Source: Bernardetiaceae bacterium (GTDB lineage: Bacteria > Bacteroidota > Bacteroidia > Cytophagales > Thermoflexibacteraceae). Taken from it: 64,000 nt of DNA. Each line of letters opens with the position of its first letter. Within the stretch, counting starts at the first letter, position 1. The stretch is from NCBI GenBank assembly GCA_025056255.1, contig JANWVT010000012.1, positions 1 through 64,000 on the forward strand, in the 5' to 3' direction. Both the position numbers and the translations under genes were made by a program. Shown in pieces: positions 1 to 64,000 of the stretch. The notes under the pieces were generated by a model. The model had not been told where the DNA came from, ran no database searches, and saw nothing but the letters and a program-made list of their open reading frames with translations.

Positions 1-296
1 TCTCCACGAACAACCCTTATCAACCTCCTTGGCAGTGTGTGCGGACACACCCCGCAGCATAAGGAGCGTAATAATGGCAGCTTTTTACCAAGTTCCTATT
101 GCCCCAACCGCTTAACGTTACTACAAGTTCACGCTTGTAATAGATTTTGCATGAAGAAAAAGCCGCTTCAAGCAAAAAGATTAAGTTTGCCTGAGCGCTA
201 TGTTATTGTTTTGCAAATCTACTTTTTGCCGCTTGCACGATAGGTGGTTGCTTAAATTACAGCTTTTACTGTAATTTCATAGCGATTTTAAATAAT
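1..296. other. Left-edge intergenic region
   Basis: I see no convincing gene here. An open frame at 37-243 (68 codons) has no recognisable domain or signal and is rich in Cys and Arg in a way typical of a chance frame. A perfect 6-bp hairpin (GTGTGT at 35-40 with ACACAC at 45-50) is present but has no T-run after it. The right end holds the leader of the DUF2911 gene. Confidence 0.4.
254..277. promoter_or_regulatory. 9-bp perfect inverted repeat in the DUF2911 leader
   Basis: AAATTACAG at 254-262 and CTGTAATTT at 269-277 are exact reverse complements separated by six bases, ending 19 bases before the ATG at 297. There is no T-run, so it is not a standard terminator. It could be an operator or an mRNA hairpin over the translation start. 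No regulator can be assigned. Confidence 0.4.
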
Positions 297-833
297 ATGA
301 ATATGAAAAAATGGTTTAAGATTTTGCTAGGGGGCTTTGTCCTGTTGTTGGTTGCGTTTTTTGGATTACGTACATGGACAAAATCGTTTAGTCCCGAGGC
401 ACTGGAAAAAATCGAAAAGGCTGGCTTTACTGCTGAAATCACCTATTGCAGACCGTCAAAAAAGGGACGCGTCATTTTTGGAGGGTTAGTGCCCTATGGC
501 AAAGTATGGCGAACGGGTGCAAATGAAGCAACTGTTATCCAATTAGGACAAGATACTAACATTGCTGGCTCTGTACTTCCCAAAGGTAATTACTCACTTT
601 GGACAATTCCTCAGCAAGATGAATGGACTATTATATTTAACAAAGAAACGGGACAATGGGGTACTAATTACAATCCTGAGGAAGATATTCTCAAAGTAAA
701 AGTTACGCCTCGCTATACTGCCGATACAGTAGAAATGTTCACTATTTCATTTCATTCAAAAGGTAATGATGTTGAGATGGTGCTTGCTTGGGACAATGTA
801 CAAGTAGCGGTTCCTATGAAAAAAGCCAATTAA
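297..833 (+). CDS. DUF2911 family protein, membrane-anchored or exported
   Basis: The 178-residue protein matches the DUF2911 family. The family signature is visible around residues 50-80: a YCRPSKKGR segment, then VPYGKVWRTGANEAT. The function of this Bacteroidota-enriched family is unknown. An N-terminal hydrophobic segment at about residues 6-24 suggests a signal anchor, placing the beta-rich domain outside the cytoplasm. A second in-frame ATG at 303 is an equally good start. The stop codon lies two bases before the next gene, so the two are probably co-transcribed, although the neighbour gives no functional clue. Confidence 0.85.
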   Translation: MNMKKWFKILLGGFVLLLVAFFGLRTWTKSFSPEALEKIEKAGFTAEITYCRPSKKGRVIFGGLVPYGKVWRTGANEATVIQLGQDTNIAGSVLPKGNYSLWTIPQQDEWTIIFNKETGQWGTNYNPEEDILKVKVTPRYTADTVEMFTISFHSKGNDVEMVLAWDNVQVAVPMKKAN

Positions 834-835
834 GT

Positions 836-1717
836 ATGCAACGAAGAAAATTTATACAACTCGCTGCTGTGGGTAGTGCTTCATTCAGTTGGCTATTTAC
901 TTACAGTTCACCCAAGCAGTTAGTTTTAAAAAAGAGCCTCAAATACAGCATGATAGGCGAGGGGACAAGCATCATAGAGAAGTTTGCTATCGCCCAAAAA
1001 GCGGGCTTCGACGGCGTGGAGCCAGACAGTCGCTTGTCTTGGAAAGAAGTTGCTTACGCTGCTCGAGCAACAGGCTTAGCTATACCCGGCATTGTTTGTT
1101 GGGAGCATTGGCATTCACCACTTTCTCATCCTGAGCGAGCAGTACGCGAACGATGCTTAGAGGCAATGCGCGAGGCACTGGAAGCCTGTCGACAATTAGG
1201 TGGTTCAACGGTATTGTTAGTGCCTGCTGTAGTAAACGAACAGATTACTTATCAAGAAGCCTACCAGCGCTCACAGGCAGCAATTCGCGAACTGTTACCG
1301 CTGGCAGAACGTCTTCAAGTGAGCATTGCCATTGAAAATGTATGGAATAACTTTTTGCTTAGCCCTTTGGAGGCTGCCCGCTATATAGACGAGTTAAACT
1401 CTCCGCAAGTAGGTTGGTATTTCGATGTAGGAAATATCATCCGCTATGGGTTTGCTGAGCAATGGATTCGCATTTTGGGCAAGCGAATCTTGAAAATAGA
1501 TGTGAAAGAGTACAGCCGAAAAATGGCAGAGGAACAAGGCATATGGAAAGGCTTTGAAGCTGAGCTGCTGACCGGCGACTGCAACTGGAAAGCAGTTAAA
1601 ACTGCTTTGGTGGAAGTAGGCTACGCTGGCGGCTGGATGAGTGCCGAACTGAGGGGGGGCAATTTGGAAAGGCTGACTGCCATTTCACAACAACTGGATG
1701 CTATCAACCGCTTGTAG
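836..1717 (+). CDS. Sugar phosphate isomerase/epimerase-like protein with Tat-type leader
   Basis: The 293-residue protein is an AP-endonuclease-2/xylose-isomerase-like TIM barrel. Visible barrel features are the GFDGVE segment near residue 45, AIENVW near residue 185, FDVGN near residue 215 and KIDVKEY near residue 240, which would supply the Glu, Asp and His metal ligands. The start at 836 gives MQRRKFIQLAAVG, a twin-arginine-like leader, so export of a folded metalloenzyme is likely. A longer frame from 788 overlaps the DUF2911 gene and is less likely. Such secreted barrels often act on keto-sugars or inositols, but the substrate cannot be read here. Its end overlaps the convergent rnhB by 14 bases. 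Confidence 0.85.
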   Translation: MQRRKFIQLAAVGSASFSWLFTYSSPKQLVLKKSLKYSMIGEGTSIIEKFAIAQKAGFDGVEPDSRLSWKEVAYAARATGLAIPGIVCWEHWHSPLSHPERAVRERCLEAMREALEACRQLGGSTVLLVPAVVNEQITYQEAYQRSQAAIRELLPLAERLQVSIAIENVWNNFLLSPLEAARYIDELNSPQVGWYFDVGNIIRYGFAEQWIRILGKRILKIDVKEYSRKMAEEQGIWKGFEAELLTGDCNWKAVKTALVEVGYAGGWMSAELRGGNLERLTAISQQLDAINRL

Positions 1718-2294
1718 GATTAAATAGGCGAAAACTGCGCCGGTGTAGCGGCGTAACACCATGCTCAGCAATGGCTCTATAGTGTGCCTGCGTAGGATAG
1801 CCAACATTTTGCTGCCAACCATACTGAGGGTATTGTTCTGCATACTCTTGCATCAGGTGGTCGCGATAGGTCTTAGCCATTACCGAAGCGGCGGCAATGG
1901 AATAATACAGTCCGTCGCCTTTAACAATGCACTGGTAAGGAATTGGAAGTTGTGGCGTAAAAAATTTACCGTCTATGAGCAACAGCTCGGGTTGCAAAGG
2001 TAGTGCCTCTACTGCCCGATTCATTGCCAGAATGGAGGCTCGTAAAACGTTGATGCGGTCGATTTCGTCGGGGGTAGCCTGCCCAATGCCAATGGCAAGA
2101 GCGTCGCGTTCAATTTCTAACTGTAATTTTTCGCGCTGCCTGTAGCTTAGTTTTTTGGAGTCTTTCAACAAAGGGTGGTGATAGCCCTTAGGCAGTATTA
2201 CGGCAGCAGCCACAACCGGACCGGCTAAACATCCTCTGCCAGCTTCATCTATGCCGGCTTCCACCAATGTTTCGGTATAAGCAGCAATTAGCAT
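1704..2294 (-). CDS. rnhB: Ribonuclease HII
   Basis: RnhB cleaves the RNA strand of RNA-DNA hybrids and removes misincorporated ribonucleotides. The 196-residue protein has the family active-site acids: Asp16 and Glu17 in the GIDEAGRG motif, Asp108 in LLIDGK and Asp145 in TYRDHLM. Length is normal for the family. Its ATG overlaps the stop codon of the upstream biotinyl-domain gene as TGATG, so the two are translationally coupled despite unrelated functions. The 3' end overlaps the convergent isomerase gene. Confidence 0.97.
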   Translation of the reverse strand: MLIAAYTETLVEAGIDEAGRGCLAGPVVAAAVILPKGYHHPLLKDSKKLSYRQREKLQLEIERDALAIGIGQATPDEIDRINVLRASILAMNRAVEALPLQPELLLIDGKFFTPQLPIPYQCIVKGDGLYYSIAAASVMAKTYRDHLMQEYAEQYPQYGWQQNVGYPTQAHYRAIAEHGVTPLHRRSFRLFNPTSG

Positions 2295-2794
2295 CAGGCA
2301 AATACTACCAAAATAGCATTTTTCTCTACGCGGTCACCCTGTTGTACTTTCACTGCCTTCACAACCGCATCGGCAGGAGCTTTCAGTACATTTTCCATTT
2401 TCATAGCTTCTAAAATCAGCAACGAATCGCCTTTTTTGACTTGTTGCCCTTCGCTTACGCTTACGCTCAAAATCAAGCCGGGCATTGGTGCTTTCAAATC
2501 GTTGATTTTGCGGGTGGCAGCATTGCTCATGCCCATTTTTTCCAACAGCAAGTCGAAGCGATTTTTAGCTAATAGCTGATACAGGCGATTATTGATGCGG
2601 AAGGTGAAAGATTTGGCTTGATAGTCGGCTTTTACTAGCTCTGCGTTGAAAGTTTTGTTATCTACCAAAATGTGATAGCATCGGGGAGCAATTGGCACAA
2701 TGTCCCATTGCAAAGGCTGCTGATTGACTAACCAAAGCTCCCCCTTCTTTTCTACCTGATAGGTATTGCCATTCTCAACTTGAATGTGATACAT
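2294..2794 (-). CDS. Biotin/lipoyl-carrier domain protein (acyl-CoA carboxylase biotinyl subunit type)
   Basis: The 166-residue protein ends in a biotinyl domain with the EAMKMEN motif; the modified lysine is Lys132. A proline-rich hinge (KAPMPG) precedes the domain, as in the C-terminal part of acyl-CoA or pyruvate carboxylases. The N-terminal 90 residues are a beta-rich region resembling the carboxylase BT-type domain. The ATG at 2794 is preferred over a TTG at 2815. No carboxylase or carboxyltransferase subunit is adjacent, so its partner must be encoded elsewhere. It is coupled to rnhB by a one-base overlap and diverges from the M28 peptidase. Confidence 0.9.
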   Translation of the reverse strand: MYHIQVENGNTYQVEKKGELWLVNQQPLQWDIVPIAPRCYHILVDNKTFNAELVKADYQAKSFTFRINNRLYQLLAKNRFDLLLEKMGMSNAATRKINDLKAPMPGLILSVSVSEGQQVKKGDSLLILEAMKMENVLKAPADAVVKAVKVQQGDRVEKNAILVVFA

Positions 2795-2850
2795 AATTTG
2801 AACTAATTCGCACAATAACGCAATTTAGTAGAAAATTACTTGTAGCAGCT

Positions 2851-4119
2851 ATGTTTCATTTCAAAATCTTCCTGAGCAGTTTGTTTCTGATAGCTTTTAT
2901 GTATGCACGGGCACAAGATATGGCACGCGTTCGTCATAACATTGGTGTACTGTGTGCACCGGAAATGGCAGGCAGAGGCTATGCGCTCAGTGGAGACAAA
3001 AAGGCTGCCGAGTGGATTGCAGCGGCATTTCGCCAAGCAGGTTTACAGCCTTTTGGCAACAGCTTTTTTCAGCCTTTTCCCCTTACGGTCAATACTTTTT
3101 ATCCTCAAGTGGCTTTGAAAGTGGACGGCACAGTGTTACAGCCCGGTAAAGATTTTATCCCTAATCCCGTTTCTGGAAAAGGAAGAGGAAAGGCTCGGTT
3201 GGTCTGTTTAGATACGTTGTTGGCGAAGGGTGACTCATTAGCACTCAAAAATGCCATGCAAACCTCTTACAAAGGCAAAGGCGTACTTTTTCGCATGACA
3301 GACTACATGCAACTGTTAGAACGGTGCCCTGAACTCCTTCCCAAACTCAACCAAGCTAAGGTATGGGTGGGCACTGCTCCTACATTAACGGCACATATTA
3401 GCGGGCAGGCATTGCAGCCCCCTTTTCTGATTGTTCACTCAAAAAATATCAGTACAGTTGCCAAAAAAGTAGCATTCAGAATAGACAGTGAGCTAAAAAC
3501 GAACTACATCACGCAAAACGTGATTGGCTACATCAAGGGTAGCAAAATGCCGGAGCGTTTTGTAGTATTCACAGCCCACTATGACCACTTAGGTACACTG
3601 GGCAAGCAAGCTTATATTCCCGGAGCCAATGACAATGCCGCAGGCGTAGCAATGCTGATAGAACTGGCACATTATTTTCGCCAACATCCGCCCGACTTTT
3701 CGGTGTGTTTCATAGCCTTTTCTGGCGAAGAGCTTGGGCTGCTTGGCTCGCTACATTACACGGCACAGCCACTCTTTCCACTCGCCAACATTCACTTTTT
3801 GTGGAATTTAGATTTGATAGGAACGGGAAAAGATGGCGCAACAGTAGTGAATGCTTCTCTGCATCCTCAGGCATTTGAACGCTTGAAAACCCTCAATGAT
3901 TCGCTAAAAGCCCTTCCTAAACTCGTGCCTAGGGCATCTGCTGCCAACTCTGACCATTATCCGTTCACTATTAAAAACGTTCCTGCATTTTTTATTTACC
4001 TAATGGACAAAAATTATCCATACTATCATCATCCCGATGACAAGGCAGAGCACTTGCCGCTCGATGGTTTTAGCGGTCTGTTTCGCTTGCTAATAAGTGC
4101 TTGTTTGGCGATGTTTTAG
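2851..4119 (+). CDS. Secreted M28 family zinc peptidase
   Basis: The 422-residue protein begins with a signal peptide (residues 1 to about 21) and has a complete M28 aminopeptidase core. Zinc ligands and the catalytic acid can be read in order: His243 in TAHYDHLG, Asp261 in ANDNAAG, Glu293-Glu294 in SGEELG, Asp321 in NLDLIG and His393/His394 in YYHHPDD. The substrate is probably peptides in the periplasm or outside the cell. An inserted region at about residues 60-220 separates the signal peptide from the core and resembles a degenerate protease-associated region. The stop codon coincides with the start of a dispersed repeat. Confidence 0.93.
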   Translation: MFHFKIFLSSLFLIAFMYARAQDMARVRHNIGVLCAPEMAGRGYALSGDKKAAEWIAAAFRQAGLQPFGNSFFQPFPLTVNTFYPQVALKVDGTVLQPGKDFIPNPVSGKGRGKARLVCLDTLLAKGDSLALKNAMQTSYKGKGVLFRMTDYMQLLERCPELLPKLNQAKVWVGTAPTLTAHISGQALQPPFLIVHSKNISTVAKKVAFRIDSELKTNYITQNVIGYIKGSKMPERFVVFTAHYDHLGTLGKQAYIPGANDNAAGVAMLIELAHYFRQHPPDFSVCFIAFSGEELGLLGSLHYTAQPLFPLANIHFLWNLDLIGTGKDGATVVNASLHPQAFERLKTLNDSLKALPKLVPRASAANSDHYPFTIKNVPAFFIYLMDKNYPYYHHPDDKAEHLPLDGFSGLFRLLISACLAMF

Positions 4120-4192
4120 TAGTTGTTTGGGATTTTTTAAGATCAATTTTGCCAAATTCATATTCATAAAGGCAAACTGGCTGTTGTTCGTA
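4116..4192 (+). repeat. Dispersed intergenic repeat, diverged copy
   Basis: About 75 bases align without gaps to the first part of the copies at 6380 and 18527, at roughly 80% identity by eye. Shared landmarks are TTAGT.GTTGTTTGGG, ATTTTGCC.AATTC and ATTCAT..AGGCAAAC. It starts inside the stop codon of the M28 gene and lies between two convergent genes. The remaining part of the longer copies is not recognisable here, so this is a truncated or older copy. Confidence 0.6.
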
Positions 4193-4331
4193 TTTGTACC
4201 AGCAAGCCTGTTGCCAGTAAAGACAGGCGCTACAATATCGCAATGTTGTTTTTAGCTACTCAAAGTTCTGAAACCCTGTCAATCTTGCTAATTTGGTTTA
4301 ATGATTTATCCTGTCCCCTCTACACATGATC

Positions 4332-6266
4332 TTAAATCATATTCATGCGGGCTTTTTCGCGACGTGCCATTTCTTCCTGAGTAGCCTGCAACTCTTCAAG
4401 GTTTTGCCGCATTTCCTCCTCTTGGGCACGCAAGTTTTCGGCTAATATCTGTGTTTCTTCCAGCATTCGGCGCATCTTTTCATTGTTGCGGGCATTAACT
4501 ACCGAAACAGCCAACATTTCGGCAATGCGCTCTACAAAGGCTTGCTGTTTTTCAGTGAACAAGTGTAAGGAGGCTATTTCAATTACGCCTACCGCATTGT
4601 CGCTGTGCTTAACAGGCACAAGCAACAAGTATTTGGGAGGAATGCTGCCCAGCCCAGAGGCGATTGTAAAATAGTCAGGTGGCAAATCGCTAATTTGCAA
4701 CGATTGCTTTTCTATAAAAATTTGTGCAGCAAGATTTTCTCCGGGTGCTAAAGCATGCTTTTTGAATTTCAAACGTCCGTTGGCAAAGGTAGCTACTGCT
4801 GAAAGTTGTACTTGCTCAGTAACCAAATCATGCTCGGCAAGATACAAGCAGCCTTGTTGAGCATTTAAAAAGCGAACCAATTCGGAGAGGGTTTTTTGAC
4901 AGAGCAGTTCCAAGTCGGCGCCTGTTTGGCGTATCAAATCTGAAAAATGGGTGAGCGCCTCGCTTATCATGCGCCGCTCTGCTTCTTGCTGAACGTTTAT
5001 TTTTAGTGCATTGCGCATAGCAAGTAGCGCATTACCGAGTTTGTCTTCCTTGCTCAGCGGTTCAAAGTGGGTGTCGTATTGCTGCTGCCCAATTTGGGTG
5101 GCAAATGCAGTGGCATTTTCAAGTCCTTCGATAGCACGGTTGAGTGCTCTTGTCAGTTCGCCGAGTTCGTCTTGTCGGTTTGTTTCAGGTAGTTTTTGGA
5201 AGTTTCCCCTGCTCACTTGATTGAGTGCTTGTAAAATTTTTTTGACAGGTGAGAGTAAATTATTTACAAAAGTATATGCAATAATGACATTAACAACTAC
5301 TAATAGCCCGAACACAATGGCTACAAACTGGATGATTTGCGAAAGCAACTGGTCAAGCATCTCCGATTTAGCCACTACAATCACCAAAAAAATTTGATAA
5401 GGCTCAATAAAGTGGTAAAAGTGCATTTTCATCACTTTTTGTTGTTTGCTGAAAACTTCGCCATATCCCTTTCGCGAAGCACGCATCACATCTACAAAGG
5501 CTTTGTATTCGGGGTCGGAGGCTGCATTTTGGAGCAAAAACTCCTCGTTAGGGTGAAAAATAATAGTACCCTCGTTATTGAGAACATAGGCATACCCAGT
5601 GCTGTAATATTTTTTAGATGCCAGCAGTTGGTATAAGCCGCTGAAATCTACGGTTACCTCCAGTTTTAAATAGCCATAGTCAATCAAACCAAGCCGACAA
5701 GGAATGTAGCGCACCAGAACTACATCGCGTCCTTCGAAGTAAATATTTTCTTTAATTTGTGTGTCTGCTTCGTAAGTAAACGGCGCTTGATTATTAGGAA
5801 TGAAAATATATTGGTCAACATTCAGGCTAGCAGCCTCGTTGGTGATATTGATGTATCCTCCTTCTACTTTTTGAAAAGCCTGCAAACGCATGCGCTGCCC
5901 TACTACCAATCGGTACAAATCGCGTAACTGATAAGGGCGAAAAGTAATTTGGGTAGTTACATTGTCGATAACATTGGTTGCACTTACAGTAGTGTCCTGC
6001 TCAGTGGTTTTGTTGTTGATTTTCAAAAAATTCAGAGCCGCCTCCTGAATCCTTGCCAGTCGTTTGGCTTGTTCCTGATGGTGAATGACAAACATGTGAT
6101 GCAAGTCTTCTGCTTGGCTGCTCAGCCTTTCTTCGTTGCCTTTCAGAATAATTTGACGCTGAAAATTGTAGAACACTACCGCTGTAATGAGCAAGCCAAC
6201 AGTCAGTACAGCAGATACAACCAGTGCAACTTTTTGTGCAAAAGAAAGCTTATTTAAAAAGAGCAT
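4332..6266 (-). CDS. Membrane Cache-HAMP-GAF sensor without output domain
   Basis: The 644-residue protein runs from a transmembrane helix (about residues 13-33) through an extracytoplasmic region of about 275 residues with a Cache-like end (YAYVLNNEGTIIFHP) to a second helix (about 311-334). A HAMP domain and a second HAMP-like repeat (about 335-425), a GAF domain (about 437-590) and a terminal coiled coil rich in Glu and Gln (about 600-644) follow. No kinase, cyclase or methyl-accepting domain follows; the frame ends inside the coil. The ATG at 6266 is preferred over a TTG at 6275. The GAF and coil resemble those of the protein at 11283-12824, so the two are paralogues. Ligand and partner are unknown. 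Confidence 0.88.
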   Translation of the reverse strand: MLFLNKLSFAQKVALVVSAVLTVGLLITAVVFYNFQRQIILKGNEERLSSQAEDLHHMFVIHHQEQAKRLARIQEAALNFLKINNKTTEQDTTVSATNVIDNVTTQITFRPYQLRDLYRLVVGQRMRLQAFQKVEGGYINITNEAASLNVDQYIFIPNNQAPFTYEADTQIKENIYFEGRDVVLVRYIPCRLGLIDYGYLKLEVTVDFSGLYQLLASKKYYSTGYAYVLNNEGTIIFHPNEEFLLQNAASDPEYKAFVDVMRASRKGYGEVFSKQQKVMKMHFYHFIEPYQIFLVIVVAKSEMLDQLLSQIIQFVAIVFGLLVVVNVIIAYTFVNNLLSPVKKILQALNQVSRGNFQKLPETNRQDELGELTRALNRAIEGLENATAFATQIGQQQYDTHFEPLSKEDKLGNALLAMRNALKINVQQEAERRMISEALTHFSDLIRQTGADLELLCQKTLSELVRFLNAQQGCLYLAEHDLVTEQVQLSAVATFANGRLKFKKHALAPGENLAAQIFIEKQSLQISDLPPDYFTIASGLGSIPPKYLLLVPVKHSDNAVGVIEIASLHLFTEKQQAFVERIAEMLAVSVVNARNNEKMRRMLEETQILAENLRAQEEEMRQNLEELQATQEEMARREKARMNMI

Positions 6267-6882
6267 GCCATTCAAAAGATTGTTCTAAGAGCCTCCAAAG
6301 CACTTTCATCTAAGAATACTAAACGTAAAGTTAGGCAAGAATTGTGTAACTGTAAATAATCCTATGTTTTGAATATGTTTTAGTGGTTGTTTGGGCTTTT
6401 GTAGGGCTCATTTTGCCGAATTCGTATTCATGCAGGCAAACCCGCCTTCGTTTGCTTGCCCCTTACCGCACGTAGAAATACATGCAAAGGCGAAAATATT
6501 TTGGCATATAGAGGGTGGAAAATTCTGAAATCCTCCATCCAAACTCCTAAAGCTGTTGTTTGTGTCTTGTAGCGAGGTTGTCTTTCAGCTCTTCCATACC
6601 AAACCCTTGTTGATTCTACCACTCTGCCTAAGTAGTAATTTTGGTTTTTATCCACGATGGTAAAACCTAACATGCTCTTGAGCAAGCAACGCTTGTAGAG
6701 TTGCGTAACAAGGTATGCTACATAGTCATGTTATAAACCGATTTTGATTGGCTTTCAAAACCTTGTGCTCAAAGATACATGAATTGTAATGAGTGCTATT
6801 ATGAGATGCTAAAAAACTTACCATGTGGAACGGGACTTCAAAAAAAGTACTACTTTCGCCGATAATTTTCAGTTTTTTTCGT
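6267..6882. other. Intergenic region holding a long repeat copy
   Basis: These 616 bases separate the divergent sensor gene and valS. Positions 6380-6715 are a dispersed repeat described separately. A minus-strand frame at 6428-6685 lies within the repeat and is disrupted in the other long copy, so I do not call it a gene. The stretch before valS (about 6840-6882) is AT-rich and contains TACTACTTTCG, a weak Bacteroidota -7 candidate. Confidence 0.5.
6380..6715 (+). repeat. Dispersed intergenic repeat, long copy 1
   Basis: The first 67 bases match the copy at 18527 with three mismatches, including 42 identical consecutive bases at about 6405-6446. Similarity continues more weakly through GCAAAGGCGAAAATATTTTG, the GTAGCGAG.TTGT.TTTCAGCT segment and CTAA.ATGCTCTT near 6680. 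Total length is about 300-340 bases. No terminal inverted repeats, transposase or clear target duplications are visible. The copies are in the same orientation, each beside gene ends. Confidence 0.7.
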
Positions 6883-9618
6883 ATGTCGTCTATTGCCAAA
6901 ACATATAATCCTAAACAAACCGAAGACAAGTGGTATGCCTGCTGGATGCAAGAAGGCTTCTTCCAGTCGCGTCCTAATCCTCATAAGAAGCCTTACACGA
7001 TAGTCATTCCACCGCCCAATGTAACGGGCGTGTTGCACATGGGGCACATGCTCAACAATACTATTCAAGACATTCTAGTACGTCGGGCGCGGATGCGCGG
7101 CTACGAAGCTTGTTGGGTACCCGGCATCGACCATGCTTCCATTGCTACTGAGGCTAAGGTAGTGAAAATGCTCAAAGAAGAAAAAGGCATTCAAAAACAC
7201 GAGCTAAGCCGTGAGGAGTTTCTTAAGTATGCTTGGGAGTGGAAGGAAAAATACGGCGGCATTATTCTGGAACAACTCAAAAAACTCGGTGTCAGTTGCG
7301 ATTGGTCGCGTACTCGCTTCACGATGGAGCCGAGCATGTCAGCACAAGTGCTGAAAGTTTTTATAGATTGGTACAAGGCAGGCTATATCTATCGCGGGCT
7401 GCGCATGATCAATTGGGACCCGCAAGGTAAAACAGCATTGGCAGATGACGAGGTAATTTACAGAGAAACCAAATCCAAACTCTACTATGTTCGCTACCAA
7501 GTGGCAGGCAGCGATGAGTACATCGTCGTAGCCACACAACGCCCCGAAACCATTATGGGCGATGTAGCCATTGCCGTAAACCCCCAAGACGAGCGCTATT
7601 TGCACCTGCACGGCAAACAAATCATTGTGCCGGTGGTCAATCGCCCTGTGCCAGTGATTACCGACAACTACGTGGACATTCAGTTCGGTACAGGCTGCCT
7701 CAAAGTAACCCCTGCACACGACCTCAACGACTACGAAATTGGGCAACGCCACAACCTGCCCATCATTGACACGCTCAATGCCGACGGCACCTTCAATGCC
7801 GATGCCTTTGATAATGACCAAGAGTACTTAGCCGTTCAAAAATACGACAAAATTGACCGCTTCAAGTTGCGCAAAATAATTGCCGACTATTTGGAAGAAA
7901 ACGGTCAGTTAGAGCGCATAGATGAAAACTACGTAGCTAATATCGGCTACTCGGAGCGCACCGATGCCATAGTAGAGCCACGCCTTTCTATGCAATGGTT
8001 TGTGCGCATGAAAGAACTCTGCCAACCTGCACTGGAAAACGTGATGAACGACAATATTCGTTTCTATCCTGCCAAGTTCAAAAATACGTACCGTAACTGG
8101 ATGGAGAACGTGCGCGACTGGTGCATTAGCCGACAACTATGGTGGGGACAACGCATTCCAGCATGGTATATCAAAGGGGTAGATTATGACAACGCTTTTT
8201 ATAACTCCCTTATTGCTGTGTGCCTCACCGCAGAAGAAGCCTTACAGGAACTGCAACAAAAAGCAGACCTGCACAACAGCATGAATACGCTGAAAGTCCC
8301 CAGACCCGCATCGGTTGCCGATATTCGCCAAGATGAGGACGTGTTAGACACATGGTTTTCTTCTGGGCTGTGGCCTATTTCAGTTTTTGATGGATTGCTC
8401 AATCCTGAAAATGAAGATATTAAGTATTATTATCCGACAACAGACCTTGTAACTGCACCCGAAATCTTGTTTTTCTGGGTAGCCCGCATGATTATTGCCG
8501 GCTACTATTATAAAAATGACAAACCCTTCCAAAACGTTTATTTAACAGGTATTGTGCGCGACAAACTAGGTCGCAAGATGTCCAAGTCGCTGGGCAATAG
8601 CCCCGACCCCCTCGACCTGATAGACAAATACAGTGCAGATGGCATGCGCGTAGGCATGCTATTTAGTTCGCCTGCTGGCAACGACTTGCTATTCGACGAG
8701 AAACTTTGCGAGCAAGGACGAAATTTTGCTAACAAAATTTGGAATGCCTTCCGCTTAGTAAAGGGCTGGAATCAGGGCGCCAATCTTGCTGTGCCAAGTG
8801 CTAACCAAACTGCTATTAATTGGTTTGAGGCTAAGTTGCAAACAGCCATTGCTGAAATAGAAGACCACTACGCAAAATACCGCATCTCCGATGCCTTGCA
8901 GGCGGTTTACAAACTCATTTGGGACGACTTCTGCTCTTGGTATCTGGAAATGGTAAAGCCTGAGTACGGTCAGCCCATAGATGCTAGAACTCTTCAGGCT
9001 ACTATTAGCTTTTTTGAAACACTAATGAAGTTGTTGCATCCGTTCATGCCATTTATTACCGAAGAAATCTGGCACGGCTTGCGCGAACGCCAAGGTAAGG
9101 ACTATCTGATTGTAGCTCCATACCCCACCGTGCAACCTATCAGCCAAGCACAAAAGGCGCTGCTTCAACAGGCGGAGCTGGCATTTGAGGTAATACAACA
9201 TGTGCGCAATTTGCGCAACAGCAAAGGGATTTCGCCTAAGGAAAAACTACCACTTGCCATTAAAACCCCACAGCCACAACACTATGCTAAGCTGGAAGGA
9301 TTGATTGGTAAGTTGGCAAATTTGGAAAGCCTCACATACACGGCTACCTCTGTGGAAAACGCCGTGCGATTTGTTGTCAAGGGCGATGAGTGCTTTGTAA
9401 AATTAGCACAGTCGGTTAACATAGAGGAAGAGATTAAAAAATTGGAAGCCGAGCTGCACTATCAGCAAGGGTTTTTAGAGTCGGTAGAAAAGAAACTTGC
9501 CAACGAGCGCTTCATAGCTAATGCCAAGCCCGAAGTGATAGAAAACGAGCGTCGCAAACAGGCAGATGCCAAAGCCAAAATAGCAGCTTTGCAAGAAGCT
9601 CTGCATGCCCTAAGATAA
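6883..9618 (+). CDS. valS: Valyl-tRNA synthetase
   Basis: The enzyme charges tRNA-Val with valine. The 911-residue protein has the class I signatures HMGH (His52 on, in the HIGH position) and KMSKS (from Lys565), the CP1 editing domain between them (about residues 190-340), the anticodon-binding helical domain (about 640-790) and the C-terminal coiled coil (about 850-911) that is diagnostic of ValRS. An ATG at 6883 matches the usual N-terminus; an in-frame ATG at 6823 would add 20 residues that look untranslated. Confidence 0.98.
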
Positions 9619-10106
9619 TTCGCTGTGCTAAAATGCAATAAGGCTTGCAAGCTATGCACAACTAAGTTTTTCTTGCCGTTGTTTGTATCCTAACGTGCAA
9701 CTACTCTCAAAGTTATGAGTATATGCTTAGGCGCACACAACGGCATGATTCTTTGCTATACTCATAAGCATATACTTGGAGGTAAAAACAAAAAGTACCT
9801 TTTTTTAAACAGTTTACTTACTACGCCATGTTACTGTTGTGAAAAATAGGTGAACAAAGACAAGCAACTACTACACCCCTCCCCCCGATAGCTTTCCATG
9901 CCGTTGCATTTTCCTGCAAATGCAATCAAGGACTAACTGCAGAAAAGAAAGATAGAGCCATTTGTGAGCCATAAACAACAGCGCGAACAATTTTGCCAGT
10001 ACCTACTTGCCTTGTATGAAGATTGCACCTGAAAATCAAAATATTAGCTATCAAATGTTTTATCTTGTGTAAGCCTTGTATGCGCCTCTCGTAATTGTTG
10101 TTGAGT
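9619..10106. other. Non-coding region downstream of valS
   Basis: No gene is supported in these 488 bases. The region holds a structured inverted-repeat cluster at 9715-9776 and a weak hairpin with a T-run at 9780-9806 (AGGTA, TACCT, then six or more T), which may terminate valS transcription. The rest, 9810-10106, is featureless by eye. An antisense frame at 10044-10487 is a shadow of the acetyltransferase gene. Confidence 0.5.
9715..9776. repeat. Overlapping mutually exclusive inverted repeats
   Basis: AGTATATGCTTA at 9718-9729 is the exact complement of TAAGCATATACT at 9765-9776 (12 bp, 35-base spacer). The overlapping ATGAGTATA at 9715-9723 is the exact complement of TATACTCAT at 9757-9765 (9 bp). 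The two pairings compete for bases 9718-9723 and share base 9765, so only one can form at a time. No T-run follows directly. Confidence 0.6.
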
Positions 10107-10604
10107 ATGCAAATCAGGAAAGCCCATATTCATACAGATTTTGATGCAGTGTGGGAGATTTTCCACAGTGTGATTGCCACAGGCGATACATACGTGTTTG
10201 ACCCACACACACCCAAAGACCGTTTGCAGCAATATTGGTTTGCCGACCATATGAATACCTTTGTAGCGGTAGAAAATAATATCATTGTAGGCACCTACAT
10301 CATCAAGCCTAATCAAATTGATTTGGGTGACCATATTGCCAACTGCAGCTACATGGTACATCCTTGTTATCAGGGGCGTGGCATTGGCAAGCAACTTTGC
10401 GAACATTCTATTCAGTTTGCAAAAGCAGAAGGATATACAGGCATTCAGTTCAACATGGTAGTAAGCACCAATCAAGTTGCCGTGCAATTATGGCAAAAAT
10501 TGGGCTTTAACATCATTGGAACAATTCCCAAAGGGTTTCGCCATCAAACTTTAGGGCTTGTGGACGCTTACATTATGTTCAAAGATTTGACCCAGTCCGA
10601 ATAA
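10107..10604 (+). CDS. GNAT family N-acetyltransferase
   Basis: The 165-residue protein has the GNAT fold. The acetyl-CoA-binding motif A is visible at about residues 85-100 as a YQGRGIGKQL segment (Q/R-x-x-G-x-G/A), followed by the WQKLGF motif B region near residue 130 and a final beta strand. Its N-terminus resembles L-amino-acid or phosphinothricin-type acetyltransferases, but the acceptor is not predictable. The ATG at 10107 is preferred over an upstream TTG at 10095. It is probably monocistronic or loosely linked to the following nucleotidase. Confidence 0.9.
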   Translation: MQIRKAHIHTDFDAVWEIFHSVIATGDTYVFDPHTPKDRLQQYWFADHMNTFVAVENNIIVGTYIIKPNQIDLGDHIANCSYMVHPCYQGRGIGKQLCEHSIQFAKAEGYTGIQFNMVVSTNQVAVQLWQKLGFNIIGTIPKGFRHQTLGLVDAYIMFKDLTQSE

Positions 10605-10684
10605 AATTTGCAATTACAATACTACGTATATACCTTTTCATGGCTCTCTTGCGTACAACAGCATATCTTTAACTTGAAAGCAAT

Positions 10685-11215
10685 ATGCACAACTACCAAC
10701 AACGCATTGCCATAGACATGGATGATGTAATGGCAGATGCAACTGGCAGATTTGTAGAGTGGATAGCCGAGCGGCATGGCGTAGTAATCGAACGCCACCA
10801 ACTACGCGACGAGGTGCTGCAAACATTAGGTGTTCCGTACGCGCAGCTGCGCAAATGGCTCTGGGAAGATGGTTTTTTCCGCTACATGCAGCCCATGCCC
10901 GACAGCCAAAAAGTAATGCAAGAATTAGTGAAAAAATACGAGGTTTTCGTAGTGTCAGCGGCGGTCGAGTTTCCGCAGTCGCTTCGGGAAAAAGTAGATT
11001 GGTTAGCAGAGCATTTCCCTTTTATTGACTGGCGCTACATTGTGCTTTGTGGACACAAGTACATGATTCAAGCAGACTATTTAATTGACGACCACGAAAA
11101 AAATTTAATTCATTTCACGGGTACACCAATTATTTTCACAGCCCCCCACAACTTGCACTTACAGGGCTACGAACGAGTAAACAATTGGGCAGAAATTGGC
11201 GAGCGGTTTTTGTAA
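10685..11215 (+). CDS. 5'(3')-deoxyribonucleotidase (NT5C type, HAD superfamily)
   Basis: The 176-residue protein carries the HAD motif I as DMDDVMAD (about residues 11-18), with the nucleophile and the acid-base Asp two residues apart. A serine in VVSAAVEF is motif II, and the terminal acids are in LIDDHEKN near residue 137. The pattern fits the NT5C family, which dephosphorylates deoxyribonucleoside monophosphates. The likely role is nucleotide pool control, inferred from the family. Confidence 0.9.
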   Translation: MHNYQQRIAIDMDDVMADATGRFVEWIAERHGVVIERHQLRDEVLQTLGVPYAQLRKWLWEDGFFRYMQPMPDSQKVMQELVKKYEVFVVSAAVEFPQSLREKVDWLAEHFPFIDWRYIVLCGHKYMIQADYLIDDHEKNLIHFTGTPIIFTAPHNLHLQGYERVNNWAEIGERFL

Positions 11216-11282
11216 ATGCAACTTTTTAGTTAAGTTTATCATACCAGTAAAAATGAAAAACTAACAACTAATCCAAACTGCC

Positions 11283-12824
11283 ATGCATCGCTATTTGCAG
11301 CTTATACGTCGCAATTTTATTTACGTTTCTATTTATGTTGTTGTCGGTTTAATTATTATCGGCGTAGTTGCCTCTCAAAATATGAGGCTAAAAATAGATG
11401 CTTTGCTGAAAAGTCGTGCTATATACGATGCAATGTACGGATATTACAACCGCGAATATGTAGATATTATACACATATGGGATATTGGAATACGCGGTTT
11501 CGGAGCTACTCACGATACTTTATTTCTAAATATATACAATTACAATCCTATCCGCTTAGAAAACACTAACAAAACAGTTGATTCTTTGCTCAAAGAAAGA
11601 AAATACCCCTTTGAAAACGAGGTTCGTGCAGCTATAAATGCCATAAATGATTATGGAGAGCACATAAAGCAACTCGAGCGTTTAGGGCGATTGGATAGTA
11701 TGGAATTATTCAAACAACTTCTGCGTGAAGACCGCGGCAGTCAACTTTGGAAACAATACTATCCTACGTGGATAATGATAGCCGAATACGAAACGCAAAA
11801 AGTCAAACAAGCAGAGGCAGACCTGCAATTAGCATTTACGCTTAACAGAAGTTTTCAACTGTCGCTTTTGGTAGTAGGTATTCCTTTGTTGATATGGTTG
11901 GTTGTAAAATTGCAACGCGATGCCCTAAACCGCCGCAGCCTGCTTCAAAAGTTGGACGAGACCAACCGCACCGAATTGTTTAACGATGGGCATTTTCACG
12001 ATGAGCTAACACCAGAAAACGTTATCAGCAACGTAACGCAAAACATGAAACAAGCCGAGGCTTTTATTAGGGCAATTGCCGAAGGAAACTATAATGCCAC
12101 TTGGCACGGACTAACTCCTGAGAACGCCGCTCTTAATACTACTAATGTTGTAGGAGAATTGCTGCAACTAAAAGAAAAACTCGCACGCGTTAGCCGCGAA
12201 GAAGAGCGCCGTCGCTGGGCTGCCGAAGGTGTTGCACAACTCAATGAATTGCTCCGACAATACCAAAACAACTTAAAAGACCTAGCTACACACATTCTTT
12301 CCTTTTTAGTGCGCTACACCAACAGCTTGCAAGGTGGGGTGTTTATTACAACACAACACAACGGCGAGGAGGTACTAGAAATGAACGCCTGCTATGCCTA
12401 TGGACGTATCAAGGCGCTACAACGCCACATTTATCCGGGTGAAGGGCTTATTGGGCAGGTATATTTGGAAAAAGCAACGTTGCACATAGCCCGCATCCCA
12501 GAGGACTACACTGCCATTTCAGCAGGTTTAGGTACCACCAAGCCACAGGAACTTCTCATCATCCCTTTAAAAACAAGTAACTTGATAGAGGGAGTTATAG
12601 AGTTAGCAACTATACAAAGCTACGATAAAGAAACCATAGCCTTTTTGGAGCGTGCTGGGGAGTTTTTGGCTTCTGCTGTTGCTGCACAAAAAAATGCAGA
12701 ACAAAACCGCCTCTTGCTCGAGCAACTCCAAAAGCAAACTGAAATGATGCGTGCACAAGAAGAAGAACTGCGCCAAAACATGGAAGAGTTACAAGCTACC
12801 CACGAGGCACTGCATCGCAATTAA
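11283..12824 (+). CDS. Membrane GAF sensor without output domain
   Basis: The 513-residue protein has a transmembrane helix (about residues 13-31), an extracytoplasmic helical region (32-190), a second helix (about 192-210), a linker with a HAMP-like segment (about 211-300), a GAF domain (about 320-470) and a terminal coiled coil (about 470-513). The GAF domain aligns with that of the sensor at 4332-6266: a PGE-x-L segment, an IPEDY/LPPDY motif and a GVIELA/GVIEIA strand are shared. It also ends inside the coil, with no PAS, kinase or cyclase domain. It probably signals through a partner protein. Confidence 0.87.
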   Translation: MHRYLQLIRRNFIYVSIYVVVGLIIIGVVASQNMRLKIDALLKSRAIYDAMYGYYNREYVDIIHIWDIGIRGFGATHDTLFLNIYNYNPIRLENTNKTVDSLLKERKYPFENEVRAAINAINDYGEHIKQLERLGRLDSMELFKQLLREDRGSQLWKQYYPTWIMIAEYETQKVKQAEADLQLAFTLNRSFQLSLLVVGIPLLIWLVVKLQRDALNRRSLLQKLDETNRTELFNDGHFHDELTPENVISNVTQNMKQAEAFIRAIAEGNYNATWHGLTPENAALNTTNVVGELLQLKEKLARVSREEERRRWAAEGVAQLNELLRQYQNNLKDLATHILSFLVRYTNSLQGGVFITTQHNGEEVLEMNACYAYGRIKALQRHIYPGEGLIGQVYLEKATLHIARIPEDYTAISAGLGTTKPQELLIIPLKTSNLIEGVIELATIQSYDKETIAFLERAGEFLASAVAAQKNAEQNRLLLEQLQKQTEMMRAQEEELRQNMEELQATHEALHRN

Positions 12825-12872
12825 ATATGTAGAAGAGTCAAAGCCGAACCGTACCCTTTCGCATATCAAATT

Positions 12873-14195
12873 TTAAAATTTTTCTGCAAGCGCCATGCTT
12901 GCTCTGATGCAGTCGGCTAATGAAATACCATGCAACCAGTTAGAGTGGCACCAAATGCCCTCTTTTTGCAAGTGAGCAGCAGCCAATTTGGCGGCAGCAA
13001 TGTGTTGGTCGTACTGTGGAATAGCCTGTTGCCAACAAGTAACATGTGTAACAAGCGGTGCAGCAGATATTTGATAAATGCGTTGCAGCTCCTCTACTAC
13101 TTTATTGACTATTTCCGATGGCGGCAAAGTAGTATGTTCAGTATACATAGCACCGCCTACAAAGCTAGTAAACAACACTTGGTCAGCTGGGCAAACATCT
13201 GGAAAAATGCTGCTACTCCAAATACTGCCAGCAGTGAAGGTTTGTGCTGCTTTGGGGTGTAACATGCCAAAACCCTCCGGCAGCCACCCAACTGCGTTTT
13301 TAGCAAATGCTGTATGAACCACACAAACAGGTGGGTAGTACACGCGCCTAAGAGCTCCGGCAGCTTGGGGATATAAATCGTTAATCAGTTGGGCTGTTTG
13401 ATGAGCAGGTAATGCCAACACTACGCGTGCTGTTGCTATGCAATCTCCATTTTCGAATAATAATTGCCAAGCGTGTCCCCATTTCCGAATACCCGTTAAG
13501 CGGCTACCATAGCTAACGGGCAACTGTTTTGCCAAAGCGTAGGCAAGAGTTTGCATTCCCCCTTTAAATGAATACGACTGCTTTCTACTACCTGCTCTAC
13601 TGGATTGAACCAAGCCGCGCAAAACAGAGCCATATTTTTGTTCATATTCAGCCAATTGCGGAAAAGCCTCGCTAACCAGCAATTGCTCGGGGTCGCCTGC
13701 ATAAATGCCAGCTACAAAAGGCTTCAACACTTTTTCTACTACTTCATCACAAAAACGACGGCGCACGAATGCTGCTAAGTTTTCGTGGGGCACGTGCACA
13801 GGTTTTCTAAAAAATTCTGTTAAGATACGCCACTTGCTATGCCAAGAAAAAAAATTGCTACCTAGCAAACTAACTGGCGAAGTGGGCAAAAGTGCTGGTT
13901 TCCCTTGCCAAAGGATATAGCGGTTTTGAGATGCAACCGAGGGAGGCATTAATAATTCATTCACACCCGCCTCAGACAGAAAGTTGAGAACTTGGGCATC
14001 TACTAACAAAGAGTTAGGACCTGTGTCAAACCGGTATGTATCGGAACGGACAGTTTTAACATTGCCTCCCGGTTCTGAGGACGCCTCAAAAACTACCGTG
14101 CGCATGCCTTTTCGGTGCAACATGACGGCTAATGAAAGACCAGAAATGCCTGCTCCTACAATGCTGACTGGCAAGTCGGAATATGTGGTGTGCAT
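12873..14195 (-). CDS. hemG: Protoporphyrinogen/coproporphyrinogen oxidase, FAD-dependent
   Basis: The 440-residue protein is a HemY/PPOX-type flavoprotein of late haem synthesis. The N-terminal dinucleotide-binding motif is GAGISGLS (residues 12-19), followed by the acidic FEASSEPGGN segment and the RFDTGPNSLL segment typical of PPOX. The C-terminal FAD contact includes an ADCIRASMALAE region. Bacterial nomenclature varies (hemG, hemY, pgoX). No other haem genes are in the window. It is divergent from the zinc-ribbon protein gene. Confidence 0.93.
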   Translation of the reverse strand: MHTTYSDLPVSIVGAGISGLSLAVMLHRKGMRTVVFEASSEPGGNVKTVRSDTYRFDTGPNSLLVDAQVLNFLSEAGVNELLMPPSVASQNRYILWQGKPALLPTSPVSLLGSNFFSWHSKWRILTEFFRKPVHVPHENLAAFVRRRFCDEVVEKVLKPFVAGIYAGDPEQLLVSEAFPQLAEYEQKYGSVLRGLVQSSRAGSRKQSYSFKGGMQTLAYALAKQLPVSYGSRLTGIRKWGHAWQLLFENGDCIATARVVLALPAHQTAQLINDLYPQAAGALRRVYYPPVCVVHTAFAKNAVGWLPEGFGMLHPKAAQTFTAGSIWSSSIFPDVCPADQVLFTSFVGGAMYTEHTTLPPSEIVNKVVEELQRIYQISAAPLVTHVTCWQQAIPQYDQHIAAAKLAAAHLQKEGIWCHSNWLHGISLADCIRASMALAEKF

Positions 14196-14259
14196 AAAGT
14201 AAAATTAGCAATACTACTTTTCGGCTACCAATTTCTTGATTATTGCTGAAATAATGACT

Positions 14260-14267
14260 TACTTTGC
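14260..14267 (+). promoter_or_regulatory. Candidate -7 box for the zinc-ribbon gene
   Basis: TACTTTGC at 14260-14267 approximates the Bacteroidota -7 consensus TAnnTTTG. A TTG at 14236-14238 lies about 21 bases upstream as a weak -33 element. The distance to the ATG at 14299 is plausible for a short leader. Confidence 0.35.
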
Positions 14268-14298
14268 GGCTATCATTGTTCTTTTTGCCCGTCCTCTC

Positions 14299-15120
14299 AT
14301 GGAAAACCCGATAGCAAAGAAGTTAGAAGCCTTGCTCAAACTGCAGCAAATAGATTCCAAATTAGATGAAATTGAAAAAATCAGAGGCGACCTGCCCGAA
14401 GAAGTGCAAGATTTAGAAGACGAAATAGCAGGCTATCAAACGCGCATTGCCAAGTTCAATGAAGAACTGAAAGCATTCAATGAAGCAGTTACTAATAACA
14501 AGCTTGGCATTAAAGAAGCTGAAAAATTAATAGAAAAATACCAAGCGCAACAAAACAACGTGCGCAACGACCGCGAGTTTGCAGCCATCAGCAAAGAAAT
14601 AGAACTCCAAGAATTAGAAATTGAAATTTTTAAAAAGAAGAACAAAGAGCTCGAGTTGAAAATTGAAGGCAAGAAAAAGCAGATAGAGGAAACCCAAAAA
14701 CTGCTTGCCGAGCGCGAAAGAGATTTAGAAAATAAGCGCAAAGAACTCGAGATAATTATTGCAGAAAGCGAGGAAGACGAAGCAAAGCTGTTTAAGGAGC
14801 GGGAAAAACGCGCTAAAAGTATAGACCCGCGTCTTTATAAGTCATACATGAAAATTCGCGAAAATTCTAATAACGGATTGGCGGTAGTTACTGTAAAACG
14901 CGATGCGTGCGGAGGTTGTTTCAACATTGTACCCCCTCAGCGCCAAGCCGAAATTAGAGAGCAGAAAAAACTAATCATTTGCGAGCACTGTGGGCGCGTG
15001 TTGGCAGGCGTGGAAGAAAACGTACAGCCCGAAAAAACTGCCAAAAAACTGATACGTCGCCGGATTGCCGAAGAAAGAGCCGAAGTTTTAGATGTGGGTT
15101 TGGGAAGTTTAGATGACTAA
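14299..15120 (+). CDS. Coiled-coil protein with C-terminal C4 zinc ribbon (DUF164/CT398-like)
   Basis: The 273-residue protein has a long charged coiled coil (about residues 10-185) and a C-terminal zinc ribbon with two CxxC pairs, CGGC and CEHC, around residues 205-235. This matches the widely conserved C4-type zinc-ribbon family. Structural work on a chlamydial member pointed to links with sigma factors or the cell envelope, but the function remains unsettled. The start ATG at 14299 matches the family N-terminus; an in-frame upstream start at 14236 is less likely. A strong terminator follows. Confidence 0.9.
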   Translation: MENPIAKKLEALLKLQQIDSKLDEIEKIRGDLPEEVQDLEDEIAGYQTRIAKFNEELKAFNEAVTNNKLGIKEAEKLIEKYQAQQNNVRNDREFAAISKEIELQELEIEIFKKKNKELELKIEGKKKQIEETQKLLAERERDLENKRKELEIIIAESEEDEAKLFKEREKRAKSIDPRLYKSYMKIRENSNNGLAVVTVKRDACGGCFNIVPPQRQAEIREQKKLIICEHCGRVLAGVEENVQPEKTAKKLIRRRIAEERAEVLDVGLGSLDD

Positions 15121-15150
15121 GCATTTGCAAGCTGCATGCTAACTCATAAT

Positions 15151-15197
15151 AAAGCCCTGAGGACTCCCAAACATCCTTAGGGCTTTAGCTTATTTTT
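15151..15197 (+). terminator. Rho-independent terminator
   Basis: AAAGCCCTGAGGA at 15151-15163 pairs with TCCTTAGGGCTTT at 15174-15186 over 13 bp with a single G-T wobble and a 10-base loop. A T-rich tail (TTATTTTT) follows. It ends the zinc-ribbon transcript before the argF' gene. Confidence 0.85.
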
Positions 15198-15242
15198 CCA
15201 TCTGATTTAATTTTTGTCATTCATATCTGCTCAGCTAAAACC

Positions 15243-16193
15243 ATGAAACAATTTACCGGAGTAGCCGATGTGCGTCACTACTTGCAAGAACTTGTGCAAG
15301 AAGCTCTTTTTTTTAAAAAAAATCCATTTGCCCACCAGCATTTGGGGCGCAACAAAGTAATAGGCTTAGTGTTTATGAATCCCAGCCTTCGGACACGCCT
15401 TAGCACCCAACGTGCTGCTCTTAACCTTGGCATGCAAACAATTGTAGTGAATGCCGACAAAGACACATGGAAAATGGCTACAGGCGAAGGAGTAGTAATG
15501 AACGGCGATGCGGCAGAACATATTAAAGATGCAGTAGCAGTAATGGGGCAATACTGCGATATTTTGGGAATACGCTCTTTTGCTACCTTAGTCAACAGAG
15601 AAGAAGACTATGCTGAACAAAACCTCAATGATTTTATTCGCTACTCCGGCGTGCCAGTAGTAAGCCTTGAATCGGCAACACGGCACCCTTTGCAGTCATT
15701 AGCCGATTTGGTAACTATTGAAGAGTATAAAAAACGACCTCGCCCAAAAGTAGTGCTCACATGGGCGCCACATCCCAGAGCCTTGCCACAAGCCGTACCC
15801 AATTCGTTTGCTGAATGGATGCTGGCTGCCGATGTAGATTTCACTATTGCACACCCAGAAGGCTACGAATTGGATGAATCTTTTACAAAAGGAGCCAAAA
15901 TTGTTTACGACCAAGCAGAAGCCTTTAAAGGAGCAGATTTTATTTATGCTAAAAACTGGTCGAGTTATCGCGAGTATGGGCAAATTCTGCTGCGTGACCG
16001 CTCTTGGACAGTAACAAGTGAAAAAATGGCACTTACTAACAATGCTTATTTCATGCATTGCCTACCGGTGCGTCGCAATGTGGTAGTAGACGATGCGGTG
16101 CTCGATAGCCCCCAATCGCTCATTATTCCACAAGCAGCCAACCGCGTGTGGGCTTGTCAGGCTGTTTTAAAGCGCATGCTGGAAAACCTGTGA
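15243..16193 (+). CDS. argF': N-acyl-L-ornithine carbamoyltransferase (acetyl- or succinylornithine type)
   Basis: The enzyme transfers carbamoyl phosphate to an N-acylated ornithine in the arginine pathway used by Bacteroidota. The 316-residue protein has the carbamoyl-phosphate loop as NPSLRTRLS (about residues 41-49) in place of the classical STRT, the carbamoyl-binding HPLQ segment near residue 147, and the catalytic HCLPVRR motif near residue 272. The SLRTR form and the WKMATGEG segment distinguish it from ordinary ornithine carbamoyltransferase. Whether acetyl or succinyl ornithine is used depends on one loop residue near position 90, which I cannot align with certainty. No other arg gene is adjacent. 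Confidence 0.9.
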   Translation: MKQFTGVADVRHYLQELVQEALFFKKNPFAHQHLGRNKVIGLVFMNPSLRTRLSTQRAALNLGMQTIVVNADKDTWKMATGEGVVMNGDAAEHIKDAVAVMGQYCDILGIRSFATLVNREEDYAEQNLNDFIRYSGVPVVSLESATRHPLQSLADLVTIEEYKKRPRPKVVLTWAPHPRALPQAVPNSFAEWMLAADVDFTIAHPEGYELDESFTKGAKIVYDQAEAFKGADFIYAKNWSSYREYGQILLRDRSWTVTSEKMALTNNAYFMHCLPVRRNVVVDDAVLDSPQSLIIPQAANRVWACQAVLKRMLENL

Positions 16194-16219
16194 AATGCAC
16201 TCCAATTTCGCTATCTTTG
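16189..16219 (+). promoter_or_regulatory. Bacteroidota-type promoter for the small-membrane-protein/popT operon
   Basis: TATCTTTG at 16212-16219 is an exact match to the -7 consensus TAnnTTTG. TGTG at 16189-16192, exactly 19 bases upstream, matches three of four bases of the TTTG -33 element. The -33 element overlaps the end of argF'. The ATG at 16244 is 25 bases downstream. Confidence 0.55.
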
Positions 16220-16243
16220 CTACGTGCATTAATCATAAGACTT

Positions 16244-16444
16244 ATGATGACTATCTTGCTAGCAATCGGCATCATGGCTGTCTTTTTCTTGCTCATGAGC
16301 GTGCGCTTGCTATTTGTTAAAAATGGCGAGTTTAAAGGCACCTGTGCCACCCAAAGTGCTGCCTTGCGCGAAAACGGGGTGGATTGCATAGTTTGTGGGA
16401 AAAAGGCAGGCGAGCCATGCCAAAACGAAGTTAAAACTGCTTAA
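16244..16444 (+). CDS. Small Cys4 membrane protein, possibly NqrM-like
   Basis: The 66-residue protein has one transmembrane helix (about residues 3-22) followed by a soluble tail with four cysteines: GTCATQ, then VDCIVCGKK and PCQNE. This is a small conserved Bacteroidota protein often annotated only as membrane or secreted protein. The layout of one helix plus a Cys cluster resembles NqrM, which delivers iron to Na+-translocating NADH:quinone reductase. That link is my inference, since no nqr gene is present. It precedes the popT-like gene by 20-38 bases and probably shares its promoter. A longer frame from 16148 overlaps argF' and is not favoured. Confidence 0.75.
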   Translation: MMTILLAIGIMAVFFLLMSVRLLFVKNGEFKGTCATQSAALRENGVDCIVCGKKAGEPCQNEVKTA

Positions 16445-16482
16445 CAACACTAATAATCATTTTTTTGCAAACAAATCTCTTT

Positions 16483-17406
16483 GTGAAAGAGCATATTCTC
16501 CTGTTTTTGAAGGGTGTTGCAATGGGCTCTGCCGATGTCATTCCCGGCGTTTCAGGTGGCACCATTGCTTTTATATCGGGTATTTACGAGCGCCTGCTCA
16601 ATGCCATTCGTTCTGTTGATGCCACCGCCCTGAGATTGTTGTTCTCATGGCAGATTAAACAATTCTGGCAGCGCACAGACGCTACATTTTTAGTAGTACT
16701 ACTCAGCGGTATTGGCACAGCCGTATTGGCACTTTCCAAACTCATTTTGTACTTGCTAAGTGCCTATCCTGAACTGTTGTGGTCTTTTTTCTTTGGACTA
16801 ATTGTTGCCTCAGCAACAGTTATTGCCCAATCGGTGCAGCGGTGGAATCTTGCAACTTTCTTGTGCCTATTGGCAGGCATCATCATAGCCTTTTGGATAA
16901 CCATTGCTGTGCCAGTAGAAACCCCTACTGGGTTGTGGTTCATCTTCTTGAGCGGTGCAGTTGCTATTTGCGCCATGATTCTGCCCGGTATTTCAGGAAG
17001 TTTCATTCTCTTGCTCATGAGCAAATACGAATACATCATTCGCGCACTTACAGAACTGAACATCAAAGTAATAGTAACATTTGCCCTTGGGTGTATAGCC
17101 GGTTTGCTCACTTTCTCACATATACTACACTGGCTGCTCAAACGCTACCATGACTTAGCCGTAGCGCTACTCATGGGTTTTATGCTGGGTTCGCTTAACA
17201 AAGTTTGGCCTTGGAAACACGTCTTAGCATATCATACCGACCGACATGGCAAACTAAAGCCCATTTTAGAAAGCAACGTATTGCCTTCTGAATACCTCGA
17301 ACTGACAGGCAAAGAGCCTTTGTTAGCAGCTTGCATTGCCTTATGTCTGTTGGGTTTTGTATTGGTCTATGTCATTGAGCGTATCTCTGTAAATAAGCAA
17401 TCCTGA
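16483..17406 (+). CDS. popT: DUF368 polyprenyl-phosphate translocase (PopT family)
   Basis: The protein of about 307 residues is a multi-pass membrane protein of the DUF368 family. The signature GSADVIPGVSGGTIAFISG is close to the N-terminus, and a second inverted-repeat-like MILPGISGSFILLL is near residue 170. DUF368 proteins (PopT) return undecaprenyl phosphate across the cytoplasmic membrane for reuse in cell-wall and glycan synthesis, which fits the directly following glycosyltransferase. There is no ATG: GTG at 16483 or TTG at 16465 are the candidate starts, and GTG gives the usual family N-terminus. Its TGA overlaps the next ATG by one base. Confidence 0.9.
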   Translation: MKEHILLFLKGVAMGSADVIPGVSGGTIAFISGIYERLLNAIRSVDATALRLLFSWQIKQFWQRTDATFLVVLLSGIGTAVLALSKLILYLLSAYPELLWSFFFGLIVASATVIAQSVQRWNLATFLCLLAGIIIAFWITIAVPVETPTGLWFIFLSGAVAICAMILPGISGSFILLLMSKYEYIIRALTELNIKVIVTFALGCIAGLLTFSHILHWLLKRYHDLAVALLMGFMLGSLNKVWPWKHVLAYHTDRHGKLKPILESNVLPSEYLELTGKEPLLAACIALCLLGFVLVYVIERISVNKQS

Positions 17407-18488
17407 TGCCACTTGTGAGCATCATTATGCCTGCCTATAGAGCTGTACCTTTTTTAGATGAAGCTATTGGCAGCATCCTCTCCCAAACATTTACCGATTG
17501 GGAACTGATTATTGCAGACGACCATAGCCAAGACCATACGGCTACTGTTGCCCAATCGTGGGTGCTAAAAGACTCGCGCATCCGCTTGCTACAAAATACT
17601 ACTCGCATGGGGGCTGCCTACACGCGCAATCGTGCAGTGGCAGCCTCCGAAGGCGAACTGATAGCTTTCTTAGATGCCGATGATATTGCCTATCCCAAGC
17701 GGGTGGAAATACAGGTTGCCTATTTGCAAAGCCACTGCCGTACAGGGTTGGTAGCACATTGGTTAGACATAATAGACCAAAACAGTTGCGTGCATCCACA
17801 TCAGTGGGAGTGGCGCAAAGAAAAAGACACCCATTTGCCTATTTTTCTGCTATTTGGCAATGCAGTTGCACTCTCCTCAGTAATGATGCGGCGGAGCGTT
17901 TGGCAGCAATTGGCAGGCTTCCCAAGCGAGGCAGAACCTTGTGAAGATTATGCCCTCTGGTCGGAGGTTGCTAAGATTAGCCCGCTACACATCATTCCCC
18001 AAAAGTTGGGGGCAAGGCGCGAATACCACAACAGCCTGACCTATCGGGAAGAAGAGAAAGGCAAACAACAACTCCATACTATCATTCGGCAAAACCTCAG
18101 CCGTTTACACATTTGCCCTTCCGAAAAAGAATTAATGTTGCACCAGCAACTGCGCCATAGGCAGTTTGAGCTAACCAATGTATTTGCTCAATCTGCCCGC
18201 CAATGGTTAGAATACCTGCTGCTTCAAAATAGCAAGCATTGCACATATCCACAAAAAGATTTGCAGGAAGTAGTTGGTGAAATATGGTATGACTATTGGC
18301 ACCGCCGGCATCCAGAAGGACTTTGCATTCTTCGTTACTACTTTGCCAGTTTTTTGTGGAAAGGAAATAGTTTACAAAAAAACTTTTTGCTGGTGGCGCT
18401 CAGTCTGGTTAAGACATTGAAAAAACTGACCAGATTTATTAACACAACATTATCAGACCATAGCAACAGCGGCATGCAACGGCAGTAA
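17406..18488 (+). CDS. Family 2 glycosyltransferase
   Basis: The 360-residue protein has a GT-A domain in its first 220 residues: the VSIIMPAYR start strand, the nucleotide-binding ADDHSQDH segment near residue 38, the FLDADDIAYPKR DxD region near residue 93 and the acceptor-side EDYALWSEV segment near residue 180. The C-terminal 140 residues are helical and carry no known domain. No membrane segments are obvious, so it acts at the inner face of the membrane on a polyprenyl-linked or lipid acceptor. Start/stop overlap (TGATG) with the PopT-like gene suggests coupled expression. Confidence 0.92.
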   Translation: MPLVSIIMPAYRAVPFLDEAIGSILSQTFTDWELIIADDHSQDHTATVAQSWVLKDSRIRLLQNTTRMGAAYTRNRAVAASEGELIAFLDADDIAYPKRVEIQVAYLQSHCRTGLVAHWLDIIDQNSCVHPHQWEWRKEKDTHLPIFLLFGNAVALSSVMMRRSVWQQLAGFPSEAEPCEDYALWSEVAKISPLHIIPQKLGARREYHNSLTYREEEKGKQQLHTIIRQNLSRLHICPSEKELMLHQQLRHRQFELTNVFAQSARQWLEYLLLQNSKHCTYPQKDLQEVVGEIWYDYWHRRHPEGLCILRYYFASFLWKGNSLQKNFLLVALSLVKTLKKLTRFINTTLSDHSNSGMQRQ

Positions 18489-18799
18489 AAATGAAGTTTT
18501 TCAAATAGCTAACCGCATCACTCGCCTTAGTGGTTGGTTGGACTTTTGTAAGGCTCATTTTGCCGAATTCGTATTCATGCAGGCAAACCCGCCGTTGTTC
18601 GCCTGCCCTTACCGCAAGTAGAAATACGTGCAAAGGCGAAAATATTTTGGCGTGTAGGGGAGAGGAGCATTCCGCAATTCGAAATCTTCAATCCAAACTT
18701 CGGTAGCGAGCTTGTTTTTCAGCTACTCAATCCTGACATCCTGTTACTTCTGCCATCTTGTTTATGACAAGCCTAAATATGCTCTTACGAATAGCCCTG
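18489..18799. other. Intergenic region between convergent genes, mostly repeat
   Basis: The 311 bases between the glycosyltransferase and nth stops contain the second long repeat copy (18527-18800). I see no gene: the minus-strand frame at 18439-18633 is the repeat read in a frame that differs from the one open in copy 1. No convincing terminator hairpin is visible. Confidence 0.5.
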
Positions 18800-18800
18800 C
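18527..18800 (+). repeat. Dispersed intergenic repeat, long copy 2
   Basis: The first 67 bases match copy 1 (6380-6446) with three mismatches, and similarity extends through GCAAAGGCGAAAATATTTTG at about 18632-18651. Looser similarity continues to CTAAATATGCTCTT near 18772-18785. Relative to copy 1 it contains small indels that break any shared reading frame, which argues for a non-coding element. It fills the space between the convergent glycosyltransferase and nth genes. Confidence 0.7.
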
Positions 18801-19435
18801 TACTTAGAAGCATTTGACACGCCAAATCGGCTACAAATAGGACACTTTTCAGGCTGATGACCGCGTGCTGGGCAATATTTTCTTCCAAAAAAAATAATTT
18901 GCAAATGCAGTTTGTTCCACATTTTTTTAGGAAACAATTTTTTCAAGTCTGCCTCAGTTTGCTCTACACTTTTGCCGCTACTCAATCCCCATCGAGCAGC
19001 TAAGCGATGAATATGCGTATCTACTGGAAAAGCAGGCACACCAAAAGCCTGCGACATAACCACAGAGGCAGTTTTATGCCCAACACCGGGCAGAGCTTCC
19101 AATGCTTCAAAGCTCTTAGGGACTTGTCCATTGTATTTTTCAACCAAAATTTTAGACAATTCGGAAATAGCTGCCGATTTTCTTGGAGAAAGTCCACAAG
19201 GCTTGATAATTTCTTTGATTTCTTCAACAGGTAGTTTAGCCATATCAAATGGATTATTGGCACGCTGAAACAAATGTGGAGTAACCTGATTGACGCGTTC
19301 ATCGGTACATTGTGCTGAGAGTAGCACAGCAATCAGCAAAGTGTAGGGGTCTGAATGATGTAATGGTACAGGAGTTTGTGGAAATAACTCATCTAAAATG
19401 GCGGCTATTTCGCGTGCTTTTTGTTTTTTGGTCAT
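18800..19435 (-). CDS. nth: Endonuclease III (DNA glycosylase/AP lyase)
   Basis: Nth removes oxidised pyrimidines and cleaves the abasic site. The 211-residue protein has the helix-hairpin-helix LPGVGHKTA with catalytic Lys121 and the catalytic Asp139 in FPVDTHIHR. The C-terminal iron-sulphur motif is altered: Cys188, Cys198 and Cys201 are present, but the position expected for the fourth ligand (five residues after Cys201) is Ser207, and the first spacing is nine residues instead of six. The cluster may be absent or incomplete. Such variants may be lineage-typical. Confidence 0.95.
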   Translation of the reverse strand: MTKKQKAREIAAILDELFPQTPVPLHHSDPYTLLIAVLLSAQCTDERVNQVTPHLFQRANNPFDMAKLPVEEIKEIIKPCGLSPRKSAAISELSKILVEKYNGQVPKSFEALEALPGVGHKTASVVMSQAFGVPAFPVDTHIHRLAARWGLSSGKSVEQTEADLKKLFPKKMWNKLHLQIIFFGRKYCPARGHQPEKCPICSRFGVSNASK

Positions 19436-19590
19436 CTTCCGAACTCGGTATCAGATTTGCAAAGCTACCTTTGCAAAGGTATTTCACTTTTAATTTTAAT
19501 TGCATGGTTGCTATGGCTTGTTGGGCTATGAATTGTATGTGGATAGTAATCGGTTGGATAATGCTCACCCCTTTTTCCGACCTACCCAAA

Positions 19591-20079
19591 ATGAAAAAAA
19601 TCAAACTCACCGAAGGGGTTACAGCACAACTGCCGGAGGGGTTTCGTCCTATGACCGACGATGAAATTGCACAACGTTATTTTACCTATCGCAAGCCTGT
19701 TGCTATGTTCACTGACGCTCGGGCAGTAGTAGACTTTGGTCTAAATATTTCTGCCACTACTTGGCAATATGAAGATTTGCCTCTTTTGAAGAGTTTTTAC
19801 AAGGCAAGTATTGTGCAAATGTTTACCAGCGTCAATATCATCAAAGAAGAAATAGAAGAAATTAACGGGCGCAAATATGCTGTGTTTGAATTTATTTCCG
19901 AAGTGCGCAGCGACCCTAAGGCAATTATTAAACGTCCGCCAGTGATAAATTATACCTACATTTTATACACAGTAGTAGGCGAAAAAGTTTACATTTTAAA
20001 TTTTACATGCCCTGCTGACGTACGCAGCCAGTGGCGACCTATTGCTCATGCCATTATGAAAACAGTAAAGATAGGCTAA
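19591..20079 (+). CDS. DcrB/PsbP-like conserved hypothetical protein
   Basis: The 162-residue protein starts MKKIKLTEGV and shows the pattern of PsbP/DcrB-like single-domain proteins: an amphipathic first strand with an LPEGF turn, a central NGRKYAVFEF strand, and a C-terminal strand-helix unit ending AHAIMKTVKI. The function is unknown. Starting at 19591 there is no signal peptide; earlier in-frame ATGs at 19504, 19513 and 19561 would add a hydrophobic leader (WIVIGWIML), so export cannot be excluded. The frame is open back to 19312, but that part overlaps nth on the other strand. Confidence 0.7.
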   Translation: MKKIKLTEGVTAQLPEGFRPMTDDEIAQRYFTYRKPVAMFTDARAVVDFGLNISATTWQYEDLPLLKSFYKASIVQMFTSVNIIKEEIEEINGRKYAVFEFISEVRSDPKAIIKRPPVINYTYILYTVVGEKVYILNFTCPADVRSQWRPIAHAIMKTVKIG

Positions 20080-20138
20080 GTAGTATTGTTTGTTTGTCCG
20101 AAAAATTGTTATTTAACCTACGCAAATATTCTTAGGTT

Positions 20139-21167
20139 ATGATTTACAAGGCGCTCGCTTTGCAAACTACCTGCCACACTGTAAACAGTTTGCAAACTCG
20201 CGAGGAAGTTACTTCACACATCCAACGTGAAATTCAGCGGATAGGTGCACAAATCCGCGCTTCTATTGGGTTTATTGGAAAAGATACCAAACTTGTAGTA
20301 CTGCCCGAATATTTTCTCACCGGGTTTCCACTGGGCGAAAGTATCGAAAACTGGCGCTACAAAGCTTGTATTGCTCCCGATGGACAAGAATACGAATGGC
20401 TGGGCGAATTGGCACAAGACAGTAACATTTACCTAAGCGGTAATGTGTATGAAACAGATCGTCATTTTCCGAGCTTGTATTTTCAGTGCAGCTTTATTAT
20501 TGCTCCTTCAGGCGATGTAGTGTTGCGTTATCGTCGTTTAAACTCTATGTTTGCCCCTACGCCGCACGATGTGTGGGAGAAATATCTTGATATTTATGGC
20601 TTGGAAGGAGTTTTTCCTGTGGCAAAAACTGAAATTGGCAACTTAGCCTGTATTGCCTCAGAAGAAATTTTATACCCTGAAATTGCACGTTGTTTGGCAA
20701 TGCGCGGAGCAGAAATATTTTTACACAGCACCTCAGAAGTAGGAAGCCCCTTGCTTACACAAAAAAATGTAGCCAAGTTAGCACGCGCCATTGAAAACAT
20801 GGCATATGTAGTCTCTGCCAACTCGGCAGGCATGGGCGGCACTCCTATTCCTTTTGCCTCTACCGACGGCGTATCCAAAGTAATCAATTACAACGGAATA
20901 GTATTGGCAGAAGCTGGCTACGGCGAAAGCATGGTTGCCAATGCCGATATTGACCTACATGCGCTGCGACACTTTCGACATCGTCCGGCAATGGGTAACC
21001 TACTGGCACGGCAGCGCTTCGAACTATATGCACAAAGCTATTCGGAACACAGTTTTTATCCACCTAACACACTTTTGGTACAAGACCCCGACCGCCAGCA
21101 CTTTATTCGTACCCAAATGACGGTGATAGAGAGGTTAGATAAATTAGGTGTGCTCCAAACTGCCTAA
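20139..21167 (+). CDS. Nitrilase-fold carbon-nitrogen hydrolase homologue with altered catalytic triad
   Basis: The 342-residue protein has the nitrilase fold. The catalytic Glu is conserved as Glu57 in LPEYFLTG. The lysine of the usual YRKxH/N motif aligns with Arg133 in RYRRLN, and the nucleophilic Cys of the usual C-Y/D-D-xx-F/Y-P-E motif aligns with Ser174 in SEEILYPE. A cysteine at 171 lies three residues earlier. Aliphatic amidases and other nitrilases need Glu-Lys-Cys, so this member is either non-hydrolytic or uses different chemistry. From memory the SEEILYPE form recurs in other bacteria, implying a conserved subfamily. No pathway partner is adjacent. Confidence 0.85.
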   Translation: MIYKALALQTTCHTVNSLQTREEVTSHIQREIQRIGAQIRASIGFIGKDTKLVVLPEYFLTGFPLGESIENWRYKACIAPDGQEYEWLGELAQDSNIYLSGNVYETDRHFPSLYFQCSFIIAPSGDVVLRYRRLNSMFAPTPHDVWEKYLDIYGLEGVFPVAKTEIGNLACIASEEILYPEIARCLAMRGAEIFLHSTSEVGSPLLTQKNVAKLARAIENMAYVVSANSAGMGGTPIPFASTDGVSKVINYNGIVLAEAGYGESMVANADIDLHALRHFRHRPAMGNLLARQRFELYAQSYSEHSFYPPNTLLVQDPDRQHFIRTQMTVIERLDKLGVLQTA

Positions 21168-21508
21168 TACAATAGCATTTAGTTAACCAAAGCGACAATT
21201 TGTCACTAAGTTGTTCGTTAGGGTATAAAGGTATAAAAATTGTACACAAGTTAGCAGGAGGATTAAGTGATTATGCCGCATGCTTTTGATTCGTTTCACA
21301 AACCCAAAATGACTTTCAGGCTGCTTTATTTAGGCTTTCCTGTGTATGAGTCTAATAACTATGAGTTGTGTGTGCAAGTAGCCACCTATTGCGGTTATAA
21401 TCAATTTTTTATACAAACCTATCGCAATGGTCAGTATATAGGTACTACTGGCTACATTGCCGAACAGATTCCACGATAAAGCAGTTATTTGCTTATATTG
21501 TTCGCCTA
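21168..21508. other. Leader region of the ECF sigma gene
   Basis: These 341 bases contain a near-palindrome at about 21188-21204 (GACAA-T-TTGTC core), a direct repeat of GGTATAAA near 21223-21237, and a possible short gene at 21273-21479. The repeats could be promoter or operator elements for the downstream sigma factor, but no consensus is matched. Confidence 0.35.
21273..21479 (+). CDS. Possible small hypothetical protein
   Basis: A 68-codon frame lies just upstream of the sigma-factor gene. An AGGAGG sequence at 21256-21261 sits ten bases before the ATG at 21273 and four bases before a GTG at 21267, which is unusual for this phylum. The predicted protein has no recognisable domain; it is rich in Tyr and Gln and lacks a signal peptide. 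It may be a real small protein or a leader frame. Compositional evidence alone is weak. Confidence 0.35.
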   Translation: MPHAFDSFHKPKMTFRLLYLGFPVYESNNYELCVQVATYCGYNQFFIQTYRNGQYIGTTGYIAEQIPR

Positions 21509-22090
21509 TTGACTGCTACTAAGGTGGATTACCAATCGCTATCCGATGAGGAGTTGTTAAAACTAATAGCCGACAAAAACCGACAGGCATTTCAAACTTT
21601 GTACATGCGCTATGCGCGTCGGTTGTTTGAATTTGCCTGTCGCAAAGTACCGGCTGAAATTGCCGAAGAAATTGTACAAGATGTTTTTGTGCGACTTTGG
21701 CAAAAGCCTCAACTTTGTGCCCAAGTTGGCAACACCTCTGCCTACTTGTTTGCTGCTGTGCGCTATGCTTGGCTCAATCATTTCAGGCAAGAGCTCATCA
21801 AGGAAAAATTTATTACCAATAGCTGGCAGCAAATAGAAACACAGGCGACTTTGTATGAGCATGCTGTTAAAGAAATGCAGGAGGTTATTAGCAAAGCAAT
21901 TGCTACCCTTCCTGAAAAAACACAGTACATTTTCCACCTAAGCCGTTTTGAAGGGCTCTCGCATCGGGAAATAGCCACCAAGCTATCTGTTAGTGAAAAA
22001 ACTATTGAGTATCATATTTGCCAGGCGCTTAAATGTTTGCGCGAGTCATTGCAGCCATTTTTAGTTGTCATTTTGCTGTTTATTAGTTGA
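21509..22090 (+). CDS. RNA polymerase ECF sigma factor (Bacteroidetes sigma-70 family)
   Basis: The 193-residue protein has sigma region 2 at about residues 25-95 (YMRYARRLFEFA, then EEIVQDVFVRLW and an AVRYAWLNHFR core) and sigma region 4 at about residues 130-185 with the helix-turn-helix HREIATKLSVSEKTIEYHI. The start is TTG at 21509 or GTG at 21524, as no ATG is available. Sigma factors of this family usually precede a FecR anti-sigma gene and a SusC/TonB-dependent receptor; here neither follows, so it is an orphan. Its C-terminus is hydrophobic (about ten residues). Confidence 0.93.
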   Translation: MTATKVDYQSLSDEELLKLIADKNRQAFQTLYMRYARRLFEFACRKVPAEIAEEIVQDVFVRLWQKPQLCAQVGNTSAYLFAAVRYAWLNHFRQELIKEKFITNSWQQIETQATLYEHAVKEMQEVISKAIATLPEKTQYIFHLSRFEGLSHREIATKLSVSEKTIEYHICQALKCLRESLQPFLVVILLFIS

Positions 22091-22188
22091 GCTGAAGCAA
22101 AACCGGATGTTTTTTTAACAGCCAACTCGCCTTAAATGCGTGGTAAGGCAAACAGCTGCCCCTGTTTCAATGCTTGTTTTGTTGTAGG

Positions 22189-22878
22189 TTAGTTCAGTTT
22201 GGTAAGCAACGTAGTACTTTCTTTTTTGCCTTTCTCATCGTAAAGTTCAGATTTAACTATGCCTATACCCTTAGCGAGGTATTCTACTCCTTTCATTTGG
22301 CGGGTTCCCATGATTTTAATGGCAAGGTTGTAACTAACTTTTACACATTCAAACTTACCAGCAGGGGTTTCTACTGTTTCCAGCCCTTCTACTTTTCGAT
22401 TGGTGTAGGCAACCGACATGTTCATGATGGGCATGCCGCCTTTTAAAGCAGAGGATATTTTAACACTGGCATCACTGAGCGGCGTATCAGCCTCCAAACG
22501 ACTCGGATAAGCAATTTGCTCTCCTATAAAGTTTACTTCAAATTCAGGTCCTTTGGGCATGGCATCGTAGGAAATGTTGCGAATGTCGCAGTAAAATGTG
22601 CCATCGGCACATCGTCCGTTGAATTCACCCGAACTGAGCAGTTTGCCTTTGGCATCGAACATTTCGCTTTTATAAACTAAGGTAAATCCTCCTTCAGCAG
22701 GTGTTTTGTTGATAAGTTCGTTTTTTACAACGTTCAGAGGCTTGTCTTTTTTGTCATAGGTAGTCATTTCTACCTTTTTACCTTCTTGGAAGGGGAAATA
22801 GCCTTCGCAGGCGTTTTGCTGGGCAAAGGAAATACGAGCTACGGTTGCAATAGCAACTAACAAAAGCAAGGGTTTCAT
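22189..22878 (-). CDS. Secreted TapB/DUF3108-like protein
   Basis: The 229-residue protein has a signal peptide (residues 1 to about 19, cleavage after SFA) and then a beta-rich domain resembling the TapB/DUF3108-type family: a Cys-containing YFPF start, a VYKSEMFDAKG strand, ETPAGKFECVKVSY and a final GIGIVKSELYDEKG strand. The family is periplasmic or surface-located and has no defined role. It is the last gene of a minus-strand run downstream of the hybrid kinase, with eight bases separating it from the previous stop, so it may be a target or accessory of that signalling operon. Confidence 0.8.
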   Translation of the reverse strand: MKPLLLLVAIATVARISFAQQNACEGYFPFQEGKKVEMTTYDKKDKPLNVVKNELINKTPAEGGFTLVYKSEMFDAKGKLLSSGEFNGRCADGTFYCDIRNISYDAMPKGPEFEVNFIGEQIAYPSRLEADTPLSDASVKISSALKGGMPIMNMSVAYTNRKVEGLETVETPAGKFECVKVSYNLAIKIMGTRQMKGVEYLAKGIGIVKSELYDEKGKKESTTLLTKLN

Positions 22879-22885
22879 AGTATTT

Positions 22886-23179
22886 TTAATTTAGTGGCGG
22901 TTGTTCTGTTCCAATAGGTGCTGCCTGTAAAATTTCTTTAAGTCTTTTCTGTGATTTTTCCGAAAGTCCTTCGGGAGATATATTCAACTGGCGTATAATT
23001 TCTACTAAGCTGTTGATTTTACCTTCTAGCGAAAAAAATTTGTTAACAAGTATCAGGCGCGTATCTTTCAATACGCAGTAACCTGATTTAAAATTACCTT
23101 TTTCATAGCGCAAAATGTATTCCGTTTCGGCAATAATGCTCTCTAAGGAGTCGAGAAAATGTTTGGTATAGCGAATCAT
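22886..23179 (-). CDS. Conserved hypothetical protein in kinase operon
   Basis: The 97-residue protein has no known domain. It begins with a helical segment (IRYTKHFLDSLESI), followed by a compact beta region (EYILRYEKGNFKSGYCVLKDTRLILVN, split here for length) and a C-terminal helix. No signal peptide or membrane helix is present, so it is cytoplasmic. It lies five bases after the stop of the single-domain response regulator, indicating co-translation with the phosphorelay genes. It resembles small conserved Cytophagales proteins from memory; the function is unknown. Confidence 0.75.
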   Translation of the reverse strand: MIRYTKHFLDSLESIIAETEYILRYEKGNFKSGYCVLKDTRLILVNKFFSLEGKINSLVEIIRQLNISPEGLSEKSQKRLKEILQAAPIGTEQPPLN

Positions 23180-23184
23180 ACTAA

Positions 23185-23559
23185 TTAGGTGTTGGTCAAA
23201 CGGCGAACAGTTTCTACCAGCACATCAAAGTTGATAGGTTTTTGGATATAATCGTTGATACCTACTTGGCGAAAATCATCCATTGTGTAATTTTTAGCGT
23301 TGCCGGTGATAGCCACAATAGGAATAGTTGCTTTGTGTGCATCTGGCAACTGGCGTATGCGAGAGGCGCACTCCATCCCATCCATAACAGGCATACTAAT
23401 ATCCATTAGAATAATGTCACAGTTGTGATTGGCTAGGTAGTCTAATACTTGCTGCCCGTTTTTGACTGTAACAATATCGAAATTCTGAAACTCTAACACA
23501 CGTCGGGTGATGTTCTGAATAACTGAGCTGTCTTCGGCAATCAACACTTGCTTTGGCAT
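23185..23559 (-). CDS. Single-domain response regulator
   Basis: The 124-residue protein is a stand-alone receiver domain. The acidic pair is in LIAEDSS (about residues 6-12), the phospho-acceptor Asp is in ILMDISMPVMDG (about residue 53), the Thr switch is in VAITGNA and the Lys is in IQKPI. There is no output domain, as in CheY or Spo0F-like phosphate shuttles. It lies 33 bases downstream of the hybrid kinase gene with its own receiver and HPt domain, so it is the probable phosphate acceptor of that relay. ATG at 23559 is preferred over TTG at 23568. Confidence 0.92.
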   Translation of the reverse strand: MPKQVLIAEDSSVIQNITRRVLEFQNFDIVTVKNGQQVLDYLANHNCDIILMDISMPVMDGMECASRIRQLPDAHKATIPIVAITGNAKNYTMDDFRQVGINDYIQKPINFDVLVETVRRLTNT

Positions 23560-23592
23560 ATTTAACAAGGGTTTATCAATGGCACTATTTTA

Positions 23593-26500
23593 CTAACTAA
23601 TTTGCAAAATAGTTCGATAATGCTGCTGGAACTCGGTAAAAAAGCGAATGACATTGGCAAATGCTTCTTCGGCATTATGCACTTGGTTTTGCTTAATTGC
23701 TGCTTCAAAATTTGCTGTTGCCATGTAGAGTTTTTCGATACCTAACGTGCCTGCATTGCCTTTTAGGGTGTGTAAAATATTTTTAGCTTGGTCAAATTGT
23801 TTTTCGGAGATATGGATAGCGAGTGCCTCTAAAAGTCGACGGCTCTCTTGGTCAAAGTCGGTGTAGGCTTCTGCTATCATTTCTCTTCCGCCGTACTTGG
23901 TCATTTGTGCTACTACCTCAGGATTGATAATGGCTAAGTTAGCCTGAGCAGGTGGTTGGGTTTCTTCTAAGGAAGAAACGGGAGGGGAGGGTTGGCTGTT
24001 GGTAAGTAATTCTTTTACTTTTGCCACCAGTGCTTGCGCTTTAATGGGTTTGGCTATGAAGTCATCCATTCCGGCTTGAAGAAAACTTGCCCGTTCTTCT
24101 TGCATAGAGAAAGCAGTCATGGCAACTATGGGAGGTAAGTGTGGCAGGCAGAGTTGTTTGATGCGTTGAGTGGTTTCAATACCGTTCATCACTGGCATCT
24201 GCACATCCATGAAAATAAGGTCGAAAGGTTGTTGTTGCACCATTTCGATAGCCTCCGCGCCGCTTCGAGCAATGCTGACATTACAGCCGGCACGCTTGAG
24301 GATGCTGCGCGCTACATTGAGATTGACGCGGTTGTCATCTACCACCAATATATTAGGCTGGAAAGGAATTTGTCCACTGATTGGCGATTCGTGTGAGTTT
24401 TCGGTTTGTTTGCTCATCACCTCTTCGGCAGAGCAAGCTTGGGCGCGGAAAGTGAACCAAAACGTACTGCCAACCCCCAGTTGAGACAACACGCCAATAT
24501 CGCCGTGCATCAGTTTGCACAATTCTTGCGAAATGGCAAGTCCTAGCCCTGTTCCGCCATGCGATTTGGTGTAGCTATTGTCTAATTGGCTGAACTTTTG
24601 GAAAAGCAATTCTTGTTGCTCAGGGGCAATTCCAATGCCTGTATCTATCACCTTAGCTTTCAGCAAATAGCCCTGTTGGGTTTCGTTGAGCACAACGTCG
24701 TCGGGGTTGGGTGTTTGGGCTACTTCCAGCACAATTTCAATACTGCCTTTTTCAGTAAATTTTAAAGCATTGGAGGTGAGGTTAGAAAGGATTTGTAGTA
24801 AGCGTGTTTCGTCGGCAAGCACAAACGGGGGTACATCGGGTGCAATGTGGTAGCTAAATCCGATGTCTTTTTGCAAAGCTCGTTGTTGGAAAAGGGCTAT
24901 GAGTTTGTCCATCATATTTTTGAGTGAGATGGGCACTTTGCGCAGCTCCATTTTTCCCGCCTCAATTTTGGACAAGTCTAAAATGTCGTTGAGAATATGC
25001 AATAAAGTTTCCGACGACTTTTTAATAGTAGTAATGTATTGGCGGTACTCCGGCTCGAGGTTTTCGGCTTCTGAAAGAAGGTCAATCATGCCAATGATAC
25101 CATTCATAGGGGTGCGAATTTCATGGCTCATGTTGGAAAGGAAGCGCTTTTTCACCTCAAGGGAGTGCTCGGCTAACTCTTTGGCGAGCCGCAGTTCGTC
25201 GGCAGCTCTTTTTTTAACAGTGATGTTGTGGGCTACGCCTGCTACTTCATCTACTTCAAAACTGTTGGTAGTCACAATAGGGTTCAGGAACACTTCGTAC
25301 CAATATTCTTCGCCGTTGATGCCTACCATTTTGCGTTCAAACTGCTGGGGATAACCAGCAAGGGCAAGTTTGTATTTGTCTAACCAGAAATAAACCTGTT
25401 CGCGGTCGTTTTGCCGATAGATGTCTAATAACGACATGCCTGCCGTTAGGTGAATGTTGTACAACTGACGCAGCGAGTTGGCATAGTTGCCGTTGAAACG
25501 CGTAATCACCAAGTCTTTATTAACCGACCACATGAGGTGCTGCCCGCTTTCAAAAATGGCTTGTAGGCGTGCATTCTGCTCATTAATTTTCTCTTGGTTT
25601 TGTGTGCGTTGAATGGCGGTTGCCAATTGTCCTGAAATGAAATTAAGCAGGTCGAGGTCGCGCTTGTTATACATGCGGCGGTCTTTGTATGACTGCAACA
25701 CCAATATGCCAATTACCTTCTGGTCAATTTTTAGAGGTACTCCTATCCAAGTTTGAGGCAAAGGGCTATCAATGGGAATATTGTTGGTTTGCATAATGCG
25801 CTGCAGCATATCGCCGTAGAAAAACATAGGGCGATCGAAGTTGAGGGCATATTCGGCAAAACTACGTCCTTGGATGCCTTCATCAGGCGCATAGTCGGAG
25901 TTGACGTAGTAAGGAAAGTAGATACTTTGGTCTTTTTCGTTGCGTAGAGCAATTAAAAAGCTATCTATCTCGATATTTTTTTTCAGCTCGATATAAAAAT
26001 TATGATAGAGCGCTTCCAAATTATTGCTGCTAACGGTCAGTTTGGAAAGGTTGTAATACAAGGTTTGGGCTTTTTCTAAGCGTATCTGCTCGGTAACATC
26101 GTGTAATATGGCTCTATAGATGCCCAACTTTCCTGCCTTGAAATTGTAGCTGAGGCTACCTCGTAGGTTTATTTTGCGACCGCTCCGGCTAACAAAGCAG
26201 GTTTCAAAGTTACTTATTGCGCCTTCGGTAGTGGCTTTACGTAAAGTATGTTGCCAAGCAAGGGCAAAATCGGGGTGAATGATGTCTTGCAAGCGCATCG
26301 AGCGAACGTCTTCGGGGCGGTATTCCAATATGTTGTACCATGCTTTATTGACAAAAATGAACTGACCAGTGGCATCGGTAATTTGAATGAGGTCACTGGC
26401 ATTATCAAAAAGGTCTTGTAGCAGCTGGCTGCTTGGTTCTAAAGTTTGCTGCACGTGCAAATTATCTGGCAATGGTTCTCCTACAATAGTTACAGCTGTG

Positions 26501-28470
26501 CGGTTTTGGTCGGGATAATTCCATACAACAGTGTGAAATTGTACATGCAGGTGTTGGTCGTTGGCACATCGGAATTTGCCTTGAAACGCACTGAGCAGTT
26601 GTTTGTGCAAAAGTGTGTTGGTTGCCTGCTCGGTAGCACTTTCAAAGGCAAATATTTGTTGTAGGGGCATGCCTATTAGGTCTTGCTTTTGCCAACCAGT
26701 AGCCGTTAACAAAGAACGATTGCAATAAGAAATCCGTCCGTCGGGTTCAATTGTTAAAGCTAATTGGGGCGCATCGTTTAAGGTACTTTCAAGTGCTTCA
26801 CGCGAGTAGTGGAAAGTTGCAGCTTGGAACGTGTGGTTTTCCCTTGTTGTGTGTGCTGCCACATCAGTAGCTGAGAAAATAAAGCCTTGAAAATTATTTT
26901 GACTGTTGAAGTAAGGTATTCCTTTTTCTTGTATTTGCTGGCATTCGCCGTTGGGTCTAAATATGCGATAGCTAACTACAAGGCTTTGCTGTTTAGCAAA
27001 GTGTTCATCGAAAACATTGCTTATTTGTAGTTTGTCATCAGGATGGATAGCTTGCCACCAAGCAGTAACGGGTTGTTGGTAGGCTTGTATTAACTTGCAC
27101 CACTGCTGATTGAAAAACACACATTCTCCGGCTGCGTTGGTAATGCGCAACAGCATAGGCGAACTATCGGCGATGGCGTGCAAACAGCTTTCGCTCTGTA
27201 ACCATTTTTTTTTCAGTTGTAGCTGTGCAATCAAATGGCTAATGGCTATACCTAACAGGTAGAACAATAACCACGACTGATTTGCGGAGTCTGCCAACTC
27301 AAATAGCAATACATAGCTAACCTTGCACTCTATTACAAGAGGAACAAACAAGAAATGATTAATCTGCGTGTGCCCAAGTTTTTCGGTTGGTAAAGCAAAT
27401 AATTGCTGTTCTTGAAATATAGCTGGGTATTGAGTTGTTGAAAGTTCTTTGAAAGCTGTCAGAAAAAAATGGTCTATGTTAAAAAAGTATTGCAAGGTAG
27501 CTGAATAGGCGTTTTCGTTTACTTGGTAAAATCCTGCCCCTTTCACGTAGTTTAACTTGTGGAGTTGGGTAATTGCTGTTGTTAACACTGCTTCGGTTTG
27601 GTGCATAGCAGCAACAGCTTGTATAATTTGGTCAACTATTTTAGGTGCCAGAGGTTCGGCTAATGCAACAGACACTGGCTCCAACCAACGATTGACAACT
27701 GTTAAGTAAGCTATTAAGACTTCTTGCTTGCCATAAGCAGTTTTTTTGAAAAGAATTTCTATTTGTTGGAACTGGTCGGCAAGGTTTGCACCTGTTAGGT
27801 GATAGGTAGCTTGCCGATTTTGCCAAGCTTCTGTAATACGTGCATGAAGTTTTTTTTGAGTATCGCTATCTGCTCCTATTAGTTCATAGAAAGAGTTTTT
27901 GATGACTGATTTGGCAGAGGGTTTGCGTAACAATTGTAATGCTGCCTTATTGATTTGGATTATGTAGCAACCAGCATTGAGTAGCACCATAGGCTGGGGA
28001 CTGTCTTCGAACAGTTGTTGGTAATATTCCTGCTGAGAGGTTTCTGGTTGTTCATCACTAATGTCCTTAGCCGACCAGCGCACGTAATAAGCATTTGTGT
28101 ATTGCTCTGATGGCGGCTCTACGCGTGCTTCAAATTGTACATAGCGCAGGTTGCCCTCTTTATCAATTAGTTTTTGTATGCCTGCTGCATATGGTTTGTT
28201 AGCAATTTGTGCCAAATATTCCTCGAAAAGATGTTGGCTGTCGTAGGCAATAAAATGACGCATGTTTTCAGGCTTGCCTGCTTTGTTAAATGCTTCAAAA
28301 CAGCTTGCCATTGCATCATTGAGGCGAATAATATTACCTGCAAGGTCGTGCAAACAAATCCATGTATGTTCGCTTAATTGACCGCGAAGGGGGGCTTTAT
28401 CCGCAGCAGGTTGCAATTGCTTGACTTCTGGCTGTGTATCTTTGCTTTTGCCTATTTTTAGGAAAAACAT
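23593..28470 (-). CDS. Large soluble hybrid histidine kinase with PAS, GAF, REC and HPt domains
   Basis: The 1625-residue protein carries about six PAS domains (approximately residues 25-110, 150-260, 430-545, 560-680, 690-805 and 985-1105) and two GAF domains (about 275-430 and 820-970). A HisKA domain with the phospho-acceptor His1116 in MSHEIRTP follows. The HATPase has its N box (NALKFTEKG) and G boxes (DTGIGI and GGTGLGL). A receiver has Asp1422 in MDVQMPVMNG, and a C-terminal HPt domain has His1567 in LHTLKGNAG. No membrane helix is apparent, so it senses cytoplasmic or diffusible signals. The gene heads a four-gene minus-strand run. Confidence 0.95.
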   Translation of the reverse strand: MFFLKIGKSKDTQPEVKQLQPAADKAPLRGQLSEHTWICLHDLAGNIIRLNDAMASCFEAFNKAGKPENMRHFIAYDSQHLFEEYLAQIANKPYAAGIQKLIDKEGNLRYVQFEARVEPPSEQYTNAYYVRWSAKDISDEQPETSQQEYYQQLFEDSPQPMVLLNAGCYIIQINKAALQLLRKPSAKSVIKNSFYELIGADSDTQKKLHARITEAWQNRQATYHLTGANLADQFQQIEILFKKTAYGKQEVLIAYLTVVNRWLEPVSVALAEPLAPKIVDQIIQAVAAMHQTEAVLTTAITQLHKLNYVKGAGFYQVNENAYSATLQYFFNIDHFFLTAFKELSTTQYPAIFQEQQLFALPTEKLGHTQINHFLFVPLVIECKVSYVLLFELADSANQSWLLFYLLGIAISHLIAQLQLKKKWLQSESCLHAIADSSPMLLRITNAAGECVFFNQQWCKLIQAYQQPVTAWWQAIHPDDKLQISNVFDEHFAKQQSLVVSYRIFRPNGECQQIQEKGIPYFNSQNNFQGFIFSATDVAAHTTRENHTFQAATFHYSREALESTLNDAPQLALTIEPDGRISYCNRSLLTATGWQKQDLIGMPLQQIFAFESATEQATNTLLHKQLLSAFQGKFRCANDQHLHVQFHTVVWNYPDQNRTAVTIVGEPLPDNLHVQQTLEPSSQLLQDLFDNASDLIQITDATGQFIFVNKAWYNILEYRPEDVRSMRLQDIIHPDFALAWQHTLRKATTEGAISNFETCFVSRSGRKINLRGSLSYNFKAGKLGIYRAILHDVTEQIRLEKAQTLYYNLSKLTVSSNNLEALYHNFYIELKKNIEIDSFLIALRNEKDQSIYFPYYVNSDYAPDEGIQGRSFAEYALNFDRPMFFYGDMLQRIMQTNNIPIDSPLPQTWIGVPLKIDQKVIGILVLQSYKDRRMYNKRDLDLLNFISGQLATAIQRTQNQEKINEQNARLQAIFESGQHLMWSVNKDLVITRFNGNYANSLRQLYNIHLTAGMSLLDIYRQNDREQVYFWLDKYKLALAGYPQQFERKMVGINGEEYWYEVFLNPIVTTNSFEVDEVAGVAHNITVKKRAADELRLAKELAEHSLEVKKRFLSNMSHEIRTPMNGIIGMIDLLSEAENLEPEYRQYITTIKKSSETLLHILNDILDLSKIEAGKMELRKVPISLKNMMDKLIALFQQRALQKDIGFSYHIAPDVPPFVLADETRLLQILSNLTSNALKFTEKGSIEIVLEVAQTPNPDDVVLNETQQGYLLKAKVIDTGIGIAPEQQELLFQKFSQLDNSYTKSHGGTGLGLAISQELCKLMHGDIGVLSQLGVGSTFWFTFRAQACSAEEVMSKQTENSHESPISGQIPFQPNILVVDDNRVNLNVARSILKRAGCNVSIARSGAEAIEMVQQQPFDLIFMDVQMPVMNGIETTQRIKQLCLPHLPPIVAMTAFSMQEERASFLQAGMDDFIAKPIKAQALVAKVKELLTNSQPSPPVSSLEETQPPAQANLAIINPEVVAQMTKYGGREMIAEAYTDFDQESRRLLEALAIHISEKQFDQAKNILHTLKGNAGTLGIEKLYMATANFEAAIKQNQVHNAEEAFANVIRFFTEFQQHYRTILQIS

Positions 28471-28551
28471 GCGTTTTCGAACCTCTCCAACTTTCCTTTA
28501 AGATAATAATTTTCTGAATGAATTGTAGGATTTTTTCAGGAAAAATTTTCA

Positions 28552-29193
28552 TCAGATTTTACAAAACGGATTAGTGCGTTTTTCATAGCCAATAGTTGTC
28601 TCCGGTCCGTGACCGGGATAGATAACTGTTTGGTCTGGTAGTGTGTAAAGTTGTTGGCGGATATTAGCCAGTAGTTGCTCATGATTTCCTCCCGGCAGGT
28701 CAGTTCTGCCAATGCTATTGTAGAAAAGCACATCGCCGCCAATACAAAATCCATCGGCAGGGCTGTAAAATACCAAATGACCGGGTGAGTGCCCCGGCAC
28801 AAAGCGAATTTCCATTTGTGCCGAGCCAAAAGCAAGCACGTCTTTTTCGGTCAAAAAACCCGAAGGTTCGGCAGGTTCATAACCACCAAAACCATACAAG
28901 CCGGCGTATGAAGGAACTGATGCCAGCACGCTTTGTTCCTTTTCGGGAATCAGAAAAGGAACTTTATAGGTATGTTGGATAAAATAATTACCCAATACGT
29001 GGTCTATGTGGCAGTGCGTATTAACAAGCAAAACAATTTCCAGCCCGTTTTCAGCTATGTATTGTTGCAAGAGGGCTTTTTCGCGCCTGTGATAGCAGCC
29101 CGGGTCTATCACCACAGTTTTGCCATGCGGGTCGGAGAGTAGGTAGGTGTTTTCCTGAAACTCGTTGAAAGTGAAACGGTGAATTTTTAGCAT
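28552..29193 (-). CDS. MBL-fold metallo-hydrolase (glyoxalase II-like)
   Basis: The 213-residue protein has the metallo-beta-lactamase motif NTHCHIDH (HxHxDH) near residue 58, a further ligand His in FVPGHSPGH near residue 133, the Asp in CIGGDVLF near residue 153 and His in YPGHGPET near residue 195. This is the hydroxyacylglutathione hydrolase-like single-domain family, which cleaves thioesters such as S-lactoyl compounds. The shorter length compared with true GloB means the substrate is uncertain. It lies 168 bases upstream of ohr on the same strand. Confidence 0.9.
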   Translation of the reverse strand: MLKIHRFTFNEFQENTYLLSDPHGKTVVIDPGCYHRREKALLQQYIAENGLEIVLLVNTHCHIDHVLGNYFIQHTYKVPFLIPEKEQSVLASVPSYAGLYGFGGYEPAEPSGFLTEKDVLAFGSAQMEIRFVPGHSPGHLVFYSPADGFCIGGDVLFYNSIGRTDLPGGNHEQLLANIRQQLYTLPDQTVIYPGHGPETTIGYEKRTNPFCKI

Positions 29194-29360
29194 GCAATAA
29201 AATTAAATAAGCCACTAAAAAGACTAGCGCACATATCTCTTGTACTTCTAAGGGAGCATGGAAGTACAAGTTCGTTTTGATATGATGCAAAAAAATCTAA
29301 AATGAATTTGTTGTTTGAAAGTCAGTTTTAATAGGCAATACTGGCTTGTATACAGTTAGA

Positions 29361-29777
29361 TTAAACGACTACTAACTGTACATCAATATTGCCTCGGGTA
29401 GCTTTGGAGTACGGACAGATGGCATGTGCTTTTTGTACAATTTCTTCGGCTTCCTCTTTGTTTAAATGAGGCAGTGACACGTGTATTTCAGCACCCAAGC
29501 CAAAGCCACCGTCTAATTCGTTGCCAATATGTACTTTTACAGTAACGGTGGCATCTGCCATATTTTTTCCTTTTCCGGCTGCTTGCAAAGCCCCCCCGAA
29601 ACAAGCGGCATAGGCAGCAGCAAACAGCTGTTCAGGGTTGGTGTAGTTTCCTTTTGGACCGCCCAAAGCAACAGGCTGCCGCACTTCCAAGTCTAAAACG
29701 CCGTCATCAGACTTTACATTGCCTGTTCGTGCGCCCACATTAGTAACGGTTGCTGTATAATGTATTTTGCTAAGCAT
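29361..29777 (-). CDS. ohr: Organic hydroperoxide resistance protein
   Basis: Ohr is a thiol peroxidase that reduces organic hydroperoxides using lipoylated or small thiols. The 138-residue protein has both redox cysteines, Cys59 (AACFGG) and Cys121 (ICPYS), and the conserved Arg17 (GARTG) and Glu49 (NPEQL) of the active site, which separate Ohr from OsmC. Length is normal. No OhrR-type repressor gene is adjacent, so regulation must come from elsewhere. Confidence 0.95.
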   Translation of the reverse strand: MLSKIHYTATVTNVGARTGNVKSDDGVLDLEVRQPVALGGPKGNYTNPEQLFAAAYAACFGGALQAAGKGKNMADATVTVKVHIGNELDGGFGLGAEIHVSLPHLNKEEAEEIVQKAHAICPYSKATRGNIDVQLVVV

Positions 29778-29827
29778 AGCTCTAAATTAATTGATGCGTG
29801 CATAAAAATAGCGATTATTGAGCAATT

Positions 29828-30640
29828 TTAGGCTTCGGGTACGGGTGGAATACCTGTTCCCTCTGGTACTTGTTCTATCAGTCGTGCAATTTCTTCTCTG
29901 ATTTGCTCTATAGTATAGCTATCGTCGAATACAATAGGCGGTTTAAACCGGACAGAAAGCGTAGTGCCGCGCTTTTTGAGTTTGAGCCCTTTTTTGTCGA
30001 AAGCACGACGGAAGCCATTAAGCACCACAGGCACCACAATTGGCTTAAAGTCTTTGATAATGTGTGCAGTACCTTTCCGCACGGGTGCGTAGGGTTTGGT
30101 TGTCCCTTGCGGAAAATTAATGACCCAGCCATATTCCAATGCTTTCCTGATTTTTTCAGGGGCTTGCCTGTCTGGTCCGCGCTGTATGTCTTCGCCTTTG
30201 CTGCGCCAAGAGCGACGAACAGTTACTGCACCGGCGTATGTAAAAATTCTGGGCAATAAGCCACTTTCCAGCATCGTTTCTTCGGCTGCTACGTAAAAGC
30301 TTTTAACGCGAGGCAAAAGAAAGTAGATAGGGAAGCGAATAGAGTCTTTCATGCGCCACTTTACGCTGCAAAAAATATGATAAAGCGCAATTACATCGGC
30401 GTAATATGTCTGATGATTGGAAATAAACAGCACATTGCGGTCAGGTAAATCCATCAAATACTCGGTGCCTTCTATTTTGAGTTTGTTTATGATATTGAAG
30501 CGGGCATAGGTGCCCACAGCAAACACACTCAATAAAAGTCGTTTGAAAATCAACCAATTGCCAAACGGGTCGCGTCGCAACAGACGCAAACGTGGCAATT
30601 TCATTTTTTTAGGGTTTAAAAGACGGAGCGCCATAGCCAT
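29828..30640 (-). CDS. plsC: 1-acyl-sn-glycerol-3-phosphate acyltransferase family protein
   Basis: The 270-residue protein has the acyltransferase motif I as SNHQTYYAD (HX4D type) near residue 75, a TVRRSW region near residue 138, and the NFPQGTT motif III-like segment near residue 175. It acts at the inner membrane face, acylating a lysophosphatidate-type acceptor in phospholipid synthesis; other acyl acceptors are possible within the family. One possible membrane-associated segment is at about residues 28-45. An alternative start is the ATG at 30634. Confidence 0.85.
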   Translation of the reverse strand: MAMALRLLNPKKMKLPRLRLLRRDPFGNWLIFKRLLLSVFAVGTYARFNIINKLKIEGTEYLMDLPDRNVLFISNHQTYYADVIALYHIFCSVKWRMKDSIRFPIYFLLPRVKSFYVAAEETMLESGLLPRIFTYAGAVTVRRSWRSKGEDIQRGPDRQAPEKIRKALEYGWVINFPQGTTKPYAPVRKGTAHIIKDFKPIVVPVVLNGFRRAFDKKGLKLKKRGTTLSVRFKPPIVFDDSYTIEQIREEIARLIEQVPEGTGIPPVPEA

Positions 30641-30733
30641 GCAGTTTAAGTTTGTTGCATTAAGGTTACGTAGCTACAAAAGATTTAACCCAATCTTCAT
30701 CTACGCATAGTTACGAAAAAGGCAGCGAATTTA

Positions 30734-31393
30734 CTACTCGCTAATAAAGGAAATGATTTCGGCGGGTAATTCATGCCCACCTTCAAAATTGACTATTTGC
30801 GGACGCAATCCGGCGCTTTCCAAAGCATGAAAATGTTGTTCGGCTACTGCTTCGGTAATCAGTTGGTCTTGGTTGCCATACACCCAAAACAGTTCACGCG
30901 AAGGAATGGGTGTTTCATGCACCTGTGCCAATATGTCGGGGGGCATTTCTCCTGCCCACATAATCAGGCGCGTGTAGGGTATTTGGCTGTGTGCCAGCCA
31001 TCTGCAGAGTGTGGCACAGCCCTGCGAAAAGCCTAACATATACACTTTCGGCACACTGTTGAAATATGGCTTGGCAGACTCCGACGCATAGACTGCTTGT
31101 AAGTAGCGCATATTGTTTGCTATATCGTTCAGGCGGTCTTCGCGGGTCATCCAAACTGCCCCTACTCTGCCTTCAAAACCCTTCAAATAGTGCTTAGAAA
31201 GTCCCTGAGGTGCTACGAAGTAGTTCTTGACAGGGTCTAAATGAGCAAACTTGCGCAGGAAATAAGGAGCTAACTGCCCGTAGCCGTGCATTACCCACCA
31301 TATTTTTTCTGTTTGTGCCGAAAGCACGCCTCGTGTGTAGTAGCGAGCATGAAAGTTAAAAACGACGTCTTCTTGGGTTATCAGCTCATCCAT
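30734..31393 (-). CDS. Alpha/beta hydrolase, phospholipase/carboxylesterase type
   Basis: The 219-residue protein has the complete serine-hydrolase triad: Ser123 in GFSQGC, Asp176 in GNQDQLI and His207 in EGGHELP, with the oxyanion-hole HGYGQ segment at residues 36-40. This is the pattern of small cytoplasmic carboxylesterases/acyl-protein thioesterase-like enzymes. No signal peptide is present. Its ATG at 31393 is four bases after the stop of pgi, so they form an operon, though the link to sugar metabolism is not obvious. Confidence 0.9.
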   Translation of the reverse strand: MDELITQEDVVFNFHARYYTRGVLSAQTEKIWWVMHGYGQLAPYFLRKFAHLDPVKNYFVAPQGLSKHYLKGFEGRVGAVWMTREDRLNDIANNMRYLQAVYASESAKPYFNSVPKVYMLGFSQGCATLCRWLAHSQIPYTRLIMWAGEMPPDILAQVHETPIPSRELFWVYGNQDQLITEAVAEQHFHALESAGLRPQIVNFEGGHELPAEIISFISE

Positions 31394-31397
31394 ACAC

Positions 31398-32747
31398 CTA
31401 CAAGCGTTCGCGCAGGGTTTTAGCTAATTCTTCGTAGCCGGGTTTTCCCAGCAGGGCAAACATGTTCACTTTGTATGCTTCTACGCCGGGTTGGTCAAAC
31501 GGATTAACCCCCAAAATATAGCCGCTAATGGCACATGCTTTCTCAAAGAAATAGAACAACTGCCCAATGTAATACTCGTTAATGGTTGGAATTTCAATCA
31601 CTAAATTGGGTACATTACCCTCAATATGTGCCAGCAGCGTACCTTTCTCTGCCATTTTATTGACGGTGTGCATGTCTTTGCCTGCCAGATAGTTGAGTTT
31701 GTCCAAATCTTCGGCATCAGTTGGAATGACTATCCGGCGGCGGGTTTGAGCAACGGAAATCACTGTTTCAAACAAATTGCGCTCTCCGTCTTGAATCAGT
31801 TGCCCCATAGAGTGCAGGTCGGTAGTGAACCCTACACCAACAGGCAGAATGGCTTTCAGGTCTTTGCCTTCGCTTTCGCCATATAGTTGCTTCCACCACT
31901 CTACCAAATATTGCAAGCGCGGATGGTAGGTTGCCAAAATTTCAATGTTTTTACCGCGGCGATACAGCGCATTGCGCACGGCAGCATACAGCGAAACAGG
32001 GTTTTGATTCATATCGCTGTGTTTTTGAGCGTGTATTTCCATATCGCGCGCTCCGGCAATAAGTTGGTGGATGTCGAAGCCTGCAACAGCAATAGGCAGC
32101 AAACCAACCGGTGTCAGCACCGAAAAGCGTCCACCTACGTCGGGCGGGATGGAAAATGTTTGATACCCTTCTTGGGTAGCCATTTTACGCAGCGCACCAG
32201 ACTGCGGGTCAGTAATGGCTATGATGCGTTCGCGTGCGCCCGCTTTGCCATATCGTTTTTCCAAATCTTGCTTTAAGAGGCGGAAGGCAATGGCAGGTTC
32301 GGTAGTAGTTCCTGACTTAGATATTACAGCAACGGCGTAGCTTTTATCAGCCAAAATATCCATTAAATCGGCATGGTAGTCGGCGCAAATGTTCTGCCCT
32401 GCAAAAATTACCCACGGGGCTTTTCGTTGCTCTTTGGTCAGCAGGGGGCTGAAATGATGTGAAAGCGCATCAATTACTGCTTTGGCACCCAAATACGAGC
32501 CGCCTATACCTACTACTACAAAAATATCGGCTATTTCTTGCATGCGGCGAGCCGCTGTCTGTATTTCGCTGAGTAGTTTTTCGCTTGTTTGGCTTGGCAA
32601 GTTTACCCAGCCCAAAAACTCACTGCCTTTGCCCGTGCGATTGTGCAGCGCTTCATGGTGTTGATTGATTTCTGCTTGGTAGCGAGTAATATCTTTGTAC
32701 AGTAAAAATTCTAAAATTTTGCTGATATCGAGTTTGAGCAATTCCAT
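31398..32747 (-). CDS. pgi: Glucose-6-phosphate isomerase
   Basis: The enzyme interconverts glucose-6-phosphate and fructose-6-phosphate. The 449-residue protein is the short form found in Firmicutes and many Bacteroidota, with the VVGIGGSYLGAKA sugar-binding motif near residue 82, the SKSGTTTEPA phosphate-binding loop near residue 147, a GGRFSVL segment near residue 208 and a Glu-containing GESEGKDLKAI segment near residue 298. ATG at 32747 is preferred over the in-frame start at 32795, which would add 16 unusual hydrophobic residues. Confidence 0.96.
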   Translation of the reverse strand: MELLKLDISKILEFLLYKDITRYQAEINQHHEALHNRTGKGSEFLGWVNLPSQTSEKLLSEIQTAARRMQEIADIFVVVGIGGSYLGAKAVIDALSHHFSPLLTKEQRKAPWVIFAGQNICADYHADLMDILADKSYAVAVISKSGTTTEPAIAFRLLKQDLEKRYGKAGARERIIAITDPQSGALRKMATQEGYQTFSIPPDVGGRFSVLTPVGLLPIAVAGFDIHQLIAGARDMEIHAQKHSDMNQNPVSLYAAVRNALYRRGKNIEILATYHPRLQYLVEWWKQLYGESEGKDLKAILPVGVGFTTDLHSMGQLIQDGERNLFETVISVAQTRRRIVIPTDAEDLDKLNYLAGKDMHTVNKMAEKGTLLAHIEGNVPNLVIEIPTINEYYIGQLFYFFEKACAISGYILGVNPFDQPGVEAYKVNMFALLGKPGYEELAKTLRERL

Positions 32748-32810
32748 TTTCAACAGTATTGGTTTGATGTATGGCAAAAATAAAATTTTCAACAAACTAA
32801 ATCGGTCTTG

Positions 32811-33845
32811 CTATGGCTGTGTGTATTCGCGTTTATAGGCTTCCACCAACACTAAAAAATAGGAAATTAGCAAAGGACCTATGACCAAGCCCAAAATACC
32901 AAAAAAATTTACCCCAAAAATTACCCCTAATATGGTTATTAATGGATGAATGTCGCCTACTTGCTTGGCTATAAGAAATCGCAGCAAGTTGTCAATATTC
33001 ATTACGAGAATAGCTCCATAAATAATGAGCCCTATGCCGTTAAAAGTATTTCCTTGGCTAATGGCAATCAGACCTGCTGGCACCCAAATCAGGGGTGTGC
33101 CCAGTACAGGAATAAATGCCATGAAAAAACTGATAACTCCCCAAAAAACAGCGTCGGGAATGTTAAAAATGACAAACCCAATTGAAACCAATGAACCTTG
33201 GATAAATGCTATCAAACTTTGCCCTAACACATTGGTTTTTACGTTGTTTTCTAATTCAGAGAACATTTGCTGCACAGTGGTTTGGTCAAAAGGCAAGTAA
33301 TAGTAAATGCCTTTGACAATTTCTTTTTCATTTACTAGCAGATAGTAAAGAATGAAATACATGATGCTGATGCCAACAAATAGGTTGAGCGTACCAGAAA
33401 GCAAAGGGGTAAACAAACTAGTAGCAAACTCTCCTATCCGCCCAGCAACTTTTTGCAACAGTTCGGGATTTTGAAAATCGAAACCTGTTAGGCTTTGAAA
33501 TTGTATAACAACAGGATTTTGCAACAATCCATCTAAATATTTTACCAATTTAGGCGCATGCCCTGCATAAAAAATCACTTTTTTAGCAACCATTACGCCG
33601 GCTGTTATCAATGGAATGATGATAATGAAAAGAGACAGCACAATAATGACAATGGCGCTAACAGCGGGTTTCCATCCCCTTCTTGTGTTTAAAAAAAAGT
33701 TCATTTTGCGAAACAAAACATACAAAATAATGCTTCCTATTAGGGCAGGAATGTAAGCCATTAAGCCGTATAAAATAGCACCACCAAGCAGCAAAATGAG
33801 CGCAATATGAAGGGCGAGGCGTTGTTGCGGAGTATATATTTGCAT
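32811..33845 (-). CDS. AI-2E family transporter (UPF0118 permease)
   Basis: The 344-residue protein has about seven to eight hydrophobic helices and the family layout: two N-terminal hairpins, a soluble middle (about residues 105-200), then a tight C-terminal cluster ending with a LGVIFGVNFFGILGLVIGPL segment typical of this family. Members export small molecules or act as Na+/H+ antiporters; the AI-2 label is historical, so the substrate is unknown. ATG at 33845 is used, as the longer frame from TTG 33881 would overlap the divergent TPR gene leader. Confidence 0.9.
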   Translation of the reverse strand: MQIYTPQQRLALHIALILLLGGAILYGLMAYIPALIGSIILYVLFRKMNFFLNTRRGWKPAVSAIVIIVLSLFIIIIPLITAGVMVAKKVIFYAGHAPKLVKYLDGLLQNPVVIQFQSLTGFDFQNPELLQKVAGRIGEFATSLFTPLLSGTLNLFVGISIMYFILYYLLVNEKEIVKGIYYYLPFDQTTVQQMFSELENNVKTNVLGQSLIAFIQGSLVSIGFVIFNIPDAVFWGVISFFMAFIPVLGTPLIWVPAGLIAISQGNTFNGIGLIIYGAILVMNIDNLLRFLIAKQVGDIHPLITILGVIFGVNFFGILGLVIGPLLISYFLVLVEAYKREYTQP

Positions 33846-33895
33846 ATTAAGTACAGCCGAAGCCAATTTAATTTTTGACAAATCAAAAATTCAGC

Positions 33896-34972
33896 ATGAA
33901 AAACTGCGGGCTAAGTTATAAAAAAGTACTCAGAAACAGCAGCAAATGGTTAGGAGCCCTTACATGTTTGGTTGTGCTTGCCTGCTCATCGGAACAAACG
34001 GGCAAAGTGAGCAAAGAAGCAGGTAATTTTTTTCTGCGCGGGAAAACAGCTCTGCAAAGAAAAAGTTACGAAGAAGCCATCCGACTGTTCAAAGAGGCTA
34101 TTAACAAAGATAGCTCTTTTGCCGAAGCATGGAATAACTGGGGCGTTGCCGAAGCGGCATTGGGTAGGCAAGAAGCGGCTATTCGGGCTTATGAAGGCGC
34201 CATTCGGGCAGACAGCAATTTTATAGATGCTTACTACAATCGCTCAAATGCTTTTTTTGAAATTGGTAAAATGCAAGAAGCATTGGCAGATATCGAAAAA
34301 GTGATACCTACTTACAAAGATTCGGCGTATGTGTATGTGAGTCGTGGAATCATTTTTGCCCGATTGAAGCAGCCCGAAAAAGCCTTTTCTGACTTCACTC
34401 AAGCCATCCGTTTAGATGCACGCAATACCGATGCCTACATCAATCGCGGCGTGTTGCTGTTTGAACAAAAAAAATATGCCGAAGCATTACAAGATTTTGA
34501 ACAAGCTCTTCAACTGCAGCCCGATAATGACTATGCCCTCAACAATATTGCTTCGGTTCAAATAGCACAAGGAAAGTATGCCGAAGCCTTAGCAAAACTT
34601 AACAAAGCCATCGCAAAAAATGCGCGCCAACCCTACTACTTGAACAATCGCGCTTTTGCATACTTAATGACTGGCAATTTAGATGCTGCACGGGAAGATT
34701 TGCAACTTTCGCTTTACTACGACCCTGCCAACAGCTGGGCAGTCCGCAATGCAGGTATCTTGGCATTGAAAGAGCACAAGCTCGACAGTGCCTTATCGGT
34801 TCTTCAAAAAGCCTTTCAAATGAATCCCGATACGGATGAAATCCACTACTATTTAGGATTGGCACACTTTGCCTTAGGCAACAAAAAAGCCGCCTGCCAA
34901 GAGTGGCAGCAAGCTATTGCTAAAGGCGAACGGCAAACTATTCCTGAAATGGCAACTGCTTGCCGCCAGTAA
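33896..34972 (+). CDS. TPR-repeat lipoprotein
   Basis: The 358-residue protein has a lipoprotein signal with a lipobox-like VVLAC (cysteine near residue 30), followed by about eight tetratricopeptide repeats. Several repeats are easily seen by the AEAWNNWG, AYYNRSN, AYVYVSRG, DAYINRG and DYALNNIA phrases at about 34-residue spacing. It is probably anchored in a membrane facing the periplasm and acts as a scaffold; no enzymatic domain is present. It is divergent from the AI-2E permease gene with only 50 bases between the start codons. Confidence 0.9.
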   Translation: MKNCGLSYKKVLRNSSKWLGALTCLVVLACSSEQTGKVSKEAGNFFLRGKTALQRKSYEEAIRLFKEAINKDSSFAEAWNNWGVAEAALGRQEAAIRAYEGAIRADSNFIDAYYNRSNAFFEIGKMQEALADIEKVIPTYKDSAYVYVSRGIIFARLKQPEKAFSDFTQAIRLDARNTDAYINRGVLLFEQKKYAEALQDFEQALQLQPDNDYALNNIASVQIAQGKYAEALAKLNKAIAKNARQPYYLNNRAFAYLMTGNLDAAREDLQLSLYYDPANSWAVRNAGILALKEHKLDSALSVLQKAFQMNPDTDEIHYYLGLAHFALGNKKAACQEWQQAIAKGERQTIPEMATACRQ

Positions 34973-34992
34973 GGACTTGTTGTCTTGTTTTT

Positions 34993-36213
34993 TTATTCGC
35001 TCAATAGTTGTTTAACAAATCGGTCAAACTCTTCTACATATTCGGTGTAGTAATGTCCTGTGCCGGGTCCGCTAAAGCCTGTGTGAATTTTTCTGACAAC
35101 TCCTTTTTTATCAATAAAAATAGTAGTAGGGTAGGCAATAACTGCATTGAGCATAGGCAACGTTTGGTTAGCGGCTTCTTTGTCGGTGGTGCCAGCAAAA
35201 AGCACCTCGTAGTGCACATTGAGGCGTTTCATCATTTTGAGGATGCGAGGGCGTGCCTCCTCAAACTGTGGAGAGCGTTCGTAGGCAAGTCCAATGACTT
35301 CTAAGCCTTTATCCTTGTGTGCATCGTAGTAAGGCGCTAAAAAGGCTGTTTCGTCCATACAGTTAGGGCACCACGAGCCTAGTAGCTGCACAATCACTAC
35401 TTTGCCTTTGTAGCGCGGGTCGTCTAAGCTCACTGGTTGGTTTTCCATGTTAGGGAAGCGAAAGCTCAGCCGGTCATATCCGGGTTTGAGATAGGTTAGT
35501 TTTTCTGGGTCTGGCAGATGTGCGTTTTCATTGCGACGTGCGTGCCAACGGCGATAGCCACTAATGCCCGACCAAGTTTCTCCTGTAATGGAATCGCCTT
35601 TCACCGCTCCTTCAAACAGCAAAATGCTCTCCCCGTTAAAAGTAGAAAGGCTCAGGCGGTTGTCACTGATTTGTCCTTCTAAAAATCGGTAGTCGCCAGT
35701 AGGGGTTAGGAAAGTACCTGTTAAATCATTGTCATTTTGATGAAAAATGCCAATGGCTTGTGAGGTGCGTCCGTCGGGATTGGTAAATACCACTTCCCAT
35801 TTGCCCGATATTTGGGCGGTAACTGGCTTGGGATTTTTTTGGAATCGGTGCATTTCGCCATATCTTGCTTCAAAAGGGACGCGATAAATTGCATTGCCGG
35901 GCAAGTTCTTCCTGAAAAAGCCTGTTAGGTGTTTACTGCCTGCTTTTACAATTATTTCTGAATCAAAAACAGGCATGCTAATCACCAGTGAGTCGTTGCG
36001 GAGGCTCACATCGGTTGCTTCAATGCGCTCCTGTCCGTTGCGAATCACGAAAATGGGTGGTGCTTCTGGCGAACGGGGCTTTACTTCTATCAAAAATGGG
36101 ACTTCTTTGTTCTGAATGGTTACAGTAGCACGCCAAGTGCCCACAGAGGGCATGGGTTGTGCAGCAGCGGTGAGTATGCTGCAGCCAATGGCAAATATTA
36201 GAATGTGTTTCAT
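34993..36213 (-). CDS. TlpA-family thioredoxin-like lipid/periplasmic protein
   Basis: The 406-residue protein has a signal peptide (residues 1-18, after AAA), a beta-rich N-terminal region of about 230 residues without a clear family, and a C-terminal thioredoxin-fold domain. The domain contains the redox motif WCPNC (LLGSWCPNCMDE near residue 280), the TlpA-type insert and a PTTIFIDKKGVV cis-proline segment. It is a periplasmic thiol-disulphide oxidoreductase or reductant carrier. It is last in the SPOR-rlpA-tlpA run, six bases after the rlpA stop. Confidence 0.9.
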   Translation of the reverse strand: MKHILIFAIGCSILTAAAQPMPSVGTWRATVTIQNKEVPFLIEVKPRSPEAPPIFVIRNGQERIEATDVSLRNDSLVISMPVFDSEIIVKAGSKHLTGFFRKNLPGNAIYRVPFEARYGEMHRFQKNPKPVTAQISGKWEVVFTNPDGRTSQAIGIFHQNDNDLTGTFLTPTGDYRFLEGQISDNRLSLSTFNGESILLFEGAVKGDSITGETWSGISGYRRWHARRNENAHLPDPEKLTYLKPGYDRLSFRFPNMENQPVSLDDPRYKGKVVIVQLLGSWCPNCMDETAFLAPYYDAHKDKGLEVIGLAYERSPQFEEARPRILKMMKRLNVHYEVLFAGTTDKEAANQTLPMLNAVIAYPTTIFIDKKGVVRKIHTGFSGPGTGHYYTEYVEEFDRFVKQLLSE

Positions 36214-36219
36214 AGTGCG

Positions 36220-37215
36220 TTAGTAGTGTTGTTTTAAAAATCCATTAAATCCTCTGGCTTTGAGTTTAGCAGCAAGTTCGCGGGCTTGTTCAGGTGTTCC
36301 TTCTCCTACAAGCACGCGGAAAATGCGCACAGTACCTACCCAACCGGTTTGTATGTAAACATTGGCAAGGCGAGTTTGTTCTACATGATGCCCTACTTGA
36401 AGAGCAGCCTCGAGTTTATTGTAAGAGCCTATTTGCACTCCAAACCCCTCTGGGTAGCGAATAGTGCCATCTAAGGTGTAGGTATTGATGCCTGCAAAGG
36501 TTGCTGCATCGGCAGAGCGGTCGGAAGCATGAGGCGCGGGTTGAGGCTTATTTTCTTGAACGGGTGGCTGTTGCTCTTGCTTAGGAGGAGCAGGCATTTC
36601 TCGTTCAGTTGTTTCTGTTTGTTGCGGGGGGGTGTGCTGCTCACTTTCTTGTTTTTCTTTGGGCTTACCCAGTAAGCGCCGGATGCGTTCCAATATAGAG
36701 CTGCGCCTATCTTTTTCAGGTTCGGCGGGTGGTTCCTGAGGAGTAGGACCGATGCGGATACCTTTTTCTTCTTGCTTGCGGATGCGTTCTTCATTTTCTT
36801 TACGTTCGCGGTCGGTTATTGGTCCGGTTTCTACGTAGATAACTTCCAACTGTACGGGTGCTACGCCGTAGCGAATCATGTCAATTTTAGCTGCAGCAGC
36901 TTTGGAAAGGTCTATAATGCGCCCGTCTTTGTAGGGTCCGCGGTCATTAATCCGCACGATGACAGATTGGTTGTTTCGCAGATTGGTAACGCGTAACAAG
37001 CTGTGGAACCGGATGCGCGGATGAGCTGCTGTTAGGGCGTTCATGTCAAATTTTTCACCACTGGCAGTTTTTCGCCCGTGAAATTGCTCAGCGTAATAAG
37101 AGGCTTCACCACGTTGTTTGTATCCTACACGGTTGTAAGAAGGTTCTAAGGGTGCTACGCTCAGTTTTAAGGGCACTAACAAAATGAATAGCAATAAAAA
37201 ACGAATGGTTCGCAC
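36220..37215 (-). CDS. rlpA: RlpA-family septal/lytic transglycosylase-like protein with SPOR domain
   Basis: The 331-residue protein has a signal peptide, a double-psi beta-barrel RlpA domain (about residues 35-130) with the [19 protein letters not shown] start and VRINDRGPY catalytic Asp region, a charged, proline-rich linker (about 150-245), and a SPOR domain at the C-terminus. RlpA proteins cleave denuded peptidoglycan at septa; SPOR binds that denuded glycan. The start codon is GTG at 37215. It sits between a second SPOR protein upstream and the TlpA gene downstream, indicating an envelope-remodelling operon. Confidence 0.92.
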
Positions 37216-37251
37216 GTTCAGTCAGGTTTCAGTTTGGGGTAATAATACCTT

Positions 37252-38130
37252 TTACAAATGCTGTTTAACAATTGCTTGCAATTGGTATTTATTTTTGAAT
37301 TCTTTCGCTGCTTTTTGAGCTGCATTTTGGGTAGGGTACTCACCTACGATAACACGGTAATTAGTTCTGTCACCCGCTTTTGCAACTTGAATATACACCT
37401 TGCCTAATTTTTTCTTTTCCAAATGGATTGCCTCTTTCAATGCTTTGGCTGCCTCGTTAAAGGCGTGCAGTTGCAAACCAAAGCCTTTCACGGCAACTTT
37501 TATGCCGCGCGTATTGTAAGTGCCCGCAGTGGCAAAAGGTGCTTGTTGGGTTGCTCTGTCTTTGGAAGAGCGAGCCGGAGCTTTTTTACTAACTGGTGTG
37601 GGTGTAGGTTTGGTTTCTGGCTGCTTTTGGGTGGGTGGGATTGTTTCTGTTTGAGCATTCGCTTGTTGCTCGGCTTCCTTAGGAATGTCCTCATTTTCGT
37701 AGTATTCTCGTTGTTTTTTTACCGGTGAAGGCGACATGGCTGTTACTTCTCGGTAAGCATCTTGCACAATCTGTCCGCTTCGGGGAAGTTTGGCGGGTTG
37801 GTACTCAATCTGCAAGGTAGCTTCTTCACTACTAATGCCTAATGAATCAGCAGCTGCTTGAAATATTTCCATTGCGTGTGGCGAATTCTTGGGCAACCTG
37901 CGGCTTACTTTCAAAGTTACTTTTCGATTGGTGCTTGCATGGAAAGCTTGTAGCAGCGTACCCAAAGGCAACTGGGTATGGGCAGCCATGTTCCAACGTT
38001 CCGATGGATGATTGGCAACCACCTTGGCCTTTACCACCTCAGAGCGAGTTTGGGCAAGGGCAGATGAAAATAGCACCACACATCCTATCGACCAAACAAA
38101 TAGCTGTACAACTAGCAAGACTTTTCGCAT
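37252..38130 (-). CDS. Secreted SPOR-domain protein
   Basis: The 292-residue protein has a signal peptide (cleavage after LAQ near residue 26), a middle low-complexity region rich in Pro, Gln and Lys (about residues 140-205) and a C-terminal SPOR domain aligning with that of the downstream RlpA. Shared phrases are GFGLQL, KVYIQV, YRVIVGE and VKQHL at the end. SPOR domains target denuded peptidoglycan at division sites. The N-terminal 100 residues match nothing I recognise. It starts the SPOR-rlpA-tlpA run. Confidence 0.85.
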   Translation of the reverse strand: MRKVLLVVQLFVWSIGCVVLFSSALAQTRSEVVKAKVVANHPSERWNMAAHTQLPLGTLLQAFHASTNRKVTLKVSRRLPKNSPHAMEIFQAAADSLGISSEEATLQIEYQPAKLPRSGQIVQDAYREVTAMSPSPVKKQREYYENEDIPKEAEQQANAQTETIPPTQKQPETKPTPTPVSKKAPARSSKDRATQQAPFATAGTYNTRGIKVAVKGFGLQLHAFNEAAKALKEAIHLEKKKLGKVYIQVAKAGDRTNYRVIVGEYPTQNAAQKAAKEFKNKYQLQAIVKQHL

Positions 38131-38222
38131 TTGCGCCGATTTTTATATTATTTTGACACGTGGCTATTAAAACATTAACCTACTGTTACAACTTCGTATT
38201 GCTTGTCTTATCCAGATGAAAG

Positions 38223-41081
38223 ATGAAAAAACAATTTTCGGTCAAATTAATGCAAAACAAAATAAAGTTACTACTCAGCGGATTGCTCATGATAACATGT
38301 GTAGCAAATATGTCCGCGCAAAACAGACAATCACGCTCTGCTGTTCAACAACCAACAGTTGGCAAAAAGCCTTTGCACCACGGTGTTTACGACAGTTGGA
38401 AGGAAATTGCAGAGCCGCAAATTGCTAATAATGGTCGGTTGGCAGTTTTCGCTATCAACCCACAAGAGGGCGACGGCAAATTGCTCATCAAAAATCTGAC
38501 CAACAACCAAGAGGATTCTGTGCCACGTGCTTCCGGTGCTCGCATCAGTTTTGATGATGCCTATGTGGTATTCCGCATTAAGCCGCCATTTGAAGTAATG
38601 AAAAACTTGCGCCGTCAGAAAAAAAAGCGTGAAGAGATGCCTCGCGACACATTGGGAATCTACCAAACAGCAAGCCGCAAAATAGTGCGCATTGGGGAGT
38701 TGCAGTCGTTTAAAATGCCTGAGAAAGCTGCTGGCTGGCTGGCTTATTTGTTAGAGCCGGCATTACCTCCTAAGTCTGCTACCAAAACAGACACGGCAAA
38801 AGCAGCCAAGCCTGCTAAGGCGCCTAAAAAAGAAAGCAATGAAAACGGCTCTAAATTGGTGCTTCGCAACTTTCCGACAGGCAAAGAAACTATTTTCCCA
38901 TTTGTTACCGACTATCATTTTGCCGTTTACGGGCAAGCGCTAACCTTTGTTACTACTGGCAACGACAGCACGCTACAACCGGGCGTGTATCGCTACGATT
39001 TAGCCAAACAACAACTGCAGCGCATTGCTACCGGCAAAGGCAAATACAAATCTCTCACCATTAGCGAAGATGGTAGCGCAATTGGTTTCATGGCAAACCG
39101 CGACACCGCCAAAGCTTCCAAATACAATTTCGTGCTCTGTGTATGGCAAAATGGACAAGACTCGGCGCAAATAGTCGCTCAACAAGGTGACAAGTTCATG
39201 CCTCCAAACTGGATTATCAACGAGCATGCTAACCTGCGCTTTTCCAAAAATGGCAAACGCCTGTTTTTTGGCACATCGCCACAACCCTTAGAGGCAGATA
39301 CTACCCTACTGCCCGAAGAAGTGGTACAAGTTGATATTTGGAGCTGGCAAGACGGCTACATCCAGCCCCAGCAAAAAGTACGTTTGGAACAAGACAAAAA
39401 ACGCAGCTACATGGCAGTTTATCACCTGCCAGACCGCAAGTTAGTACAATTAGGCGACGCCTCATTGCCTAACATTATTTTGGGCGACGAGGGCAACGCC
39501 GACTGGGCTGTGGCAGAAAACAACCAGTCATACATCACCCAAATTAGTTGGAATTGGAATACCGACAGCGATATTTATTTAATCAACCTAACTGATGGTA
39601 GCCGAAAAGTGATTGCCCAAGCAGTAAAAGCCAATCCAGCCCTTTCACCACAAGCACAATACGTCTATTGGTTCAACGCTACCGATACGGCTCTGTACAC
39701 ATATCACATCGGCAGTAACAAGCTCATTAAACTTTCTAATCACAAACGCTGGGTAGATGAACAAAACGATATACCCGACTACCCTCGCCCTTACGGCATT
39801 GCAGGCTGGACGGAAAATGACCAAGAAATATGGGTATACGACCGATACGATATTTGGACACTTCACCCACAAACCGGTCAAGCACGCAACTTGACTAAAA
39901 GCGGTAGGAACAAACGCTTGCGCTATCGCTATGTGCGTTTAGACAATGAGGAGCGATTTATTAATAGCAACCAACCAGTGTTATTGCGCATTTTTAGCGA
40001 AATATCCAAAGAAAGCGGCTTTGCGCGTATGGAACCGGGCTGGGAGCCAGCCGTACTTGTAAGTTCTGAACATTCGTTCGGAACAGTCATCAAAGCCAAA
40101 AATGCTGACAAACTACTTGTAACGCGAGGTAACTTTACCGAGTTTCCTGATTTGCACCTCACCGACCTGAATTTTACTGATTTGCGCCGCATTAGCAATG
40201 CCAATCCACAACAGGCAGCTTATCTGTGGGGAACTGTAGAATTAGTAAAATGGATTTCAAACGATGGCATTCCACTGGAAGGATTGCTCTACAAGCCCGA
40301 AAATATTGACCCCTCCAAAAAATATCCCATGATTGTGTATTACTACGAACGCAACTCCGACAATTTGTATGAGCACATACCACCTTCACCCGGACGGTCT
40401 ATTATCAACTATACCTACTATGTCAGCAATGGCTATGTAGTGTTTGTTCCTGATATTGTTTATAAAATTGGCTATCCGGGCGAAAGTGCTTACAACTGCA
40501 TTATGCCGGGCATCATGAAGGTGCTTTCCAAAGGATTTGTAGACCCCCAACGCATTGGTTTGCAGGGGCATAGCTGGGGAGGCTACCAAACTGCCTATAT
40601 GATTACGCGTACCAACCTGTTTCGGGCAGCAGAGGCAGGTGCACCTGTCGTCAACATGACCAGTGCCTATGGAGGTATCCGCTGGGAAAGTGGACTAAGC
40701 CGCATTCACCAATACGAACATACCCAAAGCCGCATCGGCGGAACCTTGTGGGAAAAACCACTACATTTTCTTGAAAATTCGCCTTTGTTCTATGCGCCAA
40801 AGGTGAACACCCCGTTACTGATGATGCACAACGACGACGACGGCGCCGTGCCTTGGTATCAAGGTATCGAGTTTTTCATGGCATTGAAACGCCTCCAAAA
40901 ACCAGTTTGGATGCTTAACTACAACGGCGAAAAACATGGGCTCACGCAGCGCAAAAATCGAAAAGATTTTACTATTCGCATGGCGCAGTTCTTCGACCAT
41001 TACCTCAAAGACGCTCCTATGCCTGCATGGATGGAAAAAGGTATTCCAATGACTGAAAAAGGAATCAACTTGGGCTACTAA
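38223..41081 (+). CDS. Secreted S9-family prolyl oligopeptidase-like peptidase
   Basis: The 952-residue protein has a signal peptide, a beta-propeller region (about residues 60-650) and a C-terminal alpha/beta hydrolase domain. Triad residues are Ser784 in GHSWGGYQ, an Asp in the HNDDDGAVP cluster (residues 871-873) and His905 in GEKHGL. Such peptidases cleave short peptides in the periplasm. An insert rich in Lys and Ala (about residues 186-210) is non-conserved. An alternative start is the ATG at 38250, which gives a more compact signal peptide. Confidence 0.92.
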   Translation: MKKQFSVKLMQNKIKLLLSGLLMITCVANMSAQNRQSRSAVQQPTVGKKPLHHGVYDSWKEIAEPQIANNGRLAVFAINPQEGDGKLLIKNLTNNQEDSVPRASGARISFDDAYVVFRIKPPFEVMKNLRRQKKKREEMPRDTLGIYQTASRKIVRIGELQSFKMPEKAAGWLAYLLEPALPPKSATKTDTAKAAKPAKAPKKESNENGSKLVLRNFPTGKETIFPFVTDYHFAVYGQALTFVTTGNDSTLQPGVYRYDLAKQQLQRIATGKGKYKSLTISEDGSAIGFMANRDTAKASKYNFVLCVWQNGQDSAQIVAQQGDKFMPPNWIINEHANLRFSKNGKRLFFGTSPQPLEADTTLLPEEVVQVDIWSWQDGYIQPQQKVRLEQDKKRSYMAVYHLPDRKLVQLGDASLPNIILGDEGNADWAVAENNQSYITQISWNWNTDSDIYLINLTDGSRKVIAQAVKANPALSPQAQYVYWFNATDTALYTYHIGSNKLIKLSNHKRWVDEQNDIPDYPRPYGIAGWTENDQEIWVYDRYDIWTLHPQTGQARNLTKSGRNKRLRYRYVRLDNEERFINSNQPVLLRIFSEISKESGFARMEPGWEPAVLVSSEHSFGTVIKAKNADKLLVTRGNFTEFPDLHLTDLNFTDLRRISNANPQQAAYLWGTVELVKWISNDGIPLEGLLYKPENIDPSKKYPMIVYYYERNSDNLYEHIPPSPGRSIINYTYYVSNGYVVFVPDIVYKIGYPGESAYNCIMPGIMKVLSKGFVDPQRIGLQGHSWGGYQTAYMITRTNLFRAAEAGAPVVNMTSAYGGIRWESGLSRIHQYEHTQSRIGGTLWEKPLHFLENSPLFYAPKVNTPLLMMHNDDDGAVPWYQGIEFFMALKRLQKPVWMLNYNGEKHGLTQRKNRKDFTIRMAQFFDHYLKDAPMPAWMEKGIPMTEKGINLGY

Positions 41082-41437
41082 AACAGATTGGTGCCTGCCT
41101 CCTCTGCCACTGCTGCCGAGGAGGCGATATACTAAGCGCAGCTGACATTAGGAAGCCTGCAAGTGTAAAGCCGATGGTTTACCTCCACAGTTGTTCGTGT
41201 CTTGACGAAAAACTTTTTGCGTAACAAGGCACACAACCAAGCAGTAGTGCTGGCGATTTAATCAGACGGGATTAACAGGATAGTTTCAACACACCAAGGG
41301 CGCACCTGTTGCAAGCAGGTAGAGAAGCCTTTCACTATCAGAAAAATACAATTCAACAATGCGCTTTTCTGCCAACAAACAGTTGATTTTTCAGCAAAAT
41401 TACAAGCGATGCGTTGTTGCTTTGCCTAACAGACTGT
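41082..41437. other. Intergenic region between convergent genes, 356 bases
   Basis: No gene is supported. An 8-bp perfect hairpin (GCCTCCTC at 41097-41104 and GAGGAGGC at 41118-41125) follows the S9 peptidase but has no T-run. Fragments such as TTGCGTAACAAGG near 41217 and GTTGTTCGTGTCTTG near 41191 resemble parts of repeat copy 1 (6693 and 6553), suggesting a decayed repeat remnant. I see no promoter. Confidence 0.4.
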
Positions 41438-42106
41438 TTAGCCTTGTTTACTGTCGTCAGCAATGCGCCCGTCTATAATGGTTATCTTGCGGTCTGTGGC
41501 ATTGGCGAGGGCTTCGTTGTGCGTAACAATCACAAATGTTTGGTTCAACTCGTCGCGGAGTTTAAAAAATAGGTTGTGCAATTCTTCGGCATTGCGTGTA
41601 TCCAAATTGCCAGTAGGCTCATCGGCAAAAACAATTGTAGGACTATTGATAAGTGCACGGGCTACTGCAATGCGTTGTTGTTCGCCACCGGAAAGTTCTG
41701 CGGGCTTATGCGAAAGCCGATGTGCTACGCCCAGTTTTTCTGCAAGCATAATAGCTCGTTGGTGCAACTCATCTGTGGATTTGCCCGCAATATAACCGGG
41801 CATAGCAATATTTTCCAGTGCTGTAAACTCCGGCAGCAAGTTGTGAAACTGAAACACAAAGCCAATGGTTAGGTTGCGAAATCGCGCTAGTTCCTTTTCG
41901 TTCAGTGTCAGCAAGTTGATGCCCTCTGCCGTCAAACTGCCTTTATCAGGTTTGTCTAAGGTGCCCAAAATATGCAACAGCGTACTTTTTCCTGCTCCCG
42001 AGGGTCCTACAATAGTAGTAATCTTTCCTGTTTCAATGTGCAGGTCTATTCCTTTGAGTACGTGCAGTTGTCCGTAATATTTGTGCAGATTTTGGGCTAC
42101 AAGCAT
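41438..42106 (-). CDS. ABC transporter ATP-binding protein, LolD/MacB type
   Basis: The 222-residue protein has all ABC ATPase motifs: Walker A GPSGAGKST (Lys40), the Q-loop FVFQFHNL near residue 88, the signature LSGGEQQRIAVA near residue 139 and Walker B IVFADEPTGNLD near residue 160. The sequence type matches LolD, which powers release of lipoproteins to the outer membrane, or MacB-like efflux. The permease is not adjacent. It is separated from the upstream hypothetical gene by ten bases on the same strand. Confidence 0.93.
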   Translation of the reverse strand: MLVAQNLHKYYGQLHVLKGIDLHIETGKITTIVGPSGAGKSTLLHILGTLDKPDKGSLTAEGINLLTLNEKELARFRNLTIGFVFQFHNLLPEFTALENIAMPGYIAGKSTDELHQRAIMLAEKLGVAHRLSHKPAELSGGEQQRIAVARALINSPTIVFADEPTGNLDTRNAEELHNLFFKLRDELNQTFVIVTHNEALANATDRKITIIDGRIADDSKQG

Positions 42107-42116
42107 ACTAAAACAT

Positions 42117-42836
42117 TTAAGCAGCCATTCGGCTAATATGTTTCACCAAGGCGCGCCGAGCAATAGGCAACAACGACTCCTCTAATGGGCAAGCTACTTT
42201 GGCAATAATCACAAAAGTAGCGGGGTTAGGCAAGTGAGTAAACCTACGGGCAAGACTTAGCTTCAGATGCTCATAGGTTTGTGTTAAGGTAATGTTCACC
42301 GTTTCCAAATACTGCGTATGAATGCCTCTAAAACGCTCGTGTCGGTCTTCAAAAATGGTGATATGGTAAGTGTAGATGCGTGTGTCGCGGCTTTGGGCTT
42401 TGCTGAGGAACATATAGCCTTTGTCGGTATTAAGCGGCGTAATTCCCACGGGGCTAATTTCCAATTGCTGCTCGATGTGTTCGTAAATTTCGCGCGCTTC
42501 TTCTAAGGTTTCACCCACAAGCGGAATGGCATAGTGTACCAGTTCCTCAATTATGCGCATTGTTTCGTCGTCTTCCACAATGCTTTTGTAAACCAATTGC
42601 AACCGTTCAAAGTCGGCATGACTAATGCGCTGTGGAAAATTTTCATACAGCAGATTTTTGTGGTCGCGCAAATGGCAAAGGTTGCGGTAGTGAAAAATTA
42701 AATCTGCAAAAGCAGGATATAATTTTTGCGCCTTCAACTCTTCGCGCACACTTTGTAGGTAAGCGAGCAACACGTACTTTTTGTACTCAAAATCAATGAG
42801 TTGCTCGGTAAGCCAATTCGGACTGAGGGTTTTCAT
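42117..42836 (-). CDS. Conserved hypothetical protein upstream of lolD-like gene
   Basis: The 239-residue protein has no known domain. It is helical at the N-terminus (about residues 1-110; an EQLIDFEYKKYVLLAYLQSV segment) and has a beta-rich C-terminal half with a YTYHITIFEDRHERFRGIHT strand pair. No signal peptide or membrane helix is seen, so it is cytoplasmic. ATG at 42836 is preferred over GTG at 42845. Its fixed position beside the ABC ATPase (ten bases) suggests co-expression. I do not recognise the function. Confidence 0.8.
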   Translation of the reverse strand: MKTLSPNWLTEQLIDFEYKKYVLLAYLQSVREELKAQKLYPAFADLIFHYRNLCHLRDHKNLLYENFPQRISHADFERLQLVYKSIVEDDETMRIIEELVHYAIPLVGETLEEAREIYEHIEQQLEISPVGITPLNTDKGYMFLSKAQSRDTRIYTYHITIFEDRHERFRGIHTQYLETVNITLTQTYEHLKLSLARRFTHLPNPATFVIIAKVACPLEESLLPIARRALVKHISRMAA

Positions 42837-42920
42837 AGCAGACACACAGGTTGTTAAGCGCTCTTAATATAAAGAACGCAAATTAGATTCCAAATGATAC
42901 GCTACAAATTAGCCTCATTT

Positions 42921-43526
42921 TTAATCTTGCCGGTGTCTTTTTTGGAGTACCTCAATCACCTCATCCAACTCTACGGACTTGGCTTCCAGAAGCACCAAGT
43001 AATGGAACAACAGGTCGGCAGCTTCTCCCAAAAACAATTCTTTGTTGTTGTCTTTGGCTTCAATAATCAGTTCTACGGCTTCTTCTCCTACTTTTTGGGC
43101 TATTTGGTTGATACCTTTGGCAAAAAGTTTAGCAGTGTAAGATGTTTCGGGTGAAGCGTTTTTACGGCTGCGGATAATTTGTAGTAACTGATTGAGAAAC
43201 AGCAATTTGTTTTGATTGGCTTCTGAAAAGCAGGTGTCTGCTCCTGTATGGCAAGTAGGACCTTGCGGATGAGCTTTCACAAGAATAGTGTCGCCGTCGC
43301 AGTCAACCAGAATATCTCGTACATGCAAATAGTTGCCAGAGGTTTCTCCCTTAGTCCACAGCCGATTTTTAGAGCGACTAAAAAAAGTTACTACCTTTTC
43401 AGACAAGGTTTTTTGATAGGCTTCTTCGTTCATATAGCCTAGCATAAGCACCTTTTCGGTGGTAACATCTTGCACAACAGCAGGCAGCAGTCCGTTGCCT
43501 TTACTGAAATTAGGTGAGGAAAGCAT
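42921..43526 (-). CDS. hisIE: Bifunctional phosphoribosyl-AMP cyclohydrolase / phosphoribosyl-ATP pyrophosphohydrolase
   Basis: The protein catalyses the second and third steps of histidine synthesis. The 201-residue sequence has the HisI domain first (about residues 1-105), with the metal-binding DCDGDT segment and Cys-containing HPQGPTCHTG motif, and the HisE domain second (about 110-200) with the EEAVELIIEAKD segment. No other his gene is in the window, so it is separated from the main his operon. The upstream gene is menC, 171 bases away. Confidence 0.97.
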   Translation of the reverse strand: MLSSPNFSKGNGLLPAVVQDVTTEKVLMLGYMNEEAYQKTLSEKVVTFFSRSKNRLWTKGETSGNYLHVRDILVDCDGDTILVKAHPQGPTCHTGADTCFSEANQNKLLFLNQLLQIIRSRKNASPETSYTAKLFAKGINQIAQKVGEEAVELIIEAKDNNKELFLGEAADLLFHYLVLLEAKSVELDEVIEVLQKRHRQD

Positions 43527-43697
43527 TCAGTTAACTGGAAAGGTATTGTTTGCAAATTACAAGCATGCGTGCAAAATTATCAATTAAAAACCGGCACAAC
43601 CAACATTTCCAAGGTTGGCAGTAATAGCAATGCACTTTGTTTGCTTTGGCATGGCACCAACCGACCACGTTGGGTTTGTCCAGAAGGTGAGTGTCTT

Positions 43698-44786
43698 TTA
43701 CCCTCGAGCTGAGGGAGGTTGGAGACTTGCCCAAGGGCTGTTGGCAACATACTGCATACGCCCGTTTTTGACTGTCAAAGGTGAGTTGATGTTGTTGTGA
43801 TAGAGCTGTCCAGTGCCAAGCCCTTGTGGAAGGGTGGGTTGGTAGCGAGCAGTGAATTGGCAAATGGCATTTAAACCAATGTTAGACTCTAAGGCAGAAG
43901 TCATCCACCAGCCTATTCCCATTTGTTCAGCAAGGGCTATCCATTCTGCCGAGGCATTTAGTCCGCCTACTAGACTGGGTTTTAAAATGATGTAAGCAGG
44001 GCGGAGCGTTTCTAAAAGTTGTTTTTTAGCCTCTACATGGTCAATACCAATCAGTTCTTCGTCTAAGGCAATTGGCACGGGCGAGTGGCGACACAGGGCT
44101 GCCATTGCCTCCCACTGCCGAGGGCGAATGGGCTGTTCGATGGAGTGGATGCCTAAGTTAGCGAGTGCATGGAGTTTTTCTTGGGCTTCCGAAGGAGTAA
44201 AAGCACCATTAGCATCTACGCGCAAGGTAATTTCATTGGCAGAGAACCTGTTACGTATACTTGCTAAAATATTCAACTCAGTAGCAAAATCTATTGCACC
44301 AATTTTCATTTTCAAGCAAGAAAAGCCTGCTGCTAGTTTTTCTTCTATTTGTTGCAGCATAAATGCCGCATTTCCCATCCAAATGAGTCCGTTGATAGGG
44401 ATAGACAAGCTACCATGGTAAAAAGGATTGTCATAGATGAGTCGCTTGCCTCCATTTTGTAAATCCAGAACGGCTGTTTCCAAGGCAAAGCGCAAAGCAG
44501 GCAAGTTTTTCGTTTGTTTTTCAATCCATTCCTGAGATATTTCATTGGCAGAATGAAAACGTTCTTGTTGAATTTTTTTTGAGAGAATTTCAATTTCAGG
44601 TGAATAATCAGGCAAAAAATCTGTACTTAGTCCTGCCAAAGGCGCCACTTCGCCAATACCGCATAATCCCGTTGCCACATCGGTTAAGAAAATGAACCAT
44701 ACGAGGCGCTCGGTCATTATGCCACGCGAAGTACCTGCTTCAAATTTAAAATGCAACAGGTGAGGTTGGTAGCTGAGGGTGAGCAC
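43698..44786 (-). CDS. menC: o-Succinylbenzoate synthase
   Basis: MenC dehydrates SHCHC to o-succinylbenzoate in menaquinone synthesis. The 362-residue enolase-superfamily protein has the KxK motif (LKMKIG near residue 153), metal ligands Asp (LRVDANG near 190), Glu (SIEQP near 214) and Asp (ALDEEL near 239), and the second catalytic Lys in ILKPSL near 263. The start is GTG at 44786, three bases after the exonuclease stop, giving the usual family N-terminus. No other men gene is present in the window. Confidence 0.92.
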   Translation of the reverse strand: MLTLSYQPHLLHFKFEAGTSRGIMTERLVWFIFLTDVATGLCGIGEVAPLAGLSTDFLPDYSPEIEILSKKIQQERFHSANEISQEWIEKQTKNLPALRFALETAVLDLQNGGKRLIYDNPFYHGSLSIPINGLIWMGNAAFMLQQIEEKLAAGFSCLKMKIGAIDFATELNILASIRNRFSANEITLRVDANGAFTPSEAQEKLHALANLGIHSIEQPIRPRQWEAMAALCRHSPVPIALDEELIGIDHVEAKKQLLETLRPAYIILKPSLVGGLNASAEWIALAEQMGIGWWMTSALESNIGLNAICQFTARYQPTLPQGLGTGQLYHNNINSPLTVKNGRMQYVANSPWASLQPPSARG

Positions 44787-44789
44787 AGG

Positions 44790-45596
44790 TTACTTTTGAT
44801 TGAACTGGCTGAGCCGGATTTGAGTAAGTTTTTGCTTCGTATTGAGTGGAAAATCGCCGTTCATCATCCAATCGTAGTAAGAAGGTTCTTTTTTGAGGGC
44901 TTCCAAAACAGGCACGCCTTTGTATTTGCCAAAATTGAAAACTGCCACTCCTTTTTCATCTAAAACAATTCTGCCAGCAAAATCTACTATGTTAGAAGCT
45001 GTAAGGTTGTGCAACGCCTGTACATCGTTTTGAACAGGGTAGTAGGGTTTGCCGTCCTTGTCGAGCAGTGCCACATCTTTGTAGTATTCTACTTGTGCAT
45101 CTAGCACTTCAAAAGTAGCCAACGTATCTGCCAATGCGCTGTGTGCATTTACCAGTTCTTTTTGGCAGTAAAACTTGTAAGCAGCTGAAAGGGTGCGAGG
45201 TTCCATTAAGTGGAAAATGCGCTGCACGTCCACTATTTTTCTGGCACTGGGGTCAAAGGCTACGCCAGCGCGCAGAAATTCTTCTGCCAACATTGGCAAG
45301 TCAAATTTCAGTATATTAAAGCCCGCCAAATCGGCACCTTCTAAAAAGTTAGCCAAATCTTTAGCTATTTGCTTAAAAGTAGGCTTATCCTTCACATCTT
45401 CGTCGTAGATGCCATGAATCAAACTCGACTCGTAGGGAATAGGAATAGTTGGGTTGATGCGCATTTCCTTGGTGATTTTTTCGCCATTAGGTAGCACTTT
45501 CACTATTGCAATTTCTACAATGCGGTCGGTAGTAATGTTAGTGCCTGTAGTTTCAAGGTCGAAAAAAGCCAGTGGATTGCGCAGTTTCAGATTCAT
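44790..45596 (-). CDS. DnaQ-like 3'-5' exonuclease with exonuclease X-type C-terminal domain
   Basis: The 268-residue protein is a DEDDh exonuclease: Asp and Glu in FFDLETTGTN (residues 13-16), Asp in NILKFDLPML near residue 99, and His/Asp in NAHSALADT near residue 153. The C-terminal 60 residues contain FGKYKGVPV and a YYDWMMNGDFP motif found at the end of exonuclease X-like proteins. It probably trims 3' ends of DNA or RNA during repair. It is the first gene of a minus-strand run including menC and hisIE, although the functions differ. Confidence 0.9.
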   Translation of the reverse strand: MNLKLRNPLAFFDLETTGTNITTDRIVEIAIVKVLPNGEKITKEMRINPTIPIPYESSLIHGIYDEDVKDKPTFKQIAKDLANFLEGADLAGFNILKFDLPMLAEEFLRAGVAFDPSARKIVDVQRIFHLMEPRTLSAAYKFYCQKELVNAHSALADTLATFEVLDAQVEYYKDVALLDKDGKPYYPVQNDVQALHNLTASNIVDFAGRIVLDEKGVAVFNFGKYKGVPVLEALKKEPSYYDWMMNGDFPLNTKQKLTQIRLSQFNQK

Positions 45597-45688
45597 GACA
45601 ATAACATGCTATTTTATTGCAAATCAAATACAGCTTTGCTTGAAATGCAACTTTTGCAAGGTAGTAGATTGGATTTTTGAAATAAATT

Positions 45689-45720
45689 TTTGCTTGCAAA
45701 CTTTTTAGAAGTATCTTTTG
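45689..45720 (+). promoter_or_regulatory. Strong Bacteroidota-type promoter for the TPR sensor gene
   Basis: TTTG at 45689-45692 is followed after exactly 19 bases by TATCTTTTG at 45712-45720. This fits the TTTG-N19-TAnnTTTG consensus with one extra T. The ATG at 45750 lies about 30 bases further on, giving a short leader. It is the clearest promoter in the window. Confidence 0.65.
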
Positions 45721-45749
45721 CTACAAATTGGCGATTCTTGTGTTTTAAC

Positions 45750-47468
45750 ATGTATAGGTTATTGTTTGCTGCCAGTATCATTATTTTTTGCACATCATTT
45801 TCATACGCTCAACCAGACCTCACTTACTGGCAAAAACAAGCAGTTGAGGCAAGAAAAATGCTCACTTCCAAGCCGCAGGAAGTCCTTAAAATTGCAGAAC
45901 AGTATTTACAAATTGCCTCTACTGGTATGAACGCATGGAGCTATGCCGATGCACAATACCTCATGGGGCAGTATCACCTTGTTTCTGGCAACTACGCCAC
46001 AGCATTGAAAATTTTACAGCAAACTATTAACTACCTAAATGCCAAAAACAACCCTTCCGATAGTTTGCTGACCCTGAAAGCCAATGTGTCGCAAGCAATG
46101 GGGTCGATTTATCAAATATGGGGCATGTGGGCTGAGTCGTTAGAAGCATATACGAATGCCTTAGCAATAGACCGCGCACAGCAAAACAACTATGGCATTG
46201 CACGTACGCTAAACAACATGAGCGTACTATTTGAACGCATGGACGACACCCTGCAAGCAATTAGCCACGCCCAGCAAGCATTAGAGATAGCAGAAAAATA
46301 CGACTACAAGCAGTTGCAGGCAGCAGCACTGGGCAATATGGCAATTGCCTACAAAAACCAAGGGCAATACCAAAAAGCCCTGCAACTACAAATGCGCTCG
46401 CTGCAAATTAAACGACAAATAAACGACTTGCGAGGGGTTGCCAACAGCTTGGGAAATATCGGGATTATTTATGCAGAGCAGAAAAAGTATCCTGAGGCGT
46501 TGCTTTCCACCCATCAAGCCTTAGCCATTTACCAGCAGTTGGGAGATGCAGCCCTGATAGCACAAGGAATGGAAGGAATAGGAAAAATGCACTTAGACAA
46601 TAACCGATTAGATAGTGCTGCCTATTACCTTGAACAAGCACTTCCCTTAGCAATTAGCCGCAACTTTTCCAAAGTCGTTTATGCTTGCTACGAAGACCTG
46701 TCTACTCTTGCCCAATATCGAAACAATCTTCAAAAAGCCTTAGAATACCACTTATTGGCAGATTCGGTTAACCGCATATTGTTTAATCATGAAAAGCAAC
46801 AACTAGCCGAACAAGCCAAAGCGCGCTACGACTGGCAACAACAACAACTTGAACTGCAGCGCCTCGACTGGGAAGCTAAAGTGCAAAAAATAGACAATGA
46901 ACGGAAAGCCAAAATTATTGAATTGCTCAGAAAAGATGCGGAAGCCCAAAAACGAATAGCAGAAGCCAAACAACTAGAACTTTCTCTGCTAGTCTCTGAA
47001 AAAAAATTGTTGGAACAAGAGCGATTACATGCAGCACAACAGATCAGAGAACAGCAAATGGAGTTAGAATTAGAAAAAACAAAACGTAAACAGAACGAAC
47101 TGGCAATAAGCCTAAAAGAAAAGCAAGTAACTTACACTCGCGACCTCAACTTTGCCCTGTTGATTATTTTTTTACTTATCACGCTGTTGTTGTACATGCT
47201 TTTTCGACGTGTGCGGCAGAAATTATTTGCCAATAAAACGAGGCATATGCAAGCAATGGATGAAATTGCACACATCAATTCGCACAAAATGCGCGCCCCT
47301 GTTGCTACTGCTCTGGGACTAATCAATCTGATTAAAATGGAGTCGGCACAAGGTAATCATGACCCTGTTTTGATAGAGTTGCTAGATAAAACCCTGCAAG
47401 AAATGGATAAAGTAGTGCGAGAAGTATCTCAAATCACCTACCGACTGACCGATGAGCAGAAAGAGTAA
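45750..47468 (+). CDS. TPR sensor protein with HisKA-like segment but no ATPase domain
   Basis: The 572-residue protein has a signal peptide (residues 1-20), about six to seven TPR repeats in the periplasm (about 30-340), a long charged coiled coil (about 345-465), a transmembrane helix (about residues 467-485) and a cytoplasmic end. The end contains a HisKA-like helical hairpin with His512 in INSHKMRAPVATALGLI. No HATPase domain follows: the protein stops 61 residues later. The resemblance is to the dimerisation/phospho-acceptor part of TPR-type histidine kinases. It may be phosphorylated by another kinase or only dimerise. Confidence 0.85.
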   Translation: MYRLLFAASIIIFCTSFSYAQPDLTYWQKQAVEARKMLTSKPQEVLKIAEQYLQIASTGMNAWSYADAQYLMGQYHLVSGNYATALKILQQTINYLNAKNNPSDSLLTLKANVSQAMGSIYQIWGMWAESLEAYTNALAIDRAQQNNYGIARTLNNMSVLFERMDDTLQAISHAQQALEIAEKYDYKQLQAAALGNMAIAYKNQGQYQKALQLQMRSLQIKRQINDLRGVANSLGNIGIIYAEQKKYPEALLSTHQALAIYQQLGDAALIAQGMEGIGKMHLDNNRLDSAAYYLEQALPLAISRNFSKVVYACYEDLSTLAQYRNNLQKALEYHLLADSVNRILFNHEKQQLAEQAKARYDWQQQQLELQRLDWEAKVQKIDNERKAKIIELLRKDAEAQKRIAEAKQLELSLLVSEKKLLEQERLHAAQQIREQQMELELEKTKRKQNELAISLKEKQVTYTRDLNFALLIIFLLITLLLYMLFRRVRQKLFANKTRHMQAMDEIAHINSHKMRAPVATALGLINLIKMESAQGNHDPVLIELLDKTLQEMDKVVREVSQITYRLTDEQKE

Positions 47469-47627
47469 ACCTCTGGTTATGCTGAAAATCGCGTCGGAAT
47501 TTGTCCAAGCCACCCTACAAAGGAAGTGATAAGCCAGTTGCCTGTAGCAAGTAGCATTTGCAAAGTGCAATTTTTCCTACTATCGCCTGCATTCCCTACT
47601 GCTACCAGCCATACATGTCTTTCAAAC

Positions 47628-48965
47628 TCATTCCGAAAGTCCCAGTTGCATTTGGATTTCTTCCAGCGACTTTCCTTTGGTTTCAGGAATGAAGCGTTGC
47701 ACAAACAGGAATGTTATCACGCTTAGCACGGCAAAAATGCCAAAAGCAACTGCTCCCCCAGCATTTTGCAACAGCCATGGGAAGGTTTGCACCACTAAAA
47801 ACGTAGAAGACCAGTGCAAGAAAATAGAAAACGACATGGCAGCCCCCCGAATGCGATTAGGATACATTTCGGCAACTACTACCCACATTACAGGAGCAAG
47901 CGAAGCGGCAAACGATGCAATATACCCCAAAATGGCAAACAACACCCAGTAACCTTCTAATTGGTTCATGGCAAAAGCTGTTACCAAAATGCCCAGCGAA
48001 ACAGCCATACCTGCCGAGCCCCACAACATTAACGATTTGCGCCCGGCGTGGTCTATCAGCCAAATAGCTACGAACGTAAATGTAAGGTTGATAACCCCAA
48101 TAATGACAGATTGCCAAAAAGCTGAACCAATCCCTGCACCTGCTTTCATGAAAATAGTGGGCGCATAGTAAATAATAGCGTTAATCCCTGTAATTTGCTG
48201 AAAGCAAGCCAGTAGCGTACCAATAGTAATTACATAGCCCATTTTACCTTTGAACAAGTTATTAAATCCTACTGCCTCGCGTGTATCATTTGCCAAAGAT
48301 GCCTTAATTTCTATCATAGCATTTTGCGCAAATGCTGCTCCGTTAATTTTGGTGAGCACTGCCAACGCTTCTTGGGAGCGATTGCGCTGCACTAACCAAC
48401 GCGGGCTTTCTGGCACAAACAACAAAGCCAATAAAAAAATAAGTGCAGGAGCAGTTTCTACGCCGAGCATCCAACGCCAGTTATTTTCGCCAACCCCAAC
48501 AAGCAAGTAGTTAGAAATGTACACGACCAAAATGCCAATCACAATCATGAGTTGGTTGAGCGAAACCAACCTGCCTCGTACATGAGCAGGTGATATTTCA
48601 GAAATGTAAGTAGGACAAAGCACAGAAGCCGCACCAATGCCCAACCCACCTACAATACGAAAAATGATAAAAATGTTAAAAGAAGTAGCAATGGCTGTTA
48701 CAATAGCAGAAATAGTAAAGAAAAAACCTGTTGCAATCAACACTGGTTTACGCCCCAGCCGGTCGCTAAGTGCTCCCGAACTTGCCGCACCAATGGCACA
48801 ACCAATGATAGCACAGCCTACAGCCCAGCCTTCTCCAATTTCGTCTAACTGAAAGTAGGTTTTTACAAAAGGAATTGCTCCTGCAATTACTGCTGTATCG
48901 AAACCAAATAAAAAACCGCCAAATGCAGCAATAAATGTGACAAATAGTAAGAAGTTGCTTTTCAT
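47628..48965 (-). CDS. MFS sugar porter family transporter
   Basis: The 445-residue protein has twelve predicted membrane helices and sugar-porter signatures: GFDTAVIAG in helix 1, DRLGRKP after helix 2, PESPRWL after helix 6, and PETKGKSLEEI at the C-terminus. It probably imports a monosaccharide by proton symport. The ATG at 48965 is preferred over TTG at 48971. No sugar-processing gene is adjacent, so the substrate cannot be inferred. Confidence 0.95.
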   Translation of the reverse strand: MKSNFLLFVTFIAAFGGFLFGFDTAVIAGAIPFVKTYFQLDEIGEGWAVGCAIIGCAIGAASSGALSDRLGRKPVLIATGFFFTISAIVTAIATSFNIFIIFRIVGGLGIGAASVLCPTYISEISPAHVRGRLVSLNQLMIVIGILVVYISNYLLVGVGENNWRWMLGVETAPALIFLLALLFVPESPRWLVQRNRSQEALAVLTKINGAAFAQNAMIEIKASLANDTREAVGFNNLFKGKMGYVITIGTLLACFQQITGINAIIYYAPTIFMKAGAGIGSAFWQSVIIGVINLTFTFVAIWLIDHAGRKSLMLWGSAGMAVSLGILVTAFAMNQLEGYWVLFAILGYIASFAASLAPVMWVVVAEMYPNRIRGAAMSFSIFLHWSSTFLVVQTFPWLLQNAGGAVAFGIFAVLSVITFLFVQRFIPETKGKSLEEIQMQLGLSE

Positions 48966-49290
48966 GCTCAAAGTATTTACTGGTGAATCAAAACGTTATT
49001 GCGCCCATTAATTTTTAGTATATCGCAAATATTCAAAATTTGATTACAACAAAAGTCGTATGCTTTCAATTAGCCAACATCGCCTAATTTCGACAAAAAA
49101 GCAGCACAAGGTTACAAAGTTAAAAGAATGATTCAATCTTGCTTAAAGCCCAAAACTCATACACAATAATACCTCAAAAGTAACATCAAATTGGGTGCTT
49201 ACAGGTACGCATCTAAATGTTTGGCTTTGCGAGTAGTTTCGAGGTAGATAAAAATATTCTTACTTTGCCTGCTCATTCCACAGTAACATA
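48966..49290. other. Divergent promoter region, transporter / rsgA
   Basis: These 325 bases between divergent start codons contain no gene. TACTTTGC at 49261-49268 with TTTCG at 49237-49241 (19-base spacing) is a possible rsgA promoter; the ATG at 49291 lies 22 bases later. The transporter side (48966-49080) is AT-rich without a match to the consensus by eye. Confidence 0.45.
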
Positions 49291-50220
49291 ATGAAGCAAC
49301 GCGGTTTAATTATGCGTTCTACCGGCTCTTGGTACGATATACGCGACGAGCAGGGCAACCGATGGAAAGGCAGGTTGCGTGGCAAACACAAATTACAAGC
49401 AATCAAAGCAACTAACCCGATAGCAGTAGGCGACTATGTAGAGTTTGAAGTAGAAGATGAGCTTGAAAAAAACGTACTCATCACCGACATCCTTCCGCGC
49501 GAAAATTACATTAGCCGCAAGTCGCCTCATAAAACAACGCTTGCCCACATCATTGCTGCCAACATAGACCAAGCCCTTCTGATGGCTACTATAGCACTAC
49601 CGCGTACCTCTACGGGCTTCATAGACCGTTTTTTGGTCTCTGCCGAATCGTTCCGCATACCAGCTATTATTCTTTTCAATAAATATGACCTATTAGATGC
49701 TCAGGGGCTTGCTTTTCAGCAAGAACTGATAAATACTTACCAGCAGATAGGCTACACTTGCCTTAGCATTTCTGCTTTAAAAGGCGATAACTTAGAAGCA
49801 GTGCGCAACCTGTTAACAGGAAAGAAAACACTGATAGCCGGGCATTCCGGAGCAGGTAAATCTACACTGCTTAACAGCCTGAATCCAGCGTTACACTTGC
49901 GCACTTCGCCCATTTCTGCCTTTGTTGGCAAAGGAGTACACACTACTACTTTTGCAGAAATGTTCGAACTCAGCCCAGATACTTTCGTGATAGACACACC
50001 CGGCATCAAAGAACTGGGACTGGCAGACATGGAAAACGAGCCAATTGCACACTACTTCCCCGAAATGCGCGCTTGCTTAGGCATGTGCCGCTACCACGAT
50101 TGTCAACACATACAAGAGCCCGACTGTGAAGTAGTTAGACGTGTGCAATCTGGGCAAATAGCCCTTTCACGCTACGAAAGTTACCTCAGTATGCTTGTAG
50201 ACGAAGACAATAGGCGCTAA
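49291..50220 (+). CDS. rsgA: Ribosome small-subunit biogenesis GTPase RsgA
   Basis: RsgA is a circularly permuted GTPase that acts in late 30S subunit maturation. The 309-residue protein has an N-terminal OB-fold (about residues 1-75), the permuted G domain with G4 FNKYDL near residue 129, G1 GHSGAGKST near residue 187 and G3 DTPGIKELG near residue 236, and a C-terminal zinc domain with CRYHDCQHIQEPDC. All features are complete. It is followed by an unrelated lipoprotein gene. Confidence 0.97.
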   Translation: MKQRGLIMRSTGSWYDIRDEQGNRWKGRLRGKHKLQAIKATNPIAVGDYVEFEVEDELEKNVLITDILPRENYISRKSPHKTTLAHIIAANIDQALLMATIALPRTSTGFIDRFLVSAESFRIPAIILFNKYDLLDAQGLAFQQELINTYQQIGYTCLSISALKGDNLEAVRNLLTGKKTLIAGHSGAGKSTLLNSLNPALHLRTSPISAFVGKGVHTTTFAEMFELSPDTFVIDTPGIKELGLADMENEPIAHYFPEMRACLGMCRYHDCQHIQEPDCEVVRRVQSGQIALSRYESYLSMLVDEDNRR

Positions 50221-50311
50221 ATCTAACCCTACTTTTTGCAAATGAAGACACCCTTGTGTTAAATTGCATCATCAATTTCCTAAACCGCTCAACTAAATCA
50301 ATTTTCTACCT

Positions 50312-51196
50312 ATGAAAACTCAACAGCAGTGGCGTAACGTCTTTTTTTCAGTTTCTATAGCCTTACTGACCGTAGCTTGTTCAGGAGGAGGAAGCGCCGA
50401 ATATGAAAAACTCAAACAAGAAAACGAAGAATTAATTGCAAAAATCCGGAAAGACAGCCTTTACATCGCTGGGCTTAATGCAGAAATGGATGAACTATAT
50501 GCCAACTTGGATACCATGCGTGCCAGAGAAGAACGCATTCGTCAGGCAGCTGCTCGCTTGCGAGCCGGTACGATGAGTGGGCAGGAAGGTTCGCTAACTA
50601 TTGACCAAAGTTTTGCTGAATTGGAAAGACTAAACAAAGAAAACCAAGCTAAAATTGCCCAGCTACAAAACAAACTTGCTAAGGCAAGCAAAGAAAATGC
50701 TTTTTTGAAGAAAATGGTAGATGAACTGCAAAAAACCATTCAAGACAAAGACGCCCAAATTAAAGACCTGCAAAGCACTATTGCTGCCTTGCAAGACGAA
50801 GTAGCAGGCTTGAAGTCGCAGTATGCTGCCAAAGCCGAAGAACAAGAACGCACTCAAGCTGCCTTAGTAGAAACCCAAACTGAACTTTACAGCGTGTATT
50901 ACGCCATTGGCACCCGCAAAGAATTGGAAAGCAGAGGCATTATAGATGCAAAAGGACTGTTTAACCGCAACAAAGACCTCTCCGCCAACATAGATGAGTC
51001 TAAGTTTACAAAGTTAGACAGCCGCACCACAAGCGAGATAGAAATAGGTAACTACAAAGCTAAGCGAATAGAATTAGTGCCAGCTCGTGCGGCATCCAGT
51101 TACCAACTTGTTGAGTCAGGAAACTCCGTTACTTTGAAAATTACAGACCCGCGTACTTTTTGGAAAAACAAATTTGTTGCCATTGTAGTCAAATAA
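50312..51196 (+). CDS. Coiled-coil lipoprotein of unknown function
   Basis: The 294-residue protein has a lipoprotein signal with LLTVAC (cysteine near residue 23), a long heptad-rich coiled coil (about residues 30-190) and a globular C-terminal part of about 100 residues (YSVYYAIGTRKELESRG, then a beta-rich tail). It probably extends from the inner or outer membrane into the periplasm. I do not recognise a family name, although similar lipoproteins are common in Bacteroidota. A strong terminator follows the stop codon. Confidence 0.8.
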   Translation: MKTQQQWRNVFFSVSIALLTVACSGGGSAEYEKLKQENEELIAKIRKDSLYIAGLNAEMDELYANLDTMRAREERIRQAAARLRAGTMSGQEGSLTIDQSFAELERLNKENQAKIAQLQNKLAKASKENAFLKKMVDELQKTIQDKDAQIKDLQSTIAALQDEVAGLKSQYAAKAEEQERTQAALVETQTELYSVYYAIGTRKELESRGIIDAKGLFNRNKDLSANIDESKFTKLDSRTTSEIEIGNYKAKRIELVPARAASSYQLVESGNSVTLKITDPRTFWKNKFVAIVVK

Positions 51197-51219
51197 AATT
51201 GTAATATAAGTCCCTTAAC

Positions 51220-51253
51220 AAAGTCGCCTAATCATTTTTGGGCGACTTTTTTT
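51220..51253 (+). terminator. Rho-independent terminator
   Basis: AAAGTCGCC at 51220-51228 pairs exactly with GGCGACTTT at 51241-51249 across a 12-base loop, and the T-run continues to 51253. It ends the coiled-coil lipoprotein transcript and separates it from the sigma/anti-sigma operon. Confidence 0.85.
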
Positions 51254-51325
51254 GTTTATGTTTTTTTATTTCAAAAAAATAAAATAATTTTACAACATCC
51301 GTATGAATAGCTTCATTCGCCTTGC

Positions 51326-51952
51326 ATGACCGATGAAGAGATAATAGCCGCTCTGAAAGGCACAGACAGAGCAAAACGCAACCGAGCAATGCAAGAGTTG
51401 CTTAGTCCCACTTATCGAAACATCATTCGCAACTTTATACTGAAAAATAACGGTAGCGAATCGGATGTAAGCGATATGCACCACATTGCTATCATGGAAC
51501 TTTTTGACCAAATTCAACGTGAAAAATATGAAAGAAGCGCAAGTATTAAAACCTACATATATGCTATTGTGCGCAATCAATGGCTAAAAATGTTGAGAAA
51601 AAACAAGCGCATAGTGATAGTAGATACAGAAGATATGCCCGTATTAGCCGATTGGGGCGAAAAAGTAGTAGAAGAGAAAGAAGAACAAATGAAGCATATA
51701 CTCGACTCTCTCATAAAAGATTTTGCTAACAAACCTAAAAAAAACGCTCATAACGATATTGATTGCATTACTTTGCTTCGGCTTAGGTTCTACGACAATA
51801 TGTCTGATGAAGAGATAGCCAGTCGTTATGCTATTAATAGCCATGTTACAGTGCGCACCAAGCGATTCCGATGTTTGGAAAATCTACGTAAAGTAGCTTT
51901 GCAACGTGGTTTAGACTCAATGTTGTCCATTACTGCTACCCATGAACCCTGA
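51326..51952 (+). CDS. ECF-type RNA polymerase sigma factor
   Basis: The 208-residue protein has a sigma region 2-like half (about residues 20-95, with NIIRNFILKNNGSE, a HHIAIMELFDQI helix and YIYAIVRNQWLKMLRK) and a region 4 helix-turn-helix at about residues 150-200 (LLRLRFYDNMSDEEIASRY). The linker between them is long and charged. It overlaps the following anti-sigma gene by 11 bases, a classical sigma/anti-sigma coupling. Region 2 is diverged from the other ECF in the window, so the two belong to different subgroups. Confidence 0.85.
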   Translation: MTDEEIIAALKGTDRAKRNRAMQELLSPTYRNIIRNFILKNNGSESDVSDMHHIAIMELFDQIQREKYERSASIKTYIYAIVRNQWLKMLRKNKRIVIVDTEDMPVLADWGEKVVEEKEEQMKHILDSLIKDFANKPKKNAHNDIDCITLLRLRFYDNMSDEEIASRYAINSHVTVRTKRFRCLENLRKVALQRGLDSMLSITATHEP

Positions 51953-54626
51953 GGAGAACATTATAGAAAGAGTGCAGCAATATCTCTCCGAGGAAATGAC
52001 GCCAGACGAGCGCCAAAATTTTGAGAGAGAAATAGAAAAAGACCTTGCCCTGCAAAAAGAACTGCACATACAACAAGAACTGATATATGCTATTCGCCGG
52101 CATGCTATAGCCGAACAACTGCGCTTGTTAGAGTCTCAAATATATCTTTCTGAAAAAAACATAGGTGCTCAGCCAGCATCTAACACAAGCCGCGAGGTAA
52201 GAACAACAAACATTATTTCGTTGCGTACCCGCCTCGTCAGGGTGTTGTCTGTTGCGGCAAGCATAGCGGCAGTATTACTGCTTGGATTTTGGCTGGCACC
52301 CCTGTTACAAAACTATTTTGCCGACCAACCGGTTGTAGCAAATTTCCAACCATCTTTGGAGTTTAGAAGCCCTATTAAAGGGTTAGAGGTAGCCCCGCAA
52401 ATTTTACAATTAGAGGCAGAGAAAGGCAAAATATTTCAGCTACCAAGTGGCACTACAATCCAAGTGCCCCCGAATGCTTTTGTCAATGCCAAAGGCAAGT
52501 TAGTTTCTGGAAGTGTGTACCTAACCTATCGAGAATTTCACAACGGATTAGAACTGCTGGCAAGTGGGGTTCCATTAGAAAACCTTGGCAAAAGACAAGA
52601 ATCGGTAGGACTATTTGAGATAAAAGGCTACGACCAACGCCAACAAGCCTTAAGCTTGGTAAAAAATATCAACGTACAACTCGCATCCTTTGTTAGAGAG
52701 AAAAACTATGAACAGCATTATTTGACTCATTACCACGTAGAAGAGCCTAATGGCTCGCCTGTGGTGCAGTGGCATTCAACTTCTTTTGTATCGGAACTTG
52801 TTCCCAATCTGAACAAAAGCAAATTTTTCGATTCATTGCGCGCTGCTTACTATGCTCAGGCAGAAGCTTATGCTCGAACATCCTATGAAAAACAGCAAAG
52901 TGAGTTGAAACATCAGGCTTTGCACGGATGGCAGATTAAAGCGCTCAAAAGCGACGTGATTACTGACTGGCTCAACCAACAAGGTATGGAGTATGCAGGT
53001 CTTTATCCACAACAAGAAGACCCCCAACATATAAAATGGGTGTTAGCTGCCACCTGGCAAAGAGCTCATGCCACCCCAGCCTCTTATGTGCCTTTCTCCA
53101 GAGTGGAACTATCCACTCAGGATGTATTAGCAAAAATTATTTTCACTCCCGACGGTAAAAATTTACTCATCCAATATAACAACCGTGCCCTCTTATACCA
53201 CTCCGACGGTAGCTTTATAGCAGAAATACCTCTGCAAAATACCCTCTTTACTGCTAATAGTGAATATGTAATAGGCTTATCCATTAACGGAGAACTGGCA
53301 TGCTACCGCGTAGCAGATGGTAAATTTGTAACCAAATATGGTGAGTTAATAGCTGTCAACAGTCGTGAATATGATTTCAGATCCAACATCAACAAAGTTA
53401 TGACCACACATCACATTGGGCAGGTTGTACAATATGATGTTTCTCTGAACAGTAAGCGTGTAGTTACGGTGCATAACGACGAGACTGCAGCCTTGTGGGA
53501 CATTTCTGGCAAACTCATTAGCAAACGAAAAGGACTGCCCAAAAGCTGGTTTACCGAAGTGATGTTTACTAATTACGATGGCAGCGAAATGATAGGTAAA
53601 ATGCACGATGAAACAATAGTGTACCTGAATGCACAATGGCAAATTACAGGCAGAGCCAAGTCTTTTGACAGACCTGCTCAGTATTACCCAGAACAAAAAT
53701 GGTCTCTTTCGCTGCATAAAGAATCTGTTCCACATCCAACCATAGATCCTCGCTCAATTAATAATCTTACCGATGTATATTATGAAAGAGTACCCCAGAA
53801 CTTTTTTTATGTTAGTTATAAACAAGACCATCGCTGGCAACCCATAGATACGCTGTATCAAAGTAGTGGCACTCCGAGTAGTTATGCTATTTCTCCCGAC
53901 GGACAATATGTAGCTATGATAATAAGTCATATCCATCATCGTCCTGAGTTGCTTATGTGGCAAAAAGTCGGCAGAGAAAAGCAAGTATATCGCATGGCAT
54001 TGTCAGGAGGGGCAAGCTTTGAATACACAGACAACAATAGTATGGTAAAATTGTTGCAAGCAACAAGGGCTCGCTTTTACACATATGTGCAAGTAGGCAC
54101 TCGGCAGCAAGAAAGCAAAAAACAGGCACCAACTTATGAGCAACTGTTACAAAACTACCTCAATGCAGCCAACCAAAAGCTACAACTGATGCGCAAGCAA
54201 TATGCACACCAAGCAGATTACTTACGCGTGTTCCAAGTTTCGCAGTTTGGTGTTTACAGTGCCAGTCGTCCTTTTTCTGAGTCGCCAGCAGTTTGCAAAA
54301 ACCTGCAACTGTTTGCTGAATCTACTACTGCAAGCGACAGCGTTGAGCTGTTTCAGCTTGCAGGCGCTAAACGCAATGTGGTGCTGCCATTGGGTAAGTT
54401 TTCTTTTCAAAATCCAACAAATATTGCTTTTGATGCCTCTGGTGGGCATCTGATTGGTGTAATGCCAGACAATACTGTGCTACTATTGCCTGCCAGAGAA
54501 TTTGAAGCATGGTTATACCAATATCGGAACGAAGAGAGCAGGAATAATTTGACAATACTAATGAAAAAAATAAACCAAGCAGATATTAGTTTTGCAAAAA
54601 TCAGGAAAATATTGGAAGAAGTATAA
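51942..54626 (+). CDS. Membrane anti-sigma factor with large periplasmic propeller-like domain
   Basis: The 894-residue protein has a cytoplasmic N-terminal region with an anti-sigma-type segment (YLSEEMTPDERQNFEREIEKD, residues 14-34; no zinc-binding Cys/His pattern), a transmembrane helix (about 100-122) and a large periplasmic part. The latter begins with a beta domain (about 140-265; SGTTIQVPPNAF near 169) and continues with WD40-like blade repeats (about 390-700: FTPDGKNLL, HNDETAALWD, ISPDGQYVAM). Typical anti-sigma factors have small periplasmic parts, so a binding or sensing role is likely. It overlaps the sigma gene by 11 bases. Confidence 0.85.
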   Translation: MNPEENIIERVQQYLSEEMTPDERQNFEREIEKDLALQKELHIQQELIYAIRRHAIAEQLRLLESQIYLSEKNIGAQPASNTSREVRTTNIISLRTRLVRVLSVAASIAAVLLLGFWLAPLLQNYFADQPVVANFQPSLEFRSPIKGLEVAPQILQLEAEKGKIFQLPSGTTIQVPPNAFVNAKGKLVSGSVYLTYREFHNGLELLASGVPLENLGKRQESVGLFEIKGYDQRQQALSLVKNINVQLASFVREKNYEQHYLTHYHVEEPNGSPVVQWHSTSFVSELVPNLNKSKFFDSLRAAYYAQAEAYARTSYEKQQSELKHQALHGWQIKALKSDVITDWLNQQGMEYAGLYPQQEDPQHIKWVLAATWQRAHATPASYVPFSRVELSTQDVLAKIIFTPDGKNLLIQYNNRALLYHSDGSFIAEIPLQNTLFTANSEYVIGLSINGELACYRVADGKFVTKYGELIAVNSREYDFRSNINKVMTTHHIGQVVQYDVSLNSKRVVTVHNDETAALWDISGKLISKRKGLPKSWFTEVMFTNYDGSEMIGKMHDETIVYLNAQWQITGRAKSFDRPAQYYPEQKWSLSLHKESVPHPTIDPRSINNLTDVYYERVPQNFFYVSYKQDHRWQPIDTLYQSSGTPSSYAISPDGQYVAMIISHIHHRPELLMWQKVGREKQVYRMALSGGASFEYTDNNSMVKLLQATRARFYTYVQVGTRQQESKKQAPTYEQLLQNYLNAANQKLQLMRKQYAHQADYLRVFQVSQFGVYSASRPFSESPAVCKNLQLFAESTTASDSVELFQLAGAKRNVVLPLGKFSFQNPTNIAFDASGGHLIGVMPDNTVLLLPAREFEAWLYQYRNEESRNNLTILMKKINQADISFAKIRKILEEV

Positions 54627-54629
54627 GCT

Positions 54630-54914
54630 ATGACAGCCAATCGCATACCGTATTTTGCCTGCATGGCAGTACTTTTTCTATTGCTGATAAGCGTTGCAGG
54701 AATCGCTTGTTATCGGGCTCCCTCTCCGCCGCTCAAGCCTTGGGCAGAGGCATTGCTGCTAACCGATTTTTGCTTTACAACCGAAGCGCGCTACTTGCGA
54801 CACTTCAACACATTTGAACCTCTTGCTGTATTTCAAGACCTGCCCGGCTATCATGAACATGCTCCTGCTTCCCCTTTTATTCCGCCGCTACACGTACAGA
54901 GTCGGGTAAAGTAA
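54630..54914 (+). CDS. Small exported protein in the sigma/anti-sigma operon
   Basis: The 94-residue protein begins with a hydrophobic segment (about residues 8-26) ending AGIAC, which could be a weak lipobox or a signal anchor. The remaining 65 residues are aromatic- and proline-rich with no known domain. It starts three bases after the anti-sigma stop, so it is the third gene of that operon. Its end overlaps the convergent transglycosylase gene by 38 bases, so a shadow frame is possible, but the spacing supports a real gene. Confidence 0.65.
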   Translation: MTANRIPYFACMAVLFLLLISVAGIACYRAPSPPLKPWAEALLLTDFCFTTEARYLRHFNTFEPLAVFQDLPGYHEHAPASPFIPPLHVQSRVK

Positions 54915-55827
54915 TAGTGTAGGTTTTGCCTTTAGGAACAATCAACTTGTAGTCGGAGCTGTTGAGCCACGGATTATAAATTTTTAGAATTTTGTAGTTA
55001 ATCCCTTGGGCAAGGGCAAATTGAGGTAAATCGTTAATAGTGCTGTCCACTTGGATGAAGCGAGTTGCTAATGGCTTGTACTTATCGGCATCGTTGATAA
55101 AAAATCCGTAGTCTTGTGGATTTTCTATGATAAGTTTCAAGGCAATAATGCGCATAATATAGCGATAAGTTTCGCGATTCAGATATAAGTCGTAGAAATT
55201 ATTGACTTTTTGTGCTTTAATGGCATTTTCCAAACCTGTTATACCCCGATTGTAGGAAGCAGCAGCAAGTGTCCAACTACCAAAGCGATTAAAAGCATTT
55301 TTCAAATAGCGACAAGCAGCATAAGTAGAGGCAATAGGGTCTTTACGCATGTCCACATACTCATTTACTTCCAGTCCGTATAAGGAAGCAGTAGTTTTCA
55401 TGAATTGCCAAAACCCAATTGCTCCCACGCTCGACTGGGCATGCTCGTCTAATTCACTTTCTGCTACAGCCAAGTAAAAAAAGTCTTCAGGAATGCCTTC
55501 TTGTTTCAAAATGCGCGTGATAGGTTCTCGCCACCGCCCTTCGCGCTTCAATATCAAAATAGTGGCAGAGTGCTTGTAAGAGTTTTGAATGAGTTCGCGT
55601 TCAATCCGCTCCCGAACATCAGGGTCATGCATGGGTACAGGTTCACCTGCAAAATTGAAGCGCTCAGGCAAAGGAAATGTGCTAATATATTGTTTTTTAA
55701 AAGTTTTCAGAGAATCTGAGGCAGGTTGTTGAAGCAGCATTTCTGAGCCAACCATTACGCCTCCGCCCAAAAATAACATGAGTAAAGTTGCTGATAGCAC
55801 CATCAAAAATTTTGAACTAAACAACAT
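54877..55827 (-). CDS. Membrane-bound lytic transglycosylase, SLT domain (MltD-like)
   Basis: The 316-residue protein has an N-terminal hydrophobic anchor (about residues 5-25), a GH23 SLT domain (about 95-230) with the catalytic Glu in AVAESELDEHAQS and the GAIGFWQFM and AAASYNRG motifs, and a C-terminal LysM-like segment (about 270-310; KIYNPWLNS and LIVPKGKTYTI). It cleaves peptidoglycan glycan strands. ATG at 55827 is preferred over TTG at 55836. It is convergent with the sigma operon. Confidence 0.92.
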   Translation of the reverse strand: MLFSSKFLMVLSATLLMLFLGGGVMVGSEMLLQQPASDSLKTFKKQYISTFPLPERFNFAGEPVPMHDPDVRERIERELIQNSYKHSATILILKREGRWREPITRILKQEGIPEDFFYLAVAESELDEHAQSSVGAIGFWQFMKTTASLYGLEVNEYVDMRKDPIASTYAACRYLKNAFNRFGSWTLAAASYNRGITGLENAIKAQKVNNFYDLYLNRETYRYIMRIIALKLIIENPQDYGFFINDADKYKPLATRFIQVDSTINDLPQFALAQGINYKILKIYNPWLNSSDYKLIVPKGKTYTITLPDSVRVAAE

Positions 55828-55904
55828 GCCACCCAAAAAGGTTAATATTTTGATTTAAATTTAAACACCATTTCTGCAAAATGCAGTAACAACATAGCAA
55901 AATT

Positions 55905-56549
55905 ATGCGCTCTTTGTATTGGACATTATGTATAGTAATTGCTTTTTTAAGTTTAGCTTGTGAAGCACAAAAAAAAGACAAAACAAATGCTTTTGCTATG
56001 AATATTAGTACATCAGTCGATACTGCTACTTTTGGAGCAGGCTGTTTTTGGTGTGTAGAAGCTGTTTTTCAGCGCCTACAAGGTGTAATACATGTAGAGT
56101 CGGGTTATGCTGGCGGGCATGTAAAAAATCCGACTTACGAACAAGTGTGTCAGAAAAATACCGGACATGCCGAAGTATGCCAAATTGTGTATGATCCCGC
56201 TCAAATTTCTTATGAAGAACTTTTAGAAGTATTCTGGAAGACACACGACCCCACAACTCCTAATAGGCAGGGCAATGATGTAGGTCCGCAGTATCGTTCT
56301 GTGATTTTCTATCACAACGAACAGCAAAAACAGTTGGCTGAAAAATACAAAGCAGCGTTGGAAGCAGCAAAAGTATTCGATAAGCCTATTGTAACAGAAA
56401 TTGTGCCGCTCAATGGCAACTACTACAAAGCCGAAGATTACCACCAAAACTACTACAACAACAATCCCTACCAAGGCTACTGCGCTTTTGTTATTGCACC
56501 GAAATTAGAGAAGTTTCAAAAAATTTTTAAACATAAGCTGAAAAAGTAG
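55905..56549 (+). CDS. msrA: Peptide-methionine (S)-S-oxide reductase, lipoprotein form
   Basis: MsrA reduces methionine-S-sulphoxide in proteins. The 214-residue protein has the catalytic GAGCFWC (Cys47) and the [10 protein letters not shown] and GPQYRS segments of the family. A lipoprotein signal precedes the domain (LSLAC, Cys19), so this copy is probably anchored outside the cytoplasm, where it would repair envelope proteins. It stands alone, with msrB not adjacent. Confidence 0.95.
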
Positions 56550-56675
56550 TCAGTTTCTGTCAAATTATAATTCGTTATTGATGCTGTAAGGTAAATTTAT
56601 TTTGCTTATTTGGTAGAGCTCTTGTAGCGTGCTTCGTTTTTTACCATGTAAAATGGAAACGCATGCTATCCTCTC

Positions 56676-57101
56676 TCACTGAAAACTGACTTGGTTTTCT
56701 TGGTCAATAACGTGAACGGGTATTTTAGTGAACATACCGATTAGTTTGCCGCAGTATCTGATGATACTGGAACTTGTTATAATCCAAAGCCCCTCAATCT
56801 GACGGGTGTATTTATTAAGAAAATTTTGGAAAATGATTCTCGATTGCACCTCATAATCAGTCATGGCTTGGCAATGGCATATGAGGGGGATGGTTTCGAT
56901 AGGCGAAAGTTTTCTTAGCTGCTCGGAAAGATGTTGAACCAAATCCAAAGCATCCGATTCGGTGAATACATCGCAGAAAGTGATTACTAAGCATTTTCTA
57001 TTTTGGACGTATTTCTATTCAGCATAGGCTCTGCTACAAATGACAGTTGCCTTTTTAGGCTTTTGTTCGCCAGCAAACAAGAAACGTAACAAATCCAACA
57101 T
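56676..57101 (-). pseudogene. Conserved hypothetical gene interrupted by an in-frame amber codon
   Basis: A continuous reading frame starts with ATG at 57101 (MLDLLRFLFAGEQKPKKATV) and reaches TAG at 57017-57015 (codon 29), after AYAE. The same frame continues without any other stop through KYVQNRKCLVITF and ESDALDLVQHLSEQ to the stop at 56676, giving 141 codons in total. The downstream part has alternating strands and helices (LWIITSSSII then KIPVHVID) resembling a STAS-like protein from memory. Apart from the TAG, it looks like an intact gene. A nonsense mutation, a sequencing error or amber readthrough would explain it. A TTG at 56948 could start a shorter protein. Confidence 0.65.
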
Positions 57102-57161
57102 AAGTAAGTTTTTAGTATTTTACTAAAAATTCGCAAAAATCATGCCCTGCCACTACAAAAC

Positions 57162-58385
57162 TTATTGCATATGCTTTTTTTGGATATATGCTTCAAACAA
57201 GGCATGCCCTCCTTCTATTTCTATTTGCATGTTTTCTTCCAACTGATGACTGGTTAGGTACTGTTGCTGATGTTTAATGAGAAAATAACCTTTTTTTAGT
57301 AAATACTTAGGGTCGGAAAGTCTAAAAAATTGCTCTAAGGATTGAATTTTTTGGCGTGTGTCGTGCAGTTTATTTTTTGTTCTTATGCTTATTGTGACAG
57401 CTATTTTTTGTTGTACTAATTTTTCTTGTTGGATTTTTTCGTACGCCTTACGCATAAGCAGTATTTTTTGTTGGCTAAGCCAGTATTTTTCTTCATTTAT
57501 TTTGCTAATGCCATGTAAACTTATCTTCTGAATGAGTGCTAGTATTTCGTTTTCAAATTGTAAGTTATGCTGCAATATGTATTCAGCTACTGCTGTGGGG
57601 GTTTTTAGTGCAAGGTAGGCACAACGGTCGGCAATAGTAATATCTCGCTGATGCCCGATACCTGTTAAAACGGGTACTGGGCATCGAGCCACTGCAAGGG
57701 CAACGGCTTCGGTGTTGAAAACTTCCAAGTCTAATCGCGCACCTCCTCCACGAATAATTGCCAACACATCAAATTGGCAATCTACTTTGCTGATTTGTTC
57801 TATTAAACTGGGAATGGCATTATCGCCTTGCACATAGGCAGGAAAAATTCGGATAAGAAAGCCATATTTCCATGGATTATTCCTCAACTGGTGAATAAAA
57901 TCACCTAATCCTGCCGCATTCTCAGAAGATACAACAGCAATTTTTTGAATCGCAGGCGGAAGCCCTAATTGTTGTTGCAGATGTATGTATCCCGCTTTTT
58001 CTAATTTAGCCAATATAGCCAAGCGTTGGCGTTCCATTTCTCCTAAGGAATAAGCAGTATCAACAGCATTAATATGTAGCGAAAGTCCATGTATTTCATG
58101 AAAATTTACGGCTACACGGCAGCGCATGCTAGTGCCTGCTTTCAAAATGGAGGATGCAAGCAAGGAGTGTTCCGTGAGTAGTTGTTGCAAAATAGGGCTC
58201 CAAATAATGCCTCTTGCCTTTGCCACTATTCGGTCGTTTTCTTTTTGTACCAGTTCAAGATAGGCATGTTCCTGTATGTGTATGTGGGCAATTTCTGCTA
58301 CAATCCAAAACTCTCGGTTGATGCCTGCTATTAAGTTGCGAATACTTTTGTTGAGTTGTAGCAATGTAAACAATTTTTCTTGCAT
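57162..58385 (-). CDS. xseA: Exodeoxyribonuclease VII large subunit
   Basis: XseA with XseB degrades single-stranded DNA. The 407-residue protein has the N-terminal OB fold (about residues 20-110; ELVQKENDRIVAKARGIIW), the catalytic domain with VVSSENAAGLGDF near residue 148, IIRGGGARLDLEVFN near residue 220 and GIGHQRDITIAD near residue 250, and a C-terminal helical region (about 290-370). The small subunit gene xseB, usually adjacent, is not visible. It lies upstream of the interrupted gene at 56676-57101. Confidence 0.95.
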   Translation of the reverse strand: MQEKLFTLLQLNKSIRNLIAGINREFWIVAEIAHIHIQEHAYLELVQKENDRIVAKARGIIWSPILQQLLTEHSLLASSILKAGTSMRCRVAVNFHEIHGLSLHINAVDTAYSLGEMERQRLAILAKLEKAGYIHLQQQLGLPPAIQKIAVVSSENAAGLGDFIHQLRNNPWKYGFLIRIFPAYVQGDNAIPSLIEQISKVDCQFDVLAIIRGGGARLDLEVFNTEAVALAVARCPVPVLTGIGHQRDITIADRCAYLALKTPTAVAEYILQHNLQFENEILALIQKISLHGISKINEEKYWLSQQKILLMRKAYEKIQQEKLVQQKIAVTISIRTKNKLHDTRQKIQSLEQFFRLSDPKYLLKKGYFLIKHQQQYLTSHQLEENMQIEIEGGHALFEAYIQKKHMQ

Positions 58386-58624
58386 AAATGCTTAGAATAT
58401 CTTAATTGAAGTAAATTATACAGCTGATTATCAATTTTTTACATTCCCTAACACAATAAAAAGCGCATTTTTACATAAAAAATTACGTGTGTATTTAAAA
58501 ATCCATTGAGCAATTAGCTTTTTACGATAATATAATCCATCTTTGAAGTGTGCATTTAACAATTTATGTTACCGCACATTAATTGTTAGAGCTGTATATA
58601 ATGGTATTTTTAGTTTAGTGAAAC

Positions 58625-58660
58625 TTGTAAACACGCTGATTGCCTTGCGTTCAGCGTGTT
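58625..58660. terminator. Hairpin between rmuC and xseA, T-rich on the + side
   Basis: ACACGCTGA at about 58632-58640 and TCAGCGTGT at about 58651-58659 form a 9-bp stem with an 11-base loop. On the + strand it is followed by a T-run, the usual sign of a terminator for + transcription. On the minus strand it lies just after the rmuC stop and could end that transcript, but the tail is weak. No + strand gene precedes it, so the orientation is puzzling. Confidence 0.5.
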
Positions 58661-58662
58661 TT

Positions 58663-59868
58663 TTATTTTTCTTCTTCTTGCTGATTAAATAAACTCTCTG
58701 GGAGGAGTTTGCTTGTTTTGATGCCCAACTTGCGCATTTTTTCAGCACGTGCTATTAAATTACCCTTGCCAGAGCTTAACTTGGCAAAAGCTTGTTCGTA
58801 AACAGTTCTCATTTGTTGGATTTCGTTGCCAATTTTCTGAAAATCAGCAACAAAGTTGACCAATTTTTCATACAGCGCTCCGCCTTCTCGCGCAATTTCT
58901 TCTGCGTTTTTGTTTTGTTTATCCAGTCGCCAAAGAGTAGCAGCTGTACGAAGGGTAGCCATAAGGGTAGAGGCGCTTACAGGAATTACTTGCCGTTCAA
59001 ATGCCCAAAAAAATAGTTCTGAATCATGTTGTACAGCTAAATGAAAAGCTGGCTCTATGGGCATAAACATGAGTACAAAGTCGGGTGAGCCTTTGTCAAT
59101 CCATTGCTGGTAATTTTTTTGGCTGAGTTCTTGGATGTGCCGCCGCACAGATTGGATGTGTTCACGTAAATAGTGTTGGCGTTGCTGTTCTGCTTCCGCA
59201 GCAATATACTGCTCATAGGCATTCAGCGACACTTTGGCATCTATGACAAAGTATTTTCCTTCGGGAAGTGTTACTACTACATCGGGCTGCAAGCGTTTGC
59301 CGTCGGAGTTGTTGAGGCTTACCTGCAAGTAATATTCGCGCTCGCGCTCTAAGCCACTCTTTTCAAGGATGCTTTCTAAAATCATTTCTCCCCAGTTGCC
59401 GCGCATTTTGGCTTGTCCACGCAGTGCCTGAGTAAGATTGTTGGCTTCTTTTGTAATTTGTTGATTAAGTTCATGTAGTTGCCTAATTTCTTTTTCTAAG
59501 GCAAACCGTTGCTTCGATTCTTTGTCGTATACTTCTTCCACTTTGCGCTGAAATTCATACAAGCGTTGTTGTAGTGGTGTAAGCAACAGCGCTATTTGTT
59601 CTTGGTTAGCGCCTGCTATTTTTTTTCCTTTTTCTTCTAAGATTTCACCGGCTATTTGTCGAAACTGTTCTTGCAGTTGGTTGCGTAGTTGCAACCAGTC
59701 TTTTTCTTTGTCGTGCAGGCGCGTTTCTGCAAGTTGCTTGTCGGCTGTAAGTTTGATAATTTGTGCTTGATAGTCAGCATATTGAATGGTTGTTTTATGA
59801 CGCATCCATATCCATGTTAGGATACTGCCTGCTAACATTCCCAAAAGCAAGTAGAGTAGCGCTTCCAT
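58663..59868 (-). CDS. rmuC: DNA recombination protein RmuC
   Basis: The 401-residue protein has an N-terminal membrane anchor (about residues 3-22; LLYLLLGMLAGSILTWIWM), a coiled coil (about 30-160) and the RmuC nuclease-like domain (about 165-360) with a GNWGEMILESIL segment, an LQPDVVVTLPEGKYFVIDAKVSL region (split here for length) and an LMATLRTAATLWRL segment. RmuC limits inversion and recombination at repeats in E. coli. ATG at 59868 is preferred over an upstream start at 60045 that would overlap the divergent gene. Confidence 0.95.
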   Translation of the reverse strand: MEALLYLLLGMLAGSILTWIWMRHKTTIQYADYQAQIIKLTADKQLAETRLHDKEKDWLQLRNQLQEQFRQIAGEILEEKGKKIAGANQEQIALLLTPLQQRLYEFQRKVEEVYDKESKQRFALEKEIRQLHELNQQITKEANNLTQALRGQAKMRGNWGEMILESILEKSGLEREREYYLQVSLNNSDGKRLQPDVVVTLPEGKYFVIDAKVSLNAYEQYIAAEAEQQRQHYLREHIQSVRRHIQELSQKNYQQWIDKGSPDFVLMFMPIEPAFHLAVQHDSELFFWAFERQVIPVSASTLMATLRTAATLWRLDKQNKNAEEIAREGGALYEKLVNFVADFQKIGNEIQQMRTVYEQAFAKLSSGKGNLIARAEKMRKLGIKTSKLLPESLFNQQEEEK

Positions 59869-59902
59869 AAAGTTGTATTTTTGAGGGAAAGATAGATTAT
59901 CA

Positions 59903-60247
59903 ATGGCAGAAAACTGGATACAACGCTTAAAAAAGCGTTGGGGTTTAAAAAGCACGTGGCAAGTAGTAGTTGTATTACTGGTATTTGCTTGTACGGGATT
60001 TAGCGTACTATATCTTAAAAAGTGGTTATTGCTGCTTTTAGGCATTCATGAACACTCCTCTTTCCTAATTCGCTTGCTGATATTCTGTTTTATTGTGATA
60101 CCGCTATATCAAGTAGTATTGTTGTTTTACGGTTTTTTATTTGGTCAATTTTACTTTTTTTGGGAATTTGAGAAGAAAATATTCAGAAAAATGGCGACTT
60201 TATTTACTTTTGGGAACAGCAAAACCGATGAACAAGTAAAAGACTAA
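59903..60247 (+). CDS. DUF6787-like small membrane protein
   Basis: The 114-residue protein resembles the DUF6787 family: an N-terminal charged helix (WIQRLKKRWGLKSTWQ), two transmembrane segments (about residues 20-40 and 55-80) and a conserved FGQFYFFWEFEKKIF tail that is the best family landmark. The function is unknown; homologues are often mislabelled. It is divergent from rmuC, with 34 bases between the start codons. Confidence 0.75.
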   Translation: MAENWIQRLKKRWGLKSTWQVVVVLLVFACTGFSVLYLKKWLLLLLGIHEHSSFLIRLLIFCFIVIPLYQVVLLFYGFLFGQFYFFWEFEKKIFRKMATLFTFGNSKTDEQVKD

Positions 60248-60309
60248 TTTTGCAGTTGTATTTCGAAACAGGCTTCTTTTACATTTGGTTTAACCATTAA
60301 GCTAATAAT

Positions 60310-60489
60310 ATGTTACCCGAATTTTCGTTTAAGCGAAAGTCTTGCAAACCTGTCAAATCGATGTGTCCATTGCTTTGTTGGGACTCTGCACGTCAGCAAT
60401 GGGGCGACAGCAAGTTGCAAGAGGCAACACGAAAAATTAAAGAGCGGGCTGTGTCGCAAATCAAAAATCAGCCAAATGAAGACAAATGA
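60310..60489 (+). CDS. Possible small Cys-containing protein (59 residues)
   Basis: ATG at 60310 opens a 59-codon frame ending TGA at 60487. The product starts MLPEFSFKRKSCKP and contains a CPLLCWD pair and a lysine-rich helix near the end. No signal peptide or known domain is present. The upstream spacing of 62 bases to the DUF6787-like gene and same strand would allow co-transcription. The composition is plausible for a protein, but a chance frame cannot be ruled out. Confidence 0.35.
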   Translation: MLPEFSFKRKSCKPVKSMCPLLCWDSARQQWGDSKLQEATRKIKERAVSQIKNQPNEDK

Positions 60490-60542
60490 TGCTATACTAA
60501 CAACAACTTTTTTGCTAATGAAAATTGTCTACTTTTTTGTTA

Positions 60543-61139
60543 TTACACAATTTTAGCAATTTCTACAACTGGCGCTTCTGAAAACTCCATCATTGCATTT
60601 AATAATTTGATGCATTTAAAATCGCGGAGCTCCTTAACACCTATATCTGCCTCCGAGAGTATGCCTGCTGCCAAGAGTTGTGCGCGCTTAGTGCCTTCCA
60701 ATAGAGGTTGCTGAGGGGTAAACCATTGGTAGCCGTCCCAAAGTGCTACATTGGCATAGCTTGTGTCGGTAATTTTTCCATTCCTGACTATTAAAATATC
60801 ATCTGTTGTAATTTTCTGTTTCAATTGGTCAATGGCAGTTCGGTTTGCCCATTTGCAAGAATAGTCAAAATCAGGAGGTACTTCTACTATTTGGAGCGAA
60901 CGAACAGGGCGAAGTGCATATGGCAAAAACTGCACTGCTCTGATTTGTGTATCATATACAACACGACATTTGTAAACATTATTGTCTAAATAATGGGGGA
61001 TAGTAAGTGTTTCTGACAGCGATATTGTTACTCTGCCCGAAAACAATTTTTGCAGCGTTTTTTCTATGCGCATTTGATGATATGCTAAGTGATAAAAGGT
61101 GCGATTGGCAACGCGTATAGTTTCAAGCAACAGGGACAT
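60543..61139 (-). CDS. pabC: Aminodeoxychorismate lyase-like aminotransferase class IV
   Basis: The 198-residue protein belongs to the class IV PLP enzymes. The catalytic Lys is in CKWANRTAI near residue 109, and the IL-VRNGKITDTSYANVAL segment (near 140) is the characteristic motif, with Asp where many have Glu (D in ITDTS). It follows pabB, so 4-amino-4-deoxychorismate lyase activity (para-aminobenzoate formation for folate) is likely. ATG at 61139 is preferred over TTG at 61151. It overlaps pabB by 17 bases. Confidence 0.88.
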   Translation of the reverse strand: MSLLLETIRVANRTFYHLAYHQMRIEKTLQKLFSGRVTISLSETLTIPHYLDNNVYKCRVVYDTQIRAVQFLPYALRPVRSLQIVEVPPDFDYSCKWANRTAIDQLKQKITTDDILIVRNGKITDTSYANVALWDGYQWFTPQQPLLEGTKRAQLLAAGILSEADIGVKELRDFKCIKLLNAMMEFSEAPVVEIAKIV

Positions 61140-62109
61140 ATATTTTTTCAATCATTTCGTTATATTCGGCTTGGGCGGAGCTATGAGAGGTGATGCCGCC
61201 GCCGCTTTTGAACACTAATCCTTCGTGGGTCTGCTCAATAAATCGAATAGCAACAGCACTATCTAAATTTTTGCCATCAAAAATGCCAAATATACCTGTA
61301 TAGTAGCCGCGGGGATAATTTTCTACTGCTGCAATAATTTCCGTTGTTTTGAGTTTAGGCGCACCGCTGATGGAGCCTGCCGGTAGCAGACGAAACATCA
61401 GCTCGCCAATGTGGCACGGATAGTTTTCGGGCAGATCTCCTACAATGCGCGAACTTACTTGTAGTAGTGTTTTGTCGTGTGCGTGAATAGTATCTACGTA
61501 ACGAAATTTTTCTACTCGAACTTTTTTGGCAACCATGCTCAGGTCGTTGCGAATTAAATCTACAATTGTGTAGTGTTCAGCAGTTTCCTTTAAGTTGTTG
61601 AGAATCAAAGACTCAGCATTGGGTATGGCTGCATTAATGGTGCCTTTCATGGGGCATGAAATTATTTGAGAGTCGATGATTTGCACAAAAGTTTCTGGAG
61701 AAAAGCAAACAAATTGCCCGTTTAGCCACAATTTGTACTTGGCTTGGCTAACGAAAAAAATTTCTTGTAGCGAAAGATTGCAGCTAATAGGAGTAGCACA
61801 AGTAAGGTTGAGTAAATAGGTATTGCCCAGTGCAATTTGTTGCATAACCGCTTCAAATTGGGGCAAGTATTTTTCAAATGGAATAGGGTGCTTGCTAAAA
61901 TAAGATATCACGGGCTTTTCAGTAGTGATGCAAGCATTGGTTTTTTCTCCAATTTGGTATAAAATTTTATCATTTTGTATTTCTGTTATAGGAATTACCA
62001 GACATTGCTCCATGAGGTAGTCTATTATAAATAGGAAAGGTATTTGTGCTGCTCCATAGCGATTCATAGTAGCTATGGCAGTGTGTTTGGGTTGTGGCAA
62101 ATAGGTCAT
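61123..62109 (-). CDS. pabB: Aminodeoxychorismate synthase component I
   Basis: The protein forms 4-amino-4-deoxychorismate from chorismate and ammonia. The 328-residue sequence is the short PabB type, with the chorismate-binding signatures FVCFSPETFV near residue 150, MKGTI near 170, LIRNDLS near 200, and the SGAPKLKT and SGGGITSHS segments near 260 and 310. The ATG at 62109 is eight bases after the nuoC stop; an internal ATG at 62067 (MNRYGAAQIPFLFIIDY) matches the usual family start and is a good alternative. pabA is not in the window. Confidence 0.92.
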   Translation of the reverse strand: MTYLPQPKHTAIATMNRYGAAQIPFLFIIDYLMEQCLVIPITEIQNDKILYQIGEKTNACITTEKPVISYFSKHPIPFEKYLPQFEAVMQQIALGNTYLLNLTCATPISCNLSLQEIFFVSQAKYKLWLNGQFVCFSPETFVQIIDSQIISCPMKGTINAAIPNAESLILNNLKETAEHYTIVDLIRNDLSMVAKKVRVEKFRYVDTIHAHDKTLLQVSSRIVGDLPENYPCHIGELMFRLLPAGSISGAPKLKTTEIIAAVENYPRGYYTGIFGIFDGKNLDSAVAIRFIEQTHEGLVFKSGGGITSHSSAQAEYNEMIEKIYVPVA

Positions 62110-62117
62110 GTACAAAA

Positions 62118-62615
62118 TCAATATTTTATTTTGACTCCGTGATAAGTTTCCTGTTCGGTGTAGTCTTTCCGAAGAGGAAAACCGTGCCAGTCTGCTGGTA
62201 GTAGAATTCTTCTTAGGTCAGGATGACCGACAAATTGAATGCCGAACAAATCATATGCTTCGCGCTCGTGCCAGTCGGCGGTGCGCCACAACGGGGTGAG
62301 GCTAGGGGCTTGTGGCATCACTTGCGGAGGATTGCCTCTGGGAATAGTAATTTTAAGAGCAATAGTAGTGGACTTTGTAAGGGCGGTTAAGTGATAGACT
62401 ATATCAATGGTTCCTGCCTTTTGACCATTATCTATGGCAGTGATGCAGTTTAAATGGTCAAAAAAATAGTTTTCGCGGAGCTTGCTACACAGCTCCAAGA
62501 GTTGTTCAGCATGTATAACAAAACACGGGGGAAAGGCGTTTGGCTCTTGTCGCAAAAGATGCTGCTCGCCTATGAGTTGTGTAATATAAGTAGCAATTTC
62601 CTGATAATCAATCAT
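62118..62615 (-). CDS. nuoC: NADH-quinone oxidoreductase subunit C
   Basis: NuoC is a peripheral-arm subunit of respiratory complex I. The 165-residue protein has the family signature [20 protein letters not shown] (residues 122 to about 142), followed by [16 protein letters not shown]. No other nuo genes are in the window, so it is separated from the rest of the complex, unlike the usual nuoA-N operon. Its ATG overlaps the preceding stop by four bases (ATGA). Confidence 0.95.
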
Positions 62616-62950
62616 TTGCGAATTTTATACCACACATATCCCAATATGAGAACTACGAAAGCCCACAGGGCATCTTTGCCATATTCAAAATATAAGAAAG
62701 CAATGCTACCAAATCCGACCACGAAAATCAATTGTGAAAGGTCGGTAGTTTTTTGCCTGAGTCTGGAGTGCCGTCGGATGGCACCTCGCAGCGCATGCTC
62801 ACTTGAATAGTTTTCAGCTGTTTTATTAGCGCGCGCCTTTGCTTCGGCAATGCGTTGTTTAATAGCCTCCTTTTCTGGGTCATAGTGGCGCGGTTCGTAG
62901 TTGAAGCGCCGAGGCTGAGGCAATTTGGTAAGCGTAGGCAGTTTGAACAT
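62612..62950 (-). CDS. Conserved membrane protein of unknown function
   Basis: The 112-residue protein has a charged N-terminal half with a [15 protein letters not shown] segment and a C-terminal half with two hydrophobic stretches (about residues 73-87 and 92-108). Similar short Bacteroidota proteins carry this FNY-PR-YDPEKE motif and are often mislabelled as riboflavin synthase subunits. I do not know its function. Its stop overlaps the nuoC start by four bases, and it follows the SCP2 gene by four bases, so all belong to one operon. Confidence 0.8.
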
Positions 62951-62954
62951 ATTT

Positions 62955-63278
62955 TTATTGTTTTTTTGATTTGGCTACATCGCTCAAAATTTGTCCAATA
63001 ACGGCTGCTTTACCCATGCTTCCGTACACTTTTAACTTTCCTAAGGTGAAAGCAGTGAAGTTGTTCAACTCCCCCGACATGAGCTTGTAAGCCGTTTCTA
63101 AGGAAAGCTTAATGCTGCAATCGGCTTCTGCATCACTATTATCTACATAAGCAGGCTCTTGGTTGGCATGAATATACACGCAACCTTCGGGAAGGATGAA
63201 TTTTGCCGTCCCTTTAAACTGCGGGTTTTTAGCTACAATGTTGCGCACATCTTCGGTAAATTGCTCTAAGGTATGCAT
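62955..63278 (-). CDS. SCP2 sterol-binding domain protein
   Basis: The 107-residue protein is a single SCP2-type lipid-binding domain: a GTAKFILPEGCVYI strand pair, an ADCSIKLSLETAYKLMSGE segment near residue 70, and a terminal GKLKVYGSMGKA helix. It binds hydrophobic ligands; the target is unknown. It is the first gene of the minus-strand run to pabC and is divergent from porP/sprF. Confidence 0.9.
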   Translation of the reverse strand: MHTLEQFTEDVRNIVAKNPQFKGTAKFILPEGCVYIHANQEPAYVDNSDAEADCSIKLSLETAYKLMSGELNNFTAFTLGKLKVYGSMGKAAVIGQILSDVAKSKKQ

Positions 63279-63406
63279 GGCATCATTTTAGTATTGGTAG
63301 AAGGTATGTTCAAAGTTAGTAGGTTTTGTGTAAAACAGGGATGCACTCGGCAAATTTTTTGCCCCGTAAATAGTACGATATTGACCAGTTGTTTTACTTT
63401 TACCAC

Positions 63407-64000
63407 ATGAGAAAGTTTACAACCGCCCTATTGACTGGATGTATATGGGCGTGGATGCACATTGCCGTTGCACAGGACGCAAATTTTACGCAGTTTTATG
63501 CCTCCCCGCTTTATTTAAATCCAGCGCTTACAGGAGCTACTCCTCACTTTCGGTTCAATACCATTTACCGCAATCAATGGTGGCAAGTTCCTAATAACTA
63601 TCAGACTAATCAAATTTCAGCAGATTTCAACTTGGACTATTACGACAGTGGCATAGGGGTGTTGTTGTCGCAAGACCGAATTGGTGCATTAGCAGCAAGC
63701 ATTACGCAGTTAAATCTGTCTTATGCCTATCGCGTGCGTTTGCGTTGGGGAATGATGTTGCGCATGGGCATTCAAGGCGGTATAGGCATACGCAATACCG
63801 ACTGGGGGCGTTTTGTGTTTGAAGACCAGTTGCAAAGCGGGGGAGCTACAGCAGAATCCTTTGCGCAACCTACGGTGATATATCCTGATTTTACTGCCGG
63901 TGCTGTATTGCATCGCACTAATTTCTGGATAGGATTGGCAGCCTTTCATTTATCTCGCCCTTCGGTAGGTTTGTTGAGCAATACTGAAAAGTTACCTATG
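63407..64000 (+). CDS. PorP/SprF-family type IX secretion system membrane protein, cut by the window edge
   Basis: The ATG at 63407 opens a frame of 198 codons that runs off the right end without a stop. It starts with a signal peptide (MRKFTTALLTGCIW, cleavage after VAQ near residue 23), followed by the PorP/SprF hallmark FTQFYASPLYLNPALTGA and RNQWWQ (about residues 24-65). PorP/SprF proteins are outer-membrane partners of type IX secretion and gliding, often paired with a C-terminal gliding-motility (SprB-like) protein. They fold as 14-stranded barrels of about 330 residues, so about 60% of the gene is visible. The partner would lie to the right. Confidence 0.9.
   Translation, partial: MRKFTTALLTGCIWAWMHIAVAQDANFTQFYASPLYLNPALTGATPHFRFNTIYRNQWWQVPNNYQTNQISADFNLDYYDSGIGVLLSQDRIGALAASITQLNLSYAYRVRLRWGMMLRMGIQGGIGIRNTDWGRFVFEDQLQSGGATAESFAQPTVIYPDFTAGAVLHRTNFWIGLAAFHLSRPSVGLLSNTEKLPM

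What the first reader, a model, noticed from the sequence alone, without database searches (positions are those of the whole stretch)
51326..54914. ECF sigma / giant anti-sigma / small exported protein operon
The sigma gene overlaps the anti-sigma gene by 11 bases and a third small gene follows after three bases. The anti-sigma protein has an unusually large periplasmic part (about 770 residues) with a beta domain and WD40-like blades, in place of the usual short sensor. The N-terminus lacks the zinc-binding Cys/His pattern of ZAS-type anti-sigma factors. This resembles a cell-surface signalling system that reads an extracytoplasmic ligand through a propeller, possibly with the small protein as cofactor. 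It is the best candidate for an undescribed system here.
Basis: partly seen in the sequence, partly recalled or inferred. Interest (0 to 1): 0.7.

Follow-up and report, generated by a model that had tools for sequence, protein, structure and literature searches.

The report
Modular giant anti-sigma sensor pair
A bacterium of the phylum Bacteroidota carries a gene switch (a sigma factor) next to a membrane protein that probably holds it in check; that protein's large outer part is a standard exported module that other Bacteroidota use alone as a lipoprotein, or attach to several different kinds of switch, while the small third gene only happens to lie next to it.

Summary
The coordinates, the 11-bp overlap, the 3-bp gap, the single TM, the missing zinc motif and the propeller are all confirmed. 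The sigma/anti-sigma pairing is well supported. The head matches NCBI's anti-sigma model. Relatives of the outer part bear a cytoplasmic head when a sigma(-like) gene lies upstream (20 of 24 heads) and a signal peptide when not (0 of 46 have one). Sigma clades follow head type.

(1) The small gene is not a conserved partner: it occurs in 29 of 148 genomes of the order, unlinked to the sensor, also in a congener without the system. (2) The large outer part is not peculiar to this operon: it is a widespread Bacteroidota lipoprotein module, joined to at least four head types. (3) The WD40 propeller is an insertion in a conserved core. That core's predicted fold is nearest to ZU5/GAIN/FIIND domains (Z about 7-10), without sequence evidence and with an invariant Gly about where those domains self-cleave.

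Likely mechanism: membrane-bound sequestration of the ECF sigma, released by a periplasmic signal through proteolysis (inferred). The locus is dispensable: intact in 2 of 4 congeners, decayed in one, absent in one. New variant of a known kind; ligand and regulon unknown.

The parts
51220..51253 (+). Terminator-like hairpin plus T run that ends the upstream coiled-coil gene, so the sigma gene probably has its own promoter downstream of it
   Evidence: Direct reading of the sequence; a similar hairpin at the same place in G002
51326..51952 (+). ECF sigma factor, 208 aa
   Evidence: PF04542 and TIGR02937 above cut-off; family profile matches SigW, RpoE and other ECF structures
51942..54626 (+). 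Anti-sigma factor with large exported sensor, 894 aa
51942..52226 (+). Cytoplasmic anti-sigma head, residues 1-95, no zinc motif
   Evidence: NF052375 in 7 of 9 relatives' heads; helices 3-15, 21-33, 35-72 in the model
52227..52322 (+). Transmembrane helix region, residues 96-127 (hydrophobic core 101-119)
52359..52811 (+). First part of the beta core (ZU5/GAIN-like by predicted fold), residues 140-290; among the most conserved parts
53073..54011 (+). Inserted WD40-type propeller, residues about 378-690, about six blades, flanked by long helices 290-326 and 732-753
   Evidence: absent from 460-aa relatives
54207..54281 (+). Last two strands of the beta core, residues 756-780, motif RxFxVxxFG[VI]Y; invariant Gly770
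54282..54611 (+). C-terminal beta domain, residues 781-890, shared with the stand-alone lipoproteins
54630..54914 (+). Small single-pass membrane protein, 94 aa; co-directional neighbour, not a conserved part of the system; 3' end overlaps the convergent transglycosylase gene by 38 bp

Best explanation
This is a membrane-bound ECF sigma / anti-sigma pair. The zinc-less cytoplasmic head (residues 1-95) of the 894-aa protein holds the sigma factor at the inner membrane. The exported part is a sensor built from a two-part beta core (residues 140-290 and 756-780, plus a C-terminal beta domain) into which a helical stalk carrying a WD40 propeller is inserted. Binding of an unknown periplasmic ligand or partner by propeller and/or core changes the core, the anti-sigma protein is cut (site-1, then a site-2 protease such as the M50 peptidase encoded in this genome), and the sigma factor is freed. 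Shown here by computation: gene order, head type, topology, domain plan, linkage of head with sigma gene. Inferred: sequestration, ligand binding, proteolysis, autoregulation. The small third gene is an unrelated conserved membrane protein gene that this genus happens to carry downstream.
For: Head matches anti-sigma models in 7 of 9 relatives. Seven plain pairs (279-759 aa anti-sigma proteins) with the same head type each have an ECF sigma gene directly upstream. Over 70 loci: cytoplasmic head with sigma(-like) gene upstream 20, head without 4, signal peptide with sigma gene 0, signal peptide without 46 (Fisher p 7e-14). The sigma tree groups by head type, with the minimum number of changes, 0 of 200 shuffles as low. 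In G003 the sigma gene and most of the anti-sigma gene are lost together while the small gene stays. Fold. M50 site-2 protease present in the genome.
Against: No complex of sigma and head could be modelled. The NF052375 score is far below its curated cut-off. No ligand, no regulon; a shared promoter motif was not found among related loci. Only two of four congeners have the intact pair, so the function is dispensable. L081 bears a head without an adjacent sigma gene. The 320-340-aa partner genes of five zinc-type loci are only weakly sigma-like.
Confidence: 0.75

Rival explanations
1. Three-gene signalling operon as first read: the small exported protein is a dedicated cofactor of the sensor, and the whole works like cell-surface signalling.
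For: Tight gene order, same strand, kept in G002.
Against: The small protein occurs in 29 of 148 genomes of the order; at 20 loci outside this window its neighbours vary (RsmI-, DprA-, FKBP-, RpsL-like and others); in G006, G010, G041 and G056 it lies on a different contig from the sensor; in G001 it follows an endonuclease III-like gene with no sigma or anti-sigma gene.
Confidence: 0.06
2. [quoted passage not shown]
For: Also a Bacteroidota ECF sigma / anti-sigma operon with a large exported part and, for Dma2, a third gene of unknown function (PMC13088901).
Against: Dma proteins are described as head, TM, long disordered tether and C-terminal beta-barrel; here the outer part is a folded beta core plus propeller and a small C-terminal beta domain.
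Confidence: 0.05
3. The exported part is an envelope structural protein and the sigma neighbourhood is accidental.
For: The same module is common as a stand-alone lipoprotein.
Against: Head and sigma gene are linked across many lineages and sigma clades match head types.
Confidence: 0.04
4. A sensor whose core cuts itself, as ZU5/GAIN/FIIND domains do, and in which ligand pulls the halves apart.
For: Predicted fold nearest to ZU5, GAIN and FIIND; the last two strands follow the propeller insertion.
Against: At the turn between the last two strands, about where these families have HL|T/S, HF/S or SF/S, this family has an invariant Gly, which cannot act as nucleophile. The exact structural register was not measured.
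Confidence: 0.05

Closest known systems
Membrane-bound class I anti-sigma factors (RsiW/RskA/RseA type, ASDI)
   Same: N-terminal cytoplasmic helical head, one TM, sigma gene directly upstream and overlapping; relatives' heads match NCBI anti-sigma models
   Different: Exported part of about 770 residues instead of a short sensor; no zinc motif in this head; head not recognised by sequence among solved anti-sigma structures
[quoted passage not shown]
   Same: Bacteroidota, ECF sigma partner, very large exported part, three-gene operon for Dma2
   Different: Dma: disordered tether and outer-membrane beta-barrel; here a folded beta core with an inserted propeller
ECF57 sigma factors with WD40-like C-terminal extensions (PMC8999054)
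   Same: WD40 repeats linked to an ECF sigma system
   Different: There the repeats are on the sigma factor; here they are exported, on the anti-sigma protein
ZU5 / GAIN / FIIND domains (ankyrin, BAI3, CD97, CELSR1, NLRP1, CARD8, UNC5b)
   Same: Predicted fold of the core: eleven of the top twelve structural matches, Z 7.1-10.1
   Different: No sequence match; no self-cleavage residues; long helical/propeller insertion before the last two strands; periplasmic

Membership tests
ECF sigma factor | Regions 2 and 4, no region 3 | tested here: met
   PF04542 35.6 bits; region 4 at 19.9 bits, below cut-off but in place; TIGR02937 above cut-off
Membrane-bound class I anti-sigma factor (ASDI) | N-terminal helical sigma-binding domain followed by TM helix | tested here: met
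   Helices 3-15, 21-33, 35-72 and TM helix 92-127; NF052375 match in 7 of 9 heads, below curated cut-off
Membrane-bound class I anti-sigma factor (ASDI) | Cognate sigma gene adjacent | tested here: met
   11-bp overlap here and in G002 and L075
Membrane-bound class I anti-sigma factor (ASDI) | Binds and inhibits its sigma factor | not testable with these tools
   No complex prediction available
ZAS (zinc-binding anti-sigma) | Hx3Cx2C motif | tested here: not met
   No Cys in residues 1-128; motif present in five relatives with the same sensor
Cell-surface signalling (FecR type) | TonB-dependent receptor with signalling domain at the locus and FecR domain | tested here: not met
   Neighbours are RsgA, coiled-coil protein, SLT transglycosylase, MsrA; no FecR match
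Dma anti-sigma factor | C-terminal outer-membrane beta-barrel after a disordered tether | tested here: not met
   Model shows folded core, propeller and small C-terminal beta domain
ZU5/GAIN superfamily | Characteristic beta fold | tested here: inconclusive
   VIA Z 7.1-10.1 for eleven ZU5/GAIN/FIIND rows among the top twelve, next rows 6.1, but Foldseek E above 0.1 and no sequence match
ZU5/GAIN superfamily | Autoproteolysis residues (HL|T/S, HF/S) | tested here: not met
   FG with invariant Gly at the turn in all aligned members
WD40 propeller | Blades of about 40 residues matching WD40 profile and fold | tested here: met
   Family profile, VIA Z about 16 over residues 378-677; the window's own sequence is degenerate

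The most novel reading that the evidence does not exclude
Bacteroidota use one exchangeable periplasmic sensor cassette, with a ZU5/GAIN-like core that has lost (or never had) self-cleavage and a stalk-plus-propeller inserted just before its last two strands. It was fused repeatedly to unrelated anti-sigma heads with different sigma factors, and works by force or ligand on the propeller loosening the last strands to expose a protease site, a bacterial parallel to adhesion-GPCR GAIN signalling.
Probability: 0.2. Interest if true: 0.75.

Novelty: new variant of a known kind. Interest (0 to 1): 0.5.

Why it matters
Few Bacteroidota ECF sigma genes have a recognised class I anti-sigma neighbour (6% against a 32% average across phyla, PMC7406223), so a recognisable and widespread family of large anti-sigma sensors helps fill that gap. 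Because the same sensor module is found alone as a lipoprotein and joined to several head types, a ligand or partner found for one member could carry over to many, and the GAIN/FIIND-like fold gives a concrete idea of how a periplasmic signal could be turned into cleavage.

Tried and rejected
Pfam and NCBIfam on the core with and without its insertion: no family. Pfam ZU5 over 59 related genomes: no hit in this genus or family. Head profile against solved structures: only chance-level helical matches. Promoter: G002 shows TGAAAC-N15/16-GGTAT before the sigma gene, but the window has only TAAAAT...CGTAT and the pattern is not enriched in 11 related loci, so no regulon search was made. Repeated swapping of sensor between head types: the core tree mixes zinc-type and zinc-less heads with good support, but an AU test does not reject one clade for either (p 0.18 and 0.30), so the number of swaps is left open. 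My label 'sigma' for the 320-340-aa partner genes of zinc-type heads was first taken from local profiles; Pfam does not support it and NCBIfam/hhalign only weakly for region 2, so they are called sigma-like. Papers on WD40 anti-sigma factors in Bacteroidota: none found in the held library.

Full report
What is there. The three genes lie as described. The first is an ECF sigma factor; a profile of its relatives matches SigW, RpoE and other ECF structures across their length. The second has an N-terminal helical head without cysteine, one TM segment and about 770 residues outside. The third is a real 94-aa gene under purifying selection. A terminator-like hairpin at 51220-51253 separates the sigma gene from the coiled-coil gene upstream.

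Domain plan of the large protein. The AlphaFold2 model (mean pLDDT 77.7) shows head helices 3-72, TM helix 92-127, beta strands 153-288, long helix 290-326, a propeller (about 378-690), helix 732-753, two strands 760-777 and a C-terminal beta domain. The propeller matches WD40 structures (VIA Z about 16). Relatives of about 460 aa match the profile before and after the propeller but lack the propeller itself, so it is an insertion in a core that also exists without it; on the core tree the presence of the propeller needs only one change. The two core pieces are the most conserved parts.

The core. Modelled alone from a 469-aa lipoprotein (L086, mean pLDDT 84.3), its structural matches are led by ZU5, GAIN and FIIND domains, eleven of the top twelve rows (Z 10.1-7.1; ankyrins, BAI3, CD97, CELSR1, NLRP1, CARD8, UNC5b; the twelfth is an axonemal chain), ahead of rows at 6.1 and below. 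The matches run from residue 61 to 353, so the last two strands come after the insertion. Foldseek itself gives nothing significant, and no sequence method shows the link, so this is a fold resemblance only. The literature describes ZU5, GAIN/GPS and Nup98 as one autoproteolytic superfamily also found in bacterial surface proteins (PMC3482391; PMC11697300), with HL|T/S, HF/S or SF/S at the cut. Here the turn reads [FLM]G[IV]YN with an invariant Gly, so self-cleavage is not expected; the exact register was not measured.

Is it tied to the sigma factor? A scan of GTDB genomes gave 59 loci, added to loci from related genomes. Among 70 module proteins with enough upstream DNA, 20 with a cytoplasmic head have a sigma or sigma-like gene upstream, 4 do not; 46 with a signal peptide have none (Fisher p 7e-14). 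Of the four exceptions, L123 and L098 are probably lipoproteins with a start called too far upstream and L072 is a weak match; L081 is genuine. Loci are not phylogenetically independent, and five of the 20 rest on the sigma-like genes discussed below; without them it is 15 of 19 against 0 of 46. Head types: the window's YLxGxM type, the Hx3Cx2C zinc type (five of five), an LRKAIDNLP type, and a short NIDRP type. A sigma tree places the partners of each multi-row head type together (zinc 99/98, short 97/97, window type 92/84; 0 of 200 shuffles as low); the window-type set was partly chosen by head similarity. The partners of the zinc type are 320-340 aa and only weakly sigma-like (TIGR02937 in 4 of 5, best E 3.3e-4; hhalign E 4.5e-5 over region 2).

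The genus. The intact pair is in this genome and G002, at the same place between RsgA/coiled-coil and SLT/MsrA genes. G003 keeps the small gene and a 294-aa in-frame remnant of the anti-sigma gene, with the sigma gene gone. G001 has no match to the large protein, and there the small gene follows an endonuclease III-like gene. The system is therefore dispensable.

The small protein. It matches in 29 of 148 genomes of the order, with the motif LLTDYCLSTESRHTRH...APFQDLPAYHEHFPSSSF, next to varying genes and on other contigs than the sensor where both occur (G006, G010, G041, G056). It is not part of the signalling system by conservation, though it may be co-transcribed here.

How it works. [quoted passage not shown] an M50 peptidase is encoded in the genome. 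All steps after the domain plan are inference. Ligand, protease and regulon are unknown.

Novelty. The regulatory principle is known. The exported module and its reuse on several heads were not found described in the held literature, which does not include most subscription journals. The nearest described relatives, Dma proteins, have a different exported part.

Noticed in passing
window 54630-54914; L181-L200: A conserved family of about 95-110 aa single-pass membrane proteins in this order with the motif LLTDYCLSTESRHTRH...APFQDLPAYHEHFPSSSF, no Pfam match and no fixed neighbour; function unknown.
   Followed up: partly
L039 4775-5100: In G002 the anti-sigma head is duplicated in tandem (two YLxGxM-type motifs in a row); the same is seen in L059.
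   Followed up: no
L040 6357-7241: In G003 the anti-sigma gene survives only as a 294-aa in-frame remnant and the sigma gene is gone, while the small gene and the flanks are intact.
   Followed up: yes
L043, L046, L052, L076, L112: Conserved 320-340-aa genes upstream of zinc-type heads resemble sigma region 2 only weakly and have no recognisable region 4; possibly a divergent sigma family.
   Followed up: partly
window 54877-54914: The 3' ends of the small gene and the convergent SLT transglycosylase gene overlap by 38 bp; an overlap is also present in G002 and G003.
   Followed up: no
window 21599-21793: A second sigma-70 region 2 match lies in this window, apart from the finding.
   Followed up: no
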